This document shows positions 1-45,050 of a stretch of 45,050 nucleotides of DNA, piece after piece. This DNA comes from a virus. The DNA lies in IMG/VR virus record IMGVR_UViG_3300045141_000168, positions 1 through 45,050 of that record; one strand, written 5' to 3'. Below the pieces are notes generated by a model. It was not told where the DNA came from, did not search any database, and was given only the letters and a program-made list of their open reading frames with translations. Made by a program: the position numbers and the translations under genes. Each line of letters opens with the position of its first letter. Positions within the stretch are counted from its first letter, which is position 1.

Positions 1-117
1 GCGAAGGATCTGATCGAGAAGCAGGAGATCGTCGGTCTCGAGCGTTGGGGTGTCGGCATCCCGGTCGGCTACCCACCGGACGGCACCGACAAGGGTGCGA
101 TCGACCGGGTGGAGGAG
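1..117. repeat. Left copy of the terminal near-repeat
   Basis: These 117 bases match 44934-45050 except at positions 45, 57, 63, 75 and 87. All five differences fall on third codon positions of the portal gene and are synonymous (Arg, Gly, Pro, Pro, Thr). The overlap implies that the two window ends join and that the genome is circular or circularly permuted. The mismatches suggest that two sequence variants were merged at the junction. Confidence 0.9.
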
Positions 118-750
118 ATCCTGGTCGACATCCGCGGCGGCGAGCACTCGTACATCGCGTCGCCGGGTCCGAAGCAGACGACGGCGATGCCCGGCTATGT
201 ATGGGAGATCATCGGCCCGTCGGGGACACCACCGAACTTCTCGGAGGCGATCAACCGTCACCGCGGCGACATCAAGGCCGCCGTCCTCGCAAGGTTCGCC
301 GAGCTCGGCCACTCGAGCGTCGGCGCCCGCGCGACCGGGGACATTCAGGCAGTCGTCTGGTTCGCCGCCCTCCACGCGATCGGCAGCTACATCACCGAAG
401 CGCACGCCCCCGTCATCAAGGGACTGATCGACGCGAACTACAGTGGCGTCACCGAGTACCCGACGCTGCAGGCGCAGGACATCGAGGTCCGCAACCTGGT
501 CGAGTATGCGACGGCGATCTCGCAGTTGATCGCGTCGGGTGCGGTCACGAACACGCCTGGTACGGAGGCTGCGGTTCGCGCCGGCGCCGGTTTGCCTGCG
601 ATGGAAGAGGACGAGGAGCAGCCGACCGAACAGGATCCGTCCGAGACGCCGAGCGAGCCGGAGCAGACGCAGCTCGACCGGCAGCAACAGCCGGGTCCGC
701 CGGCGGGCCCGCCCGGCCAGAACCATCCGCCGTACGGCACCCAACCCTAA
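1..750 (+). CDS. Portal protein, C-terminal part (DUF935 / Mu gp29-like)
   Basis: The frame is open from base 1 without a start and continues the gene that begins at 44226. Joining 44226-44933 to 1-750 gives 485 residues, a normal portal length. The portal forms the dodecameric ring at one capsid vertex through which DNA is packaged and to which the tail attaches. The visible part covers the end of the core fold and a low-complexity tail from about base 600, rich in Glu, Pro and Gln, as often seen at portal C termini. Assignment to the Mu gp29-like DUF935 family rests on the N-terminal half near the window end and on the MuF-like gene downstream. The next gene starts 14 bases after the stop. 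Confidence 0.85.
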   Translation, partial: AKDLIEKQEIVGLERWGVGIPVGYPPDGTDKGAIDRVEEILVDIRGGEHSYIASPGPKQTTAMPGYVWEIIGPSGTPPNFSEAINRHRGDIKAAVLARFAELGHSSVGARATGDIQAVVWFAALHAIGSYITEAHAPVIKGLIDANYSGVTEYPTLQAQDIEVRNLVEYATAISQLIASGAVTNTPGTEAAVRAGAGLPAMEEDEEQPTEQDPSETPSEPEQTQLDRQQQPGPPAGPPGQNHPPYGTQP

Positions 751-764
751 GAGGGGACCACCCC

Positions 765-1928
765 ATGCGCCGACCCGTCCTACTCGGGCTAGCCGCCGCC
801 GTCTTCCTGGCTGGCGTTCTGGCTGCTGTGGCGCTCGCCTCGACCGGCACCGCGACGGTCTGCGCGACGAGTCCCGTCCAGACGATCAGCGCGAACGGTG
901 TGAAGGTGGGGACGATCTCGCCGAAGGTCGCGTGTATCACGGCGACGTACATGATTCCGACGGTCACGAACACGGTGACGCAGACGGTGACGGTGACGCA
1001 GCCCGGTACGACTACCACTCCCCCGCCGAGCGGCTGCTTTCAGTCCCCCGGTTCGTGCGGCTATCCCGATCCGGCCTTCCATAACGTCGGGGTCCCGCAG
1101 GGAACGAACTTGACGCCGAGCGGCAGCATCACCGTGACCACACCCGGAGCCGTCATCGATGGACTAGATGTCAGCGGCGGGATCAACGTCCAGGCGAACA
1201 ACGTGACGATCAAGAACACAAGGGTCAACTGCACCACATGTGCGCCGGGCGATTCGGCAGTCCTGATAGGGCGCGGGTTCAGCGGTCTAGCTATCCAGAA
1301 CTCGGAGGTGTCCGGTGGCAGCATCGATGACTTCGGTTCAGGAGATTCGAGCACGACAACGCTCGATCACGTCTATGTCCATGACTGCGGCGAGTGTGTC
1401 CACTACATGAACACGATCACCGACAGCTACATCGTCTCCTGTTACTGCGTCGTGGCAGGCGCTCACTATGAGCCGGTGTTCACCGACAAGGACTTCATGA
1501 ACGTTCAGCATTCGGTGCTGCTGAACCCGCACATCCAGACGGCCGCGCTGATGGCCGGCAAGAGCTCCGGCCCGTGCTCGATTCATCTGAGCGTGACCAA
1601 TAGCCTGCTTGCTGGCGGCGGATTCGTGATCTACCCCTGCGCCAACACCTCGAGCGCCGGTACGAGCGTCGTCACGTTCACGGGAAACCGCTTCGCCCGC
1701 TGTACCGAGACGCCGACTACGCAGAACGGCGCGAACATTTGCACGGGCTTCCCGTTCGTCGATCATGGCAGCGATAGCTTCATGGCGCAGAACGGCACGG
1801 ACGGCCAGGGCTATTTCCCGAGCGGCGGCCAGTTCGGTTTCTCCGCCTACATCTATTGCGGGCAGACGACCTGGACGGGCAACATCTGGGATGACAACGG
1901 GGCAGCCGTGAGTTGTGACGGGACATAG
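765..1928 (+). CDS. Exported beta-helix protein with Cys-pair and Thr-rich linker
   Basis: ATG at 765 lies seven to nine bases after a GAGGGGA ribosome site. The protein (387 aa) starts with a clear Sec signal peptide (Arg-Arg, then a Leu/Ala-rich core to about residue 27). A roughly 40-residue segment with two cysteines (CAT...VAC) follows, then a Val/Thr repeat (TVTNTVTQTVTVTQ) and a TTTTPPP linker. From about residue 110 there are short beta-rungs (AVIDGLDVSGGINVQANNV) typical of right-handed parallel beta-helix/pectate-lyase-like folds, with many cysteines near the end. Function is unknown; polysaccharide binding or cleavage at the host envelope is an inference. A signal peptide is unusual for a virion fibre, so it may be made as a secreted protein. 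A paralogue with the same layout lies at 25378. Confidence 0.7.
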   Translation: MRRPVLLGLAAAVFLAGVLAAVALASTGTATVCATSPVQTISANGVKVGTISPKVACITATYMIPTVTNTVTQTVTVTQPGTTTTPPPSGCFQSPGSCGYPDPAFHNVGVPQGTNLTPSGSITVTTPGAVIDGLDVSGGINVQANNVTIKNTRVNCTTCAPGDSAVLIGRGFSGLAIQNSEVSGGSIDDFGSGDSSTTTLDHVYVHDCGECVHYMNTITDSYIVSCYCVVAGAHYEPVFTDKDFMNVQHSVLLNPHIQTAALMAGKSSGPCSIHLSVTNSLLAGGGFVIYPCANTSSAGTSVVTFTGNRFARCTETPTTQNGANICTGFPFVDHGSDSFMAQNGTDGQGYFPSGGQFGFSAYIYCGQTTWTGNIWDDNGAAVSCDGT

Positions 1929-2540
1929 GTGGCGACTGCCTCCGACAACTTCAACCGGGCGAACGAGACTCCGCTCGCCGGTAACTGGACGTGCTTCATC
2001 AATACGTGGAACCTCGCCGGAAACATTGCCGTTGCGGCGAGCGGCGCGGTTGACGCCGATGCGGTCTACAACGCGATAACACCCGCCGACGATCAGTTCT
2101 CGCAAGCGGACCTGACCGTTAGCGGTACGAACGGCAGCGATCAGGGAGTCGGGCTGCTGCTGCGAACCGACGGTGCTGCTTCCCCGACGCACTACCGCAT
2201 CGTCGTCGACCATGCCGCAACGAACAATGTCGCCATCGACCGCTTTAACGTCGGAGTGTTCGCGAGCCTGAAGACCGTCACGCAAGCGTGGACCGACGCC
2301 GATACCTGGCGCGTCGAGATCACCGGCTTCATCATCACCATCAAGCGCAACGGTGCGACGGTCACAACGTTCGATGACTCGGCCTCCGGCTCGAAGATCG
2401 CGTCAGGGAAAGTCGGCATCTGCTTCTCGTCCACCGAAACGTCGGCCTCGCTCGATAACTGGTCGGGCGGTGACCTGGCTGCGCCCATTGGACTGCACCC
2501 GTTCGAGCCAATCCCGTTCGTTTCCCCACGAAGGATGTGA
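1929..2540 (+). CDS. Jelly-roll (concanavalin-like) structural or sugar-binding protein
   Basis: GTG at 1929 directly follows the preceding TAG. The 203 aa protein opens with DNFNRANETPLAGNW, the signature of LamG/concanavalin-like jelly-roll domains found in phage appendage and secreted carbohydrate-binding proteins. Alternating beta strands continue to about residue 185 (LLLRTDG, YRIVVDH, WRVEITG, LDNWSGG). The last 20 residues are proline-rich. It has no signal peptide, unlike its upstream neighbour. A role as virion-surface adhesin is inferred from fold and position in the 765-5288 cassette. Confidence 0.65.
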   Translation: MATASDNFNRANETPLAGNWTCFINTWNLAGNIAVAASGAVDADAVYNAITPADDQFSQADLTVSGTNGSDQGVGLLLRTDGAASPTHYRIVVDHAATNNVAIDRFNVGVFASLKTVTQAWTDADTWRVEITGFIITIKRNGATVTTFDDSASGSKIASGKVGICFSSTETSASLDNWSGGDLAAPIGLHPFEPIPFVSPRRM

Positions 2541-2543
2541 CTG

Positions 2544-3101
2544 ATGGCGAGGCAGTACCTCCAGGATGGCGGTCTACTCACCGAGCCGGCGATCACCGAC
2601 CCGCTCGCAGCCAACGTCACGACGACGATCGTCAACATCGTTTCCAACTCGCTGCGCTACTTCGTGATCCCCGCCTACGACCCGCGGCCAGGCAAGGTCT
2701 ACGTGGTTGAGGCGGGTGGACTCATCACGACCGCCGCGACCGGGGCGTTGACTATCAGCCCGTTCATCAGCACGACGAGCGGCACGACCGGGACGAACCT
2801 TGGCGCATCAGTCGCCCAAACCGTTCCGGTGTCGTCGCTGTCCGGGCCGTGGTGGATGCGTTTCGTTCTGACGGTGTTGACGACGGGCGATCCGGGCGGC
2901 TCGAACGCGACGATCAAGGGGACCGGCGTCTTCCAGTCCGGTGGTGTCGCCGCGACAGCGAACAGCGGCCTTGACCTGACGTTCGGCGGCACGTCGGCTG
3001 TGTTCGATCATTCCGTCAACCAGACGTTGAACATCTGCAAGACCCTGAGCGTCGCCGGCTCATGGACGACTCAGTGGGCTCTCTTCTACGCGATGAACTG
3101 A
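2544..3101 (+). CDS. Probable virion surface protein, beta-rich
   Basis: ATG at 2544 follows the previous stop by three bases, with AAGGATG upstream. The protein has 185 aa, no signal peptide and a strongly beta-rich, Thr/Ser/Gly-rich composition. Its opening MARQYLQDGGLLTEPAITDPL resembles a short virion-attachment segment, and the end (WTTQWALFYAMN) resembles the final strand of a jelly-roll. I do not recognise a named family. Its place among fibre-like genes suggests an appendage or decoration protein. Confidence 0.55.
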   Translation: MARQYLQDGGLLTEPAITDPLAANVTTTIVNIVSNSLRYFVIPAYDPRPGKVYVVEAGGLITTAATGALTISPFISTTSGTTGTNLGASVAQTVPVSSLSGPWWMRFVLTVLTTGDPGGSNATIKGTGVFQSGGVAATANSGLDLTFGGTSAVFDHSVNQTLNICKTLSVAGSWTTQWALFYAMN

Positions 3102-3109
3102 GGCCCTAG

Positions 3110-4291
3110 ATGCCCATGTTCCTGCCGGGGCCGGGGCCGCTAGTCCTCGTTCGGGAGCAGTCGTTCGCGCCGACTGCCATCGCGGTTACGACGGTCGATG
3201 TCGCCGGGAACGGGATCGCTTCTGCTCAGGCGTTCGGGATCGCCGACGTCCAGTTCGTCGTCAAACCAGTCGCGATTGCTTCAGCTGAAGCGTTCGGGAC
3301 GACGCGCGTCGTTCGGATCATCCGCAACGCAGGCGCGATCGCGACGGCCGAGGCATTCGGCGTCACCCATGTCCAGTTTGTCGTTCGCCCGGTCGCGATC
3401 GGCTCGAGCGAAGCCTTCGGCGTCACCCACGTCCTTTTCGTGGTCAAGCCGATCGGCATCACTAGCGGCGAAGCGTTCGGAACCACGCGCGTTCTCTCGC
3501 CGCAGTACATCTCGATCGCGGGCAAAATCGCGAGCGCCGAAGTCTTTGGAACTACGCATGTCCTGTTCGTCGTTCGCGGCATCGGCATCGCGAGCTCGGA
3601 AGCATTCGGGACCCCGAAGCTCGTCACCAGCATCATCCGCAGCGCGGGAGCGATTGCGAGTGCGGAAGCCTTTGGTACGACGCATGTCCGGTTTGTCGTC
3701 GGTTCGATCGGGATCACGTCTCGGGAAGCATTCGGGACGCCGCAGGTCTCGACCGGCGTCTACTTCGTTACGGGAGTCGGCGCTATCCCTTCGGCCGAGT
3801 CGTTCGGCCTCACGCACGTCCTCTTCGTCGTCCGTGGGATCGGAGTCAGCTCAGCGCAAGCCTTCGGGTCACCCTCCCTGCCAAGGCTGCTGCAGCGAGC
3901 AGGCACAGTCGGCTCGGCCGAGGCGTTCGGCACAACGCGAGTCCGCTTCGTTGTCGGCAGCATTGGTATCGCGAGCCGTGAGGCGTTCGGGACACCGACG
4001 AAGAACCCGCAGGTCATCTTCGTCCATCCGGGGATCAGCTCCACTGAGGCGTTCGGGATCGCAACGGTCTTCGACGCGACCGTCCAGACGGCCTCGGCGT
4101 ACGGCAAGGTGTTCCTCAGCGACGTAGCCGTCTTCGCCGTGACCCTCATCGACACAGCCGGATACGGCGCCAGCGCCGATGGCGCACCCGTCTTCGGCCA
4201 AGGCGTCGACGACGCGCTCGTCTACACCGAACGCACCTCGGACGCACTCGCCTACGCCGGAGCGATCGACGACATACCGGGAGGTCACTGA
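3110..4291 (+). CDS. AFG-repeat virion protein
   Basis: The protein has 393 aa built from about 14 repeats with the core (S/A)-x-E-A-F-G-(T/V)-x-x-V. They are mostly spaced 20-30 residues apart and separated by strands such as HVLFVVRGIGIAS. The repeats run from about residue 40 to 315. The last 75 residues diverge into Tyr/Ala-rich sequence (TASAYGKV, AGYGASADGA, DALVYTERT). This repeat type occurs in phage and metagenomic tail proteins and probably forms a regular beta-rod. The stop TGA shares a base with the next ATG (TGATG), indicating translational coupling. Function as a tail or head fibre shaft is inferred. Confidence 0.6.
   Translation: MPMFLPGPGPLVLVREQSFAPTAIAVTTVDVAGNGIASAQAFGIADVQFVVKPVAIASAEAFGTTRVVRIIRNAGAIATAEAFGVTHVQFVVRPVAIGSSEAFGVTHVLFVVKPIGITSGEAFGTTRVLSPQYISIAGKIASAEVFGTTHVLFVVRGIGIASSEAFGTPKLVTSIIRSAGAIASAEAFGTTHVRFVVGSIGITSREAFGTPQVSTGVYFVTGVGAIPSAESFGLTHVLFVVRGIGVSSAQAFGSPSLPRLLQRAGTVGSAEAFGTTRVRFVVGSIGIASREAFGTPTKNPQVIFVHPGISSTEAFGIATVFDATVQTASAYGKVFLSDVAVFAVTLIDTAGYGASADGAPVFGQGVDDALVYTERTSDALAYAGAIDDIPGGH
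3226..4051 (+). repeat. Coding tandem array of AFG repeats
   Basis: About 14 degenerate coding repeats centred on GAAGCNTTCGGNAC or GAGGCNTTCGGNAC. The protein core is more conserved than the DNA, and spacing alternates between longer and shorter units, so the array is old and maintained by selection on the protein. Confidence 0.7.
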
Positions 4292-4602
4292 TGGCGACAT
4301 CGATCGGCCTCTACGACGTCGGCGACATGATCCGGCTCCGCGCCACCTTCGTCTCAACCGACCTCATCACCCCAGCTGACCCGTCGACGATGATCTTCCG
4401 CATCCAGAGCCCCGCCACCGCGGTCGCCTGCTACGCCTTCGGCGTCGCCGCAGCCTCCGTGGCAAGGGCCGGCGTCGGCGCGTACTACAAAGACATCACC
4501 CCCGACGTGTACGGCCAGTGGGTCTACAACGCCCTGGCAACTGGCGGTGTCCAGGCGGTCGACGAGTGGACGTTCACGGTCAAGCACTCAGCCTTCATCT
4601 AG
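4291..4602 (+). CDS. Small Ig-like virion protein
   Basis: The start overlaps the previous stop by one base. The 103 aa product has the pattern of a single Ig-like beta sandwich: YDVGDMIRLRATF at the start, a central FRIQSPA strand, and YYKDITPDVYGQWVYNALATG followed by WTFTVKHSAF. Such domains are frequent accessory modules in phage heads and tails. No enzyme motif is visible. Its place after the repeat protein suggests a structural partner. Confidence 0.55.
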   Translation: MATSIGLYDVGDMIRLRATFVSTDLITPADPSTMIFRIQSPATAVACYAFGVAAASVARAGVGAYYKDITPDVYGQWVYNALATGGVQAVDEWTFTVKHSAFI

Positions 4603-4610
4603 GAGCCCGC

Positions 4611-4853
4611 ATGAAAGTTCTCGCGATCAGAACCCGCGACGGCCACTACCTCGAGTTCGCAACGATCCGCGCCAACCTCGACGACGGCAGCGAGATCGCA
4701 GTCGACCTCAGCCAAGCCGTCTTCGTCGAGATCCTCGAGGTCGGCGTGCCGGAGCCGCTACGCCAATTCGACGACTGCAAGGGGCCTGTGCCGCACGCGA
4801 TCAACGGTGCCGGCGGAATCAAATCCGAAGAAGTGGTCAAAGGGATCGGCTAA
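4611..4853 (+). CDS. Hypothetical 80 aa protein
   Basis: ATG at 4611 was chosen because TAGGAGCCCGC immediately precedes it; longer in-frame versions would overlap the previous gene without such a site. The product is acidic in the middle (NLDDGSEIAVDLSQ), with a beta-strand opening (MKVLAIRTRDGHYLEFATI). I recognise no family. It lies in the structural cassette between the Ig-like and the 140 aa virion-like protein. Confidence 0.5.
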   Translation: MKVLAIRTRDGHYLEFATIRANLDDGSEIAVDLSQAVFVEILEVGVPEPLRQFDDCKGPVPHAINGAGGIKSEEVVKGIG

Positions 4854-4865
4854 TAGGAGGCCGCA

Positions 4866-5288
4866 ATGGCGAACGGCTTGTTCGACTCAGGACGACAGGG
4901 CTTCCTCACCGCTTCGATGGGATGGCTCGCCGGTTCTGTACCGGGGACCTGGGTCATTTACATCATGGGGAGCCAACCCCAGAACCTCACCACCAACGTT
5001 TTCCTCTCAGACATCCCGAATACGGTCTGGCGAGCACGCGGCACCTACCTCACCACGAAGGGCGTCGCTGCAGGCGTCGCCTCCGCCGCGAACACGCTCG
5101 TCCCGGCCGTCGGCTCGTCCGGCTCCGCGACCGCCGTCTACCTCGTCGCCGTCAACGAGACGGGCGCCTCCCAGACATCGCTGCTCGGCTTCTCGATCGA
5201 CACAGCGACGGGCCTCCCGTTCCTGCCGAACGGTGGCGATGTCCAGATCAACTGGGATACCGGCGCGAACATGATCTTCAAATTATGA
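4866..5288 (+). CDS. Hypothetical virion protein, 140 aa
   Basis: TAGGAGGCCGCA precedes the ATG. The product is rich in small and hydrophobic residues (GWLAGSVPGTWVIYIMG, later NTLVPAVGSSGSATAVYLVAV) and ends in GGDVQINWDTGANMIFKL, a typical closing beta strand of small phage structural proteins that sit beside capsid or tail genes. There is no signal peptide. Specific role unknown. Confidence 0.55.
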   Translation: MANGLFDSGRQGFLTASMGWLAGSVPGTWVIYIMGSQPQNLTTNVFLSDIPNTVWRARGTYLTTKGVAAGVASAANTLVPAVGSSGSATAVYLVAVNETGASQTSLLGFSIDTATGLPFLPNGGDVQINWDTGANMIFKL

Positions 5289-5291
5289 TTT

Positions 5292-5300
5292 CTGGTAGTA
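5292..5300 (+). promoter_or_regulatory. Candidate extended -10 element before the HNH gene
   Basis: A TGG-TAGTAT extended -10-like motif lies in a short AT-rich patch between the stop of the previous gene and the GTG at 5308. The seven-base distance from the motif to the GTG would give a leaderless or near-leaderless transcript. No good -35 is seen, so this is tentative. Confidence 0.3.
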
Positions 5301-5307
5301 TCCCAGT

Positions 5308-5751
5308 GTGGCAAGCAAGGCGAAGCCGGAGCAGCGCAAGACGATCAGCGTCATCTGTCCGGTCTGTGGCGATCCGTTTGAGCAGCGCAAGGATGGACGC
5401 CCGAAGACGTGCTCGAAGTCATGCTCGCTGACTAAGCACTACCGCAGCGGACTTCGTCGCGAGGAATGGAAGCGGCGAGAACGATTGCCGCGTATCAAGC
5501 AGAGCGCGGGCTACATCTGGGCCTATGCCCCGGATCATCCGAACGCTCGCATCGGCGGTCTCTACGTCCTTGAACATCGACTCGTGATGGAGAAAGAACT
5601 CGGACGGTTACTTGGGCCGCATGAGCGGATTCATCACAAGAACGGCAACCGCTCGGACAACCGGATAGAGAATCTCGAGTTGTTCGTCGGAGGCCATACA
5701 CAGGGCGCATCCGAGAAGCATTGTCCGACCTGCACTTGCTTCGATCACTAG
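5308..5751 (+). CDS. HNH endonuclease, probable homing type
   Basis: GTG start, 147 aa. The N-terminal 40 residues hold a zinc finger (CPVCGDPFEQ...CSKSC). Residues 70-132 form an HNH_3-type nuclease: EHRLVMEKELGRLLGPHERI, then HHKNGNRSDNRIENLEL, giving the metal-binding His and Asn. A final zinc knuckle HCPTC is present. Free-standing HNH nucleases of this kind cut DNA and promote their own spread between phage genomes. It interrupts the row of structural genes and lacks the usual ribosome site, in keeping with an independent invader. Confidence 0.8.
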   Translation: MASKAKPEQRKTISVICPVCGDPFEQRKDGRPKTCSKSCSLTKHYRSGLRREEWKRRERLPRIKQSAGYIWAYAPDHPNARIGGLYVLEHRLVMEKELGRLLGPHERIHHKNGNRSDNRIENLELFVGGHTQGASEKHCPTCTCFDH

Positions 5752-5758
5752 GAGCCTC

Positions 5759-6379
5759 ATGCCTCTTCCGGAGCCGCACGTCATTGGCTTTCCGGGCGGC
5801 CACGATCTGCTCTTGCGAACCGGACCGTTCGACGACATTCGTGACGTCATCACAGCGGCACCGAACTGGGGCGGCCACGGCTACGCGACGAGCGACATCT
5901 TCACCGTCCGCCACAAGCTGATCCGCGAGCTCGATCCGCAACCTCAATCGGTGTTCGAGTTCGGGTCGCTGCTCGGCTACTTCCTGCTCACAGCGGTGGA
6001 CGCTGCTCCGTCGATCGGGCGTGTCGGCTGGATCGACCTCGAGGTGGACGTACCCGAGTCGAACCGGCTCTGCCTCGAGAACCTGAACGACTACGGACGG
6101 AAACGCAACCATGGCTTCTCGACATGGTGCGGCACTCAGACGCGCCAATGTCTCGAGTTCAGCAACGCCGATCTCATCCAGGTCGACGGTGCGCACAGCT
6201 ACCCGGACTGCCTTACGGATCTCGTCTGGGCGATGGAGTTGGGACCATCCGTGGTCTTCGTCGACGACTACGCCGCGATCAACGATGTGAAGCGCGCAAC
6301 CGACGAGTTCGCAGCCTGGCAAGGAGTCGAAGTCGAGTACCACGAGACCGTCAACGGGCTAGCTGTCCTGCGATTTTGA
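5759..6379 (+). CDS. SAM-dependent methyltransferase (Methyltransf_24-like)
   Basis: AGGAGCCTC precedes the ATG. The 206 aa product has motif I as SVFEFGSLLGYFLL (about residue 64), the acidic post-I loop WIDLEVDVPES, and the family signature LIQVDGAHSYPDCLTDL (about 138) followed by VVFVDDYA (about 164). These match class I methyltransferases of the Methyltransf_24/cephalosporin hydroxylase group, which often act on sugars or small molecules rather than DNA. Substrate unknown. It may share a modification pathway with the glycosyltransferase-methyltransferase fusion at 11052. Confidence 0.7.
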   Translation: MPLPEPHVIGFPGGHDLLLRTGPFDDIRDVITAAPNWGGHGYATSDIFTVRHKLIRELDPQPQSVFEFGSLLGYFLLTAVDAAPSIGRVGWIDLEVDVPESNRLCLENLNDYGRKRNHGFSTWCGTQTRQCLEFSNADLIQVDGAHSYPDCLTDLVWAMELGPSVVFVDDYAAINDVKRATDEFAAWQGVEVEYHETVNGLAVLRF

Positions 6380-6390
6380 AGGAGGCCGAA

Positions 6391-6555
6391 ATGCCGACGA
6401 AGGAAGAACTGGAGACCGCGCTGGAGAAGGCGGAGCGGAAGATCGCGAGGTTGGAGGGGAAGGTGGCGGAGTTGGAGATCGCGGCGGCGGCTATGCAGGC
6501 CCCGGATGATTCGCCTGTCTTCGGGTTGAACGCGGTCCCGTTGGAGCAGCGCTGA
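6391..6555 (+). CDS. Small coiled-coil protein, 54 aa
   Basis: AAGGAGGCCGAA lies just before the ATG. Residues 4-36 form a continuous charged heptad pattern (LETALEKAERKIARLEGKVA) expected to make a coiled coil, followed by a short unstructured tail ending LEQR. The stop overlaps the next ATG (TGATG). Function unknown; oligomerisation or an assembly role is inferred only from sequence. Confidence 0.6.
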   Translation: MPTKEELETALEKAERKIARLEGKVAELEIAAAAMQAPDDSPVFGLNAVPLEQR

Positions 6556-6635
6556 TGCCTAAGCGTCCCGACAAAGGGGGAACGTCGCCGATCGGAACGA
6601 TCGAGCCCATCGGTGAGATTCGCAGGGAGGACTAG
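6555..6635 (+). CDS. Tiny ORF, 26 aa
   Basis: It begins on the overlapping TGATG of the previous gene and ends in TAG directly abutting the ATG at 6636. The peptide MPKRPDKGGTSPIGTIEPIG plus six residues is basic at its start and otherwise disordered. It contains the ribosome site (CAGGGAGGA) of the next gene, so it may mainly serve translational coupling. Confidence 0.45.
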   Translation: MPKRPDKGGTSPIGTIEPIGEIRRED

Positions 6636-6941
6636 ATGGCCGACAGCAGACAGTTTCTCGAGCTTGCCTCGGGCGCGAGCGGAATTTTCACGAAGCTCGC
6701 CTCGATTCCGTCCGGCGCTGACAACGCGATTATCCGTGTTGATGCCGGGACGGTGCGCTTGTCGGAATCGACCGGCTCATGGTTGAACGCCTCCATCGGC
6801 CTCATGTTCGCAAGTCCTGACCAGGCGTTCCGTATCGGCAACGGGATTCCGCTGACTGCGTTCGCGTTCGTGCCGCTCGGTGGCGCGGCAGCCGTCCAAG
6901 TCTCGTACTACTCGTATCACGGCATCGGCCAGTACCTCTAA
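6636..6941 (+). CDS. Hypothetical virion protein, 101 aa
   Basis: AGGGAGGACTAG precedes the ATG. The protein is beta-rich, with repeated short strands (FTKLASIPSG, NAIIRVDAGTVRLSES, AVQVSYYSYHG). Its small size, composition and place before head genes suggest a decoration or accessory virion protein. No family recognised. Confidence 0.5.
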   Translation: MADSRQFLELASGASGIFTKLASIPSGADNAIIRVDAGTVRLSESTGSWLNASIGLMFASPDQAFRIGNGIPLTAFAFVPLGGAAAVQVSYYSYHGIGQYL

Positions 6942-6950
6942 GGAGGAACC

Positions 6951-7031
6951 ATGACATTCACCTTCGCCGACGTGTGTCTGGCCGTCGTCGCGGTCTGCTC
7001 CGTCATCCTGACCATCCACTTCGTTTTCTGA
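6951..7031 (+). CDS. Single-pass membrane peptide, 26 aa
   Basis: A canonical AAGGAGGAACC precedes the ATG. The peptide MTFTFADVCLAVVAVCSVIL continues with TIHFVF and is almost wholly hydrophobic, enough for one membrane span. The stop overlaps the next ATG. Function unknown. The strong ribosome site argues it is translated. Confidence 0.55.
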   Translation: MTFTFADVCLAVVAVCSVILTIHFVF

Positions 7032-7222
7032 TGGGCCTGTTCACTAAGGACGAGCTTGACGTGCTCGACCTGATCGCGTCGAACAAGCGGTTGTCGGATA
7101 CCGACAAGGAGCATCTGCCGGCGTTGAAGGCGAAGCTAGGCACGGTCGGTAACGCGCCGCTGCTCGCGCAGTTCGTCAATCTGACCGGCTGGACGAACCG
7201 GCCGAAGGACTATCCGCAGTGA
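7031..7222 (+). CDS. Hypothetical 63 aa protein
   Basis: The start overlaps the preceding stop (TGATG). The product is a small soluble helical protein: KDELDVLDLIASNKRLSD forms one helix and HLPALKAKLG another, ending NRPKDYPQ. No recognised domain. Its end overlaps the GTG of the next gene. Confidence 0.5.
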   Translation: MGLFTKDELDVLDLIASNKRLSDTDKEHLPALKAKLGTVGNAPLLAQFVNLTGWTNRPKDYPQ

Positions 7223-7416
7223 GCACGACGGCCACCGAAACACCGAGACAGGTGAAGGTCGCGAAGTTCATCCAGATCGCGTCCGGCCAGCCATACGGTC
7301 AGAGCCTGATCATGTTCGCGCTTGACGAGGCTGGCGTGGTTTGGCAGCAGATCGTCGGGAGGGATAACGAGTGGCAGCCGTTGCCGAGCAAGCGTGGACG
7401 CCCCGCGTCCCCCTGA
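7219..7416 (+). CDS. Hypothetical 65 aa protein
   Basis: GTG overlaps the prior stop as GTGA. The peptide carries a small beta unit, VKVAKFIQIASGQ...LIMFALDEAGVVWQQIV, ending in a basic KRGRP tail, resembling small DNA- or protein-binding phage products. The last 46 bases overlap the start of the MuF-like gene in another frame, which is longer than the usual four-base overlap in this genome. Confidence 0.5.
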   Translation: MSTTATETPRQVKVAKFIQIASGQPYGQSLIMFALDEAGVVWQQIVGRDNEWQPLPSKRGRPASP

Positions 7417-8126
7417 CCGCGGCGGAGCGGCTCGTCGACTTCCCCGCCCATAACAGGCACATCGTCCAGCGGAGGCTTGCAGTTGAGCGGTATGCGTTAC
7501 CTGCCGTCCGACGTCTCGCTTTTCTGGTCGCGGAACACAACCTCCCGACCGCCCAAGTGCAGCAGGAGCTGGAAGGACGGCTGTATGTCTCGCTCGCCCG
7601 CTCGGTCGCATTCGGTTACGAGCAGGTACGACGTGAACTTCGCGGAGAGCGTCAGCCCATTCAGGCGTCTCTGCGTATCCCCGGCATCGGTGACCGTGGG
7701 CGCGTTGTCCTGCAGGGGTTGCCGGGTATCCACGGTCTTGTTCGCAGTCGAGCGGCGCTCGTGGCTCGTGACGTTGCCGAGGCGGCCACGTTGGCTGCTC
7801 ATCAGGCAGCGACGAAGCCGCAGGCAACCAAGGTCGCGGTGACGCTCGCCGTCGGAGACGCTGCGCGACGCACTCTCCACAACGATGTTCTGCAGCTGGT
7901 CGGCGAGGCGCTGAACCTCGGCCGCGGCGCCGGCGCCGCATCGGTACCCAGCCCACCGGAGTACGCGATGCGCAGTGAGCAGCTCGACGAGAACACCTGC
8001 GACTCCTGCGACGAGCTGCACGGCCTGATCGTCCAAGTCGACTCCGCCGAGTACATGGACGAGATGCCTCCGGCCGAGTGTGAGGGCGGCGGACGCTGTC
8101 GCGGAATCTACGTTTACGGAGCGTGA
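7371..8126 (+). CDS. Mu F-like minor head / head morphogenesis protein
   Basis: 251 aa from a GTG. The first 180 residues are long, basic helices. The C terminus carries the MuF/SPP1 gp7 family ending: RSEQLDENTCDSCDELHG (cysteines near residues 209 and 212), then AECEGGGRCRGIYVYG with two more cysteines, likely a metal knot. These minor head proteins bind the portal inside the procapsid and may be ejected with DNA. It is separated from the portal gene by about 6.6 kb of other genes, whereas the two are normally adjacent. Confidence 0.8.
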   Translation: MAAVAEQAWTPRVPLTAAERLVDFPAHNRHIVQRRLAVERYALPAVRRLAFLVAEHNLPTAQVQQELEGRLYVSLARSVAFGYEQVRRELRGERQPIQASLRIPGIGDRGRVVLQGLPGIHGLVRSRAALVARDVAEAATLAAHQAATKPQATKVAVTLAVGDAARRTLHNDVLQLVGEALNLGRGAGAASVPSPPEYAMRSEQLDENTCDSCDELHGLIVQVDSAEYMDEMPPAECEGGGRCRGIYVYGA

Positions 8127-8130
8127 CCGG

Positions 8131-9441
8131 ATGCCGACAATCGCCGAGCAGAAGCCCCAACTCGAGGCGTTGAAGCTCGACCTCGAACGAGGAGGAACGA
8201 TGGAGATGATGCGTGGCGCGGTCGAGCTGACGGCACAGTCGGTCGACTCGACTGGCCAGTCCTGGATCGAAGTGATGCCGGTCGTCGAGAAGGCCCGGAA
8301 TGGGCCGCACTATTTCACGATCACCGCCGACGACCTGACCGCGGCGATCGAGTTCATCAAGGCGAACCCCGACCGGATCCCGATCGACTACGACCATGCG
8401 GGCGCCGAGGGTGGCTCGACGAAGGCTGCAGGCTGGTTCACAGGCAACGCCGAGATCCGTAACGGCTCACTGTGGGCGGAGGTGAAGTGGACGCCGGCCG
8501 CTGTGCAGGAGATTCAGGACGGCTCGTTCCGCTTCGTCTCACCGGAATGGTCGATGGAGAACAAGGATGCGAAGACGGGCCTGTGGACGAAGTTCAAGGC
8601 GCTGGCTGCGGCCACTCTGACGAACCGGCCGTTCTTCGAGGAGATGTCTCCGGTAGTGGCGCATCAACTCGACTCCGAGCAGCTCGAGCAGCTAGCCACG
8701 CTGCACGGTTCGGAGGTCGCCGATCTTCTGCGTGCTGCGCAGGGCGACGACGAGGAAGTTTTTTCGACCGCGATCTCGGCGGCACTCGCAGCAGGCGGCA
8801 CTCCCTCCGCCACAGACCAGGGAACGGACGACGACCCAAAGGAGATCATCGTGGCCGACGACAAGCCGGTGACGGACTACATGAAGGCGCTCGGACTCGA
8901 CGACACCATCGACCCGAAGCAGCGCCTCGCTGTCGCATTCCGCGACAAGGACGACCAGATCGAACGCCTGACGGCGCAGGTCACCGACTTGACGGCCGCT
9001 GGCGGCGAGAAGAGCAAGCAGGCAGAAGAGCTCGCCTCGCGCCTCGAGGAACTCGAGCAGAAAGACAGGGCACGCGACATCGACCTGATCTTGGTGCGTG
9101 CCGTCGAGAAGGGGCGGGTTCTGCCCGCCGAGAAGGAGACGCTCGCCGAGGTGTTCGCCTCGGACGTCACCGGCCTGAGGAAGCTGATCGCTACACGGCC
9201 GGGCGACATGTTCGTCGGTGAGGCGAAGGGCGGCACCGCCGATCCGGACCGCTACGTCGACGACCCCGACGTGACCCAGTACGTCAAGGGTCTCGACACG
9301 AAGGGCGACCCCGTCGACACCGAGCAGGCGAAGACGCACCTTGCAGCGATGCAACTCCTGAAGGAAGACGGCAAGGACAAGACCTACACCAACGACGAGT
9401 ACGTGGCCGCGTACAACCGGGCCGCCCAGCTCGTCTACTAG
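8131..9441 (+). CDS. Mu gpI-like head protease fused to scaffold
   Basis: 436 aa from ATG 8131, which follows the previous stop by four bases and has GGAG eight bases upstream. A second in-frame ATG at 8200 has a stronger GGAGGA site and could be the main start. The N-terminal part shows the Mu I protease pattern: IDYDHAGAEGG...AAGWF, LWAEVKWTPAA, FRFVSPEW, then TLTNRPF. The C-terminal half is acidic and coiled-coil (QIERLTAQVTDLTA, EELASRLEELEQK), as expected for scaffold. The protease cleaves scaffold and often capsid during head maturation. It lies directly before the decoration and capsid genes, the canonical order. Confidence 0.8.
   Translation: MPTIAEQKPQLEALKLDLERGGTMEMMRGAVELTAQSVDSTGQSWIEVMPVVEKARNGPHYFTITADDLTAAIEFIKANPDRIPIDYDHAGAEGGSTKAAGWFTGNAEIRNGSLWAEVKWTPAAVQEIQDGSFRFVSPEWSMENKDAKTGLWTKFKALAAATLTNRPFFEEMSPVVAHQLDSEQLEQLATLHGSEVADLLRAAQGDDEEVFSTAISAALAAGGTPSATDQGTDDDPKEIIVADDKPVTDYMKALGLDDTIDPKQRLAVAFRDKDDQIERLTAQVTDLTAAGGEKSKQAEELASRLEELEQKDRARDIDLILVRAVEKGRVLPAEKETLAEVFASDVTGLRKLIATRPGDMFVGEAKGGTADPDRYVDDPDVTQYVKGLDTKGDPVDTEQAKTHLAAMQLLKEDGKDKTYTNDEYVAAYNRAAQLVY
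8191..8202 (+). promoter_or_regulatory. Strong ribosome site for an alternative protease start
   Basis: GGAGGA at 8191-8196 lies four bases before ATG 8200, in frame with the protease gene. It matches the spacing of other well-formed starts here (for example 6951). The rare CGA-GGA-GGA codons it forces hint that the site is functional. Both 8131 and 8200 remain possible. Confidence 0.5.
8851..9441 (+). CDS. Nested scaffold protein (Mu Z-like) from internal start
   Basis: AAAGGAG at 8838-8844 precedes an in-frame GTG at 8851 by six bases. Initiation there would give a 196 aa protein (VADDKPVTDYMKALGLDD...) made only of the scaffold part. In phage Mu, gene Z lies in frame inside gene I and supplies free scaffold. 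The coiled-coil from about 8950 to 9090 and the acidic composition fit. No protein evidence can be seen in the sequence. Confidence 0.6.
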   Translation: MADDKPVTDYMKALGLDDTIDPKQRLAVAFRDKDDQIERLTAQVTDLTAAGGEKSKQAEELASRLEELEQKDRARDIDLILVRAVEKGRVLPAEKETLAEVFASDVTGLRKLIATRPGDMFVGEAKGGTADPDRYVDDPDVTQYVKGLDTKGDPVDTEQAKTHLAAMQLLKEDGKDKTYTNDEYVAAYNRAAQLVY

Positions 9442-9450
9442 GAGACACAC

Positions 9451-9846
9451 ATGGCACACGAAACCCAGGCCGAGTCCTACATCTTCAGTGGACGGGCGGC
9501 CTCAGCGATCCAGCCGTACGGGGTGCTGTCGTTCCCGGTAGGGTCGGGCATCGATTACGGGCTCGTTCCGGCTGTCGGCGCGAGTTCTCCCTGCTTTGGC
9601 GTCAGCCGCGCATCCCATGCGGTAGGCGACGCGGCCGAGTGCATCACCTACGGTGAGGCGAAGGTTCGGGCGCTCGCGTCGATCGGTGCAGGCGCAATCG
9701 TTGGTCCGGCGGCCGCAGGCTCGATCGGCGTTGTTGTCTCGGCACCAGCCGTCGCTACCAGCTATACGAACGGTGTCGGCGTCGCAGTTCAGAACGCCGC
9801 GTTGAACGACATCTTCACGATCCTCGTCCGGCCGATCTCCGGCTAA
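9451..9846 (+). CDS. Capsid decoration (cement) protein, DUF2190-like
   Basis: 131 aa, ATG preceded by TAGGAGACACAC. The Ala/Gly/Val-rich sequence has the layout of small capsid-stabilising proteins: an opening ETQAESYIFSGRAASAIQPY, a central GDAAECITYGEAKVRALASI and a closing DIFTILVRPISG. Such proteins bind the outside of the expanded capsid. The position between protease/scaffold and capsid gene is the usual one for this family. Confidence 0.7.
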   Translation: MAHETQAESYIFSGRAASAIQPYGVLSFPVGSGIDYGLVPAVGASSPCFGVSRASHAVGDAAECITYGEAKVRALASIGAGAIVGPAAAGSIGVVVSAPAVATSYTNGVGVAVQNAALNDIFTILVRPISG

Positions 9847-9861
9847 GTCCCCACGACCCTC

Positions 9862-9896
9862 TAGCGGCTGATTTTCCGGGAGCCCCGGTCGCGCTA
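9862..9896 (+). other. Nested hairpin upstream of the capsid gene
   Basis: An outer stem TAGCG/CGCTA (9862-9866 with 9892-9896) encloses a perfect inner stem CCGGG-AGC-CCCGG (9876-9888). It ends exactly where the AAAGGAG ribosome site of the capsid gene begins, so it could affect capsid mRNA stability or translation. It lacks a 3' T-run and is not a typical terminator. Confidence 0.45.
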
Positions 9897-9908
9897 AAGG
9901 AGCACTAG

Positions 9909-10910
9909 ATGGCAACCACTTCCGTGGGGAATGTCCATGTCAACGTTCCCCTTTCAAACCTCGCGATCCGGTACATGCCACACATGGACGGCTTCATCGC
10001 CGACGAGGTATGCCCCCGGATTCCGGTGGTCAACGAATCGAACGTGTACTACACCTGGCAGCAGGCCGACTTCTTCTCGGTCGATGTGTCCGACCTCGTG
10101 CCTGATCGCGGAACGCCGCGCGAGATCGACTTCACGGCAACGACCGCCAGCTATTCGGCGAACCGTCGCGAGCTCGGCTGGTCGATCTCCCAGCGTGAAC
10201 GGAACAACGCCGACAACCAGCTTGACCTGGAGACGGCGAAGCAGCAGGGCGTCCTCGCACGGCTCGCGTTGCTTCGCGACCAGCGCATCGCCGCCCTGCT
10301 GAAGGCGGGCGGTACGACGACCGTCCTCGGTGAGATCATCACCGGCGGTTTGGATTCGTCGATGACCGCCGCCGCCAACCCGAAGTTCGACGTCTCGACG
10401 ACTCTCTGGTCGGACTTCACCGGCCAGGTCACGGTCGGGATCAGGGCGATGCGCCAGACGATCGGCGTCCAGCCGAACACGATCATCATCCCCGCGTACG
10501 TTGCTGAGGGGATGCAGAAGTCCGGGATCTTCACCGCCGCCGGCGGCCCGATCAACCAGTACACCGGCACCCCGGCCGACAACCCGTACTTCGACCAGTA
10601 TCCGCTGCTTCCGACGCGGATCATGGGATGCCGGGTGCTCGTGCCGGGCAACATCAAGAACACGGCGAAGGAAGGCCAGACGGCCTCCTACTCGGACGTG
10701 TGGGGCAAGGACGTCACCCTGCTCTATGTGACGCCTGGCCCGTCGATGACGGTCCCGTCGGTCGCGTACACGTTCCAGGCTGAGGCGCTTCTCACTCGGC
10801 AGGCGCGTGACGACGTGCGCCGGATGGACGAGTACTTCCTCGGCAACACGATCGCCGAGAAGGTCGTAGCCCCGTTCGCGGGTTACACGATCACCGCGGC
10901 CGCAACCTAG
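9909..10910 (+). CDS. Major capsid protein
   Basis: 333 aa; AAAGGAGCACTAG precedes the ATG. The sequence fits HK97-fold major capsid proteins of actinophages and Mu-like phages: FIADEVCPRIPVVNESNVYY near the start, then a long acidic-basic helix region (RRELGWSISQRERNNADNQL), a PNTIIIPAYVAEGMQ strand-helix of the P domain, and DDVRRMDEYFLGNTIAEKVV at the end. It assembles the icosahedral shell. No delta-domain is seen, in line with scaffold being supplied by the upstream gene. A strong terminator follows. Confidence 0.85.
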   Translation: MATTSVGNVHVNVPLSNLAIRYMPHMDGFIADEVCPRIPVVNESNVYYTWQQADFFSVDVSDLVPDRGTPREIDFTATTASYSANRRELGWSISQRERNNADNQLDLETAKQQGVLARLALLRDQRIAALLKAGGTTTVLGEIITGGLDSSMTAAANPKFDVSTTLWSDFTGQVTVGIRAMRQTIGVQPNTIIIPAYVAEGMQKSGIFTAAGGPINQYTGTPADNPYFDQYPLLPTRIMGCRVLVPGNIKNTAKEGQTASYSDVWGKDVTLLYVTPGPSMTVPSVAYTFQAEALLTRQARDDVRRMDEYFLGNTIAEKVVAPFAGYTITAAAT

Positions 10911-10924
10911 ACCGCAGCCTGACA

Positions 10925-10952
10925 GAGAAGGGCGAGGAGCCCCGCCCTTCTC
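10925..10952 (+). terminator. Hairpin terminator after the capsid gene
   Basis: A perfect 10 bp stem GAGAAGGGCG (10925-10934) pairs with CGCCCTTCTC (10943-10952) around an 8-base loop, followed by GTTCCCCT. It starts 15 bases after the capsid stop. The T-run is weak, so termination may be partial, which would give high capsid and lower downstream transcript levels. Confidence 0.7.
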
Positions 10953-10960
10953 GTTCCCCT

Positions 10961-11030
10961 CGGCAGGAGAGCCAGGGGGTCCTCTTCGCGTCGGGCTCCC
11001 GTTGCTGGGGTCCCCCTGGCTGTCCTGTCG
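10961..11030 (+). repeat. Long imperfect inverted repeat before the fusion gene
   Basis: 19-base arms 10961-10979 and 11012-11030 are complementary at 17 positions, with a perfect core AGCCAGGGGG/CCCCCTGGCT. The loop is 32 bases. It sits between the capsid terminator and the TTG start at 11052, so it could be a second terminator, an RNA-processing site or a leader structure. Confidence 0.6.
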
Positions 11031-11051
11031 TTCACTCGCAAGGAGCCCGCT

Positions 11052-14000
11052 TTGACCGCTCTCAAGCAGCGCCACCCTGTACCGGACCCGAAGATCGCCG
11101 CCTGCCTTATCACGAAGAACTCGGAGGCGTCCCTAGAAGCCGCTCTCGAGACGATCCGGCCGTTCGTCCACGAGATCAACATCTACGACACCGGCTCCAA
11201 GGACGGCACCTTCGACCTGCTCGAACGGTTGAGCAAGGACGTCCTGCTGGTCGTCAAGGATGGGACGCCGATCGAGACGCTGCAGGAGGAGCCGGCGGCG
11301 CGCCGTGCGGACTGCAGTTACGCGCAGTTGGCGCCGATCCGTGTCAAGCATGGCACCTGGCGCAACGACTTCTCGTGGGCGCGGACGCAGAGTTTCAAGA
11401 TGGCGTCGCCGGAGTGCGACTGGTTCCTCTGGCTCGACGACGACGACCTGATCGTGAACGCGCTCACCCTGCAGCAGCTCGCCTATACGGCTCCGCCGGA
11501 GCTCGACGGGTTCGTGATGCGATACGACTACGCCCATGACGAGGCGGGCAACCTCGTCTGTGTTCTGTGGCGTGAACGGTTGATGCGGCGTGCGTCCGGG
11601 TTCGCGTGGAAGGGCGCGATCCATGAGGTGCTGATCCCGCCGGATGGTCGTAGTCCGAACTTTCAGATGGTGTCGCCGGAGATGGTGCGTTACATCCATG
11701 AGCGGCCACCGGATCGATATCCGCCGGAGCGGAACCTGCGCATCCTCCAGGCCGACGCGCGGAAGGCGCGCGACCGGGGCGAGCAGCCGGACCCGCGGAC
11801 CCTCGCGTATCTCGGCACCGAGCATATGGCGCTCGGCAAGTTTGAGCAGGCGATCCCGTTCCTGCATGAGTACCTCAGCCACCCGAACGCCGGCTGGTCG
11901 GATGAGCGGATGCAGGTGCAGCACAAGCTCGCGACCTGCCTCCGGTTGATGAATGAGCCGACTGCCGCCTATGAGGTTGAGCACACGGCGACGAAGGAGC
12001 GGTTCGACTGGGCCGAGAATTATTGCGGCCTCGTCGAGACGTGCGCGATGCTGGAACGTTGGGGCGAGGTTGAGCATTGGGCGCAGCTGGCGTTGAAGTT
12101 CGGGATGCCACAGTCGATGCTGATCCTGAACCCGCTCGAGTTCTCGCTGCTGCCGTTGGCGCGCCTGTCGGAGGCTTGTGCGAAGCAGGGCCGGTTCGAC
12201 GAGGCCGACCATCATCTCGCGGAGGCGGCGAAGGTCGCGCCGGGCCATCCGGCTATCGCGTCGCAGGGTGCGGCGATCGCTCAGATGCGGATGGAAGGCG
12301 AGTCGATCCAGGCTGTATTGAAGTTGCGCGAGGTGCTCGTCCGCCACGACGAGAACTTGAAGGCGTTGCAGGTGATCGAGTCTGCCCCCTATTACATCGC
12401 GGAGCATCCGGCGATCGTGCAGGCCCGGTCGGAACAGCGCGAGATGTGCAAACACTACTTGCGGCCGGAGGAGTACGTCCGCTGGTACGAGGACGAGCCG
12501 AAAGAGTCGACGTATCCGTGGGATGAGATCGACGAGGTGCCGGAGCGGTTCGAGCGCGTCAAGGGACTCCTGGATGGCCTCGCTGAGCAGGCTTCTAAGC
12601 TCGGCCGGCCACCTCGCGTCCTAGACCTCGGCTGCAACGACTGGGCGCTTGTAGGCGCTGTTCTGTGGCGTCACGGCTACGTCTGCGATGGCGTCGAGTT
12701 GAACAAGGGCAGCTATGAACGGGCGCTCGAGCTCGTAGCTGCGGAGACAGCCAGCGCGAACGGCAACGGGCCGAAGATCGTCCAGGGCGATCTGCACGAT
12801 GCGGGTAGGCTTCTCGGTCCGTGGGCGCAGGCGGAAGGCGAGCCCGGCCAGCACGGCTACGACGCCGTCTCGATCTTCGAGGTGCTCGAGCACGTCCCCG
12901 ACGTTGAGAAGGCGCTCGCCGTCGCCGAGTTGATGCTCAAACCTGACGGCCGCGTCTACCTCTCCACCCCGAACGGTGCCTTCGAGCGCGGCAACCTCTC
13001 CACCTGGGCGCGGGTCGAGCGCAAAGGACATCTGCGCGCTCTGCCGGTGCATGAGTTGGCCGAACTCATCATCAAGCGTGGCAGGATCGAAGACGTCCGC
13101 CTCCACGCCGTCGACCCTGCCGACCCGCGACTCACGTTCCTCAGCTACACGCCGCGCAAATCGAAAGGCAAGGTCGTCTTCTACGGCGGAGGTGCGTGGG
13201 AGCCGTGGTCGCCACGGTCGATGACTGAGGGTGGTCTCGGCGGGTCGGAGACGGCGCTGGCACAGGTTTCGATTCGCATGGCGATGGACGGCTACGAGGT
13301 CAAGGTGTACTCGGGTGCGGAGCCGGGCATGTACGGCGGCGCGCTCTGGCGGCCGTTGCACGCGTTCGACGCTGGTGAGGAGTGCGATCTGCTTGTCGTG
13401 TCGCGGGTGCCGCACATCTTCGACCGGCCCGTCGCGGCAAAGAGGACGGCGTTCTGGTCGCATGACCACAGCTACCCGGAGATGCTGACCGACGAGCGGC
13501 TCGGGAAGATCGACCATGTTGTTGTCTTGTCGGAGTGGCAGAAGGCCAGGTTCGCCCGGTTGTATCCGGCTGCGAAGGAGAAGCTGACGCTGATCCGCAA
13601 CGGGATCGGGATGTTCGACCCCGACACTGGCGAGGATCGTTACGCCGACGCTCGAGCTAGGACGTTCACGCAGCGGAAGCCGCGCGCAGTGTTCTCCTCG
13701 TCAGCCGATCGTGGCCTTGACGTTCTGGTCGGTCTCTGGCCGGCGATCCGTGAGCATGTCCCCGACGCCGAGCTGCACATCTTCTACGGCTTCAACGTCC
13801 TCGATGCGGTGGCGAAGGCGAACCCGCAGCTGCTCGACTTCAAGCGCGGTCTGCTGGCGCAGATCGAGATGCTGGGCGGTGAGAAGATTGGGATCTTCCT
13901 ACGCGGTCGGGTCGGCCAACGCGAACTCGCAGACGAGATGGGAAAGGCTCGCGTGTGGGCGTACCCGACCGCGTTCTTGGAAACATCGTGTATTGGTGCG

Positions 14001-14384
14001 ATGGAGGCGCGGGCGTGTGGTTTGCCGATCGTGACGTCGGCGCTGGGTGCGCTGAACGAGACGGCCGCTCATGGAATCCGGATCGACTGGAACGCCGACG
14101 AGGATGAGCCGTTTAACCAGACGAAGGAGTACGGCGAGAAGTTCGTCGAGTCTGTCACCAAGCTTCTAACCGACGGAGAGTTGTGGCACTACTGGTGGAA
14201 GCAGGCCGTTGGCGAAACGACTCCTCCGATCGACATCGGACAAAACGATTGGCAGCGGCGGATACCGGACTGGGAGGCGCTCGTGCCGAAGAAGCCAGAG
14301 CCGGTGATCTTGCACTACGGCAACATGGCCTCGACCACGGGATCAGTTGAGCCAATCGTGCTCAACTTCACGAAAGCGACCTGA
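11052..14384 (+). CDS. GT2 - TPR - methyltransferase - GT4 multidomain glycan enzyme
   Basis: 1110 aa from a TTG with AAGGAGCCC upstream. Domain 1 (residues about 12-220) is a GT-A glycosyltransferase: KIAACLITKNSEASL, IYDTGSKDGT, and the metal-binding LWLDDDDLI near residue 127. Residues about 230-460 are helical TPR-like repeats. A class I methyltransferase follows (VLDLGCND near 523, then DAVSIFEVLEHVPD). The last third is a GT-B/GT4 enzyme (GGLGGSETALAQ near 729, HVVVLSEWQ, SSSADRGLD near 882, FLETSCIGAMEARACGLPIV). The combination suggests synthesis and capping of a short glycan on virion or cell-surface material. Placing it within the head operon is unusual. Its end overlaps the next ATG. 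Confidence 0.8.
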   Translation: MTALKQRHPVPDPKIAACLITKNSEASLEAALETIRPFVHEINIYDTGSKDGTFDLLERLSKDVLLVVKDGTPIETLQEEPAARRADCSYAQLAPIRVKHGTWRNDFSWARTQSFKMASPECDWFLWLDDDDLIVNALTLQQLAYTAPPELDGFVMRYDYAHDEAGNLVCVLWRERLMRRASGFAWKGAIHEVLIPPDGRSPNFQMVSPEMVRYIHERPPDRYPPERNLRILQADARKARDRGEQPDPRTLAYLGTEHMALGKFEQAIPFLHEYLSHPNAGWSDERMQVQHKLATCLRLMNEPTAAYEVEHTATKERFDWAENYCGLVETCAMLERWGEVEHWAQLALKFGMPQSMLILNPLEFSLLPLARLSEACAKQGRFDEADHHLAEAAKVAPGHPAIASQGAAIAQMRMEGESIQAVLKLREVLVRHDENLKALQVIESAPYYIAEHPAIVQARSEQREMCKHYLRPEEYVRWYEDEPKESTYPWDEIDEVPERFERVKGLLDGLAEQASKLGRPPRVLDLGCNDWALVGAVLWRHGYVCDGVELNKGSYERALELVAAETASANGNGPKIVQGDLHDAGRLLGPWAQAEGEPGQHGYDAVSIFEVLEHVPDVEKALAVAELMLKPDGRVYLSTPNGAFERGNLSTWARVERKGHLRALPVHELAELIIKRGRIEDVRLHAVDPADPRLTFLSYTPRKSKGKVVFYGGGAWEPWSPRSMTEGGLGGSETALAQVSIRMAMDGYEVKVYSGAEPGMYGGALWRPLHAFDAGEECDLLVVSRVPHIFDRPVAAKRTAFWSHDHSYPEMLTDERLGKIDHVVVLSEWQKARFARLYPAAKEKLTLIRNGIGMFDPDTGEDRYADARARTFTQRKPRAVFSSSADRGLDVLVGLWPAIREHVPDAELHIFYGFNVLDAVAKANPQLLDFKRGLLAQIEMLGGEKIGIFLRGRVGQRELADEMGKARVWAYPTAFLETSCIGAMEARACGLPIVTSALGALNETAAHGIRIDWNADEDEPFNQTKEYGEKFVESVTKLLTDGELWHYWWKQAVGETTPPIDIGQNDWQRRIPDWEALVPKKPEPVILHYGNMASTTGSVEPIVLNFTKAT

Positions 14385-14854
14385 TGGCCTACATCGGCGC
14401 GACCGAACTCTCCGGCCTCCTCCCGAACGCCGTCCCAACCCTCACTGGATCGTCGCGGCCGCTCAACATGGGCGAAGTCGCCACCATCTGCGAACGAGTC
14501 AGCATCGAACTCGACACCGCCGCCGCCATCGCCGGCTACCTCACACCCATCCCCACCACCGCAACACAAGCGTACGGCCAAATGGCCCTCTACAACTCAT
14601 GGGGAGCAGCCTGCCGCACGTTGCAGGTGATCTTCCCCGGCGGCGGTAACAGCGCCGCGATGCCGCTCGCGCAGGACTACTGCAACGACTTCAAAGCCGT
14701 CCTCGACCGGATACGTCAGAGCGCAGAGATCCTCGTCGGCGCACCAACAGACCCATCCGAGACAGCCCGTGACCTTCCCCGCTCCCTCTCAACGTCCGAC
14801 CCGACAGCAACCTCCGGCGTCCAGGCGCAGTCACAGGTCGGGATGAAGTTCTGA
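14384..14854 (+). CDS. Head-tail connector (adaptor)
   Basis: 156 aa, starting on an overlapping TGATG. The N-terminal 110 residues are helical (VATICERVSIELDTAAAIAG, AQDYCNDFKAVLDRIRQSA), similar to the compact helical head-tail adaptors that bind under the portal. The last 45 residues are Ser/Thr/Pro-rich and likely disordered. Identification relies on size, helical layout and the position first in the connector block. Confidence 0.6.
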   Translation: MAYIGATELSGLLPNAVPTLTGSSRPLNMGEVATICERVSIELDTAAAIAGYLTPIPTTATQAYGQMALYNSWGAACRTLQVIFPGGGNSAAMPLAQDYCNDFKAVLDRIRQSAEILVGAPTDPSETARDLPRSLSTSDPTATSGVQAQSQVGMKF

Positions 14855-15348
14855 TGGCACGCACCGTAAGTAGCGGTGGCGGCGTCACCATCGAGATCGA
14901 ACCGCCGATCGAGTTCATCCTCAAACAGACTGGCCGATTCCAAGAGGCGCTGCTCGACCTCGAACCGCTCTGGGAACTGGTCAAGCCGATCGCAGCCCGT
15001 GTCGAAGAGGACCAGTTCTCAACGCAGGGCGAGGGCGCGTGGCCTGCGCTGGCCGAGTCGACGATCGCTCGCAAGGAGTCTGGCGGCTGGCCGATGGATC
15101 CGCTCGTCCGCACAGGCGACCTCAAAGACTCACTCACGAATCCTGGTCGAGCCGCCGACACCGGGCCCGCCCACATGATCTATGGCAGCGACGTCGACTA
15201 CGCCCTCTTCCACCAGGAAGGCACGAGCAGGATGCCGGCGCGGCAATTGATTCCTGACCCGTACCGCGTCGAGGACCGCCGAAAGATCGAAGCCGCGATG
15301 GTGACCTATGTGAACGCAGCATCGAGGCTTACCTTCGGGAGGGTCTGA
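14854..15348 (+). CDS. Phage virion morphogenesis / tail completion protein (Mu G-like)
   Basis: 164 aa. Diagnostic features include GAWPALAESTIARKESGG around residue 65, LVRTGDLKDSLT around 88, and YALFHQEGTSRMPARQLI around 118. This arrangement (W.aLs..T...K, then L..tG.L..s, then Y...Hq.G...ipaR) typifies the PF05069-type virion morphogenesis proteins required for joining heads to tails. Overlapping ATGs on both sides show coupled translation. Confidence 0.75.
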   Translation: MARTVSSGGGVTIEIEPPIEFILKQTGRFQEALLDLEPLWELVKPIAARVEEDQFSTQGEGAWPALAESTIARKESGGWPMDPLVRTGDLKDSLTNPGRAADTGPAHMIYGSDVDYALFHQEGTSRMPARQLIPDPYRVEDRRKIEAAMVTYVNAASRLTFGRV

Positions 15349-15842
15349 TGTCGCTCAGACTCGGCGAATACGCCGTTGAGTTGGCGAAGGCGAAGCTACA
15401 AGCGAACATGCCAAGCCGCGTCGCTGACATCAACGCCGACGCGAGCCTCCCCCGGATCGACCCGCTGCTCTCCGACCAGCACATGTATTACACCAGCGGC
15501 CTCGAGAGCATTCCGGCAACGCCAGCGATCATCATCGCCGAAGGGCCAGCCTCGTTCGGTGAGGAGGGGCCGCACACGCTGATCCTCGACCCGATCGAGC
15601 TCGGAGTCTGGGTGCTCGAAGCCGACCCTGACCGCCAGGTCCTCGGCAAGCGGCTGCAGCGTCAGACGCGCGCCGTCATCGAATCGCTCTGGGACAGCCA
15701 GCCGCAGGAACAGCTCGACAGCAAAGCCTTCCGGATCATGCCAATGCGTACCCAACCTGGCCGAGTGTTCGAGCCCGATCAGGTCGACGCCTGGCGCGGC
15801 TTCTACCTGACCGTCTTCAACGTCCAACAGATCGAGGAGTGA
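15348..15842 (+). CDS. Tail terminator / neck protein
   Basis: 164 aa. An alpha-beta layout with an early helix (YAVELAKAKLQANM), a central beta sheet (PAIIIAEGPASF, LILDPIELGVWVL), a helix (LGKRLQRQTRAVIESLW) and a final strand (RGFYLTVFNVQQIEE) matches tail-terminator-type proteins that cap the tail tube at the head end. Direct adjacency to the tail tube gene supports this. No catalytic motif is seen. Confidence 0.6.
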   Translation: MSLRLGEYAVELAKAKLQANMPSRVADINADASLPRIDPLLSDQHMYYTSGLESIPATPAIIIAEGPASFGEEGPHTLILDPIELGVWVLEADPDRQVLGKRLQRQTRAVIESLWDSQPQEQLDSKAFRIMPMRTQPGRVFEPDQVDAWRGFYLTVFNVQQIEE

Positions 15843-15845
15843 TCC

Positions 15846-16853
15846 ATGCCCGCCTTCAGTACCGCGGACCCAAACGCATTCGTAGGACTCAGCCTCAAGC
15901 AGACGGCGCTGGGCACTCCCAACCTCGCGCCCGCCGGCTACCGCTTCATCAAGTACATCAGCGGCTTCAACTTCGACCCGCAGCAGGACGTCACGTTCAT
16001 CCGCGAGGGTGGCGACGGTCTCGACTGGGGATCCGGCTACCTGAAGACGTGGAAGGGTGTCGGCCAGGTCGTCTTCTACGCCCGGCCGGAGATGACCGGC
16101 CAGATCCTGTCGGCGATGCCGGGTGGCGCGACGTGGACGGGTGGCACGGTTCCGGCGACCCATTTCTTCCACACCGGACATGCCTCCTTCCCGTATGTGA
16201 CGATGATCGCCGGCCACCCTGGCACCGACCTGATCCACCTCCTGTCGGATGTTCGCTTCACCGGCCTGACGCTCGAGGCGATGGCGGGTGAGCCGTGGAA
16301 GTTCACGCTCCCCTTCACCGCGATCACGTACGGCGCCTCCACGGCGGCGGGTCTGCTGACGCCGAGCTACACGACCGGCACCGGAGTCGACTCGTACTTC
16401 AAGTACTACGACAACCCCTCCTACGCAGTCGACGGTACGGCCGACTCCACGATCGAGTCGTTCAAGATCGACCTGGCGCTCGGCGCGGAGGAGTTGCAGG
16501 CGCAGAGGACGCAACTCGACGACATCGTCATCCAGAACAGGGATGCGAACATCGAGATCGTCCGCCGGTATCAGAACAAGACGACGTGGGCGAAGATCGC
16601 ATTCGCGGGTGGCGTCCAGCCGACGACGTCGGTTGCGACTGGCGCCTTCAACGCGGCCGTCACTCAGGACTCCGGCGTCAACCTCCGCCAGCTCTCAGCG
16701 ATCGCACCGCTGATCGCTTACAACGACGACACGCTGACCGAGCTCGACCCGGACGGCAAGACGGTCCGGGAGACGATCACAGGCAAGATCCTGAAGGGCG
16801 CGACGTCGGCGGTGATCTTCGAGTTGAAGAACCAGCACGCCTCTACATACTAG
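15846..16853 (+). CDS. Major tail tube protein
   Basis: 335 aa, start three bases after the previous stop. Beta-rich, with the two-domain appearance of long tail tube proteins: YISGFNFDPQQDVTFIREGG near the start, FTGLTLEAMAGEPWKFTLPF in the middle, and a second half ending in TVRETITGKILKGATSAVIF. It lies immediately upstream of the tail assembly chaperones. The stop TAG lies within CTAG and overlaps the stop of the antisense ORF at 16850. Confidence 0.8.
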   Translation: MPAFSTADPNAFVGLSLKQTALGTPNLAPAGYRFIKYISGFNFDPQQDVTFIREGGDGLDWGSGYLKTWKGVGQVVFYARPEMTGQILSAMPGGATWTGGTVPATHFFHTGHASFPYVTMIAGHPGTDLIHLLSDVRFTGLTLEAMAGEPWKFTLPFTAITYGASTAAGLLTPSYTTGTGVDSYFKYYDNPSYAVDGTADSTIESFKIDLALGAEELQAQRTQLDDIVIQNRDANIEIVRRYQNKTTWAKIAFAGGVQPTTSVATGAFNAAVTQDSGVNLRQLSAIAPLIAYNDDTLTELDPDGKTVRETITGKILKGATSAVIFELKNQHASTY

Positions 16854-17002
16854 ACCCGGCGCTGCCGGAGCAGTACGTCCTGCTGGCGCAGGATCTTCTT
16901 TCGCTGACGGCTGCCCTTCGTCCCCATGAGGATCCATTTCGGGATGTAGAAGAGGAAGCCGCCGAGGCAAAAGAAGATCAGGAAGAACAACCGGCCGATC
17001 AT
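16850..17002 (-). CDS. Antisense membrane miniprotein, 50 aa
   Basis: On the minus strand, between tail tube and tail chaperone genes, a frame from ATG at 17002 encodes one strong membrane span (LFFLIFFCLGGFLFY) followed by a basic tail (KGSRQRKKILRQQ). A GTG at 17032 could extend it by ten residues. Third codon positions are about 90 percent G or C, as in real genes here, whereas the plus-strand frames over the same bases have many A/T-ending codons. Its stop overlaps the tail tube stop within CTAG. No ribosome site is visible. A small membrane or holin-like role is possible but unproven. Confidence 0.5.
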   Translation of the reverse strand: MIGRLFFLIFFCLGGFLFYIPKWILMGTKGSRQRKKILRQQDVLLRQRRV

Positions 17003-17032
17003 GGCCGACAGAGTAGTGCAATAGGAGCCCAC

Positions 17033-17506
17033 ATGCCAAGGATCATCAAGATCGGCGAACTGCTGCCCGCAGATTTCGTCGTGGAGCTATCGGCTGGTGA
17101 GCAGTTCACGATGCCCGGCGACCCGCCGCTCGAGCTACTGCTGAAGATCGCCGAGTTGTTCGAACGCACGGAGAACGCGAACGGCGACGCGGGCGAGGTC
17201 GGCCTCGAGGTGTTGCGCGAACTCGACTTTCAGATGTTGGAGTTGCTGCGGATGCGGCAGCCCGAACTTAGGGCGAGCCCGTTCGGTGTTGTCGGCGTCC
17301 AACACGTCGTCGCGACGATGTTGCAGGCGTACAACTTCGCGGCGGTGCCGGACAAGGATGAGGCGGAGGGTGATCCTGAGAACCCTCCCTCGCCCGCCCG
17401 GTCGACGCGGTCGAGTGGATCGCGGTCCTCATCGAAGAGTTCTCGTTCCCGCCGGACTACTGGCACCGGATCGGGTGGGCAGAGTTCCAAGCCTGGCAGC
17501 GTCTAG
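17033..17506 (+). CDS. Tail assembly chaperone, zero-frame product (G-like)
   Basis: ATAGGAGCCCAC precedes ATG 17033. Residues 1-115 form a compact helical protein (LELLLKIAELFERT, LEVLRELDFQMLELL, VVATMLQAYNFAAVP). The last 35 residues are Ser/Arg-rich and look like out-of-frame reading of the downstream chaperone frame. Position between tail tube and tape measure is diagnostic for the G/GT pair, whose products coat the tape measure during tail assembly. Confidence 0.75.
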   Translation: MPRIIKIGELLPADFVVELSAGEQFTMPGDPPLELLLKIAELFERTENANGDAGEVGLEVLRELDFQMLELLRMRQPELRASPFGVVGVQHVVATMLQAYNFAAVPDKDEAEGDPENPPSPARSTRSSGSRSSSKSSRSRRTTGTGSGGQSSKPGSV

Positions 17507-17625
17507 CCGCCCGGCGTCGGATCGAGCGGCATAACAACAGCGAGCGTGAGGCGGCAGGGTTGCCGCCGGTCTCGCGTGGGACGACACCTGAGTGGGGGCC
17601 GCAGGAGCGGCCTCCGGGAGCCTGA
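17380..17625 (+). CDS. Tail assembly chaperone, -1 frameshift extension (GT-like)
   Basis: This frame is open from just after TGA 17377-17379 to TGA 17623-17625 and encodes a typical T domain: VDAVEWIAVLIEEFSFPPDY, then WAEFQAWQRLAARRRIERHN. It has no ATG, GTG or TTG near its start, so it must be reached from the upstream frame by a -1 shift within roughly 17380-17400. The best slip site I see is C-CCT-CCC at 17383-17389; re-pairing at the P site is good, at the A site weaker. The fusion would be close to 198 aa. Confidence 0.7.
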   Translation, partial: EPSLARPVDAVEWIAVLIEEFSFPPDYWHRIGWAEFQAWQRLAARRRIERHNNSEREAAGLPPVSRGTTPEWGPQERPPGA

Positions 17626-17637
17626 GGAGATGATCGA

Positions 17638-20600
17638 ATGACTGCTGAGTCCTCGGTGCGCGTCATCTTCCTCGGCGACACGACGCAAGCTGTCCGCTCT
17701 GTCGGCCGTCTTGAGAGCGGCTTCGCGACTCTTGGCCGATCGGCGAAGCTGGCTGTTGGAATTCTCGGTGTGGCGCTTGTCGGTGGTCTGATAGCCGCGA
17801 CAAAAGCTGCGATCGACTTCCAGAAACAGATGGAGCTCGTCCATACGCAGGCGGGCGCGTCCACCAAGGAAGTCGAACGGATGTCGAAGGCCATCCTCGG
17901 GCTCGCCGGCGCGGTTGGTACGGCACCCGAGGAACTCGCCAAGGGTCTGTTCCATGTCGAATCGGCAGGCATCCGTGGCGCCCATGCGCTCGCGATTCTG
18001 AGGGCTGCGGCTGAGGGTGCACAGGTCGGACAGGCTGATCTCGAGACGACGACGAACGCCCTGATCGGCGCGTTCAAGTCGGGCGTCAAGGGCGCCGGCG
18101 ACATGGAGCACACGATGGCGATCCTCAACGCGACGGTCGGCGCCGGCAATATGCGCATGAACGACCTGACCGCCGCGATGGGCACAGGTCTTCTGTCGGC
18201 GGCGAAGGGTGTCGGCATATCGATCCAGGACGTCGGTGCGGCCGTCGCCGAGCTGACCGTCCAGAACGAGAACGCCTCTGAGGCCGCGACCCGCCTGCAG
18301 ATGGCGTTCCTGACGATGGCGGCGAACACTACGAAGGGTGCCGCGGCACTCAAGTCCATCGGGATCACCCAGAACCAACTGGCGCAGGACATGCGCAGTC
18401 ATGGCTTGATTTTCGCGCTGCAGGATCTCCAGACGCATCTGCAGGACTCAGGGAAGACGGCTGTTGAGCAGACCGCGATCATCGCCGACGTCTTCGGCCG
18501 GCGCTCCCTCAAGGCGATCCTGCCGCTGCTGCAGCACCTCGACGACGTGCGGAAGCGACAGGAGCAGATCAACAAGACGACCGGCAACTTCGGCGACGCA
18601 TGGGTGGCGACGCAGGCGACGGTGAGTTTCCAGTTGGAGCGGGCGAAGGCGGCGTTGCAGGCGGCGTTCATTCCGATCGGGACGCTGATGTTGCCCTTGG
18701 TGACGAAGCTTGCGCAGGGTGTCGGCGATGCGGCTGGCGCTATCACAGCGCATATGGGCCAGGTCCAGCAGGCGTCGCATGCGGCGGCGGAGGCGATCGG
18801 ACAGGAGTGGCGGTCGCGTGCCATTCCGGCGCTGCAGGCGTTTGGTCGCTGGGCGCAAGGCATCGCTGAGACGGTCGAGCAGAACTGGCCTCGGATCCGT
18901 GGGATCGGCGAGCAGATCGGCCGGTCGTTGCAGTCGACGTTCAGGGCGATCGGACAGATCCTGCAGGCGCTCGGCCCTGTGATTCAGGCGCTCGGGCCGG
19001 AGTTCAAGGCGGCGTTCGCGATCGTCCTGATCGCGCTTCGCATCTTCGCGGCCGAGGTGGCCTTGTACTTCAGGGTGAGCGCGGCCGTTATCACGCGCGT
19101 CGCTCCCGTCCTCGCAACGCTCGTCCGAGCTTTCAATTCGGGTGTCGCCAGCATGGTCGGCGTCGCCAGGGCTTTCGCGTCGGGAGTGGCGTCCGCGTTC
19201 AACGCGGTCGTCGGCGCGATCAAGACACTCCTCACTTGGCTCGGGAAGATCGCGGGCGCGGTGACAGCGGCCTTCAACTGGCAGTTCGGAGGGGTGCTCG
19301 GTGCAATCGACGGCATCATTAGCAAGATCCAAGACCTGATCGGCTGGCTCAGCAAGATCCACTTCCCCGGCAGCGCGTCTGGTGGTCCTGCGACTAGCGG
19401 CGGCACGAAGCCGGGACAACCTCGCGGCCCGGTAGCGGGACGAGCCCACGGCGGATTCGTTCCCGGCCAGTCTGGGTCGCCACAGCTGATCCTCGCCCAT
19501 GCCGGCGAGGTAATCCTGAACCCGATGCAACAGGCCGCCTTCGGCGGTGCCGCGTTCTTCAAGCAGACGTTCGGGTTCAGCGAGGGCGGGTCGAGTTTCG
19601 CTGCCGGTGGCATCGTCGGCAAGCACGCGAAGGCGCCGTCGCATCATCGCCCGCATATCGGCAGCCGCAAGGTGCCGAGGTTCGGGGCGAACAGGGTGCT
19701 CGCTGGGATCATGTCCCGGTTGAACGCGATGGAGGACGACAAGTCGTTCCTCGACCAGGACTACGGCGATCTCTCCTCCCGCTATTCGGTGATGGACGGC
19801 AACCAGTCGTTCGTCAATTCGGATGGCACCGTGAATACGGCGTTCGTTACGCAGCGGACGGAGGAGCTGCAGAGCCTCCTGACGGAGCGGGAGAAGTTGA
19901 TCGCGGTGATGGATGACGAGCAGGCCGAACTGGCGAAGGGGATCCGTGTTCTGAAGGCGTTGATCGCTCGGATGGTGAAGCAGTTGAAGGCGGAGAAGAA
20001 GCGCGTTGAGCAGGACGCGAAGGCGATCGCTCGTCTGACCGCGCAGATCGCGGCCGAGCAGAAGAAGAAGAAGCCGAACCAGGGACAGATCACGAATTGG
20101 CGCAACCAGATCACGCGCACACGGTCCGACCAGAGTTCGGCGAAGCACAACATCTCGCAGCTCACCACCGGGATCAACGACCACCGCTCGACGCTCGCAA
20201 CATGGGACCACGATGCACGGTTCCTGCCGCTCGACGAGTACGGAATCAAGACCGACATCATCGACCTGAGGCAGCAACTCGGGACGCTCGGATCACCCGC
20301 GGCCGTGATCGCGGCCTACGGTGGCGGTGGAGGCGGTGGCGCCGGTACGGGTGGCGCGGATGTTGCGGCTCTGCTCGCGGAGATCGGCCAGTTGAACCTC
20401 GCGCTAAGTTTGCAGGGTGCGCAGTCGGCGCTGATCGGGTCGTTCGCTAAGGGGACGCTCTCGGTGCCGGAGACGGGGTTGGCGCTCGTGCACGCTGGTG
20501 AGCAGATCGTTCCGGCGGGCCAGACGAAGGGTGGACAGGCTGGTGCGCCATGGTCGGGTGACGTCAATATCACGCTCAGCGGCCCGCTCGAGCCGCTCGC

Positions 20601-20706
20601 CCACTTCATCACGGCGACCGTCGACACGCCGCAGGTCGCCGACCGCATCTCCGTCCGGATCGGGCAGAAGGCGAACCAGCGCATGCGCTCCAACAGGCAC
20701 GGCTAG
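17638..20706 (+). CDS. Tape measure protein
   Basis: 1022 aa. The N-terminal part carries the TP901-type tape measure domain (IDFQKQMELVHTQAGASTKE, LFHVESAGIRGAHALAIL, GAGNMRMNDLTAAMGTGLLS). A hydrophobic stretch near residues 460-500 (FAIVLIALRIFAAEVALYF) could insert in membrane. Gly/Pro-rich linkers follow, then a charged coiled coil near residues 730-850, and a beta-rich end. At about 0.15 nm per residue it predicts a tail around 150 nm long. GAGGAG upstream overlaps a four-codon ORF, so ATG 17638 is the sensible start. Confidence 0.9.
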   Translation: MTAESSVRVIFLGDTTQAVRSVGRLESGFATLGRSAKLAVGILGVALVGGLIAATKAAIDFQKQMELVHTQAGASTKEVERMSKAILGLAGAVGTAPEELAKGLFHVESAGIRGAHALAILRAAAEGAQVGQADLETTTNALIGAFKSGVKGAGDMEHTMAILNATVGAGNMRMNDLTAAMGTGLLSAAKGVGISIQDVGAAVAELTVQNENASEAATRLQMAFLTMAANTTKGAAALKSIGITQNQLAQDMRSHGLIFALQDLQTHLQDSGKTAVEQTAIIADVFGRRSLKAILPLLQHLDDVRKRQEQINKTTGNFGDAWVATQATVSFQLERAKAALQAAFIPIGTLMLPLVTKLAQGVGDAAGAITAHMGQVQQASHAAAEAIGQEWRSRAIPALQAFGRWAQGIAETVEQNWPRIRGIGEQIGRSLQSTFRAIGQILQALGPVIQALGPEFKAAFAIVLIALRIFAAEVALYFRVSAAVITRVAPVLATLVRAFNSGVASMVGVARAFASGVASAFNAVVGAIKTLLTWLGKIAGAVTAAFNWQFGGVLGAIDGIISKIQDLIGWLSKIHFPGSASGGPATSGGTKPGQPRGPVAGRAHGGFVPGQSGSPQLILAHAGEVILNPMQQAAFGGAAFFKQTFGFSEGGSSFAAGGIVGKHAKAPSHHRPHIGSRKVPRFGANRVLAGIMSRLNAMEDDKSFLDQDYGDLSSRYSVMDGNQSFVNSDGTVNTAFVTQRTEELQSLLTEREKLIAVMDDEQAELAKGIRVLKALIARMVKQLKAEKKRVEQDAKAIARLTAQIAAEQKKKKPNQGQITNWRNQITRTRSDQSSAKHNISQLTTGINDHRSTLATWDHDARFLPLDEYGIKTDIIDLRQQLGTLGSPAAVIAAYGGGGGGGAGTGGADVAALLAEIGQLNLALSLQGAQSALIGSFAKGTLSVPETGLALVHAGEQIVPAGQTKGGQAGAPWSGDVNITLSGPLEPLAHFITATVDTPQVADRISVRIGQKANQRMRSNRHG

Positions 20707-20721
20707 GAGGCGGGGACCATC
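20705..20721 (+). promoter_or_regulatory. Ribosome site pointing to an ATC start
   Basis: AGGAGG (20705-20710), overlapping the tape measure stop, is followed after eight bases by ATC (20719) in the context GGGACC-ATC-GAC. Good spacing and in-frame coding from there on indicate initiation at ATC, since no ATG, GTG or TTG occurs in frame until 20905. Confidence 0.55.
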
Positions 20722-22281
20722 GACAGCATCCTTCTCTTCCCGCCCGGCCCCTCGATCGCCGGCTCGCAGCTGCAGCTCGGGACGTACCTCGACTGGCTCG
20801 CGGGCGCCGACTTCGGCGCGAAGGGGCTGATCCAGTCCCAGGAGTCCTCGAACGCCCTCCGCGACGGCGGCGTTTTCGCCTACCGGAACGTCGGACCGCG
20901 GCAGATGTCGTTCCCCCTCCTGCTCCGCGACGTGCCGAACCAGACGCTCCTCCAGACGGAGAGCCTGCTCCGCAACTGGACGACGCCAGGGGCGAGGGTC
21001 GCCGTGCAGACCGAGACGACGCCCTCGGGGCAGGCCGTCTTCTTCGACGTGCTCGACGGCCGCTGGGAGCCCGCCTATGACGGCTTCGAGAACCGGGCAG
21101 GTCGACGTCGCGGGACGCTCTTCCTCGACACGCAGCCGTGGGGGTACTGGCCGACCGAGATGCTGCTTGCGTCGGCGGCGAGCATCGGCTTCAACGGCCA
21201 GCTCACCGTCAGCGGCGCGAGCGTGATCGGCGACATCCCACCGCTTGCTCATATCGCCATCGCGCCGACCGTCGCATCGTTCTACGCCTCCGGCGGTGGT
21301 ACCGCACTGGCGGGTGCGTGGATGCCGGACATGCTCGCGGTCTCGCTGTCGGCGCGACCGAGCTTCACGCCTCTGATCCCGCCGGCAGCCTTCTCCGCGC
21401 CCTCGCCGGTCGGGCTCGGATTCACGCCGACGCTGATCGCCGACAAGTACGCGCCCGCGTCGCAGGCATGGTCGTTCGTCGCACGCGGCGACGCGAATCC
21501 CTTTGGCTGGTACAACCTGGCATTCAGTTCGTCGGCGATCTCGTCGGCGCTCGAACCCGCCTACCGTGGCCGTTTCCGCGTCTTCGGTTTCGCGAGACTC
21601 ACGGTTCCCGAAGCTACGGCTCCCTGGTATTTGCTCGCTGATTCCGAACGTTCGGTAGGGACTGGCCCTTACATTGCGATGGCGTCCGCGAACCAACTCG
21701 CCACAGCCTACGGTGTGCTGCCGGCGGCCAACACGAACATCACGGCGAGTCCCGCCTACAGCATCCTCGACCTCGGCGAACTCACTCTTCCCGCCGCCGC
21801 CTCTGGTGTTCCGGGCGGCGACCGGCTGCGTCTCTGGGGGCGCGTTCCTTCAGTACCTGCTGCCGCCACCTGGACTCTTTCCTTCGGCGGCCTCTATCTG
21901 CTTCCGGTCGATGGCGCGGCGGGGATCTTGACGCGAGGGATGATCGTGCCCTCCTACAACGGCGCTCTGGTCGGAGGTATCGCTGGCACTCAAGCGGCTG
22001 TCGAACTCAACGGCAACTCGGTCGAGTCGATCTCGCTCGTGACGGGATTCCCGGCCTCATCACCTCTGCCTGCAGCGATCGTCAATGACGGCCGGGCGTT
22101 CTATCGCGGTCTGCCGTTGCGGCTTGGCGCTTCGACGTCTCAGCTTCTCTCGCTGACCGGCGACCGGCTGATGAACACTCAGGGGGCCGACGGGAACTTC
22201 GTCTGCGCGCAGGCCAACCTCGAGTATTCGCAGGTGAGCGTCAGCTACCGGCCGACATTCCAGTTCTTGTCCGGGCTGTAG
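20719..22281 (+). CDS. Distal tail (Dit-like) protein, apparent ATC start
   Basis: From ATC 20719 the product is 520 aa; from ATG 20905 it would be 458 aa and lose the conserved opening (DSILLFPPGPSIAGSQLQLG). The N-terminal region reads as a Dit-type domain: QESSNALRDGGVFAYRNVG, then LRDVPNQTLLQTESLLRNW, then a beta-rich middle. Later parts resemble carbohydrate-binding beta sandwiches. Dit forms the hub between the tail tube and the adsorption apparatus. Position after the tape measure supports this. The start codon needs experimental proof. Confidence 0.7.
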   Translation: MDSILLFPPGPSIAGSQLQLGTYLDWLAGADFGAKGLIQSQESSNALRDGGVFAYRNVGPRQMSFPLLLRDVPNQTLLQTESLLRNWTTPGARVAVQTETTPSGQAVFFDVLDGRWEPAYDGFENRAGRRRGTLFLDTQPWGYWPTEMLLASAASIGFNGQLTVSGASVIGDIPPLAHIAIAPTVASFYASGGGTALAGAWMPDMLAVSLSARPSFTPLIPPAAFSAPSPVGLGFTPTLIADKYAPASQAWSFVARGDANPFGWYNLAFSSSAISSALEPAYRGRFRVFGFARLTVPEATAPWYLLADSERSVGTGPYIAMASANQLATAYGVLPAANTNITASPAYSILDLGELTLPAAASGVPGGDRLRLWGRVPSVPAAATWTLSFGGLYLLPVDGAAGILTRGMIVPSYNGALVGGIAGTQAAVELNGNSVESISLVTGFPASSPLPAAIVNDGRAFYRGLPLRLGASTSQLLSLTGDRLMNTQGADGNFVCAQANLEYSQVSVSYRPTFQFLSGL

Positions 22282-22284
22282 GCG

Positions 22285-23904
22285 ATGGCGATCCCGGTTG
22301 CTGTCACCCTCGATCGGGGCGGCCTCGGCGCACTCGATCTGACTCAACTCATCGACGCCGACTCGCTCTCCTGGTCGTCCGTCGTCCCTGGTGGGTTTGG
22401 TTCCTGCTCGTTCCAGCTGCGAGGAGATCCGCGGCAGCTCGTCAAGCAGGTGCCGTACCTGTCCATTGTTCGCGTGATCGGCGACTCGGGTGCCGTCTTG
22501 TTTGAGGGTCAGGTTGAGGATCTAGCGCCGACGATCAGCGACACGACGGCTGGCCTGAAGGTTGGCGCTTTCGGCCTCCAGAACATTCTGCGTGAAATCT
22601 CGCTCCACACGATCGTCTCGAAGCGTGACATGCAGTGGTCGGACCAGTCAGCGATTCCGGGTGCGGTGATCGGCGGCCAGATCACCGCTGACGCTGCGAA
22701 CTTTGCGATTGCCTCGGGCAACTTCGACCCGACCGACCTTTCGAAGTCGGGCGTGCAGATCGTCGCGAACGGTGGCGTCTCGATCCCCGCGACGAACGGC
22801 CACGTCTCCGAGTGGGTGTTCCCGCAGGGTCTCAGTCACACTGGCACCTGGATCGGCACGTTTGCCGCGCTCGGCGCGCAGGCGGGGACGTCGGCCTGGA
22901 CGCTCTCCTGGTTGGCCCTCCAGGCTGGTGTGTGGACGAGCCTGACGACGAGCACCACGGTCGGCCCGTCTACGTTCACGCTCGGCCTCAGCAACCCCAC
23001 CGCAGCCATCAGGGTCGGCGCCTACAACCACTCCGGGGCTCCCTCCACACTCGCCGCAGGCGACGCCGCCCAGTTCTACAACCAGCGCGTCATCGGCACC
23101 ACCTCGGAGGACGTCGCCGGCGGCTTCTTCGGCGATACGCTGATCCAAACGATCCTCGGGTTCGTGCCCGGCGTCAATCCGGGTGTCCTCGAATCCGGCT
23201 CCGACTTCACCATCGACCATCTCGACGCGAGCACCCGCCGGTTCGCTTCCGACGTCCTGCAGGAGGTCACCAGCTACTACACGCGCGAGTGGGCGGTCTG
23301 GGAGAACGGACTCCTCGACTGGAAAACACCGAACCTCGCCCTGCCGCAATGGATCATCCCAATCACTCAACTCTCCGGACTCGACCTCGACGCGAGCGTC
23401 CAGAACTCGCAGCAGGTCACATACGTCCAATACACCGACGCCGCATCCGGAATCACCGCCGAACAGTCAGCCAACTCGGTCGACAGGCGCAACCCCTACG
23501 TCCTCAACGGCCGCGTCAAGGCGCTACTGAACCCGCAGAGCTTCCCGATGACGGCGAACACCGCCGCGCAGCTCGCTGCCAAACTCCTGAAAGACGTTGG
23601 CTACGGGCCGGTTCCAGCGGCCGGCACAGTCGTTGTGTCAGGCGAGGCGATCGTCCAGCACGCGCAGGGCAACGCGAAGAAGGCGTGGGAGATCCGGGCA
23701 GGCGACAACGTCACGATCCCCGACCTGCCGCTCGCCGACATGTTCACACAGGACGGCCGCGGCGAGGTTCTCTTCCACGTCATCAGCACCGAGGCGAGCA
23801 TTGCCGGCGGGACGGTCACGCTGACGCTCGACTCGTACGGGTCGAAACGCTCCGACGTGCTACTGGCGAGGCTGGCTGCTGTTACGCAGTCTCTCGGGGG
23901 ATGA
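22285..23904 (+). CDS. Tail hub / Tal-like minor tail protein (gp37-like)
   Basis: 539 aa, ATG four bases after the previous stop. The opening (TLDRGGLGALDLTQLIDADS, WSSVVPGGFGSCSFQLRGD, VLFEGQVEDLAPTISDTTAG) and the middle (VLQEVTSYYTREWAVWENG) match the Gp37-like minor tail proteins of actinophages, relatives of baseplate hub proteins. The C-terminal 150 residues are beta-rich (AWEIRAGDNVTIPDLPLADM). It probably closes the tail tip and organises host contact. Confidence 0.75.
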   Translation: MAIPVAVTLDRGGLGALDLTQLIDADSLSWSSVVPGGFGSCSFQLRGDPRQLVKQVPYLSIVRVIGDSGAVLFEGQVEDLAPTISDTTAGLKVGAFGLQNILREISLHTIVSKRDMQWSDQSAIPGAVIGGQITADAANFAIASGNFDPTDLSKSGVQIVANGGVSIPATNGHVSEWVFPQGLSHTGTWIGTFAALGAQAGTSAWTLSWLALQAGVWTSLTTSTTVGPSTFTLGLSNPTAAIRVGAYNHSGAPSTLAAGDAAQFYNQRVIGTTSEDVAGGFFGDTLIQTILGFVPGVNPGVLESGSDFTIDHLDASTRRFASDVLQEVTSYYTREWAVWENGLLDWKTPNLALPQWIIPITQLSGLDLDASVQNSQQVTYVQYTDAASGITAEQSANSVDRRNPYVLNGRVKALLNPQSFPMTANTAAQLAAKLLKDVGYGPVPAAGTVVVSGEAIVQHAQGNAKKAWEIRAGDNVTIPDLPLADMFTQDGRGEVLFHVISTEASIAGGTVTLTLDSYGSKRSDVLLARLAAVTQSLGG

Positions 23905-23916
23905 GGTGGATCCGGC

Positions 23917-24114
23917 ATGGATGCAGTCACCGAGGAGCGCGAGGCGCGGGCGGTGCGGAGGTTGCATCGTTGGCACATCCACTGTTTCGAATTGCTGGGT
24001 TTCAGCCATGTCGATGCGGAGCTGCTCGAGCTCGCCCAGGTCGACTGGCATGAGGCCGAGGCGTTGCTCGCTCATGGCTGTCCGCATGAGACGGCTCTCC
24101 TGATCCTGATCTAA
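23917..24114 (+). CDS. Small conserved tail-module protein, 65 aa
   Basis: The ATG frame at 23917 has gene-like third-position GC. The helical, His/Trp/Leu-rich sequence RLHRWHIHCFELLGFSHVDA, then WHEAEALLAHGCPHETALLI, resembles small proteins I associate with the tail-tip region of actinophages. Function unknown. An overlapping frame from 23906 is rejected for poor composition. Confidence 0.6.
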   Translation: MDAVTEEREARAVRRLHRWHIHCFELLGFSHVDAELLELAQVDWHEAEALLAHGCPHETALLILI

Positions 24115-24132
24115 CAAGCCAAGGGAGTCACG

Positions 24133-24723
24133 ATGACTGAGGTGTTACAGCACCAACTACCCAACCTCAAATGGGAGGCGACGCCCAACTGCAGCAGCCG
24201 CAACGGCGCCGCGATCCGACTCGTCGTCGTCCACCGCTGGGGTGTCAGGTTCACCGACGAACACGCCGAAGCCCGCAGCTACCAGGGTGTCATCAACTAC
24301 TTCGAGACGAAGGCGAGCCAGGTCTCATCGCACTACGTTTATCCCGGCAGCGCCGTCCCCGGTGAGGCGACGCAGATGGTGCCGTTGCATTTGAAGGCAT
24401 GGGCGGAGCGCTACTACAACGGCGACAGCGTCGAGGTCGAATCCGCTGATGCGATCTGGTTGGGCCATGACCCGGCAGGGTTCCACCAGCTCGCCCACAT
24501 CGTCGCCTACCTCCTCCACCACTACCACCTGCCGGCACATAAGCTCGACTCCGTCGGCATCGTCCACGGGTCCGGCTTCTGCCGCCACTACGACCTCGGT
24601 GCGCTCGGCGGCGGACATTCCTGCCCGACCACCGACCAGCACCTCTGGGATGCCTTCGCGGCCCTCGTCAAGAGTGAGTTCCATCGAGGCGGATTCCGCC
24701 ACGCACCGTGGGGCAAGCCATGA
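24133..24723 (+). CDS. Endolysin: N-acetylmuramoyl-L-alanine amidase (Amidase_2/PGRP)
   Basis: 196 aa, AAGGGAGTCACG upstream. The fold markers are LVVVHRWGVRFTD (first zinc His about residue 36), HYVYPGSAVPG, WLGHDPAGFHQLAHIVAYLL, and VGIVHGSGFCRHYDLG followed by GGHSCP, which supplies further ligands. It cuts the amide bond between muramic acid and the stem peptide. There is no separate wall-binding domain and no signal peptide, so it needs a holin. The two following membrane proteins fit that role. The stop overlaps the next ATG. Confidence 0.85.
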   Translation: MTEVLQHQLPNLKWEATPNCSSRNGAAIRLVVVHRWGVRFTDEHAEARSYQGVINYFETKASQVSSHYVYPGSAVPGEATQMVPLHLKAWAERYYNGDSVEVESADAIWLGHDPAGFHQLAHIVAYLLHHYHLPAHKLDSVGIVHGSGFCRHYDLGALGGGHSCPTTDQHLWDAFAALVKSEFHRGGFRHAPWGKP

Positions 24724-25184
24724 GCGATGACCCTGGAGGCGGCGCCAGCCGGACCACCGACCCGGCTGCGGGAACGTCAGCCGCGACCGACATCAGCCTC
24801 CGCGAATACTTCGAGGCGCTACGCCACGCGGACGACACAGCTAAGCAGTGGATCTTCCGCTTCTACGAGGAACGCGACCGTCGCTACTCCGAGATCAGCG
24901 TCGAGCGGGAGAAGGCGCTGAAGATCAAGGAGGAGGCTGACAAGCGGGCGCTCGACCTCCAAGCTGAGACTCAGGCGTACAAGGACGAGAAGGCGAACGA
25001 GCTTCGGTCGCAGATCGAACGGGAGCGCGGAGCCTACGTCACCCAGGCCGAGCTGAAGCCGATCATCGAGTTCGTCAACCGCCAGCAGGGCCGCAGCTCC
25101 GGGATCAGCACAGCGGCGGCCGTCGCGTACGCGTTCGCGACCCTCCTCGTCGGCGCGCTCCTCTACTACGTCACGCACCACTAA
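24720..25184 (+). CDS. Coiled-coil, C-terminal membrane-anchored lysis protein
   Basis: 154 aa from ATG 24720 (ATGA overlap with the endolysin). A disordered start is followed by a long charged helix (EERDRRYSEISVEREKALKI, EEADKRALDLQAETQAY) and a single C-terminal membrane span (AAAVAYAFATLLVGALLYYV). This layout is common next to endolysins in actinophages and may act as holin, holin partner or outer-layer disruptor. The exact role is not certain. Confidence 0.65.
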   Translation: MSDDPGGGASRTTDPAAGTSAATDISLREYFEALRHADDTAKQWIFRFYEERDRRYSEISVEREKALKIKEEADKRALDLQAETQAYKDEKANELRSQIERERGAYVTQAELKPIIEFVNRQQGRSSGISTAAAVAYAFATLLVGALLYYVTHH

Positions 25185-25195
25185 GGAGCCTCCAC

Positions 25196-25375
25196 ATGAA
25201 GCTGTTTGAAGACCACGCATTCCTGCTCTTCGCCGCGCTACTGCTCGTCCTGGCGAGCTACACGATCATCACGATCGTCGGCCGCCCCGTAGACGAGAAG
25301 ATCATCGGCGTGGGGTTCGTCGTCCTGGTCGGCGCACTCGCCGGCCGCGCCGACGGGAAGAAATCGGGAGACTGA
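25196..25375 (+). CDS. Two-span membrane protein, holin candidate
   Basis: 59 aa, preceded by AAGGAGCCTCCAC. Two hydrophobic segments (FLLFAALLLVLASYTIITIV and IIGVGFVVLVGALAG) are joined by a short charged loop (GRPVDEK), ending in ADGKKSGD. A short two-span protein with charged C terminus next to the endolysin is typical of class II holins, which form lethal membrane lesions at the time of lysis. Confidence 0.65.
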   Translation: MKLFEDHAFLLFAALLLVLASYTIITIVGRPVDEKIIGVGFVVLVGALAGRADGKKSGD

Positions 25376-25377
25376 CC

Positions 25378-26586
25378 ATGAAGAAGCTAGCCTTGCTCGG
25401 CGTGCTGTTCGCCGCCGGACTCGCTGCTGCGCTCGCATACGGCGCGACCACAACCAGCACGTCGTGCGCGACTACCACTGCGCCTTCGCATACGGTCGCG
25501 GTGGATGCGGCACCGGTGGCGACGGTTGGCGGAGATGTGCTCTCGGTCTGCGCGACCGCCACCGCCACCGACCAGACGGTCACGACGACGGTGACAGCTC
25601 CGACCACCACGACGGCACCGACGACGACAGCCGCACCGCCCCCGAGCTCCTACGACCAGGCGATCGCCTATTCGCAGACGCGGCCGGCGTTCACGCCCAC
25701 CAGGACGGTCAACGTCACAACCGCAGCCGCGCTGAAGACGGCGCTGTCGAACCTGCAGGCTGGCGACCTCGTCAAGGCGACTGCCGCGTTCACCGTCTCG
25801 AGCTCGTCGAGCACGCCGCTCGTCGTCACGAACCGGCCTGCGTCCACCGCGGAGATCGACCTGACGGGCGTCACCATCGCCTACACCGGCTCGAGCGACA
25901 CCGAAGCGGTCGAGCTGAACAACGCGGCGAACCTCAACATCTTCGGCGGCTCAATCACCACCGGAGCGTCCGGTGGCATGTGCCTCCGGATCTTCGGGAC
26001 ACAGCACGTCCTCTGGTACGGCTTCAAACTCGACACCTGCGGCGACACGGGCCTCCAGGTGATCGCTTCGGGGACGAACGCGACCGACCACGACGACCTC
26101 CAAGGAGAGATCAGCAATGTCGGACTCCACACCGCCTATGACCCACACTCGGAGAAGGGCACAGGTCTACACGCCGCTAATTTGTGGGACGGTCCTTCCT
26201 CAGCAGCATTTACCAACAACCGCTTTGCGTTCTATGCGCACGACATTCCTGTGGGGGCCTGCGTGGAATACGGGAACGACTCCGGAGTCGCAACCGCCGA
26301 TGTTCTCTATCTCAAGTGCATCAACGAGACGATGGTCTCGCATGTGATGACCGGCGGCAACGGCATCCAATTCTGGGGCAGCAAAACACCGACCGCCACG
26401 CTTGACATCAAATACATCGAGTGCCAGAACCTTCAGGGTGCCTGCGTCTACTCGATCGTCAACGCCTCCGGTGTCACCGTCGAGTTCGGGCGCGCGTCGA
26501 ACACGAACCAGAACCCACAGGTCACCGGGGGCGTCTGGAACAACACACGCGGCATCGTCTACCAAGACGTCCAGCCCGCACCTTGA
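25378..26586 (+). CDS. Second exported beta-helix protein
   Basis: 402 aa. Signal peptide (Lys-Lys, then LALLGVLFAAGLAAALAYG), a Cys-pair segment (SCATTTAPSHTVAV...VCATATATDQ), a Val/Thr repeat (TVTTTVTAPTTTTAP), a PPPSS hinge, then beta-helix rungs (AEIDLTGVTIAYTGS, NLNIFGGSITTGASGGM, FKLDTCGDTGLQVIASG). The order mirrors the protein at 765. Placement after the lysis genes and before the immunity region is where phages often carry lysogenic-conversion genes. Action on extracellular or envelope polysaccharide is inferred. Confidence 0.7.
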   Translation: MKKLALLGVLFAAGLAAALAYGATTTSTSCATTTAPSHTVAVDAAPVATVGGDVLSVCATATATDQTVTTTVTAPTTTTAPTTTAAPPPSSYDQAIAYSQTRPAFTPTRTVNVTTAAALKTALSNLQAGDLVKATAAFTVSSSSSTPLVVTNRPASTAEIDLTGVTIAYTGSSDTEAVELNNAANLNIFGGSITTGASGGMCLRIFGTQHVLWYGFKLDTCGDTGLQVIASGTNATDHDDLQGEISNVGLHTAYDPHSEKGTGLHAANLWDGPSSAAFTNNRFAFYAHDIPVGACVEYGNDSGVATADVLYLKCINETMVSHVMTGGNGIQFWGSKTPTATLDIKYIECQNLQGACVYSIVNASGVTVEFGRASNTNQNPQVTGGVWNNTRGIVYQDVQPAP

Positions 26587-26664
26587 TCACCAGTTCGGAT
26601 GATGGACGAGTCACCCATCCTGGGTTAGCCTCCGTTGGGGTGCAAGACCGACCGGGGATCAGAG

Positions 26665-27102
26665 TCAGCCACGCCGAGATCTGCCGGCGGCTGGCTCGTC
26701 TGGAAGCCGTCGTAGCAGCTCACGAACGAGACCTTCGACGCGCTCTTGACCGGCTTCCAGAGCCTCAAGCCGCTCAACCAGTTCCTCTGCGGATCGTTCA
26801 GTAGGCGCGTCGCCGTGTAGGAACCAGCCGACGCTTGTGCCGGTCGCTTCGGCGATCCGTTGGAGCGTCCGGTACGGGTTGGAGTCGCCGGATTCGTAGT
26901 ACTGGATCTGGCGCATCCCGACACCGATCAGGTCGGACAGTTCGTCTTGGGTGAGGCCCGCCGAGAGGCGGGCCTCTCTGATCCGTGCGCCGACGCCGGT
27001 CGGATCCTTCTGCGCTGCTTCCTCCATGGCCGCAAGGAGCAGTCTCCGCAAATTGCGGGTCTTTGTCGCCGAACTCGGATTGCGTGCTACTTGACTTCGC
27101 AT
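26665..27102 (-). CDS. Immunity repressor (Xre/cI-type HTH), candidate
   Basis: Minus strand, 145 aa from ATG 27102; an internal ATG at 27027 would give 120 aa. The HTH is clear: ARIREARLSAGLTQDELSDL then GVGMRQIQYYESGDSNPY, followed by IAEATGTSVGWFLHG and a C-terminal heptad helix (AEELVERLEALEAGQERVEG) for dimerisation. No protease-type C-terminal domain is present. It is divergent from a Cro-like gene with only 23 bases between starts, the classic lysis-lysogeny arrangement. Neither start has a visible ribosome site, so translation may be leaderless. Confidence 0.75.
   Translation of the reverse strand: MRSQVARNPSSATKTRNLRRLLLAAMEEAAQKDPTGVGARIREARLSAGLTQDELSDLIGVGMRQIQYYESGDSNPYRTLQRIAEATGTSVGWFLHGDAPTERSAEELVERLEALEAGQERVEGLVRELLRRLPDEPAAGRSRRG
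26953..26976. other. Perfect hairpin inside the repressor gene
   Basis: GAGGCCCGCC (26953-26962) and GGCGGGCCTC (26967-26976) form a perfect 10 bp stem with a GAGA loop, lying within the HTH-coding part of the repressor. On either strand it would be a stable mRNA structure. It may be a consequence of coding constraints or may attenuate repressor transcription. Confidence 0.4.
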
Positions 27103-27118
27103 TGGTTTCGTGTATGTT
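27091..27118 (+). promoter_or_regulatory. Candidate leaderless promoter of the Cro-like gene
   Basis: TTGACT (27091-27096), a 16-base spacer and TATGTT (27113-27118) resemble sigma-70-type -35 and -10 boxes. Seven bases separate the -10 from ATG 27126, so transcription would start at or next to the start codon. The -35 lies over the 5' end of the repressor gene, giving a natural site for repression. Confidence 0.5.
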
Positions 27119-27125
27119 GCGCGAT

Positions 27126-27335
27126 ATGGCGTTGCATGTCAAGGGCCAACCACTCGGCGAAGCGCTTCGCAAGGGCCGCCTCGAGATCGCGCACCTTTCG
27201 CAGCGAGAGCTCGCCAAGATGCTCGGTGTCTCGACGCGCACCGTCCAGAACTGGGAGGCGGGCAAGGTCCCGCAGCCTCGACATCGCCGCGCGATCGTCT
27301 CCTTCCTCGACGAGCTCGAGGAGCAGGCCGCGTGA
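27126..27335 (+). CDS. Cro-like HTH regulator, 69 aa
   Basis: The HTH spans residues 20-55: RLEIAHLSQRELAKMLGV then STRTVQNWEAGKVPQPRHR, ending in an acidic helix (IVSFLDELEEQAA). It lacks further domains. A start at ATG 27117 would add three residues, but ATG 27126 fits the promoter. It probably opposes the divergent repressor and starts the early operon that runs to the integrase. Confidence 0.75.
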   Translation: MALHVKGQPLGEALRKGRLEIAHLSQRELAKMLGVSTRTVQNWEAGKVPQPRHRRAIVSFLDELEEQAA

Positions 27336-27499
27336 TCCTCCACACGATCATCCACCTACTCCACGTCCTTCAGCACCACCACCACAGGCAGGTGATCCAC
27401 ATTCACCTGCACAAGCGGCCCCTCGTTCACGGGACCCAGTGTGTGAAGCGGTGGCATCACCACCCACCGATCTGTCCTCTGCCGAGTCCCCGGTCGTGA
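27332..27499 (+). CDS. Histidine-rich miniprotein, 55 aa
   Basis: GTG overlaps the Cro-like stop (GTGA). Fourteen of 55 residues are His, in patterns such as LLHVLQHHHHRQVIHIHLHK and WHHHPP, with two Cys later. Third positions are mostly G or C, supporting real coding. It overlaps both neighbours by four bases. Metal (zinc or nickel) binding is likely from composition; biological role unknown. Confidence 0.6.
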   Translation: MILHTIIHLLHVLQHHHHRQVIHIHLHKRPLVHGTQCVKRWHHHPPICPLPSPRS

Positions 27500-27729
27500 A
27501 TCTGGTGGGTTCTGTGTCCTCAATCCCGCGCAAATCCATGAAGCCGCAGAGACCCCCTGCGCGGGGCGGGGATGCCGAGCCGACCAGATGGCACCAGACC
27601 TGGGTGGCCCTCGCTGAACGGCTCGCGACGATCCGGCGGTTGCATGCCGAAGAGGCCGCCCGTGCGGACGACTCGCTGATGCTCATGTTCGACGGGCACG
27701 ACCAGGCGCGGTTGGTGCGGCGTGTCTGA
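27496..27729 (+). CDS. Hypothetical 77 aa protein
   Basis: GTG start overlapping the previous stop. The first 30 residues are basic and disordered (RKSMKPQRPPARGG); the remainder is one amphipathic helix (TWVALAERLATIRRLHAEEA) with an acidic end. No domain recognised. It belongs to a run of genes joined by four-base overlaps from the Cro-like gene onward. Confidence 0.5.
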   Translation: MNLVGSVSSIPRKSMKPQRPPARGGDAEPTRWHQTWVALAERLATIRRLHAEEAARADDSLMLMFDGHDQARLVRRV

Positions 27730-27826
27730 GATCCGCGACCCGATCCTGCGGGCCGCGTTCCTGCGGGCCTATCGGGCGTGGCTTGCCCGGTGTGAGCAGC
27801 TCAGCCTGTTCGAGGAGCGGGAGTGA
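27722..27826 (+). CDS. Tiny helical protein, 34 aa
   Basis: GTG at 27722 overlaps the previous gene's end, and TGA at 27824 overlaps the next GTG. The peptide MSEIRDPILRAAFLRAYRAW plus LARCEQLSLFEERE is a plausible single helix. The good codon pattern and tight coupling on both sides support it as a real gene. Confidence 0.5.
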   Translation: MSEIRDPILRAAFLRAYRAWLARCEQLSLFEERE

Positions 27827-28701
27827 GTTTCACCGCTCTCGCATCCGGCATCCATGACCTCGGCGCGTCCGCTTACCACGCCGACGAGATCACCGATGTG
27901 CCGACGCTGAGCGCGAGCATCGCGAGCATTCTCGTCGGCCGGTCACCAGCCCATGCGCGCGCCGCCCATCCGAAGCTGAACCCGGACTTGAAGCGTGTCT
28001 TGTCGGAGAAGTTTGATCTCGGCACGGCAGCTCATCGTCTCTTCCTGGAGGGCACCGACGCGGTCGCCGTCGTTGACGCGGCGGATTGGCGGACGAACGC
28101 CGCGAAGGACGCCCGGGCGACAGCTCGTGCTGCCGGCCGGATCCCGCTGCTGCCGCCGCAGGCGGCCGATGTGGCGGCGATGGTCGCAGCCACAAGCGAG
28201 CACCTCGCCCGCAAGAACGTCGAGCCGGAGCCGTTCACGGACGGCAAGCCCGAGCAGACACTCATCTGGGGGGACAACCAGGGAGTCGTCTGTCGGGCTC
28301 GGCTCGACTGGCTCCGCGATGACTTCACGGCGATCGACGATTACAAGACGACGTCGGCGAGCGCGGACCCGGAGAAGTGGACGCGGACGATGTACGGGAT
28401 GGGTTGCGATGTCCAGGTCGCGTTCTATTTGCGGGGTGTAGAAAAGATCACGGGCGTCCGGCCGGTGTTCCGGTATGTGGTGCAGGAGACGTATCCGCCG
28501 TACGAGTTGAGTGTTGTCGATCTTGCTCCGTCGGCGTTGGCGTTGGCTGAGGACAAGGTTGAGCGGGCGATTGAGTTGTGGGCGGTCTGTCTGGAGCGTG
28601 GTTTCTGGCCGGGCTATTCGGATCAGGTCGCGTCGATTGAGGTGCCGACGTTTGAGGAGATGCGCTGGTTGTCGCGCATCGGCGAAGAGGCGGCAGCGTG
28701 A
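27823..28701 (+). CDS. PDDEXK exonuclease (RecB/ExoVIII-like)
   Basis: 292 aa from GTG. The nuclease core is visible: HRLFLEG (helix with His), VVCRARLDWL then AIDDYKTTSAS, giving the Asp, the D-x-K catalytic pair and the following helix, and later DVQVAFYLRGVEKITG, the Q-x3-Y motif IV of RecB-type nucleases. Phage relatives degrade one strand of duplex ends to feed an annealing or RecA-like partner. The ATPase two genes downstream is that partner. Confidence 0.8.
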   Translation: MSFTALASGIHDLGASAYHADEITDVPTLSASIASILVGRSPAHARAAHPKLNPDLKRVLSEKFDLGTAAHRLFLEGTDAVAVVDAADWRTNAAKDARATARAAGRIPLLPPQAADVAAMVAATSEHLARKNVEPEPFTDGKPEQTLIWGDNQGVVCRARLDWLRDDFTAIDDYKTTSASADPEKWTRTMYGMGCDVQVAFYLRGVEKITGVRPVFRYVVQETYPPYELSVVDLAPSALALAEDKVERAIELWAVCLERGFWPGYSDQVASIEVPTFEEMRWLSRIGEEAAA

Positions 28702-28835
28702 AGCGCTGCGCCCGGTGTAACCGCGTCCTCAAGCCTGCGATGCCACACATCTACTCGCGTTGGACGCGCTCCTACTACTGCGCTGGCGTGAAGCAATGCG
28801 CGAAGCGCGCAGCTCGCAAGAAGGTGCTCGCGTGA
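28698..28835 (+). CDS. Zinc-ribbon miniprotein, 45 aa
   Basis: GTGA overlaps on both sides. The peptide has CARCNRVLKP near the start and YYCAGVKQCAK near residue 30, giving a four-Cys ribbon with a basic tail. It lies between the exonuclease and the Sak4-like ATPase, so it may help recombination or bind DNA; this is inference from context. Confidence 0.6.
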   Translation: MKRCARCNRVLKPAMPHIYSRWTRSYYCAGVKQCAKRAARKKVLA

Positions 28836-29764
28836 CCATCACCTTCCGGCCAGCAGTCCGCGAGCAGATCCCGCTTCTCCTCGGTCTCGCCGGAGGAACC
28901 GGATCCGGCAAGAGCTATTCGGCGATGGAGCTCGCGAAAGGCATCGCAAAGGGTGCCCGGTTCGCCGTCATCGACAGCGAGAACGGGCGGGCGAAGCATT
29001 ACGCCGACGTATTCGACTTCGATCACGCCGACATCAAAGCCCCCTTCCGGCCGCAGGAATACATCGACGCGATCACCGCCGCCGACGCGGCGGGGTACCC
29101 GGTCGTCGTCGTCGACAGCGCCTCCCATGAGTGGTACGGGGATGGCGGCTGTCTCGACTGGCATGACGAGTTGATGGGTGGCAACCAGTCGAAGAACCTG
29201 TCCGCCTGGATCGAGCCGAAGCGTGAGCACAAACGGTTCGTCACGCGGCTGCTGCAGCTTCACGCCCATGTGATCCTCTGTTTCAGGGCTGAGCCGAAGG
29301 TCGAAGCCGTCCGCAAGGACGGCCGCCTGGAGATCGTCCCGAAAGCATCGCTGACGGGTCTGGACGGGTGGATCCCGATCGCCGAGAAGAACCTCCCCTA
29401 CGAGTTGACGGCGTCGTTCCTGCTGATGGCAGATCGGCCGGGTGTGCCGAAGCCGATCAAGTTGCCGGAGCAGTTGAAGCCGCTCGTGTCGATTGATGAG
29501 CCGCTGACCGCGGTCAATGGTCTCGCGCTTGCGGAGTGGGCGTTGGGTGGGTCGAAGCCGAAGAAGCACGTCAAGGACGCGCCGAAGGGTCTTGAGGATG
29601 AACTGTTCGATCTCACCGAGAAGCTCGGGAAGAAGCGTGCCGATGTGGAGGCTGCCCTGGAGCGCGCCCGGCCGTTGCCGACGTTCCCGGATTGGTTGCA
29701 GACGCAGATTGACCGTGCCCGCGACGCCGTAAAGGCGACACAACCCGAGGGGGCGGCAGCGTGA
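28832..29764 (+). CDS. Sak4-like RecA-fold ATPase (recombination)
   Basis: 310 aa from GTG 28832. Walker A GLAGGTGSGKSYS near residue 20, Walker B YPVVVVDSASHEW near 88, and WIEPKREHKRFVTRLLQLHA downstream fit the AAA_24/Sak4 group of single-strand annealing ATPases used by phages with ExoVIII-like nucleases. The C terminus (KKRADVEAALERARPLP) is helical. Together with 27823 it forms a two-component recombination unit. Confidence 0.75.
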   Translation: MTITFRPAVREQIPLLLGLAGGTGSGKSYSAMELAKGIAKGARFAVIDSENGRAKHYADVFDFDHADIKAPFRPQEYIDAITAADAAGYPVVVVDSASHEWYGDGGCLDWHDELMGGNQSKNLSAWIEPKREHKRFVTRLLQLHAHVILCFRAEPKVEAVRKDGRLEIVPKASLTGLDGWIPIAEKNLPYELTASFLLMADRPGVPKPIKLPEQLKPLVSIDEPLTAVNGLALAEWALGGSKPKKHVKDAPKGLEDELFDLTEKLGKKRADVEAALERARPLPTFPDWLQTQIDRARDAVKATQPEGAAA

Positions 29765-30000
29765 GCGTCGAGATCCGCTGCGACCGTTGCGCGAAGTCGA
29801 CGAAGGGATACTTCGTCAACGCCGAGATCCAAGTGCGGCGCGGTGTCTTTGCGTCCTTCTACTCCAAGCTTTCGGCCGCCAATAGCGCGGCCAACTGGAG
29901 CAGGCACTGGCAACTTTGCGAAGACTGCACGGCGTCCCTCAAGCGGTGGACCGAGCCTGGAACCAAGGTCGTCTACGAAATCGAGGTGGATGAAGCGTGA
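29761..30000 (+). CDS. Zinc-ribbon protein, 79 aa
   Basis: GTG overlap with the ATPase. CDRCAKS near residue 8 and LCEDCTASLK near residue 60 form a split CxxC...CxxC ribbon around a beta-rich middle (YFVNAEIQVRRGVFASFYSK). Resembles small host-rubredoxin-type knuckle proteins common in phages. Function unknown. Confidence 0.55.
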   Translation: MSVEIRCDRCAKSTKGYFVNAEIQVRRGVFASFYSKLSAANSAANWSRHWQLCEDCTASLKRWTEPGTKVVYEIEVDEA

Positions 30001-30158
30001 CCGCCACAGCCTGGATGTTCGTCTTCTCCGGTCTCGGCATCACCGTCGGGTTCCTCATCGGTGCTGAGTATGCGTGGTGGTGTGTCCGCCGGGATATTCA
30101 CCGGAACTTCCTGGCTCGGAAGGTTGGCTCGTACATGGACCCGAGGAGACCCTGGTGA
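29997..30158 (+). CDS. Single-span membrane protein, 53 aa
   Basis: GTGA overlap. Residues 6-29 (WMFVFSGLGITVGFLIGAEY) are a membrane span, followed by a basic cytoplasmic-type tail (CVRRDIHRNFLARK). Small early membrane proteins can serve superinfection exclusion, but nothing specific shows this. Confidence 0.55.
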   Translation: MTATAWMFVFSGLGITVGFLIGAEYAWWCVRRDIHRNFLARKVGSYMDPRRPW

Positions 30159-30373
30159 AGTACGTGCTCACCATTCTCGCTATCGCGATGCTCGCTGATG
30201 GACTCTGGAGCCACGACTGGCGGCTGATCCTCGCCTCGGCAGCGGTCGCTGCAATCTGGCCTCTGATCGAACCTGACGTCACGGAGAGCGCGCCGCAGCT
30301 GCGTGATAGCGAGCCGGCGTGTCGGTGTGGCCGGCATCACGTGTGCGCAGTGCATCTCGGAGCCATCGAATGA
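30155..30373 (+). CDS. Membrane protein with C-terminal metal site, 72 aa
   Basis: GTGA overlap with the previous gene. Two hydrophobic stretches (VLTILAIAMLADGLW and LILASAAVAAIWPLI) are followed by a short Cys/His segment (ACRCGRHHVCAVH), suggesting a bound zinc on the inner or outer face. Family unknown. Confidence 0.55.
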   Translation: MKYVLTILAIAMLADGLWSHDWRLILASAAVAAIWPLIEPDVTESAPQLRDSEPACRCGRHHVCAVHLGAIE

Positions 30374-30552
30374 GCGAGTCTGCCGCGAGGATGCCGTGCG
30401 ACTGCGGATCGACCACCTGGAAGCTAATGGCCAAGTGCGGCAGTTCGCGCTGGCGTTGTAACGAGTGCAGCCCCGCCCCGAAGCTGTCTCTTCGCCGGAG
30501 GCTGCGCTTGTGGCGTCGGCAGCGCGCTCTGAGGAAGTGGTCGCGTGTCTGA
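30370..30552 (+). CDS. Basic zinc-ribbon protein, 60 aa
   Basis: ATGA overlap. CDCGSTTWKL...KCGSSRWRCNECS is a compact zinc ribbon and the rest is Arg/Leu/Trp-rich (RRRLRLWRRQRALRKW), fit for DNA binding. Its location directly upstream of the integrase makes an excisionase-like or integrase-control role possible, but no known Xis signature is seen. It shares the SESAA start motif with the 34849-36758 cluster. Confidence 0.55.
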   Translation: MSESAARMPCDCGSTTWKLMAKCGSSRWRCNECSPAPKLSLRRRLRLWRRQRALRKWSRV

Positions 30553-31513
30553 TTCCGCTAGCACCACCCACCTTGGAGGCGTGACCGAACCGCTCTATGC
30601 TCCGCTCGACCCCTTGCGGGACCTCCGCCACAGGAACGCCAGAGCCGCCCGCGACTTGGCCGACTGGCTCAGTTGGCTTGAATTGGCGAATAAGGCCAGT
30701 CGCACCCTCGACGCCTACGAAAAATACGGCGCCAGGCTCCTCAACGCGTTCCCACAACACAGGCTCGAGGACTTCACCGACGGCGACCTCGCAACCGTCC
30801 TCAAGCTCTACCCACCATCCTCGCGGCACATCGTCAAAGCCTCCTGGAACAACTGGTTCAAGTGGGGCTACCGCACCAGGCGGATCGCAGGCAACCCCGT
30901 CGACCTCCTCCCCGACATCACCTACCGGCCCAAACGGGATTACGACGTGTTCACGAAGGCGGAGCAGGACGCCCTGTTCGCGCTCCCGTCCCCGGATGGC
31001 GAGTTGATGACGATTCTCCACCTTGCCGGCCTAAGGCGCGCGGAGGCGATCGGCCTGACCGTGAAGAGAATCGCTTGGGATCGTGAGCCGCCGCGGATCA
31101 TCGTTATCGAGGGCGCCAAGGGCAGCAAGGAGCGCACCGTCCCGATGGTGTTCCCCGAATTGCCCATCGCGTGCGATCAACTCATCACCCTTGAGGGACT
31201 GGACGCGCACGACCATCTGTGGGCGACCCGTCCCGGCGGCCGTAGCGTGGTTCGGCGGCGAGATCCGATCAGCAATACGACGTTCGAGCGGTGGTGGAAG
31301 AAACAGATTCTGGCTGCTGACGTTCGGTACCGGAACCCGCACATGGCCCGCCATTCGTTCGTGACCCGGCTGCGGGAGTCGAAGGTTCCGATCGAGGACA
31401 TCAAGTGGATCGTCGGACACGAGTCGATCGCGACCACAGAAGACACTTACTCACACCCGAACATGGACGAGCTCGGCGAGCGCGTCCGCAGCCTCGTCGG
31501 AGATCGCATCTAG
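30545..31513 (+). CDS. int: Tyrosine recombinase / integrase
   Basis: 322 aa from GTG 30545 (GTG 30581 is an alternative). The N-terminal SAM-like core-binding domain spans about residues 35-125 (SRTLDAYEKYGARLLNAF). Catalytic residues: Arg in LAGLRRAEAIGL (about 164), Lys in GAKGSKERTVP (about 190), H-x-x-R in HMARHSF (about 266-269), His in WIVGHESI (about 290), and Tyr in TTEDTYSH (about 302). It joins phage attP to the host attB. The phage is therefore temperate. Confidence 0.9.
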   Translation: MSDSASTTHLGGVTEPLYAPLDPLRDLRHRNARAARDLADWLSWLELANKASRTLDAYEKYGARLLNAFPQHRLEDFTDGDLATVLKLYPPSSRHIVKASWNNWFKWGYRTRRIAGNPVDLLPDITYRPKRDYDVFTKAEQDALFALPSPDGELMTILHLAGLRRAEAIGLTVKRIAWDREPPRIIVIEGAKGSKERTVPMVFPELPIACDQLITLEGLDAHDHLWATRPGGRSVVRRRDPISNTTFERWWKKQILAADVRYRNPHMARHSFVTRLRESKVPIEDIKWIVGHESIATTEDTYSHPNMDELGERVRSLVGDRI

Positions 31514-31528
31514 CGAAAGGAGTCGGTA

Positions 31529-32158
31529 ATGGACCTCGCAACCATCGACATGCCGGCGGACGAGGCTCAGCAGCTCTTCGAGGAGTACCGCGCCGCCGTG
31601 CGTGAGCGGCACGACGAAGAGGACGAACAGATCATGCGCGGCTATCGCACGCTTGCGAAGGGCCAGCAGGTCCTCAACCTGCCGCAGACCATCAAGGCCG
31701 GCGGCGTGGACTTCCGGACATTCCGTGACCGCTGGAGTCTCGGATCCGTTGATGTATGCCTTCCACGGCTCGCTGTCGCTCGCGCGAATCGCACAACGGT
31801 CTGGACGTTCGGCATCAACCGTGAGGGGCACTGCACGATGCAGACGAAGCTCGATCCACACGTCAACAACCGCTACGACGTGATGGACTTTGCGCCAGGC
31901 ACATTCGAGGAGGGAACGGCCGATTCGATTTGGTCGCGGCCTCGGATTCGTGCGGTCATCCCGAACGTGCCGCCGCGTCTACGGCCTCGCAGTGGGCTCG
32001 GCAACTTCCATGTTCTGTTCGAGGCCGAGTGGGGTCTCGATCCCGAGCCGCCCGTTGACCCGGCACTGCTCAAGCACATCGGCGGTGACCTCTACGCCGT
32101 AGTCGCGGTCTGGGATCTGACTGACCTCGAACGGGCTGTTCTCGCGGGACGCTCCTAG
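31529..32158 (+). CDS. Hypothetical 209 aa protein downstream of the integrase
   Basis: AAAGGAGTCGGTA precedes the ATG. The first 45 residues form an acidic helix (DEAQQLFEEYRAAVRERHDE); the rest is a mixed beta-rich domain (TTVWTFGINREGHCTMQTKL, IRAVIPNVPPRLRP, YAVVAVWDLTDLERAVL). No catalytic motif or family is recognised. Its position between integrase and the putative attachment region may suggest a lysogeny-related role, but this is only context. Confidence 0.55.
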   Translation: MDLATIDMPADEAQQLFEEYRAAVRERHDEEDEQIMRGYRTLAKGQQVLNLPQTIKAGGVDFRTFRDRWSLGSVDVCLPRLAVARANRTTVWTFGINREGHCTMQTKLDPHVNNRYDVMDFAPGTFEEGTADSIWSRPRIRAVIPNVPPRLRPRSGLGNFHVLFEAEWGLDPEPPVDPALLKHIGGDLYAVVAVWDLTDLERAVLAGRS

Positions 32159-32182
32159 AGCATGTTGACGCGGCCGCAAACT

Positions 32183-32261
32183 CCCCACTCTCACCCGCGC
32201 AACCATGCGGCTCGCGGCCCCATGTGGGTACCAAAGGCGTCTAGGCCCCACTCTCCAAAAC
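32183..32261. other. Candidate attP region
   Basis: The 148-base gene-free stretch 32159-32306, the first after the integrase pair, holds a 10-base direct repeat CCCCACTCTC at 32183 and 32246. The second copy runs into TCTCCAAAAC (32252-32261), which matches the anticodon loop region of bacterial tRNA-Trp (CCA anticodon). Integrase cores often coincide with tRNA anticodon loops. The match is short and does not extend to a tRNA 3' end. Confidence 0.3.
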
Positions 32262-32306
32262 AGGCAACGCTTGTGCGCTGCGTCACCTGGGATTTCGGGG
32301 TCTAAG

Positions 32307-32648
32307 TTGTACGTCTACTTCATCCAGCAGGGCGACGACGGGCCGATCAAGATCGGGACCGCTGGTTGGCGTGAAGGAAGGCTAACCGACCTCCAGGTTG
32401 GGAATCCGACCGCACTCAAGATCATCGGATCTCGCCTTTGCCATAGCTATGGAGAGGCCCGCGATCTCGAGGCGGCGCTCCACAGAGGTTATGCGCCGCA
32501 GCGGATCCGCGGCGAATGGTTCGAGTCCACGAAGGAGCTGCTTGTTGAGATCGGCCAACTCTCTGATCCTCCGCGCCTGAGGATCCCGTCTGTGCCGCCG
32601 AAGGACGACGAGGCGGAATGGCAGAAGTTGTTGAGGAGCCTGCGATGA
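32307..32648 (+). CDS. T5orf172 / GIY-YIG-like nuclease domain protein
   Basis: TTG at 32307 is chosen because the domain begins at once: YVYFIQQGDDGPIKIGTAGW, then RLTDLQVGNPTALKIIG, EARDLEAALHRGYAPQR and GEWFESTKELL. This is the T5orf172 variant of the GIY-YIG fold (113 aa), often found in mobile or regulatory phage proteins. A longer frame from 32205 would read through the attP-like region with poor composition. The stop overlaps the next ATG. Confidence 0.65.
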   Translation: MYVYFIQQGDDGPIKIGTAGWREGRLTDLQVGNPTALKIIGSRLCHSYGEARDLEAALHRGYAPQRIRGEWFESTKELLVEIGQLSDPPRLRIPSVPPKDDEAEWQKLLRSLR

Positions 32649-33259
32649 GTCTTACGTCGCGTCGCAACGGAACCGGCCGCGTCTACGTGCGGAGCTTCGA
32701 CCACGAAGAAGCAGCCGCACGTTATGCGAACGGTGAGCGCGTTGCCGATCTCGTCGCAGAGTACGGCGTCACAAAGAGTGGCGTCTACAACGTTCTCACC
32801 GTCGAGGCCAAAAGCAAGAGCGTCGCCAACAACAGACGCTGGCGCTCCGGTCGTTGCGACAAGTGCGGCGGACCGGCGATGCGGCTCGTCGGATCCAAGA
32901 AGCAGCACAACAAGGATGGACGATCTCTCTGCCTACGTTGTCGAAATATTGAGCGGCGAGAACGGCTTCGATTCGACAACACAGGCCGACTCGTGTCAGT
33001 CCGATGTTCGACCATTGACTGTGCACATGGCGAAAGGTGGCAACCGCCTGTCAACTTCGCGCGAGGCACCAAGTTCCGTGACGTTCGCGAAGGCGGCATT
33101 CATGGTCAATGCCGCGATTGTCTAACGCGAGCGAAGCGACGCTCTCGGGCCGCCCATCCGGAATATCGCCGCGCTAATGGGGGCAGCGCGAGCCGATCGC
33201 TCACAACAAGCCGGGGCCGTTATCCCGAGGATGTGCAAACAACTCGGAGTGCGGAGTAA
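32645..33259 (+). CDS. HTH plus zinc-ribbon DNA-binding protein
   Basis: 204 aa. Residues 28-50 form a homeodomain-like HTH (NGERVADLVAEYGVTKSGVY). Two zinc sites follow: CDKCGG...CLRC and CSTIDCAHGERW...GQCRDC. The C-terminal 40 residues are basic (RAKRRSRAAHPEYRRANG). The mix is reminiscent of HNH-like or transposon-derived regulators, but no HNH core is evident. Its TAA overlaps the ATC used by the next gene (TAATC). Confidence 0.55.
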   Translation: MSLTSRRNGTGRVYVRSFDHEEAAARYANGERVADLVAEYGVTKSGVYNVLTVEAKSKSVANNRRWRSGRCDKCGGPAMRLVGSKKQHNKDGRSLCLRCRNIERRERLRFDNTGRLVSVRCSTIDCAHGERWQPPVNFARGTKFRDVREGGIHGQCRDCLTRAKRRSRAAHPEYRRANGGSASRSLTTSRGRYPEDVQTTRSAE

Positions 33260-33261
33260 TC
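33246..33261 (+). promoter_or_regulatory. Ribosome site and ATC start of the exported lysin
   Basis: GGAG at 33246-33249 lies nine bases before ATC 33259, which overlaps the preceding TAA as TAATC. Elsewhere in this genome the same overlap geometry is TGATG. The frame has no ATG, GTG or TTG between the upstream in-frame TAA (33175) and TTG 33295, which lies inside the signal peptide. Confidence 0.5.
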
Positions 33262-33621
33262 CGGTGGCTAGCGCTCGTCGCCGTCATCTTCGCCTTGTTC
33301 ACGCCGACAGCCTCGGCGCAGCGTCACCCCGCGTGGTGGTACTTCCACCACCGGCCGTATCCGAGGTGGTGGCGATTAGAGGCGAGTTGTATCCGACGGC
33401 ACGAAGGTGCGTGGACGAGCAACACGGGGAATGGGTACGAGGGGGCCTACCAATTCCTTCTCTCTACATGGCGCTCGGTGGGCGGCCACGTCAATCGAAG
33501 TGGCCATTGGGCGTCGGTTGCGTCTCCTGCCGAACAAACGTATCGCGCGCATCGCATCTGGGCGCGCGACGGTCACAGTTGGAGAGAGTGGTCAACTCGA
33601 TACGTCTGTGGCCTTAGATGA
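33259..33621 (+). CDS. Exported Rpf-like transglycosylase, apparent ATC start
   Basis: From ATC the product is 120 aa and begins with a textbook signal peptide: Met-Arg-Trp, then LALVAVIFALF and TPTASA before a Gln. The mature part matches the transglycosylase-like/Rpf domain: LEASCIRRHEGAWTSN (catalytic Glu), GNGYEGAYQFLLSTWRSVGG, and ASPAEQTYRAHRIWARDGHS. These enzymes cleave peptidoglycan glycan strands in actinobacteria. Being in the early region rather than with the endolysin, it may aid wall remodelling of lysogens or DNA entry. Reading frame certain; start codon unusual. Confidence 0.7.
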   Translation: MRWLALVAVIFALFTPTASAQRHPAWWYFHHRPYPRWWRLEASCIRRHEGAWTSNTGNGYEGAYQFLLSTWRSVGGHVNRSGHWASVASPAEQTYRAHRIWARDGHSWREWSTRYVCGLR

Positions 33622-33902
33622 CAACACCAGGAACCCTTACGGAAGGCCGGTTTGACGAACTCCTTGAGCGTGTCCGCTCCCGCCGCCTCGGTCTCCCTGT
33701 GGCCTCCGAGCGCAAGCGGATCCGCGAAGACGCCGGCTGCTCCCTCCGAGAGATGGCGGCAGCCGTCGGCACCTCTGCGATGACGATACGCCGCTGGGAG
33801 AACGGGGCTCGCCCACGCGACCCCCAGCACCTCACCACGTACAGACGGCTCCTCACCGAGCTTGAGCGCATCATGGAGCTCCCTGCGGGTGGGGACACAT
33901 GA
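33618..33902 (+). CDS. Xre-family HTH protein, 94 aa
   Basis: ATGA overlap with the lysin. The HTH lies at residues 34-65: REDAGCSLREMAAAVGTSAM then TIRRWENGARPRDPQ. The N terminus (RFDELLERVRSRRLGLP) is helical. It is a likely regulator of the small-gene operon that begins here, but its target is unknown. Confidence 0.7.
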   Translation: MTTPGTLTEGRFDELLERVRSRRLGLPVASERKRIREDAGCSLREMAAAVGTSAMTIRRWENGARPRDPQHLTTYRRLLTELERIMELPAGGDT

Positions 33903-34192
33903 ACGCCGACGAACAATGCAGGCAGCGCATCCTCGCAGCGATCCAGCGGTCGGGGCGACTCTCGGCTGCCGATGATCTACAGGAGCTTGTGACTGAGATC
34001 CAGCAACTACGGACTGAGAACTCTCGCCTGAATGTGTCCGAGGCTTCGTGGTGTTCGCAGGCTCTGGAGGCGCAGGCCGAGAACCAGCAGCTACGCGACG
34101 CGCTGGAAGAGATCGCCACCTTCGCCGACAATGCCGACTTCAAGGCGAAGATCGCCCGTGCCGCGCTCGCCGCTCCGGGTGGCGACGCATGA
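33899..34192 (+). CDS. Coiled-coil protein, 97 aa
   Basis: ATGA overlap. Residues 25-75 show continuous heptads (LVTEIQQLRTENSRLNVSEA, AQAENQQLRDALEEIATFAD). Probably an oligomerising protein; no enzyme motif. Such Ea8.5-like or gp-type small coiled coils occur in early regions of many actinophages. Confidence 0.55.
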   Translation: MNADEQCRQRILAAIQRSGRLSAADDLQELVTEIQQLRTENSRLNVSEASWCSQALEAQAENQQLRDALEEIATFADNADFKAKIARAALAAPGGDA

Positions 34193-34569
34193 ACGCGGCC
34201 CGCAGCCACCAGAAGTCAGGTTGGCTCGGCAAACCGGCCGCAGAAATGCGCGCCGAACTAGCGGCCGCCCGCGACCTCGAGCCCGTCGTGACCAGCTGCC
34301 TGTTCTGCCGCTGGTCGTACACAGGGAACGCGGGTGTGGGTCGTGAGCGTGCACGGAGGCATCGCGAGTCGCGTCATCCGGAGGCGACCGTGCGGCGGGT
34401 CAGGCGTCGGCGTGGTGGTTGGCGGAAGAAGGCGGACATGACACCGGCCGAGTGGGAGCAGGCGTCTGTGGATGCTGCGGAGGCGAACCGGGCACGGGCG
34501 GAGCGTGAGGAGGCTGACAAGTTGGCGACGGTGCTGCGCGGCCGACTCGCGCGGGGTGAAGCCGTATGA
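34189..34569 (+). CDS. C2H2-like zinc-finger protein, 126 aa
   Basis: ATGA overlap. SCLFCRWSYTG followed by RRHRESRHPE gives Cys-x2-Cys and His-x4-His with about 16 residues between, close to a C2H2 finger. A very basic stretch (ATVRRVRRRRGGWRKK) and a charged helix (AEWEQASVDAAEANRARAER) follow. Likely nucleic-acid binding. C2H2-type fingers are rare in phages. Confidence 0.6.
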   Translation: MNAARSHQKSGWLGKPAAEMRAELAAARDLEPVVTSCLFCRWSYTGNAGVGRERARRHRESRHPEATVRRVRRRRGGWRKKADMTPAEWEQASVDAAEANRARAEREEADKLATVLRGRLARGEAV

Positions 34570-34658
34570 GGCGCGAGGACGCTGCCCGCGAACTGCTATC
34601 AGAGTTGGCCGACGATCCTCGCGTCGTCGGCGTAAAGACTGAAAGTCACCGCCCATGA
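34566..34658 (+). CDS. Tiny protein, 30 aa
   Basis: It begins and ends on ATGA overlaps. The peptide MRREDAARELLSELADDPRV and ten more residues form a small helix with an extended end. Tight coupling on both sides argues that it is translated. No function visible. Confidence 0.45.
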   Translation: MRREDAARELLSELADDPRVVGVKTESHRP

Positions 34659-34852
34659 TTTGGTACCTCGCAGCTGGCTTCGTCGTTGGTTGGCTCGCCT
34701 GTTGGTACCTGGGCGCGAAGGTGGCTCGCCACGTCTTCCGGCGGCCAGAGAGCGAAGTCGTCATCCAGATCGTCTCAACGATGCCCCAGGAAAGGCTGCT
34801 GAACATGCGCGATCTCGTTCTTGAAGAGGTCAGAAAGCGACAGACGGCATGA
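34655..34852 (+). CDS. Single-span membrane protein, 65 aa
   Basis: ATGA overlap. N-terminal membrane span WYLAAGFVVGWLACWYLGAK, then a basic segment and a helical soluble part (PQERLLNMRDLVLEEVRKRQ). Membrane topology is likely N-out/C-in by the positive-inside rule. Role unknown. Confidence 0.55.
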   Translation: MIWYLAAGFVVGWLACWYLGAKVARHVFRRPESEVVIQIVSTMPQERLLNMRDLVLEEVRKRQTA

Positions 34853-35163
34853 GTTCTTTCACGCCTGGATCCGGTCGTCCCGATGATGGTGCTGCCGCGC
34901 AGGATCGCTTCAAGGCGACCCGGATGCCTGGTCTGGAATATGGCACCGACCGTCCCATCGAGGTCGGTCGCATCACCTACACCGAGGGCGTCCATCGGTA
35001 CGTCGCGCTGGCCTTCCACTACACGGACGACGACAGCGCGTGGCAACTGACGTGGGTTGGCTTCGACGGTACGAGCGACGCGGTTCGGCTTCCCGAAGGC
35101 ATCTACCCGTCCGCCGCGATGCTGGCCGCACTCGCCGTCGCTCCGGTCGAGGTCGCAGCATGA
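34849..35163 (+). CDS. Hypothetical 104 aa protein
   Basis: ATGA overlap. The N-terminal 25 residues are low-complexity (PGSGRPDDGAAAQDRFKATR) and include the shared CTGCCGC motif. The remainder is a small beta domain (RYVALAFHYTDDDSAWQLTW, then VGFDGTSDAVRLPEG). The DNA at 34892-34908 closely resembles the start of the gene at 36317. No recognised family. Confidence 0.5.
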   Translation: MSSFTPGSGRPDDGAAAQDRFKATRMPGLEYGTDRPIEVGRITYTEGVHRYVALAFHYTDDDSAWQLTWVGFDGTSDAVRLPEGIYPSAAMLAALAVAPVEVAA

Positions 35164-35402
35164 CTGCCGCAACGCTCTCGTGGGACGGGTTTGTTGAGCG
35201 TGTCTCGCAGGAGCTTTACGACGCCGGGATTCGCCACCACATCATCAAGAAGCCGGGGCACACGCTCGCTCTCAACATCGGCGGGATCGCCTCGTTCTCG
35301 TCTGTCCGTGAGTTGGCCGAAGCTCTTGAATCGGCCGGTGCCGACTTCTCGTACTCGGCTGGCGGAGGCTTCATCCTCTCGCGCAAAGGGTTCGCATCGT
35401 GA
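35160..35402 (+). CDS. Hypothetical 80 aa protein
   Basis: ATGA overlap. A small alpha-beta fold: FVERVSQELYDAGIRHHIIK helix, LALNIGGIASF strand, VRELAEALESAGADFSYS helix, and FILSRKGF strand, resembling ferredoxin-like small folds. It begins with MTAAT, shared with the next gene at DNA level. Confidence 0.5.
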   Translation: MTAATLSWDGFVERVSQELYDAGIRHHIIKKPGHTLALNIGGIASFSSVRELAEALESAGADFSYSAGGGFILSRKGFAS

Positions 35403-35758
35403 CTGCCGCTACTGCGCCGTCGCGGAGCTATCACGAGCAGGAGGTCTACGTCCGCACGCGGTTCTTCTTCGTGCTCGCGTTCTGCGGTCGCGGGGACGAT
35501 CCCGTCCTGGACGACTTCGAGTGCGGCGACTGGCACGACCCGAGCACGTTCATCGTGGACGGTCGGCGGTGGCGCTGCACATGGGCACTCGCTCGCGGCT
35601 ACCACTCCATGCAAGACCGCGCGTACTGGGATGACGGCTGGTGGCCGACGTTCGAGACGCCGGGAGTCAAGCGCCGGTTGCGCAAGCAGCCGTGGGTGAG
35701 GTTGTGGGGACCCGGCAGCGTCGCACAGGCTGTAGCCGAGGGGCTGATCCCGGCGTGA
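35399..35758 (+). CDS. Trp-rich hypothetical protein, 119 aa
   Basis: GTGA overlap. Aromatic and Trp-rich beta protein (RFFFVLAFCGRGDD, DGRRWRCTWALARGY, DGWWPTFETPG, KQPWVRLWGPG). It also opens with MTAAT. No family recognised. The Trp-rich strands suggest a small beta-barrel. Confidence 0.5.
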   Translation: MTAATAPSRSYHEQEVYVRTRFFFVLAFCGRGDDPVLDDFECGDWHDPSTFIVDGRRWRCTWALARGYHSMQDRAYWDDGWWPTFETPGVKRRLRKQPWVRLWGPGSVAQAVAEGLIPA

Positions 35759-35925
35759 GCGCCGACCGTTCTGCCGCGACTGTCGAGCTAGAGGCAGGCT
35801 CCGACGAGGAGCGCCGCTGGCGGGGCGAGTGGTTGTCCCGGCTGATGTTCGGCTGGATGATCGGCCAGCGCGATCCCGGCACCTACGAAGAATGGCTGAC
35901 AGCGAACGGAGCGCGTCTTGTCTAG
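35755..35925 (+). CDS. Hypothetical 56 aa protein
   Basis: GTGA overlap. The start SADRSAATV belongs to the shared N-terminal motif group; the rest is a helix (EERRWRGEWLSRLMFGWMIG) plus TYEEWLTANGARL. No domain recognised. The following gene starts at TTG inside its last codons. Confidence 0.5.
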   Translation: MSADRSAATVELEAGSDEERRWRGEWLSRLMFGWMIGQRDPGTYEEWLTANGARLV

Positions 35926-36064
35926 CCGCGATCAGCCTGCCGCGAAGCTCTGCCCGTGCGGGCATCCGAAGTCCGAACACGACTGGTTCGGTTGCCTTCA
36001 CGTCACTTGCCAGGACTCGTGCAAGCACCGTCACGGAAGCACGGAGGGCAAGAAGAATGGCTGA
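35918..36064 (+). CDS. Cys/His-rich zinc-knuckle protein, 48 aa
   Basis: TTG start overlapping the previous stop. KLCPCGHPKSEHDWFGCLH then CQDSCKHRHG supplies five Cys and several His, enough for one or two zinc sites. The opening SSRDQPAAK carries the cluster motif. Similar small knuckle proteins occur across actinophage early regions. Confidence 0.55.
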   Translation: MSSRDQPAAKLCPCGHPKSEHDWFGCLHVTCQDSCKHRHGSTEGKKNG

Positions 36065-36320
36065 CCGCACGCCTTCTGCCGCGCAGACGCCTATCGTGAC
36101 CGTCCTATTCACGGAGGGCGAGAACGGCGTGCTGGACAACCCCGAGCGCCGCGCCGTGACGAAGTGCTGCGAGGTCTGCGGCGTCACCGAGGAGGACGTA
36201 CGCGCCTTCGAGATTCTCGTCTCACCGCAGGGCGTCGCTCATTTCTCGGACGAGTACGGGACGGGCGATACCAAGTGCGGCAAGGACGCGACGCGGGACG
36301 CCTGGTGGTGGCCGCTTTGA
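36057..36320 (+). CDS. Hypothetical 87 aa zinc-binding protein
   Basis: ATG at 36057 overlaps the preceding gene by eight bases. The sequence has a KCCEVCG knuckle, a later GDTKCGKD, and a hydrophobic start (TPIVTVLFTEGENGVL). It opens with ADRTPSAAQ, part of the shared motif series. Family unknown. Confidence 0.5.
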   Translation: MADRTPSAAQTPIVTVLFTEGENGVLDNPERRAVTKCCEVCGVTEEDVRAFEILVSPQGVAHFSDEYGTGDTKCGKDATRDAWWWPL

Positions 36321-36520
36321 GCGCCGAACGCTCTGTCGCGCAGGATCGGCTGGAGCGGTGCCGCTCGCGTGAGGGCAACCGTGTAAGGGACGAGCTTCTG
36401 TTCGCGCTCAGTCGCGTACCGAAGGACTCGCTCATCTTCAACCGCGCCGAAGTGGACGCCATCGCCGACGCGCTTGGCGGCTACACGAAGCTCGCGGAGG
36501 TGCTCGATGGCCCGCGATGA
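36317..36520 (+). CDS. Helical hypothetical protein, 67 aa
   Basis: TTGA overlap. It starts SAERSVAQDRLERC and continues as helices (NRVRDELLFALSRVPKDS, FNRAEVDAIADALGGYTKLA). The leucine-rich helices could bind a host protein. No family recognised. Confidence 0.5.
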   Translation: MSAERSVAQDRLERCRSREGNRVRDELLFALSRVPKDSLIFNRAEVDAIADALGGYTKLAEVLDGPR

Positions 36521-36758
36521 GTCAAGTGCCGCGAATGTCAGGCAGCGCGCGGTCGATCTGCTCTGGATGATCCGAGCGTCGTATCGCGCTGGCCGGATCG
36601 AGGAGGCGCGAGAATACGAGCGCAATCTCGCGGACGACTTCGAGAGGCTGGCGTCCGAGCGCCGAATACGCGCCGCTAAGCCTGTCTGTCCTAACTGTCA
36701 CGGCACCGGCGTAACCCGGTTCGGCGTCTGCACCTACTGCAACGGCACCGGCAAATGA
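36507..36758 (+). CDS. Small protein with DnaJ-type zinc finger, 83 aa
   Basis: ATG at 36507. A helical first part (NVRQRAVDLLWMIRASYRAG) is followed by CPNCHGTGVTRFGVCTYCNG, two CxxCxGxG motifs as in the DnaJ zinc-binding region. Begins ARDESSAAN. Such fingers bind zinc and often unfolded or partner proteins; the role here is unknown. Confidence 0.6.
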   Translation: MARDESSAANVRQRAVDLLWMIRASYRAGRIEEAREYERNLADDFERLASERRIRAAKPVCPNCHGTGVTRFGVCTYCNGTGK

Positions 36759-37192
36759 GAGGCAAACGCGCCGGCACACAACGCGAACTCGCAGTCCGAA
36801 ACCACCTCCGCGACCGCGACTGGCTCGCCTTTCGTGCACCCGCAAGCCTCGGTGTAGCCGACGTTGTAGCCCTCCGGGATGGGTCGCGGCCGCGGCTAAT
36901 CGAAGTCAAATCCACGGCGCAAGGCCCATATGAAAGCTTCGGGCCAAACGCGCGCCACAAACTGCGTGTCGCGGCGGAATTGGCTGGGGCTGATGCGTAT
37001 CTGGCTTGGTGGCCGTCGCGTGGCGAGTTGCGGTGGATTCACTCGAGCGAATGGCCCACCACTATTCAGAGTCGAGTCAGGATCGGCAAGGAATGGAAAG
37101 ATGGCCCACTGGTCACGGTCGCCCCGGATCCGCCGCGGCGTCAGCCCTTCGAGTGCGTCGTTGACGAGTCGGCAGGGCTCGCAGACGAATGA
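36755..37192 (+). CDS. Holliday-junction resolvase-like nuclease (Hjc-type PDDEXK)
   Basis: 145 aa, ATGA overlap. KRAGTQRELAVRNHLRDRDW supplies the first helix with Glu, ASLGVADVVAL the catalytic Asp, RLIEVKSTAQGPY the E-x-K pair, and GADAYLAWWPSRGELRWI the final strands. Fold order fits archaeal-type Hjc and related phage nucleases that resolve branched recombination and replication DNA before packaging. Confidence 0.75.
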   Translation: MRGKRAGTQRELAVRNHLRDRDWLAFRAPASLGVADVVALRDGSRPRLIEVKSTAQGPYESFGPNARHKLRVAAELAGADAYLAWWPSRGELRWIHSSEWPTTIQSRVRIGKEWKDGPLVTVAPDPPRRQPFECVVDESAGLADE

Positions 37193-37761
37193 GGTATCGG
37201 ACGATCGTCGCCGACCCACCTTGGCCGATGACGTGGTCGATGGGCACGACGCGGGTGAACGGACGCGGCGAGCGTCACCGGACGATCAAGCGCGACCTCG
37301 GCTACCCGACCATGACCGTCAAGGAGATAGCTGCTTTGCCGGTCGACACGCTCGCTGAGGCCGACGCCCATCTCTACCTCTGGGTCACGCCCAAACTGAA
37401 CCGCGAAGGCGTCGGTGCTGAGATCGCCCGAGCGTGGGGCTTCGAGGTGTTCAGCGAGTTGATCTGGATGAAGGTCAACTTCGGCCTCGGCAGCTTCCCG
37501 CGTCCCGGCCATGAGCCCGTCCTCATCTGCCGCCGGGGCAAGCTGCCCTTCGATCGGCGAGACGTTCATAGCGTGCAGCGCTGGGATCACCCGCGCGACG
37601 GCAAGCGAGGCAAGATCCATTCGGCCAAGCCTGAGGCGTTCCTAGACCTAGTGGAGAGTGCTTCGCCGGGGCCGTACCTGGAGCTGTTCGCGCGGCGGCA
37701 GCGGCTGAACTGGCATACATGGGGCAACGAAGCCCTCGAACACATTGAGATGGGCGCATGA
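37189..37761 (+). CDS. MT-A70-like DNA adenine methyltransferase
   Basis: 190 aa, ATGA overlap. It begins with the catalytic motif IVADPPWPMTW (DPPW at residues 9-12), then HLYLWVTPKLNREGVGAE, FEVFSELIWMKVNFGLG, HEPVLICRRG and GPYLELFARRQRLNWHTWGN, the SAM-binding and MT-A70 signature strings. It probably makes N6-methyladenine in phage DNA, guarding against restriction. Confidence 0.85.
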   Translation: MRYRTIVADPPWPMTWSMGTTRVNGRGERHRTIKRDLGYPTMTVKEIAALPVDTLAEADAHLYLWVTPKLNREGVGAEIARAWGFEVFSELIWMKVNFGLGSFPRPGHEPVLICRRGKLPFDRRDVHSVQRWDHPRDGKRGKIHSAKPEAFLDLVESASPGPYLELFARRQRLNWHTWGNEALEHIEMGA

Positions 37762-37991
37762 ACCACCTCCTCGACGACTACGACCAGGCACGCCAACAGG
37801 CCCGCTACCCACACCCAGAACGCATCCTCATCGCCATGCGACTCGCACGCGACCTCCACACCTGCATCGCACTCCTCCAAGGTGAACCAGTCGACCCAGA
37901 CCGTCTAGACCCGGACGAAGTCCGCAGGGCGAAACAACGCGAGCTCGTCCGGCTCGACTTCCACGCCATCGACCTCCTCGACGCCGCATGA
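37758..37991 (+). CDS. Helical hypothetical protein, 77 aa
   Basis: ATGA overlap. A compact all-helical protein rich in Asp/Arg/Leu (DDYDQARQQARYPHPER, LIAMRLARDLHTCIALLQG, VRLDFHAIDLLDAA). No known family. Its third-position bias changes toward C, which is characteristic of the block 37760-39234. Confidence 0.5.
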   Translation: MNHLLDDYDQARQQARYPHPERILIAMRLARDLHTCIALLQGEPVDPDRLDPDEVRRAKQRELVRLDFHAIDLLDAA

Positions 37992-38194
37992 AGCTGCGGA
38001 GAAGTCGCCCTACTTACGACCCTGATCAGGCTGACCGGGTTAATGCAGAAGCGCGATCAGAGGTCACTTCCTCTTATGGGATGGCTCGGCGGCGCTACTG
38101 CAAGCACAGCCACGACATCTATGAGCCTGCGAACTATCGGTTCGCCAGCGACGGCCGGCGCATCTGCCTCCGCTGTAGGGACTCCAACGCATGA
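37988..38194 (+). CDS. Small basic zinc protein, HNH-like remnant
   Basis: 68 aa, ATGA overlap. The C-terminal half, YCKHSHDIYEPANYRFASDG then RICLRCRDSNA, has a C-x-H-x-H / C-x2-C metal site often seen in the zinc ribbon preceding HNH cores, but no HNH nuclease part follows. It may be a stand-alone DNA-binding ribbon. Confidence 0.5.
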   Translation: MKLRRSRPTYDPDQADRVNAEARSEVTSSYGMARRRYCKHSHDIYEPANYRFASDGRRICLRCRDSNA

Positions 38195-39234
38195 CCGAGC
38201 TCGAGTTCGAACTGGACGACGCAGACGTCGACGCCTACTTCGCCAACCTCAACGGCGGCACACGACGCGAAACGCACACCAACCGGGCCGTCGATGGCGC
38301 CACCTTCATCCTCCACGAACCCGACCAGATTCCCGCCCACTGGGGTCGCACCGACCAGGTCCTCTGGGCTGAAGGCGAAGGACTGCTACTCGTAGGCCCC
38401 GATGGTGTCGGCAAAACCACGATCGCGCAACAACTCGTCCTCGCCAGGATCGGCCTAGCCGACCATTTCCTCGGATACCCCGTCGCGCCGGCGAAAGGCC
38501 GAGTCCTCTACATCGCCGCCGACCGACCCAGACAAGCCGCACGCAGCTTCGCCCGCATGGTCAACCAAGACCAAGCCTGCCAGCTCGAAGAACGCCTCAT
38601 CGTCTGGCCGGGACCGCTGCCGTTCGATCCGCTCACCAACCACCACGGACTAGCCGACATGGCAGAAGAACTCGCCGCCACCGACATCTTCATCGACAGC
38701 CTCAAAGACATCGCACTCGACCTCTCCAAAGACGAAACGGGCAGCCGACTCAACATCGCCCTCCAAGAATGCGTCGCCCGCCACCTCGAAGTCTGCGCCC
38801 TCCACCACCAACGCAAAGAAGGCCGCGACGGATCCGGCAAACCCAACCGCCTCGCAGACGTGTACGGCAGCCGCTGGATCACCGCCGGAATGGGATCCGT
38901 CTTCTGCGTCTGGGGTGATCCGGGTGATGCGATCGTCGAGCTCCTTCACCTCAAACAGCCAGCCGAAGACGTCGGCCCGCTCGAGCTCATCCACGACCAC
39001 ACCCACGGAACAACAACCCGCGAAGCCCACTCCAGCGTCGAAGAGATCCTCCAAGAACACGCCGCCACAGGGCTCGAAGTCAAAACCCTCGCATCCCGCC
39101 TCTACAAACAACCCGAACCGAACCGCAAACAGACAGAACGCGCACGCCGCCGCCTCGAATCCCTCGTCAACTCAGGTCATGCAGAACGCGCCGTCAACAG
39201 CAACGGGCAAACCATCTACCAGCCCTGTGGATAA
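38191..39234 (+). CDS. RepA/AAA_25-like replication helicase with winged-helix tail
   Basis: 347 aa. Walker A LLLVGPDGVGKTTIAQQL near residue 68, a RVLYIAADRP strand, Walker B TDIFIDSLKD near 164, and LHHQRKEGRDGSG form a RecA-like hexameric ATPase as in plasmid RepA and phage AAA_25 helicases. Residues 270-345 look like a winged helix (EEILQEHAATGLEVKTLASR, ARRRLESLVNSGHAERA). Codons favour C endings more than the neighbours. Its stop codon overlaps a DnaA box and iterons follow, so it is the likely initiator or helicase of phage replication. Confidence 0.75.
   Translation: MTELEFELDDADVDAYFANLNGGTRRETHTNRAVDGATFILHEPDQIPAHWGRTDQVLWAEGEGLLLVGPDGVGKTTIAQQLVLARIGLADHFLGYPVAPAKGRVLYIAADRPRQAARSFARMVNQDQACQLEERLIVWPGPLPFDPLTNHHGLADMAEELAATDIFIDSLKDIALDLSKDETGSRLNIALQECVARHLEVCALHHQRKEGRDGSGKPNRLADVYGSRWITAGMGSVFCVWGDPGDAIVELLHLKQPAEDVGPLELIHDHTHGTTTREAHSSVEEILQEHAATGLEVKTLASRLYKQPEPNRKQTERARRRLESLVNSGHAERAVNSNGQTIYQPCG
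39226..39234 (-). promoter_or_regulatory. DnaA box
   Basis: TGTGGATAA at 39226-39234 is the exact complement of the consensus TTATCCACA. It overlaps the helicase stop codon (TAA) and stands six bases before the first iteron. Confidence 0.7.
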
Positions 39235-39239
39235 CGCCC

Positions 39240-39396
39240 GTGACACCCAACGTGACCGTCAACCAAGCCAAATTTCATACACCGTGACACCCTCCGTGAC
39301 CACTTGCGTGTCCAATAACAACGTAGTGTCACGTTGCACGTCACGGCAGCCAAAAGACCGTGACCGCAACGCTATTTGCAGGGGTTTCTTGGTCAC
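39240..39396. repeat. Replication origin candidate with GTGAC iterons
   Basis: Eight GTGAC elements lie within 157 bases: direct at 39240, 39252, 39284, 39296 and 39360, inverted at 39328, 39340 and 39392. Several have CCGTGAC[AC]C flanks. Spacings of 12 bases (39240/39252, 39284/39296, 39328/39340) recur, near one helical turn. AT-rich islands (AAATTTCATAC, CCAATAACAACG) lie between. No convincing gene occupies the interval. With the DnaA box and adjacent helicase, this fits an iteron origin. Confidence 0.7.
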
Positions 39397-39409
39397 GCCA
39401 ACCCCCCCA

Positions 39410-39428
39410 CCTCCCCTTATAGGGGAGG
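39410..39428. repeat. Palindrome at the end of the iteron region
   Basis: CCTCCCC (39410-39416), TTATA loop, GGGGAGG (39422-39428): a perfect 7 bp stem with an AT-only loop, flanked by C-run and GGGAGGTGG. It has no T-run. It could be a cruciform, a protein-binding site or a replication-primer structure. Confidence 0.55.
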
Positions 39429-39819
39429 GAGGTGGCCACTCGCGCTTGTTCTACTCACACATAAGACGACCGCGAAGCATCGCATGCCTGACCAAAAGAA
39501 AGGGACACGATGGTTCCCTCCTTGCGGTCGAGACGCCGGCCGAGCTCGTCGGCCGCCATGGTCACCAGCCGCATGGTTGCGTGTCACAAAGTCGGATGGT
39601 CGGAGGGTCGGGAGGGTGGCTCAGCGCCATCCCGCATGGCTGCGCGGGTGGACGCCAACACCTGTTAGTGGCCGGAGACGGGGGCGGCAGCTCGAGACGC
39701 CGATCCCCCACCCGGCAATTTGCTCAGCCGGCGGCGCGGCGCGATGCGGCCCCCATCCACGTCTCGCCTGTCGACAAAAGATCCGGTTCTGATTGCGGGA
39801 TTCGAAAAAAGGAGTCTTC
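39429..39819. other. Gene-poor stretch between origin and the next gene
   Basis: About 390 bases in which I see no convincing gene. Open frames exist but have erratic third positions and Arg/Pro/Trp-heavy translations. Two further GGTCAC/GTGTCAC motifs occur near 39560 and 39582, suggesting that the origin may extend into it. The 3' end supplies the AAAAAAGGAG ribosome site for 39820. Confidence 0.5.
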
Positions 39820-40632
39820 GTGAACGATCGCCTGCTGCAGGTCTCGCTGCTTCTGCGTTCGCTCGCCGATCTTCGGTTTGAGCCGCAGTCGTGGTCGTCG
39901 GCGTTGCGGCGTCAGGCGATTTCGGGTGAGGGTCCTAGCGAGCGGATCGAGTGTGCGTCGTGTCGTGGTGAGGGCGTGGTGCGCGAGCGGAGCTTCCTGG
40001 TTCCGTGTGAGGCGTGTGGTGGTCATCGTGCGTTGCCGGCTGCGGGTGGACTGGACGGATTACCGGCGAGGCCTGGTCGCGGCTGGATCGTCGTCGATTC
40101 GTACACGCATCGGCCGATCGGGACGATGAATACGGGGACGTCGCAGAACACGAGGGCGGTGCGGTGTGATGCGTGTGGCGGCCAGGGGGCGTTCGGGAAT
40201 GGTCGGCGCTGCTCGAGGTGCGGCGGGAGTGGCTGGGTCGAGATTGCCGCCGATCTTTTGCGGGCGTCGCGGGTCGGGCCGGCGTTCGCGTCGTTGGATT
40301 GGGCGCCGTCTCCGTTGCTGGCTGCGCTTGATGAGGGGTTTCCGGGTGCTGGTGCGGCGTATCGGCAGCGGTTGCAGGCTGGCAGCTATGAGGAGCTCGG
40401 GTCGGCGCTGGATCTGTTGCGGGCGGTGAACAGGCGTCGTCATTTGCTGGTTTGGCGGGTGTATGTGTTGGCGGAGCGGGAGCCGGAGGGGTTGCCGGAT
40501 CTGTGGCGGGTGAGGTTGCATTTGGGGATGGAGTTTTTGGCGGCGGAGATGCCGGAGGTGATCAGGGTGCCTGGTTGGGCGGCGAGGAATGAGCGTCGGC
40601 GCCGGGAGCGGTTGTTGAGGGTGGCGGCATGA
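39820..40632 (+). CDS. Protein with four DnaJ-type zinc motifs, 270 aa
   Basis: GTG 39820 is preceded by AAAAAAGGAG. Residues 45-75 carry CASCRGEG and CEACGGHR; residues 115-140 carry CDACGGQG and CSRCGGSG, matching the DnaJ cysteine-rich domain. The remaining 120 residues are helical (LLAALDEGFPGAGAAYRQRL, LGSALDLLRAVNRRRHLLVW). No J domain is present. It may bind a host chaperone or DNA. It is G-rich in wobble position and ends on the next gene's ATG. Confidence 0.65.
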   Translation: MNDRLLQVSLLLRSLADLRFEPQSWSSALRRQAISGEGPSERIECASCRGEGVVRERSFLVPCEACGGHRALPAAGGLDGLPARPGRGWIVVDSYTHRPIGTMNTGTSQNTRAVRCDACGGQGAFGNGRRCSRCGGSGWVEIAADLLRASRVGPAFASLDWAPSPLLAALDEGFPGAGAAYRQRLQAGSYEELGSALDLLRAVNRRRHLLVWRVYVLAEREPEGLPDLWRVRLHLGMEFLAAEMPEVIRVPGWAARNERRRRERLLRVAA

Positions 40633-40823
40633 GGATTGTCCGAGAGCCGAAGGTTTCGGCGTTCACCTTCATCGATGCCAAGGTGGCGCTTTGGTGGGTC
40701 AATCATTACGAGGAGGCTGGCTTTTCGCGGGAGGAGGCGTTCGCGATCGTTCATGCGGCGATCCAGGCGCAGTATCCGGCGAAGGCGCGGTTGAGAGTTC
40801 GTCGCGGGAGGGGTGACGCTTGA
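40629..40823 (+). CDS. Hypothetical 64 aa protein
   Basis: ATGA overlap. A small basic helical protein (FIDAKVALWWVNHYEEAG, FSREEAFAIVHAAIQAQ, ending KARLRVRRGRGDA). Its stop codon overlaps the -35 of the late promoter. Function unknown. Confidence 0.5.
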   Translation: MRIVREPKVSAFTFIDAKVALWWVNHYEEAGFSREEAFAIVHAAIQAQYPAKARLRVRRGRGDA

Positions 40824-40849
40824 CCGTCGGCCGATTCTCCGGCTACAGT
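40820..40849 (+). promoter_or_regulatory. Late (packaging/structural) promoter candidate
   Basis: TTGACC (40820-40825), an 18-base spacer and TACAGT (40844-40849) resemble sigma-70-type boxes. It is the only strong promoter-like site before the terminase genes. Transcription would start near 40856 and produce a leader of about 80 bases ahead of the small terminase. Confidence 0.55.
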
Positions 40850-40854
40850 GCGCT

Positions 40855-40909
40855 CACCTGCCGTTTCGCCGGTGGAAATCCCTCTTCGGGGGGCGCGCGT
40901 GTCTCGCGC
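40855..40909 (+). ncRNA. Structured 5' leader of the terminase operon
   Basis: Three hairpins follow one another. H1 is CACC/GGTG (40855-40858, 40871-40874) with inner pairs; H2 is CCCTC-TTCG-GGGGG (40880-40893), closed by a cUUCGg tetraloop; H3 is GCGCG-TGTCT-CGCGC (40895-40909). The first begins right where transcription should start. The start region of terS lies 30 bases after H3. It may be a cis-regulatory RNA, a processing or stability element, or a packaging-recognition site. No known family is recognised. Confidence 0.45.
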
Positions 40910-40938
40910 TAGCTATGCCATTTTCGAGGTGATGTGTG

Positions 40939-41346
40939 ATGCCCGCTAGGGGGACGGCTGGGTTTAGTCGGTCACCGTTCACGGCTGCTGAGAAGCAGGA
41001 GTTGAAGCAGCGGATGATCGAGGTGCGGGCCGAGGGTTGGTCGTGGAAGAGGGTCTGTTCCGAGGTTGGGATTTCGGTTCGGACGTACTCGGATTGGCGG
41101 CAGAAGGACGAGAAGTTCGCGCTCATGTGCGCGGCCGCGGAAGGCTCTCGGCGGGACACTCTCGTCGACGACTGTCTCACGATGGCGCGTGATGAGTCGA
41201 CGCCGGCGGCTCAGCGGGCGTGGATGTTGATGTTTTTGACGAAGCAGGCGGATCCGTCGTTCCGCGATAACCACAAGGTCGAGCATGTCGTGTCGGGTGG
41301 GTTGGCGGGTGCGTTGAAGCAGCTCGCGAAGATGGGCCGGGAATGA
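40939..41346 (+). CDS. Terminase small subunit
   Basis: 135 aa from ATG 40939 (GTG 40936 would add one residue), with GAGGTGATG upstream. An HTH is visible at residues 22-55 (RMIEVRAEGWSWKRVCSEVG then ISVRTYSDWRQKDEKF), the DNA-recognition module of small terminases. A helical oligomerisation region follows (AWMLMFLTKQADPSFRDN). The location directly before terL supports the call. Confidence 0.75.
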   Translation: MPARGTAGFSRSPFTAAEKQELKQRMIEVRAEGWSWKRVCSEVGISVRTYSDWRQKDEKFALMCAAAEGSRRDTLVDDCLTMARDESTPAAQRAWMLMFLTKQADPSFRDNHKVEHVVSGGLAGALKQLAKMGRE

Positions 41347-41546
41347 GCGAGAAGCTGCTGATCATGGTGGTCGCCGCCCGGTTGACGCCGTTGCAGACGG
41401 ATGTCCTGCTCGACACGGTGCTGCTGGAGCGTGGGACTCGCGCGTTGGCGCCGGAGTATGGAGTGTCGGCGGCGGCGGTTTCTCGGACGTTGATTCGAGC
41501 GCGCGACAAGATGCGATCACAGTTCGACACGCCGCTGGCTGCATGA
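41343..41546 (+). CDS. Sigma-like HTH protein, 67 aa
   Basis: ATGA overlaps on both sides. TPLQTDVLLDTVLLERGTRA then EYGVSAAAVSRTLIRARDKM is a sigma-70 region 4/LuxR-like HTH. It may regulate late genes or assist small terminase in DNA recognition. Position between terS and terL is unusual. Confidence 0.6.
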   Translation: MSEKLLIMVVAARLTPLQTDVLLDTVLLERGTRALAPEYGVSAAAVSRTLIRARDKMRSQFDTPLAA

Positions 41547-42973
41547 AGGAGGAGGACGCGATCACGGCGGGGATCCGCAAGAGCCCCGCGTTTTTCCTCG
41601 AGAAGATCCTTGGGTTTCAGCCATGGTCGAAGCAGTTGCAGATCGTGGAGTCGGTGCGCGACAATCCGCGCACGGCTGTCCGGTCGGCTAACGGTGTCGG
41701 CAAGACGGCGATCGCAGCCAGGACGGTGCTCTGGTTTCTGGCGGCTCATCCTCGATCGGTCGTAGTCACCACTGCGCCGACGTGGAAGCAGGTTGAGACT
41801 CAGCTGTGGCGGGAGATGGCCGTCGCGTTCGAGCAGGCGCGCGAGTTCTTCCTGATGTTGGGCCAGCCGGAGATTTTCAAGACGGACTTGACGATCGCGC
41901 CGAACTGGTACGCGACGGGGATCTCGACGGAGAAGCCGGAACGGTTCTCAGGGTTCCACTCCGCCCACATCCTCCTCGTCGTCGATGAAGCCTCGGGTGT
42001 CGCGGATGACATCTTCGAAGCGTCCGAAGGTTTCCTCACCTCGAAGAACGCACGAGTCCTCCTGATTTCGAACCCGACCCGGCTGTCCGGCGAGTTCTAC
42101 CGGGCGTTCCATCGGGACGCATCATTGTGGAACCGGATTCATTTGTCGATCGAGGACACGCCGAACTTCACCGATGAGAAAGTCTCGGATGAGGTGAAGC
42201 AGTCGCTGCCGGACAAGAAGTTCCCGGCGCTGATGGAACGCAAGTACGGCCTCGAGTCCGCGTTGTACGCCGTCCGTGTGCTCGGCGAGTTCCCCCGGTC
42301 GCAGGACGACGCCGTCTGCAAGCTCTCCGACGTCGAGGCGGCCCAGTACCGCGAAGTCGAGCCAGGCCTGCCGGTCGTCATCTCGTGTGACGTCGCACGG
42401 ATGGGCGGCGACGAAACGGCGATCGCTGTCCGCCGCGGCAACCACATCCGCATCGTCGACGCTTACGCCGGCAAGGACCTGAGTTGGACGATCGGCCGAC
42501 TCCTCCAGATCGAACGCGAGCTCTACGCCGAGTACAAGTGCGATCTCGTTCATGTCCTCGACTACGCCGGGTTGGGTGTCGGAGTGTTCGACGCGCTGCG
42601 CGAACGATCGGAGTTTCCGGTGTTCGGGTTCAACTCGTCGCATCGCGCGAAGGATGCGCGCGACTATCCGAACCGCCGGTCTGAGGCCTGGTTCGAGTTC
42701 GCCGAGCAGTTCCTGCCGTACATCGATCTCGACCCTGACGCGCAGCTGCTCGAGGATCTGGTGGCGCCCGTGTTCAAGCCGGACTCGGCTGGTCGTCGTG
42801 TCGTTGAGGCGAAGGACGAGACGCGGAAACGGCTCAGCCGGTCGCCGGACAGGGCGGATGCGGTGCTGATGGCGTTCGCGTTCAACCCGACCGATGGCGG
42901 ACTCGGGGATAGGGAGGAACGAAATCCCGATCCTGGCGCATTCTCGGCCGGTGTGCTGACCCGCCAGTTCTAG
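41543..42973 (+). CDS. terL: Terminase large subunit
   Basis: 476 aa. ATPase domain: Walker A RSANGVGKTAIAART (about 46-60), a PTWKQVETQLW segment, Walker B HILLVVDEASGV (about 139-150), and a coupling motif LLISNPTR. Nuclease domain: VISCDVARMGGDETAIAV (about 276, catalytic Asp), VHVLDYAGLGVGVFDAL, and DRADAVLMAFAF near the end with the last Asp. It pumps DNA into proheads and cuts it. Closest in style to non-Mu actinophage terminases although the head genes are Mu-like. Confidence 0.9.
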   Translation: MKEEDAITAGIRKSPAFFLEKILGFQPWSKQLQIVESVRDNPRTAVRSANGVGKTAIAARTVLWFLAAHPRSVVVTTAPTWKQVETQLWREMAVAFEQAREFFLMLGQPEIFKTDLTIAPNWYATGISTEKPERFSGFHSAHILLVVDEASGVADDIFEASEGFLTSKNARVLLISNPTRLSGEFYRAFHRDASLWNRIHLSIEDTPNFTDEKVSDEVKQSLPDKKFPALMERKYGLESALYAVRVLGEFPRSQDDAVCKLSDVEAAQYREVEPGLPVVISCDVARMGGDETAIAVRRGNHIRIVDAYAGKDLSWTIGRLLQIERELYAEYKCDLVHVLDYAGLGVGVFDALRERSEFPVFGFNSSHRAKDARDYPNRRSEAWFEFAEQFLPYIDLDPDAQLLEDLVAPVFKPDSAGRRVVEAKDETRKRLSRSPDRADAVLMAFAFNPTDGGLGDREERNPDPGAFSAGVLTRQF

Positions 42974-42984
42974 CTTCATCAATC

Positions 42985-43025
42985 GCGGCGCCCAGGTTGT
43001 CTCTGGCTGAGGGCCTGGGCGCCGC
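42985..43025 (+). terminator. Strong hairpin after terL
   Basis: GCGGCGCCCAGG (42985-42996) pairs perfectly over 12 bp with CCTGGGCGCCGC (43014-43025), with a 17-base loop, starting 12 bases after the terL stop. There is no T-run, so it may act as a partial or factor-dependent terminator, a processing site or a switch with the overlapping repeat at 43000-43039. Confidence 0.65.
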
Positions 43026-43039
43026 TACCTAGCCAGAGA
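43000..43039 (+). promoter_or_regulatory. Interleaved stem forming a pseudoknot or switch with the terL hairpin
   Basis: TCTCTGGCT (43000-43008), within the first hairpin's loop, is perfectly complementary to AGCCAGAGA (43031-43039), just after it. The order left1-left2-right1-right2 is that of an H-type pseudoknot or of two exclusive folds. The right arm covers part of the AGAGAGG ribosome site for ATG 43050, so folding could block the methyltransferase start. Confidence 0.5.
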
Positions 43040-43049
43040 GGTGGCACCC

Positions 43050-43766
43050 ATGACAGCACTACCCGCCCTGGCGGTAGCTGAGCCTACCGTCACAGACGAA
43101 GAACTCTTTGAGGACGCGATCGCGGCCGAGGCGGAAGCGTCTCCGGCTCGGTGGCGCGCAGCGGACTGCTATGCGGCACTGAGTAGACGTGGCTACTCGA
43201 CGCGGGCCATCGGTGCGCGAGTCGGCAAAAGTCAGAGCCACATCGTCTTCGCGCTGAAATGCGCACGTGATTACCCAGGTAATCAGAAGCGTCCCGAGTT
43301 TCAGGAGGCGTACGAGCAGGCCAAGGGCAGCGTTCACTTCTCCAGCGAATCGCCGGAGTGGGAGACGCCACAAGAGTTGTTCGAGCTGCTTGACGCCGAG
43401 TTCGGCTTCACCCTCGATGTCTGCGCGACTGCGGGAAACGCGAAGTGCGCGCGGTTCTTCACGTCCGAGGACGATGGTCTCGCCCAGGAGTGGACTGGCG
43501 TCTGCTGGATGAATCCGCCCTACGGTCGGGAGATCGCAGCCTGGATAGCGAAGGCGCATGAATCCGGCGACGCTGGCGCAACTGTCGTCTGCCTCGTTCC
43601 AGCTCGCACCGATACTGACTGGTTCTGGGATCATGCTCGTCACGCTGAGGTGAGGCTGTTGCACGGTCGCCTGCGTTTCGGCGAGGCGTCGAGCGGAGCA
43701 CCCTTCCCGTCGGCAGTTGTCGTCTTCGGACGCAAGCCGAGCGTCATCTGGTGGGATCGTGTATGA
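43050..43766 (+). CDS. Phage Dam-like N6-adenine methyltransferase
   Basis: 238 aa from ATG 43050 (GAGAGGTGG upstream). The N-terminal 85 residues are helical, with an HTH (GYSTRAIGARVGKSQSHIVF). The catalytic domain contains SESPEWETPQELFELLDAEF, LDVCATAGNAKCARFF, GVCWMNPPYGREIAAW (NPPY near residue 154) and VVCLVPARTDTDWFWDHA, the pattern of phage Dam enzymes. It probably methylates GATC-like adenines. This is a second adenine methyltransferase beside that at 37189. Confidence 0.85.
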   Translation: MTALPALAVAEPTVTDEELFEDAIAAEAEASPARWRAADCYAALSRRGYSTRAIGARVGKSQSHIVFALKCARDYPGNQKRPEFQEAYEQAKGSVHFSSESPEWETPQELFELLDAEFGFTLDVCATAGNAKCARFFTSEDDGLAQEWTGVCWMNPPYGREIAAWIAKAHESGDAGATVVCLVPARTDTDWFWDHARHAEVRLLHGRLRFGEASSGAPFPSAVVVFGRKPSVIWWDRV

Positions 43767-44052
43767 GCAGATTCGCCGCGTCTACGGCCGCGTCTCCTAC
43801 CTCTGGCCCGGCAAGCACGGCGACGGCGACATTCGCGTTGAGTTCTGCGGTAAAGCGCCATCCCATGCCGAGTTTCTAACTATCGCTTGGGGACTGGCGC
43901 GATCCGAAGATCGATACAGCGCAGAGCATGAGTGCGGCAGGTGGTGGCTGAAGCAACTCCTCGATGAGATTTGGAAAGCGGGGACTTGGACTGAAGCCAA
44001 ACCGATTATCGAGCGAGCGCAGAAATCGGTTGATGAGAAGCGCGCAGCCTAG
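43759..44052 (+). CDS. Hypothetical 97 aa protein
   Basis: GTG at 43759, overlapping the previous stop by eight bases with GGTGGG upstream. Mixed alpha-beta: VSYLWPGKHGDGDIRVEFCG strands, then helices (AEFLTIAWGLARSED, WWLKQLLDEIWKAGTWTEAK). No domain is recognised. It ends 12 bases before the next gene, with CGGGAGG in the gap. Confidence 0.55.
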   Translation: MYEQIRRVYGRVSYLWPGKHGDGDIRVEFCGKAPSHAEFLTIAWGLARSEDRYSAEHECGRWWLKQLLDEIWKAGTWTEAKPIIERAQKSVDEKRAA

Positions 44053-44064
44053 CCGGGAGGCGAC

Positions 44065-44229
44065 ATGAGAATCGGACGCCTCACGATTGCCTGGAAGCGT
44101 CGGGCGACGGCGAAAGTGTGTCTCCGACAGCTCGAGAGAATTGCGCTCGGGCCGGAATGTCGTGAGAAGACGCTTGCGTTGATGTTCCTGTTGAAGTATC
44201 AGGATCCGCGATTTCGGGCGAAGTCGTGA
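44065..44229 (+). CDS. Small basic protein before the portal, 54 aa
   Basis: GGGAGGCGAC precedes ATG 44065; the TGA overlaps the portal GTG (GTGA). Basic and helical (LTIAWKRRATAKVCLRQLER, REKTLALMFLLKYQDP). It could be a small packaging or head accessory factor by position only. Confidence 0.5.
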   Translation: MRIGRLTIAWKRRATAKVCLRQLERIALGPECREKTLALMFLLKYQDPRFRAKS

Positions 44230-45050
44230 AGATCCTCGGTTTCGAGCTTCCCCGCATCCGCGCCGCCACCGAGCCGGACGTAACACCACCTTCCGAGCAG
44301 GGCGCGTCGGGCACGATCAACGTCTCTGGATTCCTCCAGAGCACCGAATACCTGCCGCTGCTCACCGGCCTCCAGGGTCTCAAAACGATCGACCAGATGC
44401 TCCGATCCGACGGTGCCGTGCAGGAGGCGACGGAGCACATCATCTCGCCGATCAAGAACGCGACCTGGGTTGTCCAGCCTGCGTCGCAGGAGCCGGAAGC
44501 GCTCGAGCAGGCGGCGCTGATCGACTGCGCCTACTTCAAGCATCTCGCCGTCCCCTGGCTCGAATCGCTCGACGAGCAGCTCGACTATCTCTGGTACGGC
44601 CATGCGGCGTTCGAGCCGATCTACAAGATCGTCGAGGAGGCGCTCTACTACGACGACCCGGACACGAAGGAGCGGGTCGATCTGCCGGCGCGGCAGTATC
44701 TGACGCTCGACCATCTCGCGCCCAGGATGCAGCAGACGATCTACAAATGGAACACGGCGAACTCGAAGCTGGAGTCGATCACCCAGCACGCTTTGAAGAA
44801 CGGTGACTGGGGTGAGTGGACGATCCCGGTCGAGACGGGACCCCTATGCACGCTGCTGGTGTTGACGAACAAGCGCCGCGGCGACGAGTGGACGGGCCGT
44901 TCGATGTTGCGTGCCGCGTATAAGCATTGGTTCGCGAAGGATCTGATCGAGAAGCAGGAGATCGTCGGTCTCGAGCGCTGGGGTGTCGGTATCCCTGTCG
45001 GCTACCCGCCGGACGGCACGGACAAGGGTGCGATCGACCGGGTGGAGGAG
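44226..45050 (+). CDS. Portal protein, N-terminal part (continues at base 1)
   Basis: GTG 44226. The visible 275 residues include LQGLKTIDQMLRSDGAVQEA, IISPIKNATWVVQPASQEPE and LDYLWYGHAAFEPIYKIVEE, the pattern of DUF935/Mu gp29-like portals, followed by TGRSMLRAAYKHWFAKD, which leads into the terminal overlap. The frame is continuous with 1-750 across the overlap. The window simply cuts this gene. Confidence 0.9.
   Translation, partial: MKILGFELPRIRAATEPDVTPPSEQGASGTINVSGFLQSTEYLPLLTGLQGLKTIDQMLRSDGAVQEATEHIISPIKNATWVVQPASQEPEALEQAALIDCAYFKHLAVPWLESLDEQLDYLWYGHAAFEPIYKIVEEALYYDDPDTKERVDLPARQYLTLDHLAPRMQQTIYKWNTANSKLESITQHALKNGDWGEWTIPVETGPLCTLLVLTNKRRGDEWTGRSMLRAAYKHWFAKDLIEKQEIVGLERWGVGIPVGYPPDGTDKGAIDRVEE
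44934..45050. repeat. Right copy of the terminal near-repeat
   Basis: It matches bases 1-117 at 112 of 117 positions. The five changes are all at third codon positions and silent in the portal frame. Confidence 0.9.

Follow-up and report, generated by a model that had tools for sequence, protein, structure and literature searches.

Genome context and organization of the locus

The window, that is, the whole stretch of DNA analyzed here, is an IMG/VR virus record of 45,050 bp with a GC content of 64%. Siphovirus genes (head protease, major head protein and tape measure) are present, together with integrase and terminase genes. No close DNA relatives of the window were found among named phages; wherever a cultured host was listed for a relative among named phages or plasmids, that host was an actinobacterium, and the host group is probably the actinobacteria. 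Downstream of the integrase, flanked by a DNA-binding-like gene and a helix-turn-helix gene, lies the gene of interest, which encodes a predicted secreted protein resembling resuscitation-promoting factors (Rpf). The coordinates of this gene, of its start region and of the other features considered below are given in Table 1.

Table 1. Positions of the Rpf-like gene, its start region and related features in the window
Feature	Position	Strand	Description	Basis
Putative ATC-started tail gene	20719-22281		Follows the tape measure gene	Open from 20707; AGGAGG with 8-nt spacer
Amidase_2 endolysin gene	24133-24723	+	ATG start; separate lysis enzyme and internal control	PF01510, E=4.8e-11
Upstream gene	32618-33259	+	213 aa, weak DNA-binding match; TAA overlaps the ATC	ORF, match
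In-frame TAA	33175-33177	+	Closes the frame 28 codons 5' of the ATC	Sequence
Shine-Dalgarno GGAG	33246-33249	+	9-nt spacer to the ATC	Same spacing in L004, L055 and L084
Rpf-like transglycosylase gene, predicted secreted	33259-33621	+	120 codons, ATC start, TGA stop	Open frame; PF06737; model nearest RpfE/RpfC
Inferred ATC start codon	33259-33261	+	1-base overlap with the TAA of the upstream gene	Homologue start column with ATC/CTG/ATT/TTG/GTG
Predicted signal peptide	33259-33318	+	(M)RWLALVAVIFALFTPTASA	Hydropathy; N-terminal character kept in homologues
TTG	33295-33297	+	Sole canonical codon 5' of the Rpf domain, within the signal peptide	Sequence
Rpf-like transglycosylase domain	33403-33591	+		PF06737 match; family profile matches solved Rpf structures
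Helix-turn-helix gene	33618-33902	+	Ordinary ATG; ATGA overlap with the Rpf-like gene

The deduced product is, judging from its sequence and predicted fold, an Rpf-like transglycosylase, for which peptidoglycan cleavage is predicted. It matched PF06737 (Transglycosylas, Rpf-like) with an E-value of 1.4e-11 and 45.3 bits, against a curated cut-off of 27, and a search with the family profile retrieved the M. tuberculosis Rpf structures. The AlphaFold2 model of the protein (pLDDT 89.7) had RpfE and RpfC as its best PDB matches (E 3.6e-4; target TM-score 0.57-0.71 in the top six), so that both the profile score and the modeled fold agree with membership in this family. As candidates for the catalytic glutamate and the paired cysteines, Glu49, Cys44 and Cys117 were found without exception in the 15 homologues compared, but Glu49 falls two columns away from the Rpf glutamate when the profile is aligned to RpfC. 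The domain, the predicted fold, the predicted secretion signal and, probably, the conserved cysteines are held in common with resuscitation-promoting factors (PF06737) and with phage-borne Rpf genes. Unlike the window gene with its ATC, the inspected homologues from isolate phages (Streptomyces phages Alone3, BRock and pSt2308, Mycobacterium prophi79-1, and Rhodococcus phages Dorin and Grayson) start with ATG or GTG; they belong to another subfamily. Four further phage Rpf-like genes (L047, L077, L081 and L082) have long frames with a longer N-terminal part before the domain (e.g. RREHRQVKSLHRYVGTIRFF) and several ordinary start codons, representing another architecture of the same enzyme.

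The initial annotation described the product as an exported lysin, which is to be corrected to an Rpf-like transglycosylase. The gene is not the endolysin of a lysis cassette, a place occupied by the separate amidase at 24133, which is 82% identical in contig L003 and 80% in L004.

Translation start of the Rpf-like gene

Positions 33257-33261 of the window read TAATC, the final A of the upstream TAA being also the first base of the ATC, exactly as the initial annotation had it. The frame is open from 33178 to the TGA at 33619-33621, and no canonical start codon (ATG, GTG or TTG) precedes the middle of the signal peptide, the first being the TTG at 33295, codon 13 counted from the ATC. The statement that no other start is possible therefore holds for canonical codons and is too broad for others, given a further in-frame ATC upstream, at 33196, outside the conserved protein. 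Translation from 33259 yields (M)RWLALVAVIFALFTPTASA-QRHP..., with a peak hydropathy over 10 residues of 3.25 vs -0.35 from the TTG, so that a start at the latter would lose the hydrophobic core of the signal peptide; the hydropathy supports the signal peptide previously proposed from the ATC. Besides the Shine-Dalgarno motif listed in Table 1, an additional GGAG occurs at 33253-33256, just 2 nt from the ATC. Since the PF06737 match falls in the ATC frame, this is the coding frame. Translation initiation at ATC 33259 is strongly indicated, above all by the relatives described below. Control by a structured leader or a riboswitch, which would call for a stable or known RNA structure at the start, was not supported: no stable structure was found there among 10 homologues (fold z-scores from -1.8 to +1.4), and no Rfam match was obtained at the start.

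Variation of the start codon among homologues

Single-protein scans with the Rpf protein and with the product of the upstream gene returned no relatives, and the DNA pattern GGAGTAATCNNGTGGCT identified 26 loci, mostly of unrelated genes (many of them GTG-started), except for the L004 contig. The Rpf-like family was collected by integrase-based and then profile-based scans of viral contigs; the only Rpf genes obtained from a scan of genome contigs were distant ones of Ktedonobacteria/Chloroflexi, for which ordinary starts are available.

A survey of homologous genes, as recommended in the initial annotation, placed ATC, CTG or ATT in the same start column in 18 of 33 aligned homologues. Among the close relatives, ATC is found in the window, L004, L051 and L055, CTG in L003, L006, L048, L053, L056, L057, L083, L091 and L095, and ATT in L093, with Arg or Lys nearly always encoded by the next codon; the start assignment is less certain in L084 (CTG CTG) and L088 (ATC GCC). 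Five homologues (L072, L099, L103, L106 and L117) have TTG or GTG in this column, showing that extreme weakness is not obligatory, and in each of them an in-frame TGA immediately 5' of the codon makes an earlier start impossible and thereby fixes the start column of the family. In a second, separate clade, the ATC of L100 (ATC ACA ACC CTA TTG) and L104 (ATC TCA ACC GTA TTG) aligns with the first codons of L115 (ATG ACT GTA CTA CTG), L132 (TTG ACA GTA GTA CTG) and L125 (GTG ACG GCT GTA CTG). L003 and L093 are devoid of ATG, GTG and TTG throughout their whole open frames, which comprise 130 and 149 codons, respectively. Alternative canonical codons lie near enough in five of the 18 weak cases (L004, L057, L084, L088 and L091), and an in-frame TTG occurs at codon 5-8 in L053, L100 and L104. 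The window (ATC CGG TGG CTA GCG CTC GTC GCC) and L093 (ATT CGG TGC CTA GCG CTC GTC GCT) differ at the start within AUH, AUG being found in neither. In nearly every case the weak codon is preceded by a Shine-Dalgarno-like stretch, mostly at a spacer of 7-10 nt. Taken together, the sequence features expected of an attenuating non-AUG start of the sigR/infC kind are present: lack of a canonical N-terminal start, Shine-Dalgarno spacing and a weak codon kept across relatives.

The L004 contig harbors the junction GGAGTAATC(CG/AA)GTGGCT twice (6366-6382 and 6823-6839), 457 bp apart. The two copies flank a gene of ~150 aa, HNH endonuclease-like by eye; the next gene uses the GTG of the first copy as its start, and the Rpf-like gene the ATC of the second. 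The arrangement suggests an insertion in which the start region was duplicated.

Start codons on the tree and in other shared genes

On the tree of the 33 homologues, the identity of the start codon changed at least 17 times, and the weak/canonical class seven times in a clustered manner (as low in 4 of 500 shuffles), these counts being minima on one tree with poorly supported deep branches and the contigs not being independent samples. As a control, ORFs common to the contigs were used (at most 85% identical, with at least two other contigs), and a canonical codon was sought in the interval reaching from 40 codons 5' to 9 codons 3' of the point where homology begins; this homology-based design was used in place of an earlier codon-usage-model control, which called too many shadow frames. 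Such a codon was present in 77 of 81 other shared genes vs 19 of 28 Rpf-type genes (Fisher p=5e-4), the generous rule crediting the latter with remote upstream canonical codons. The four non-Rpf exceptions resemble shadow frames, and for most genes directly downstream of the Rpf-like genes an ordinary start is available close by, as with the ATGA in the window. As the other shared genes are nearly all canonical, the weak start is, on this comparison, a trait of the Rpf-like gene family and not a general habit of these phages. The proposal that AUC initiation is genuine is consequently strongly supported by the start column of the homologues, but it is not specific to AUC, CTG being commoner and ATT also occurring; its extension to the phage at large fails.

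The initial annotation also took two ATC starts in one genome as an argument against chance, the other one probably being that of the tail gene at 20719. This gene shows coding signal from its start, with the first ATG only at 20905, and an ATC start is plausible from the sequence. No homologues of its protein were found in the collections searched, and in the L003 phage the gene behind the tape measure begins with GTG and did not match it. The pair of ATC starts thus adds little, because the second lacks a homologue for comparison.

Origin of the weak start

The reading that best accounts for these observations is that translation begins at AUC 33259, read as fMet, and that weak starts have been selected to keep the secreted enzyme low, to which we assign a probability of about 0.78; selection for weakness as such appears likely. 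Under this reading, fMet-tRNA would initiate with low efficiency at AUC (or at CUG or AUU), positioned by the upstream Shine-Dalgarno sequence, the first residue would be fMet, and the protein would be exported by Sec. The low dose would be the selected property, AUC, CUG and AUU being retained for the small output of peptidoglycan transglycosylase that they allow, and the simplest reason may be that an externally acting wall hydrolase is likely harmful in excess. Ribosomes finishing the upstream gene probably re-initiate at the AUC of the window through the TAATC overlap; since L048, L051 and L053 lack an upstream ORF extending to the start, such coupling would be an aid and not the basis of expression. 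The enzyme is probably accessory to the amidase endolysin and, like the Rpf proteins of bacteria, would serve to trim the host wall at low abundance. A physiological switch, with AUC/CUG initiation depending on host IF3 activity or ribosome state, seems improbable; if it existed, the Rpf-like enzyme would be made at trace, resuscitation-factor doses, or mainly upon changed host translation fidelity, for example in slow or dormant cells.

A weak start may also be real and not selected, if the host or the infected cell reads near-cognate codons well, or if any level of enzyme is tolerated and the codon drifts. Mixed codon identities within the family and the putative second ATC start in the same phage fit drift of this kind, but the other genes common to the contigs are nearly all canonical, and weak codons persist along long branches in most of the close clade even though CTG and ATC are one step from AUG; we regard this explanation as unlikely. 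Base 33261 could instead be a sequencing error for G, this phage being represented by a single record. The same codon is, however, ATC, ATT or CTG in homologues, and three weak-start cases recur in different metagenome assemblies (L048/L049, L051/L052 and L053/L054, with 0-1 differences in 5 kb, none at the start), which excludes a family-wide base-call error and leaves a negligible chance for an error at this base.

The remaining alternatives dispense with the ATC altogether. Fusion to the upstream gene by a -1 frameshift would render an own start unnecessary, and the register of the upstream frame would indeed permit this (stop frame +1) in the window, L003, L004 and L006, but any 1-nt or 4-nt overlap gives the same register. 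Such a fusion would turn the signal peptide internal, no slippery sequence was noticed, and the mechanism is at odds with the three contigs without an upstream ORF reaching the start and with the five homologues having a TGA directly before the start codon, making it very improbable. Much the same applies to translation from the TTG at 33295, the first canonical codon in frame, giving a protein without signal peptide: apart from the removal of the hydrophobic core, an equivalent codon is missing in L003 and L093, and the N-terminal segment upstream of it is conserved in character, so this start, too, is very unlikely. Even less credible is that the overlapping frame, starting with GTG 33264, represents the actual gene, despite its better-looking start (frame 33177-33617 open, GGAG at a 7-nt spacer before the GTG) and despite the upstream junction copy of L004 feeding a GTG-started gene; the Pfam domain and all family conservation are in the ATC frame, the offset GTG/ATG arises from Arg/Lys-Trp/Cys codons, and it is absent in L006, L053, L056 and L057.

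Relation to known non-AUG starts

To our knowledge, only a handful of bacterial genes have been shown experimentally to rely on starts other than AUG, GUG and UUG. In Streptomyces, sigR starts with GTC, is repressed by IF3 and is overproduced when the start is replaced by ATG (PMC5472188). It resembles the window gene in having a rare non-AUG start with a Shine-Dalgarno sequence, kept across species with a change of codon (GTC/GTT in sigR), and in its actinobacterial setting, which is the probable one of the window gene; it differs in that the latter is a phage-borne wall enzyme with ATC/CTG/ATT, swapped far more often, and with a moderate, not extended, Shine-Dalgarno sequence. The autoregulated infC gene starts with ATC in Streptomyces and with ATT in E. 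coli (PMC5472188), and likewise uses ATC/ATT as a deliberately weak start, whereas the window gene is viral and its product is not IF3, hence no self-feedback is expected. In S. aureus, cvfC1 (AUU) and ccpN (AUA) have conserved non-AUG starts with expression at ~10% of that from AUG, but these are starts of host genes and require extended Shine-Dalgarno motifs (PMC13009471). In E. coli, CUG reaches 0.86% of the efficiency of AUG; among bacterial starts in general, its share is 0.024% (PMC11497404).

Attenuating non-AUG starts are therefore already known, and the phage wall enzyme would be a new place for them; an incomplete literature search did not turn up any previous description of such starts in phage wall enzymes. 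The finding is also larger than the initial annotation suggested: as the aligned sequences indicate, the weak start runs through the family of phage Rpf-like genes, its codon being swapped repeatedly. This viral family, whose start moves between ATC, ATT and CTG and is mostly weak, offers a natural series on when selection prefers a poor start; it also suggests that phages of what are probably actinobacteria carry wall enzymes whose dose is critical. Gene finders ignore starts other than AUG, GUG and UUG, and such genes are truncated or missed; annotation could be corrected by allowing ATC, CTG or ATT behind a Shine-Dalgarno sequence where the signal peptide would otherwise be cut.

Other features of the window

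Upstream of the tape measure gene, ORF 17380-17625 has a strong coding signal without a usable start and overlaps ORF 17033-17506 in the -1 register, like the frameshift pairs of tail chaperones, although the region 17033-17625 showed no clear slippery site. In the structural block, positions 11052-14384 encode a protein of 1110 aa that gave two matches to glycosyltransferases and a weak one to methyltransferases.
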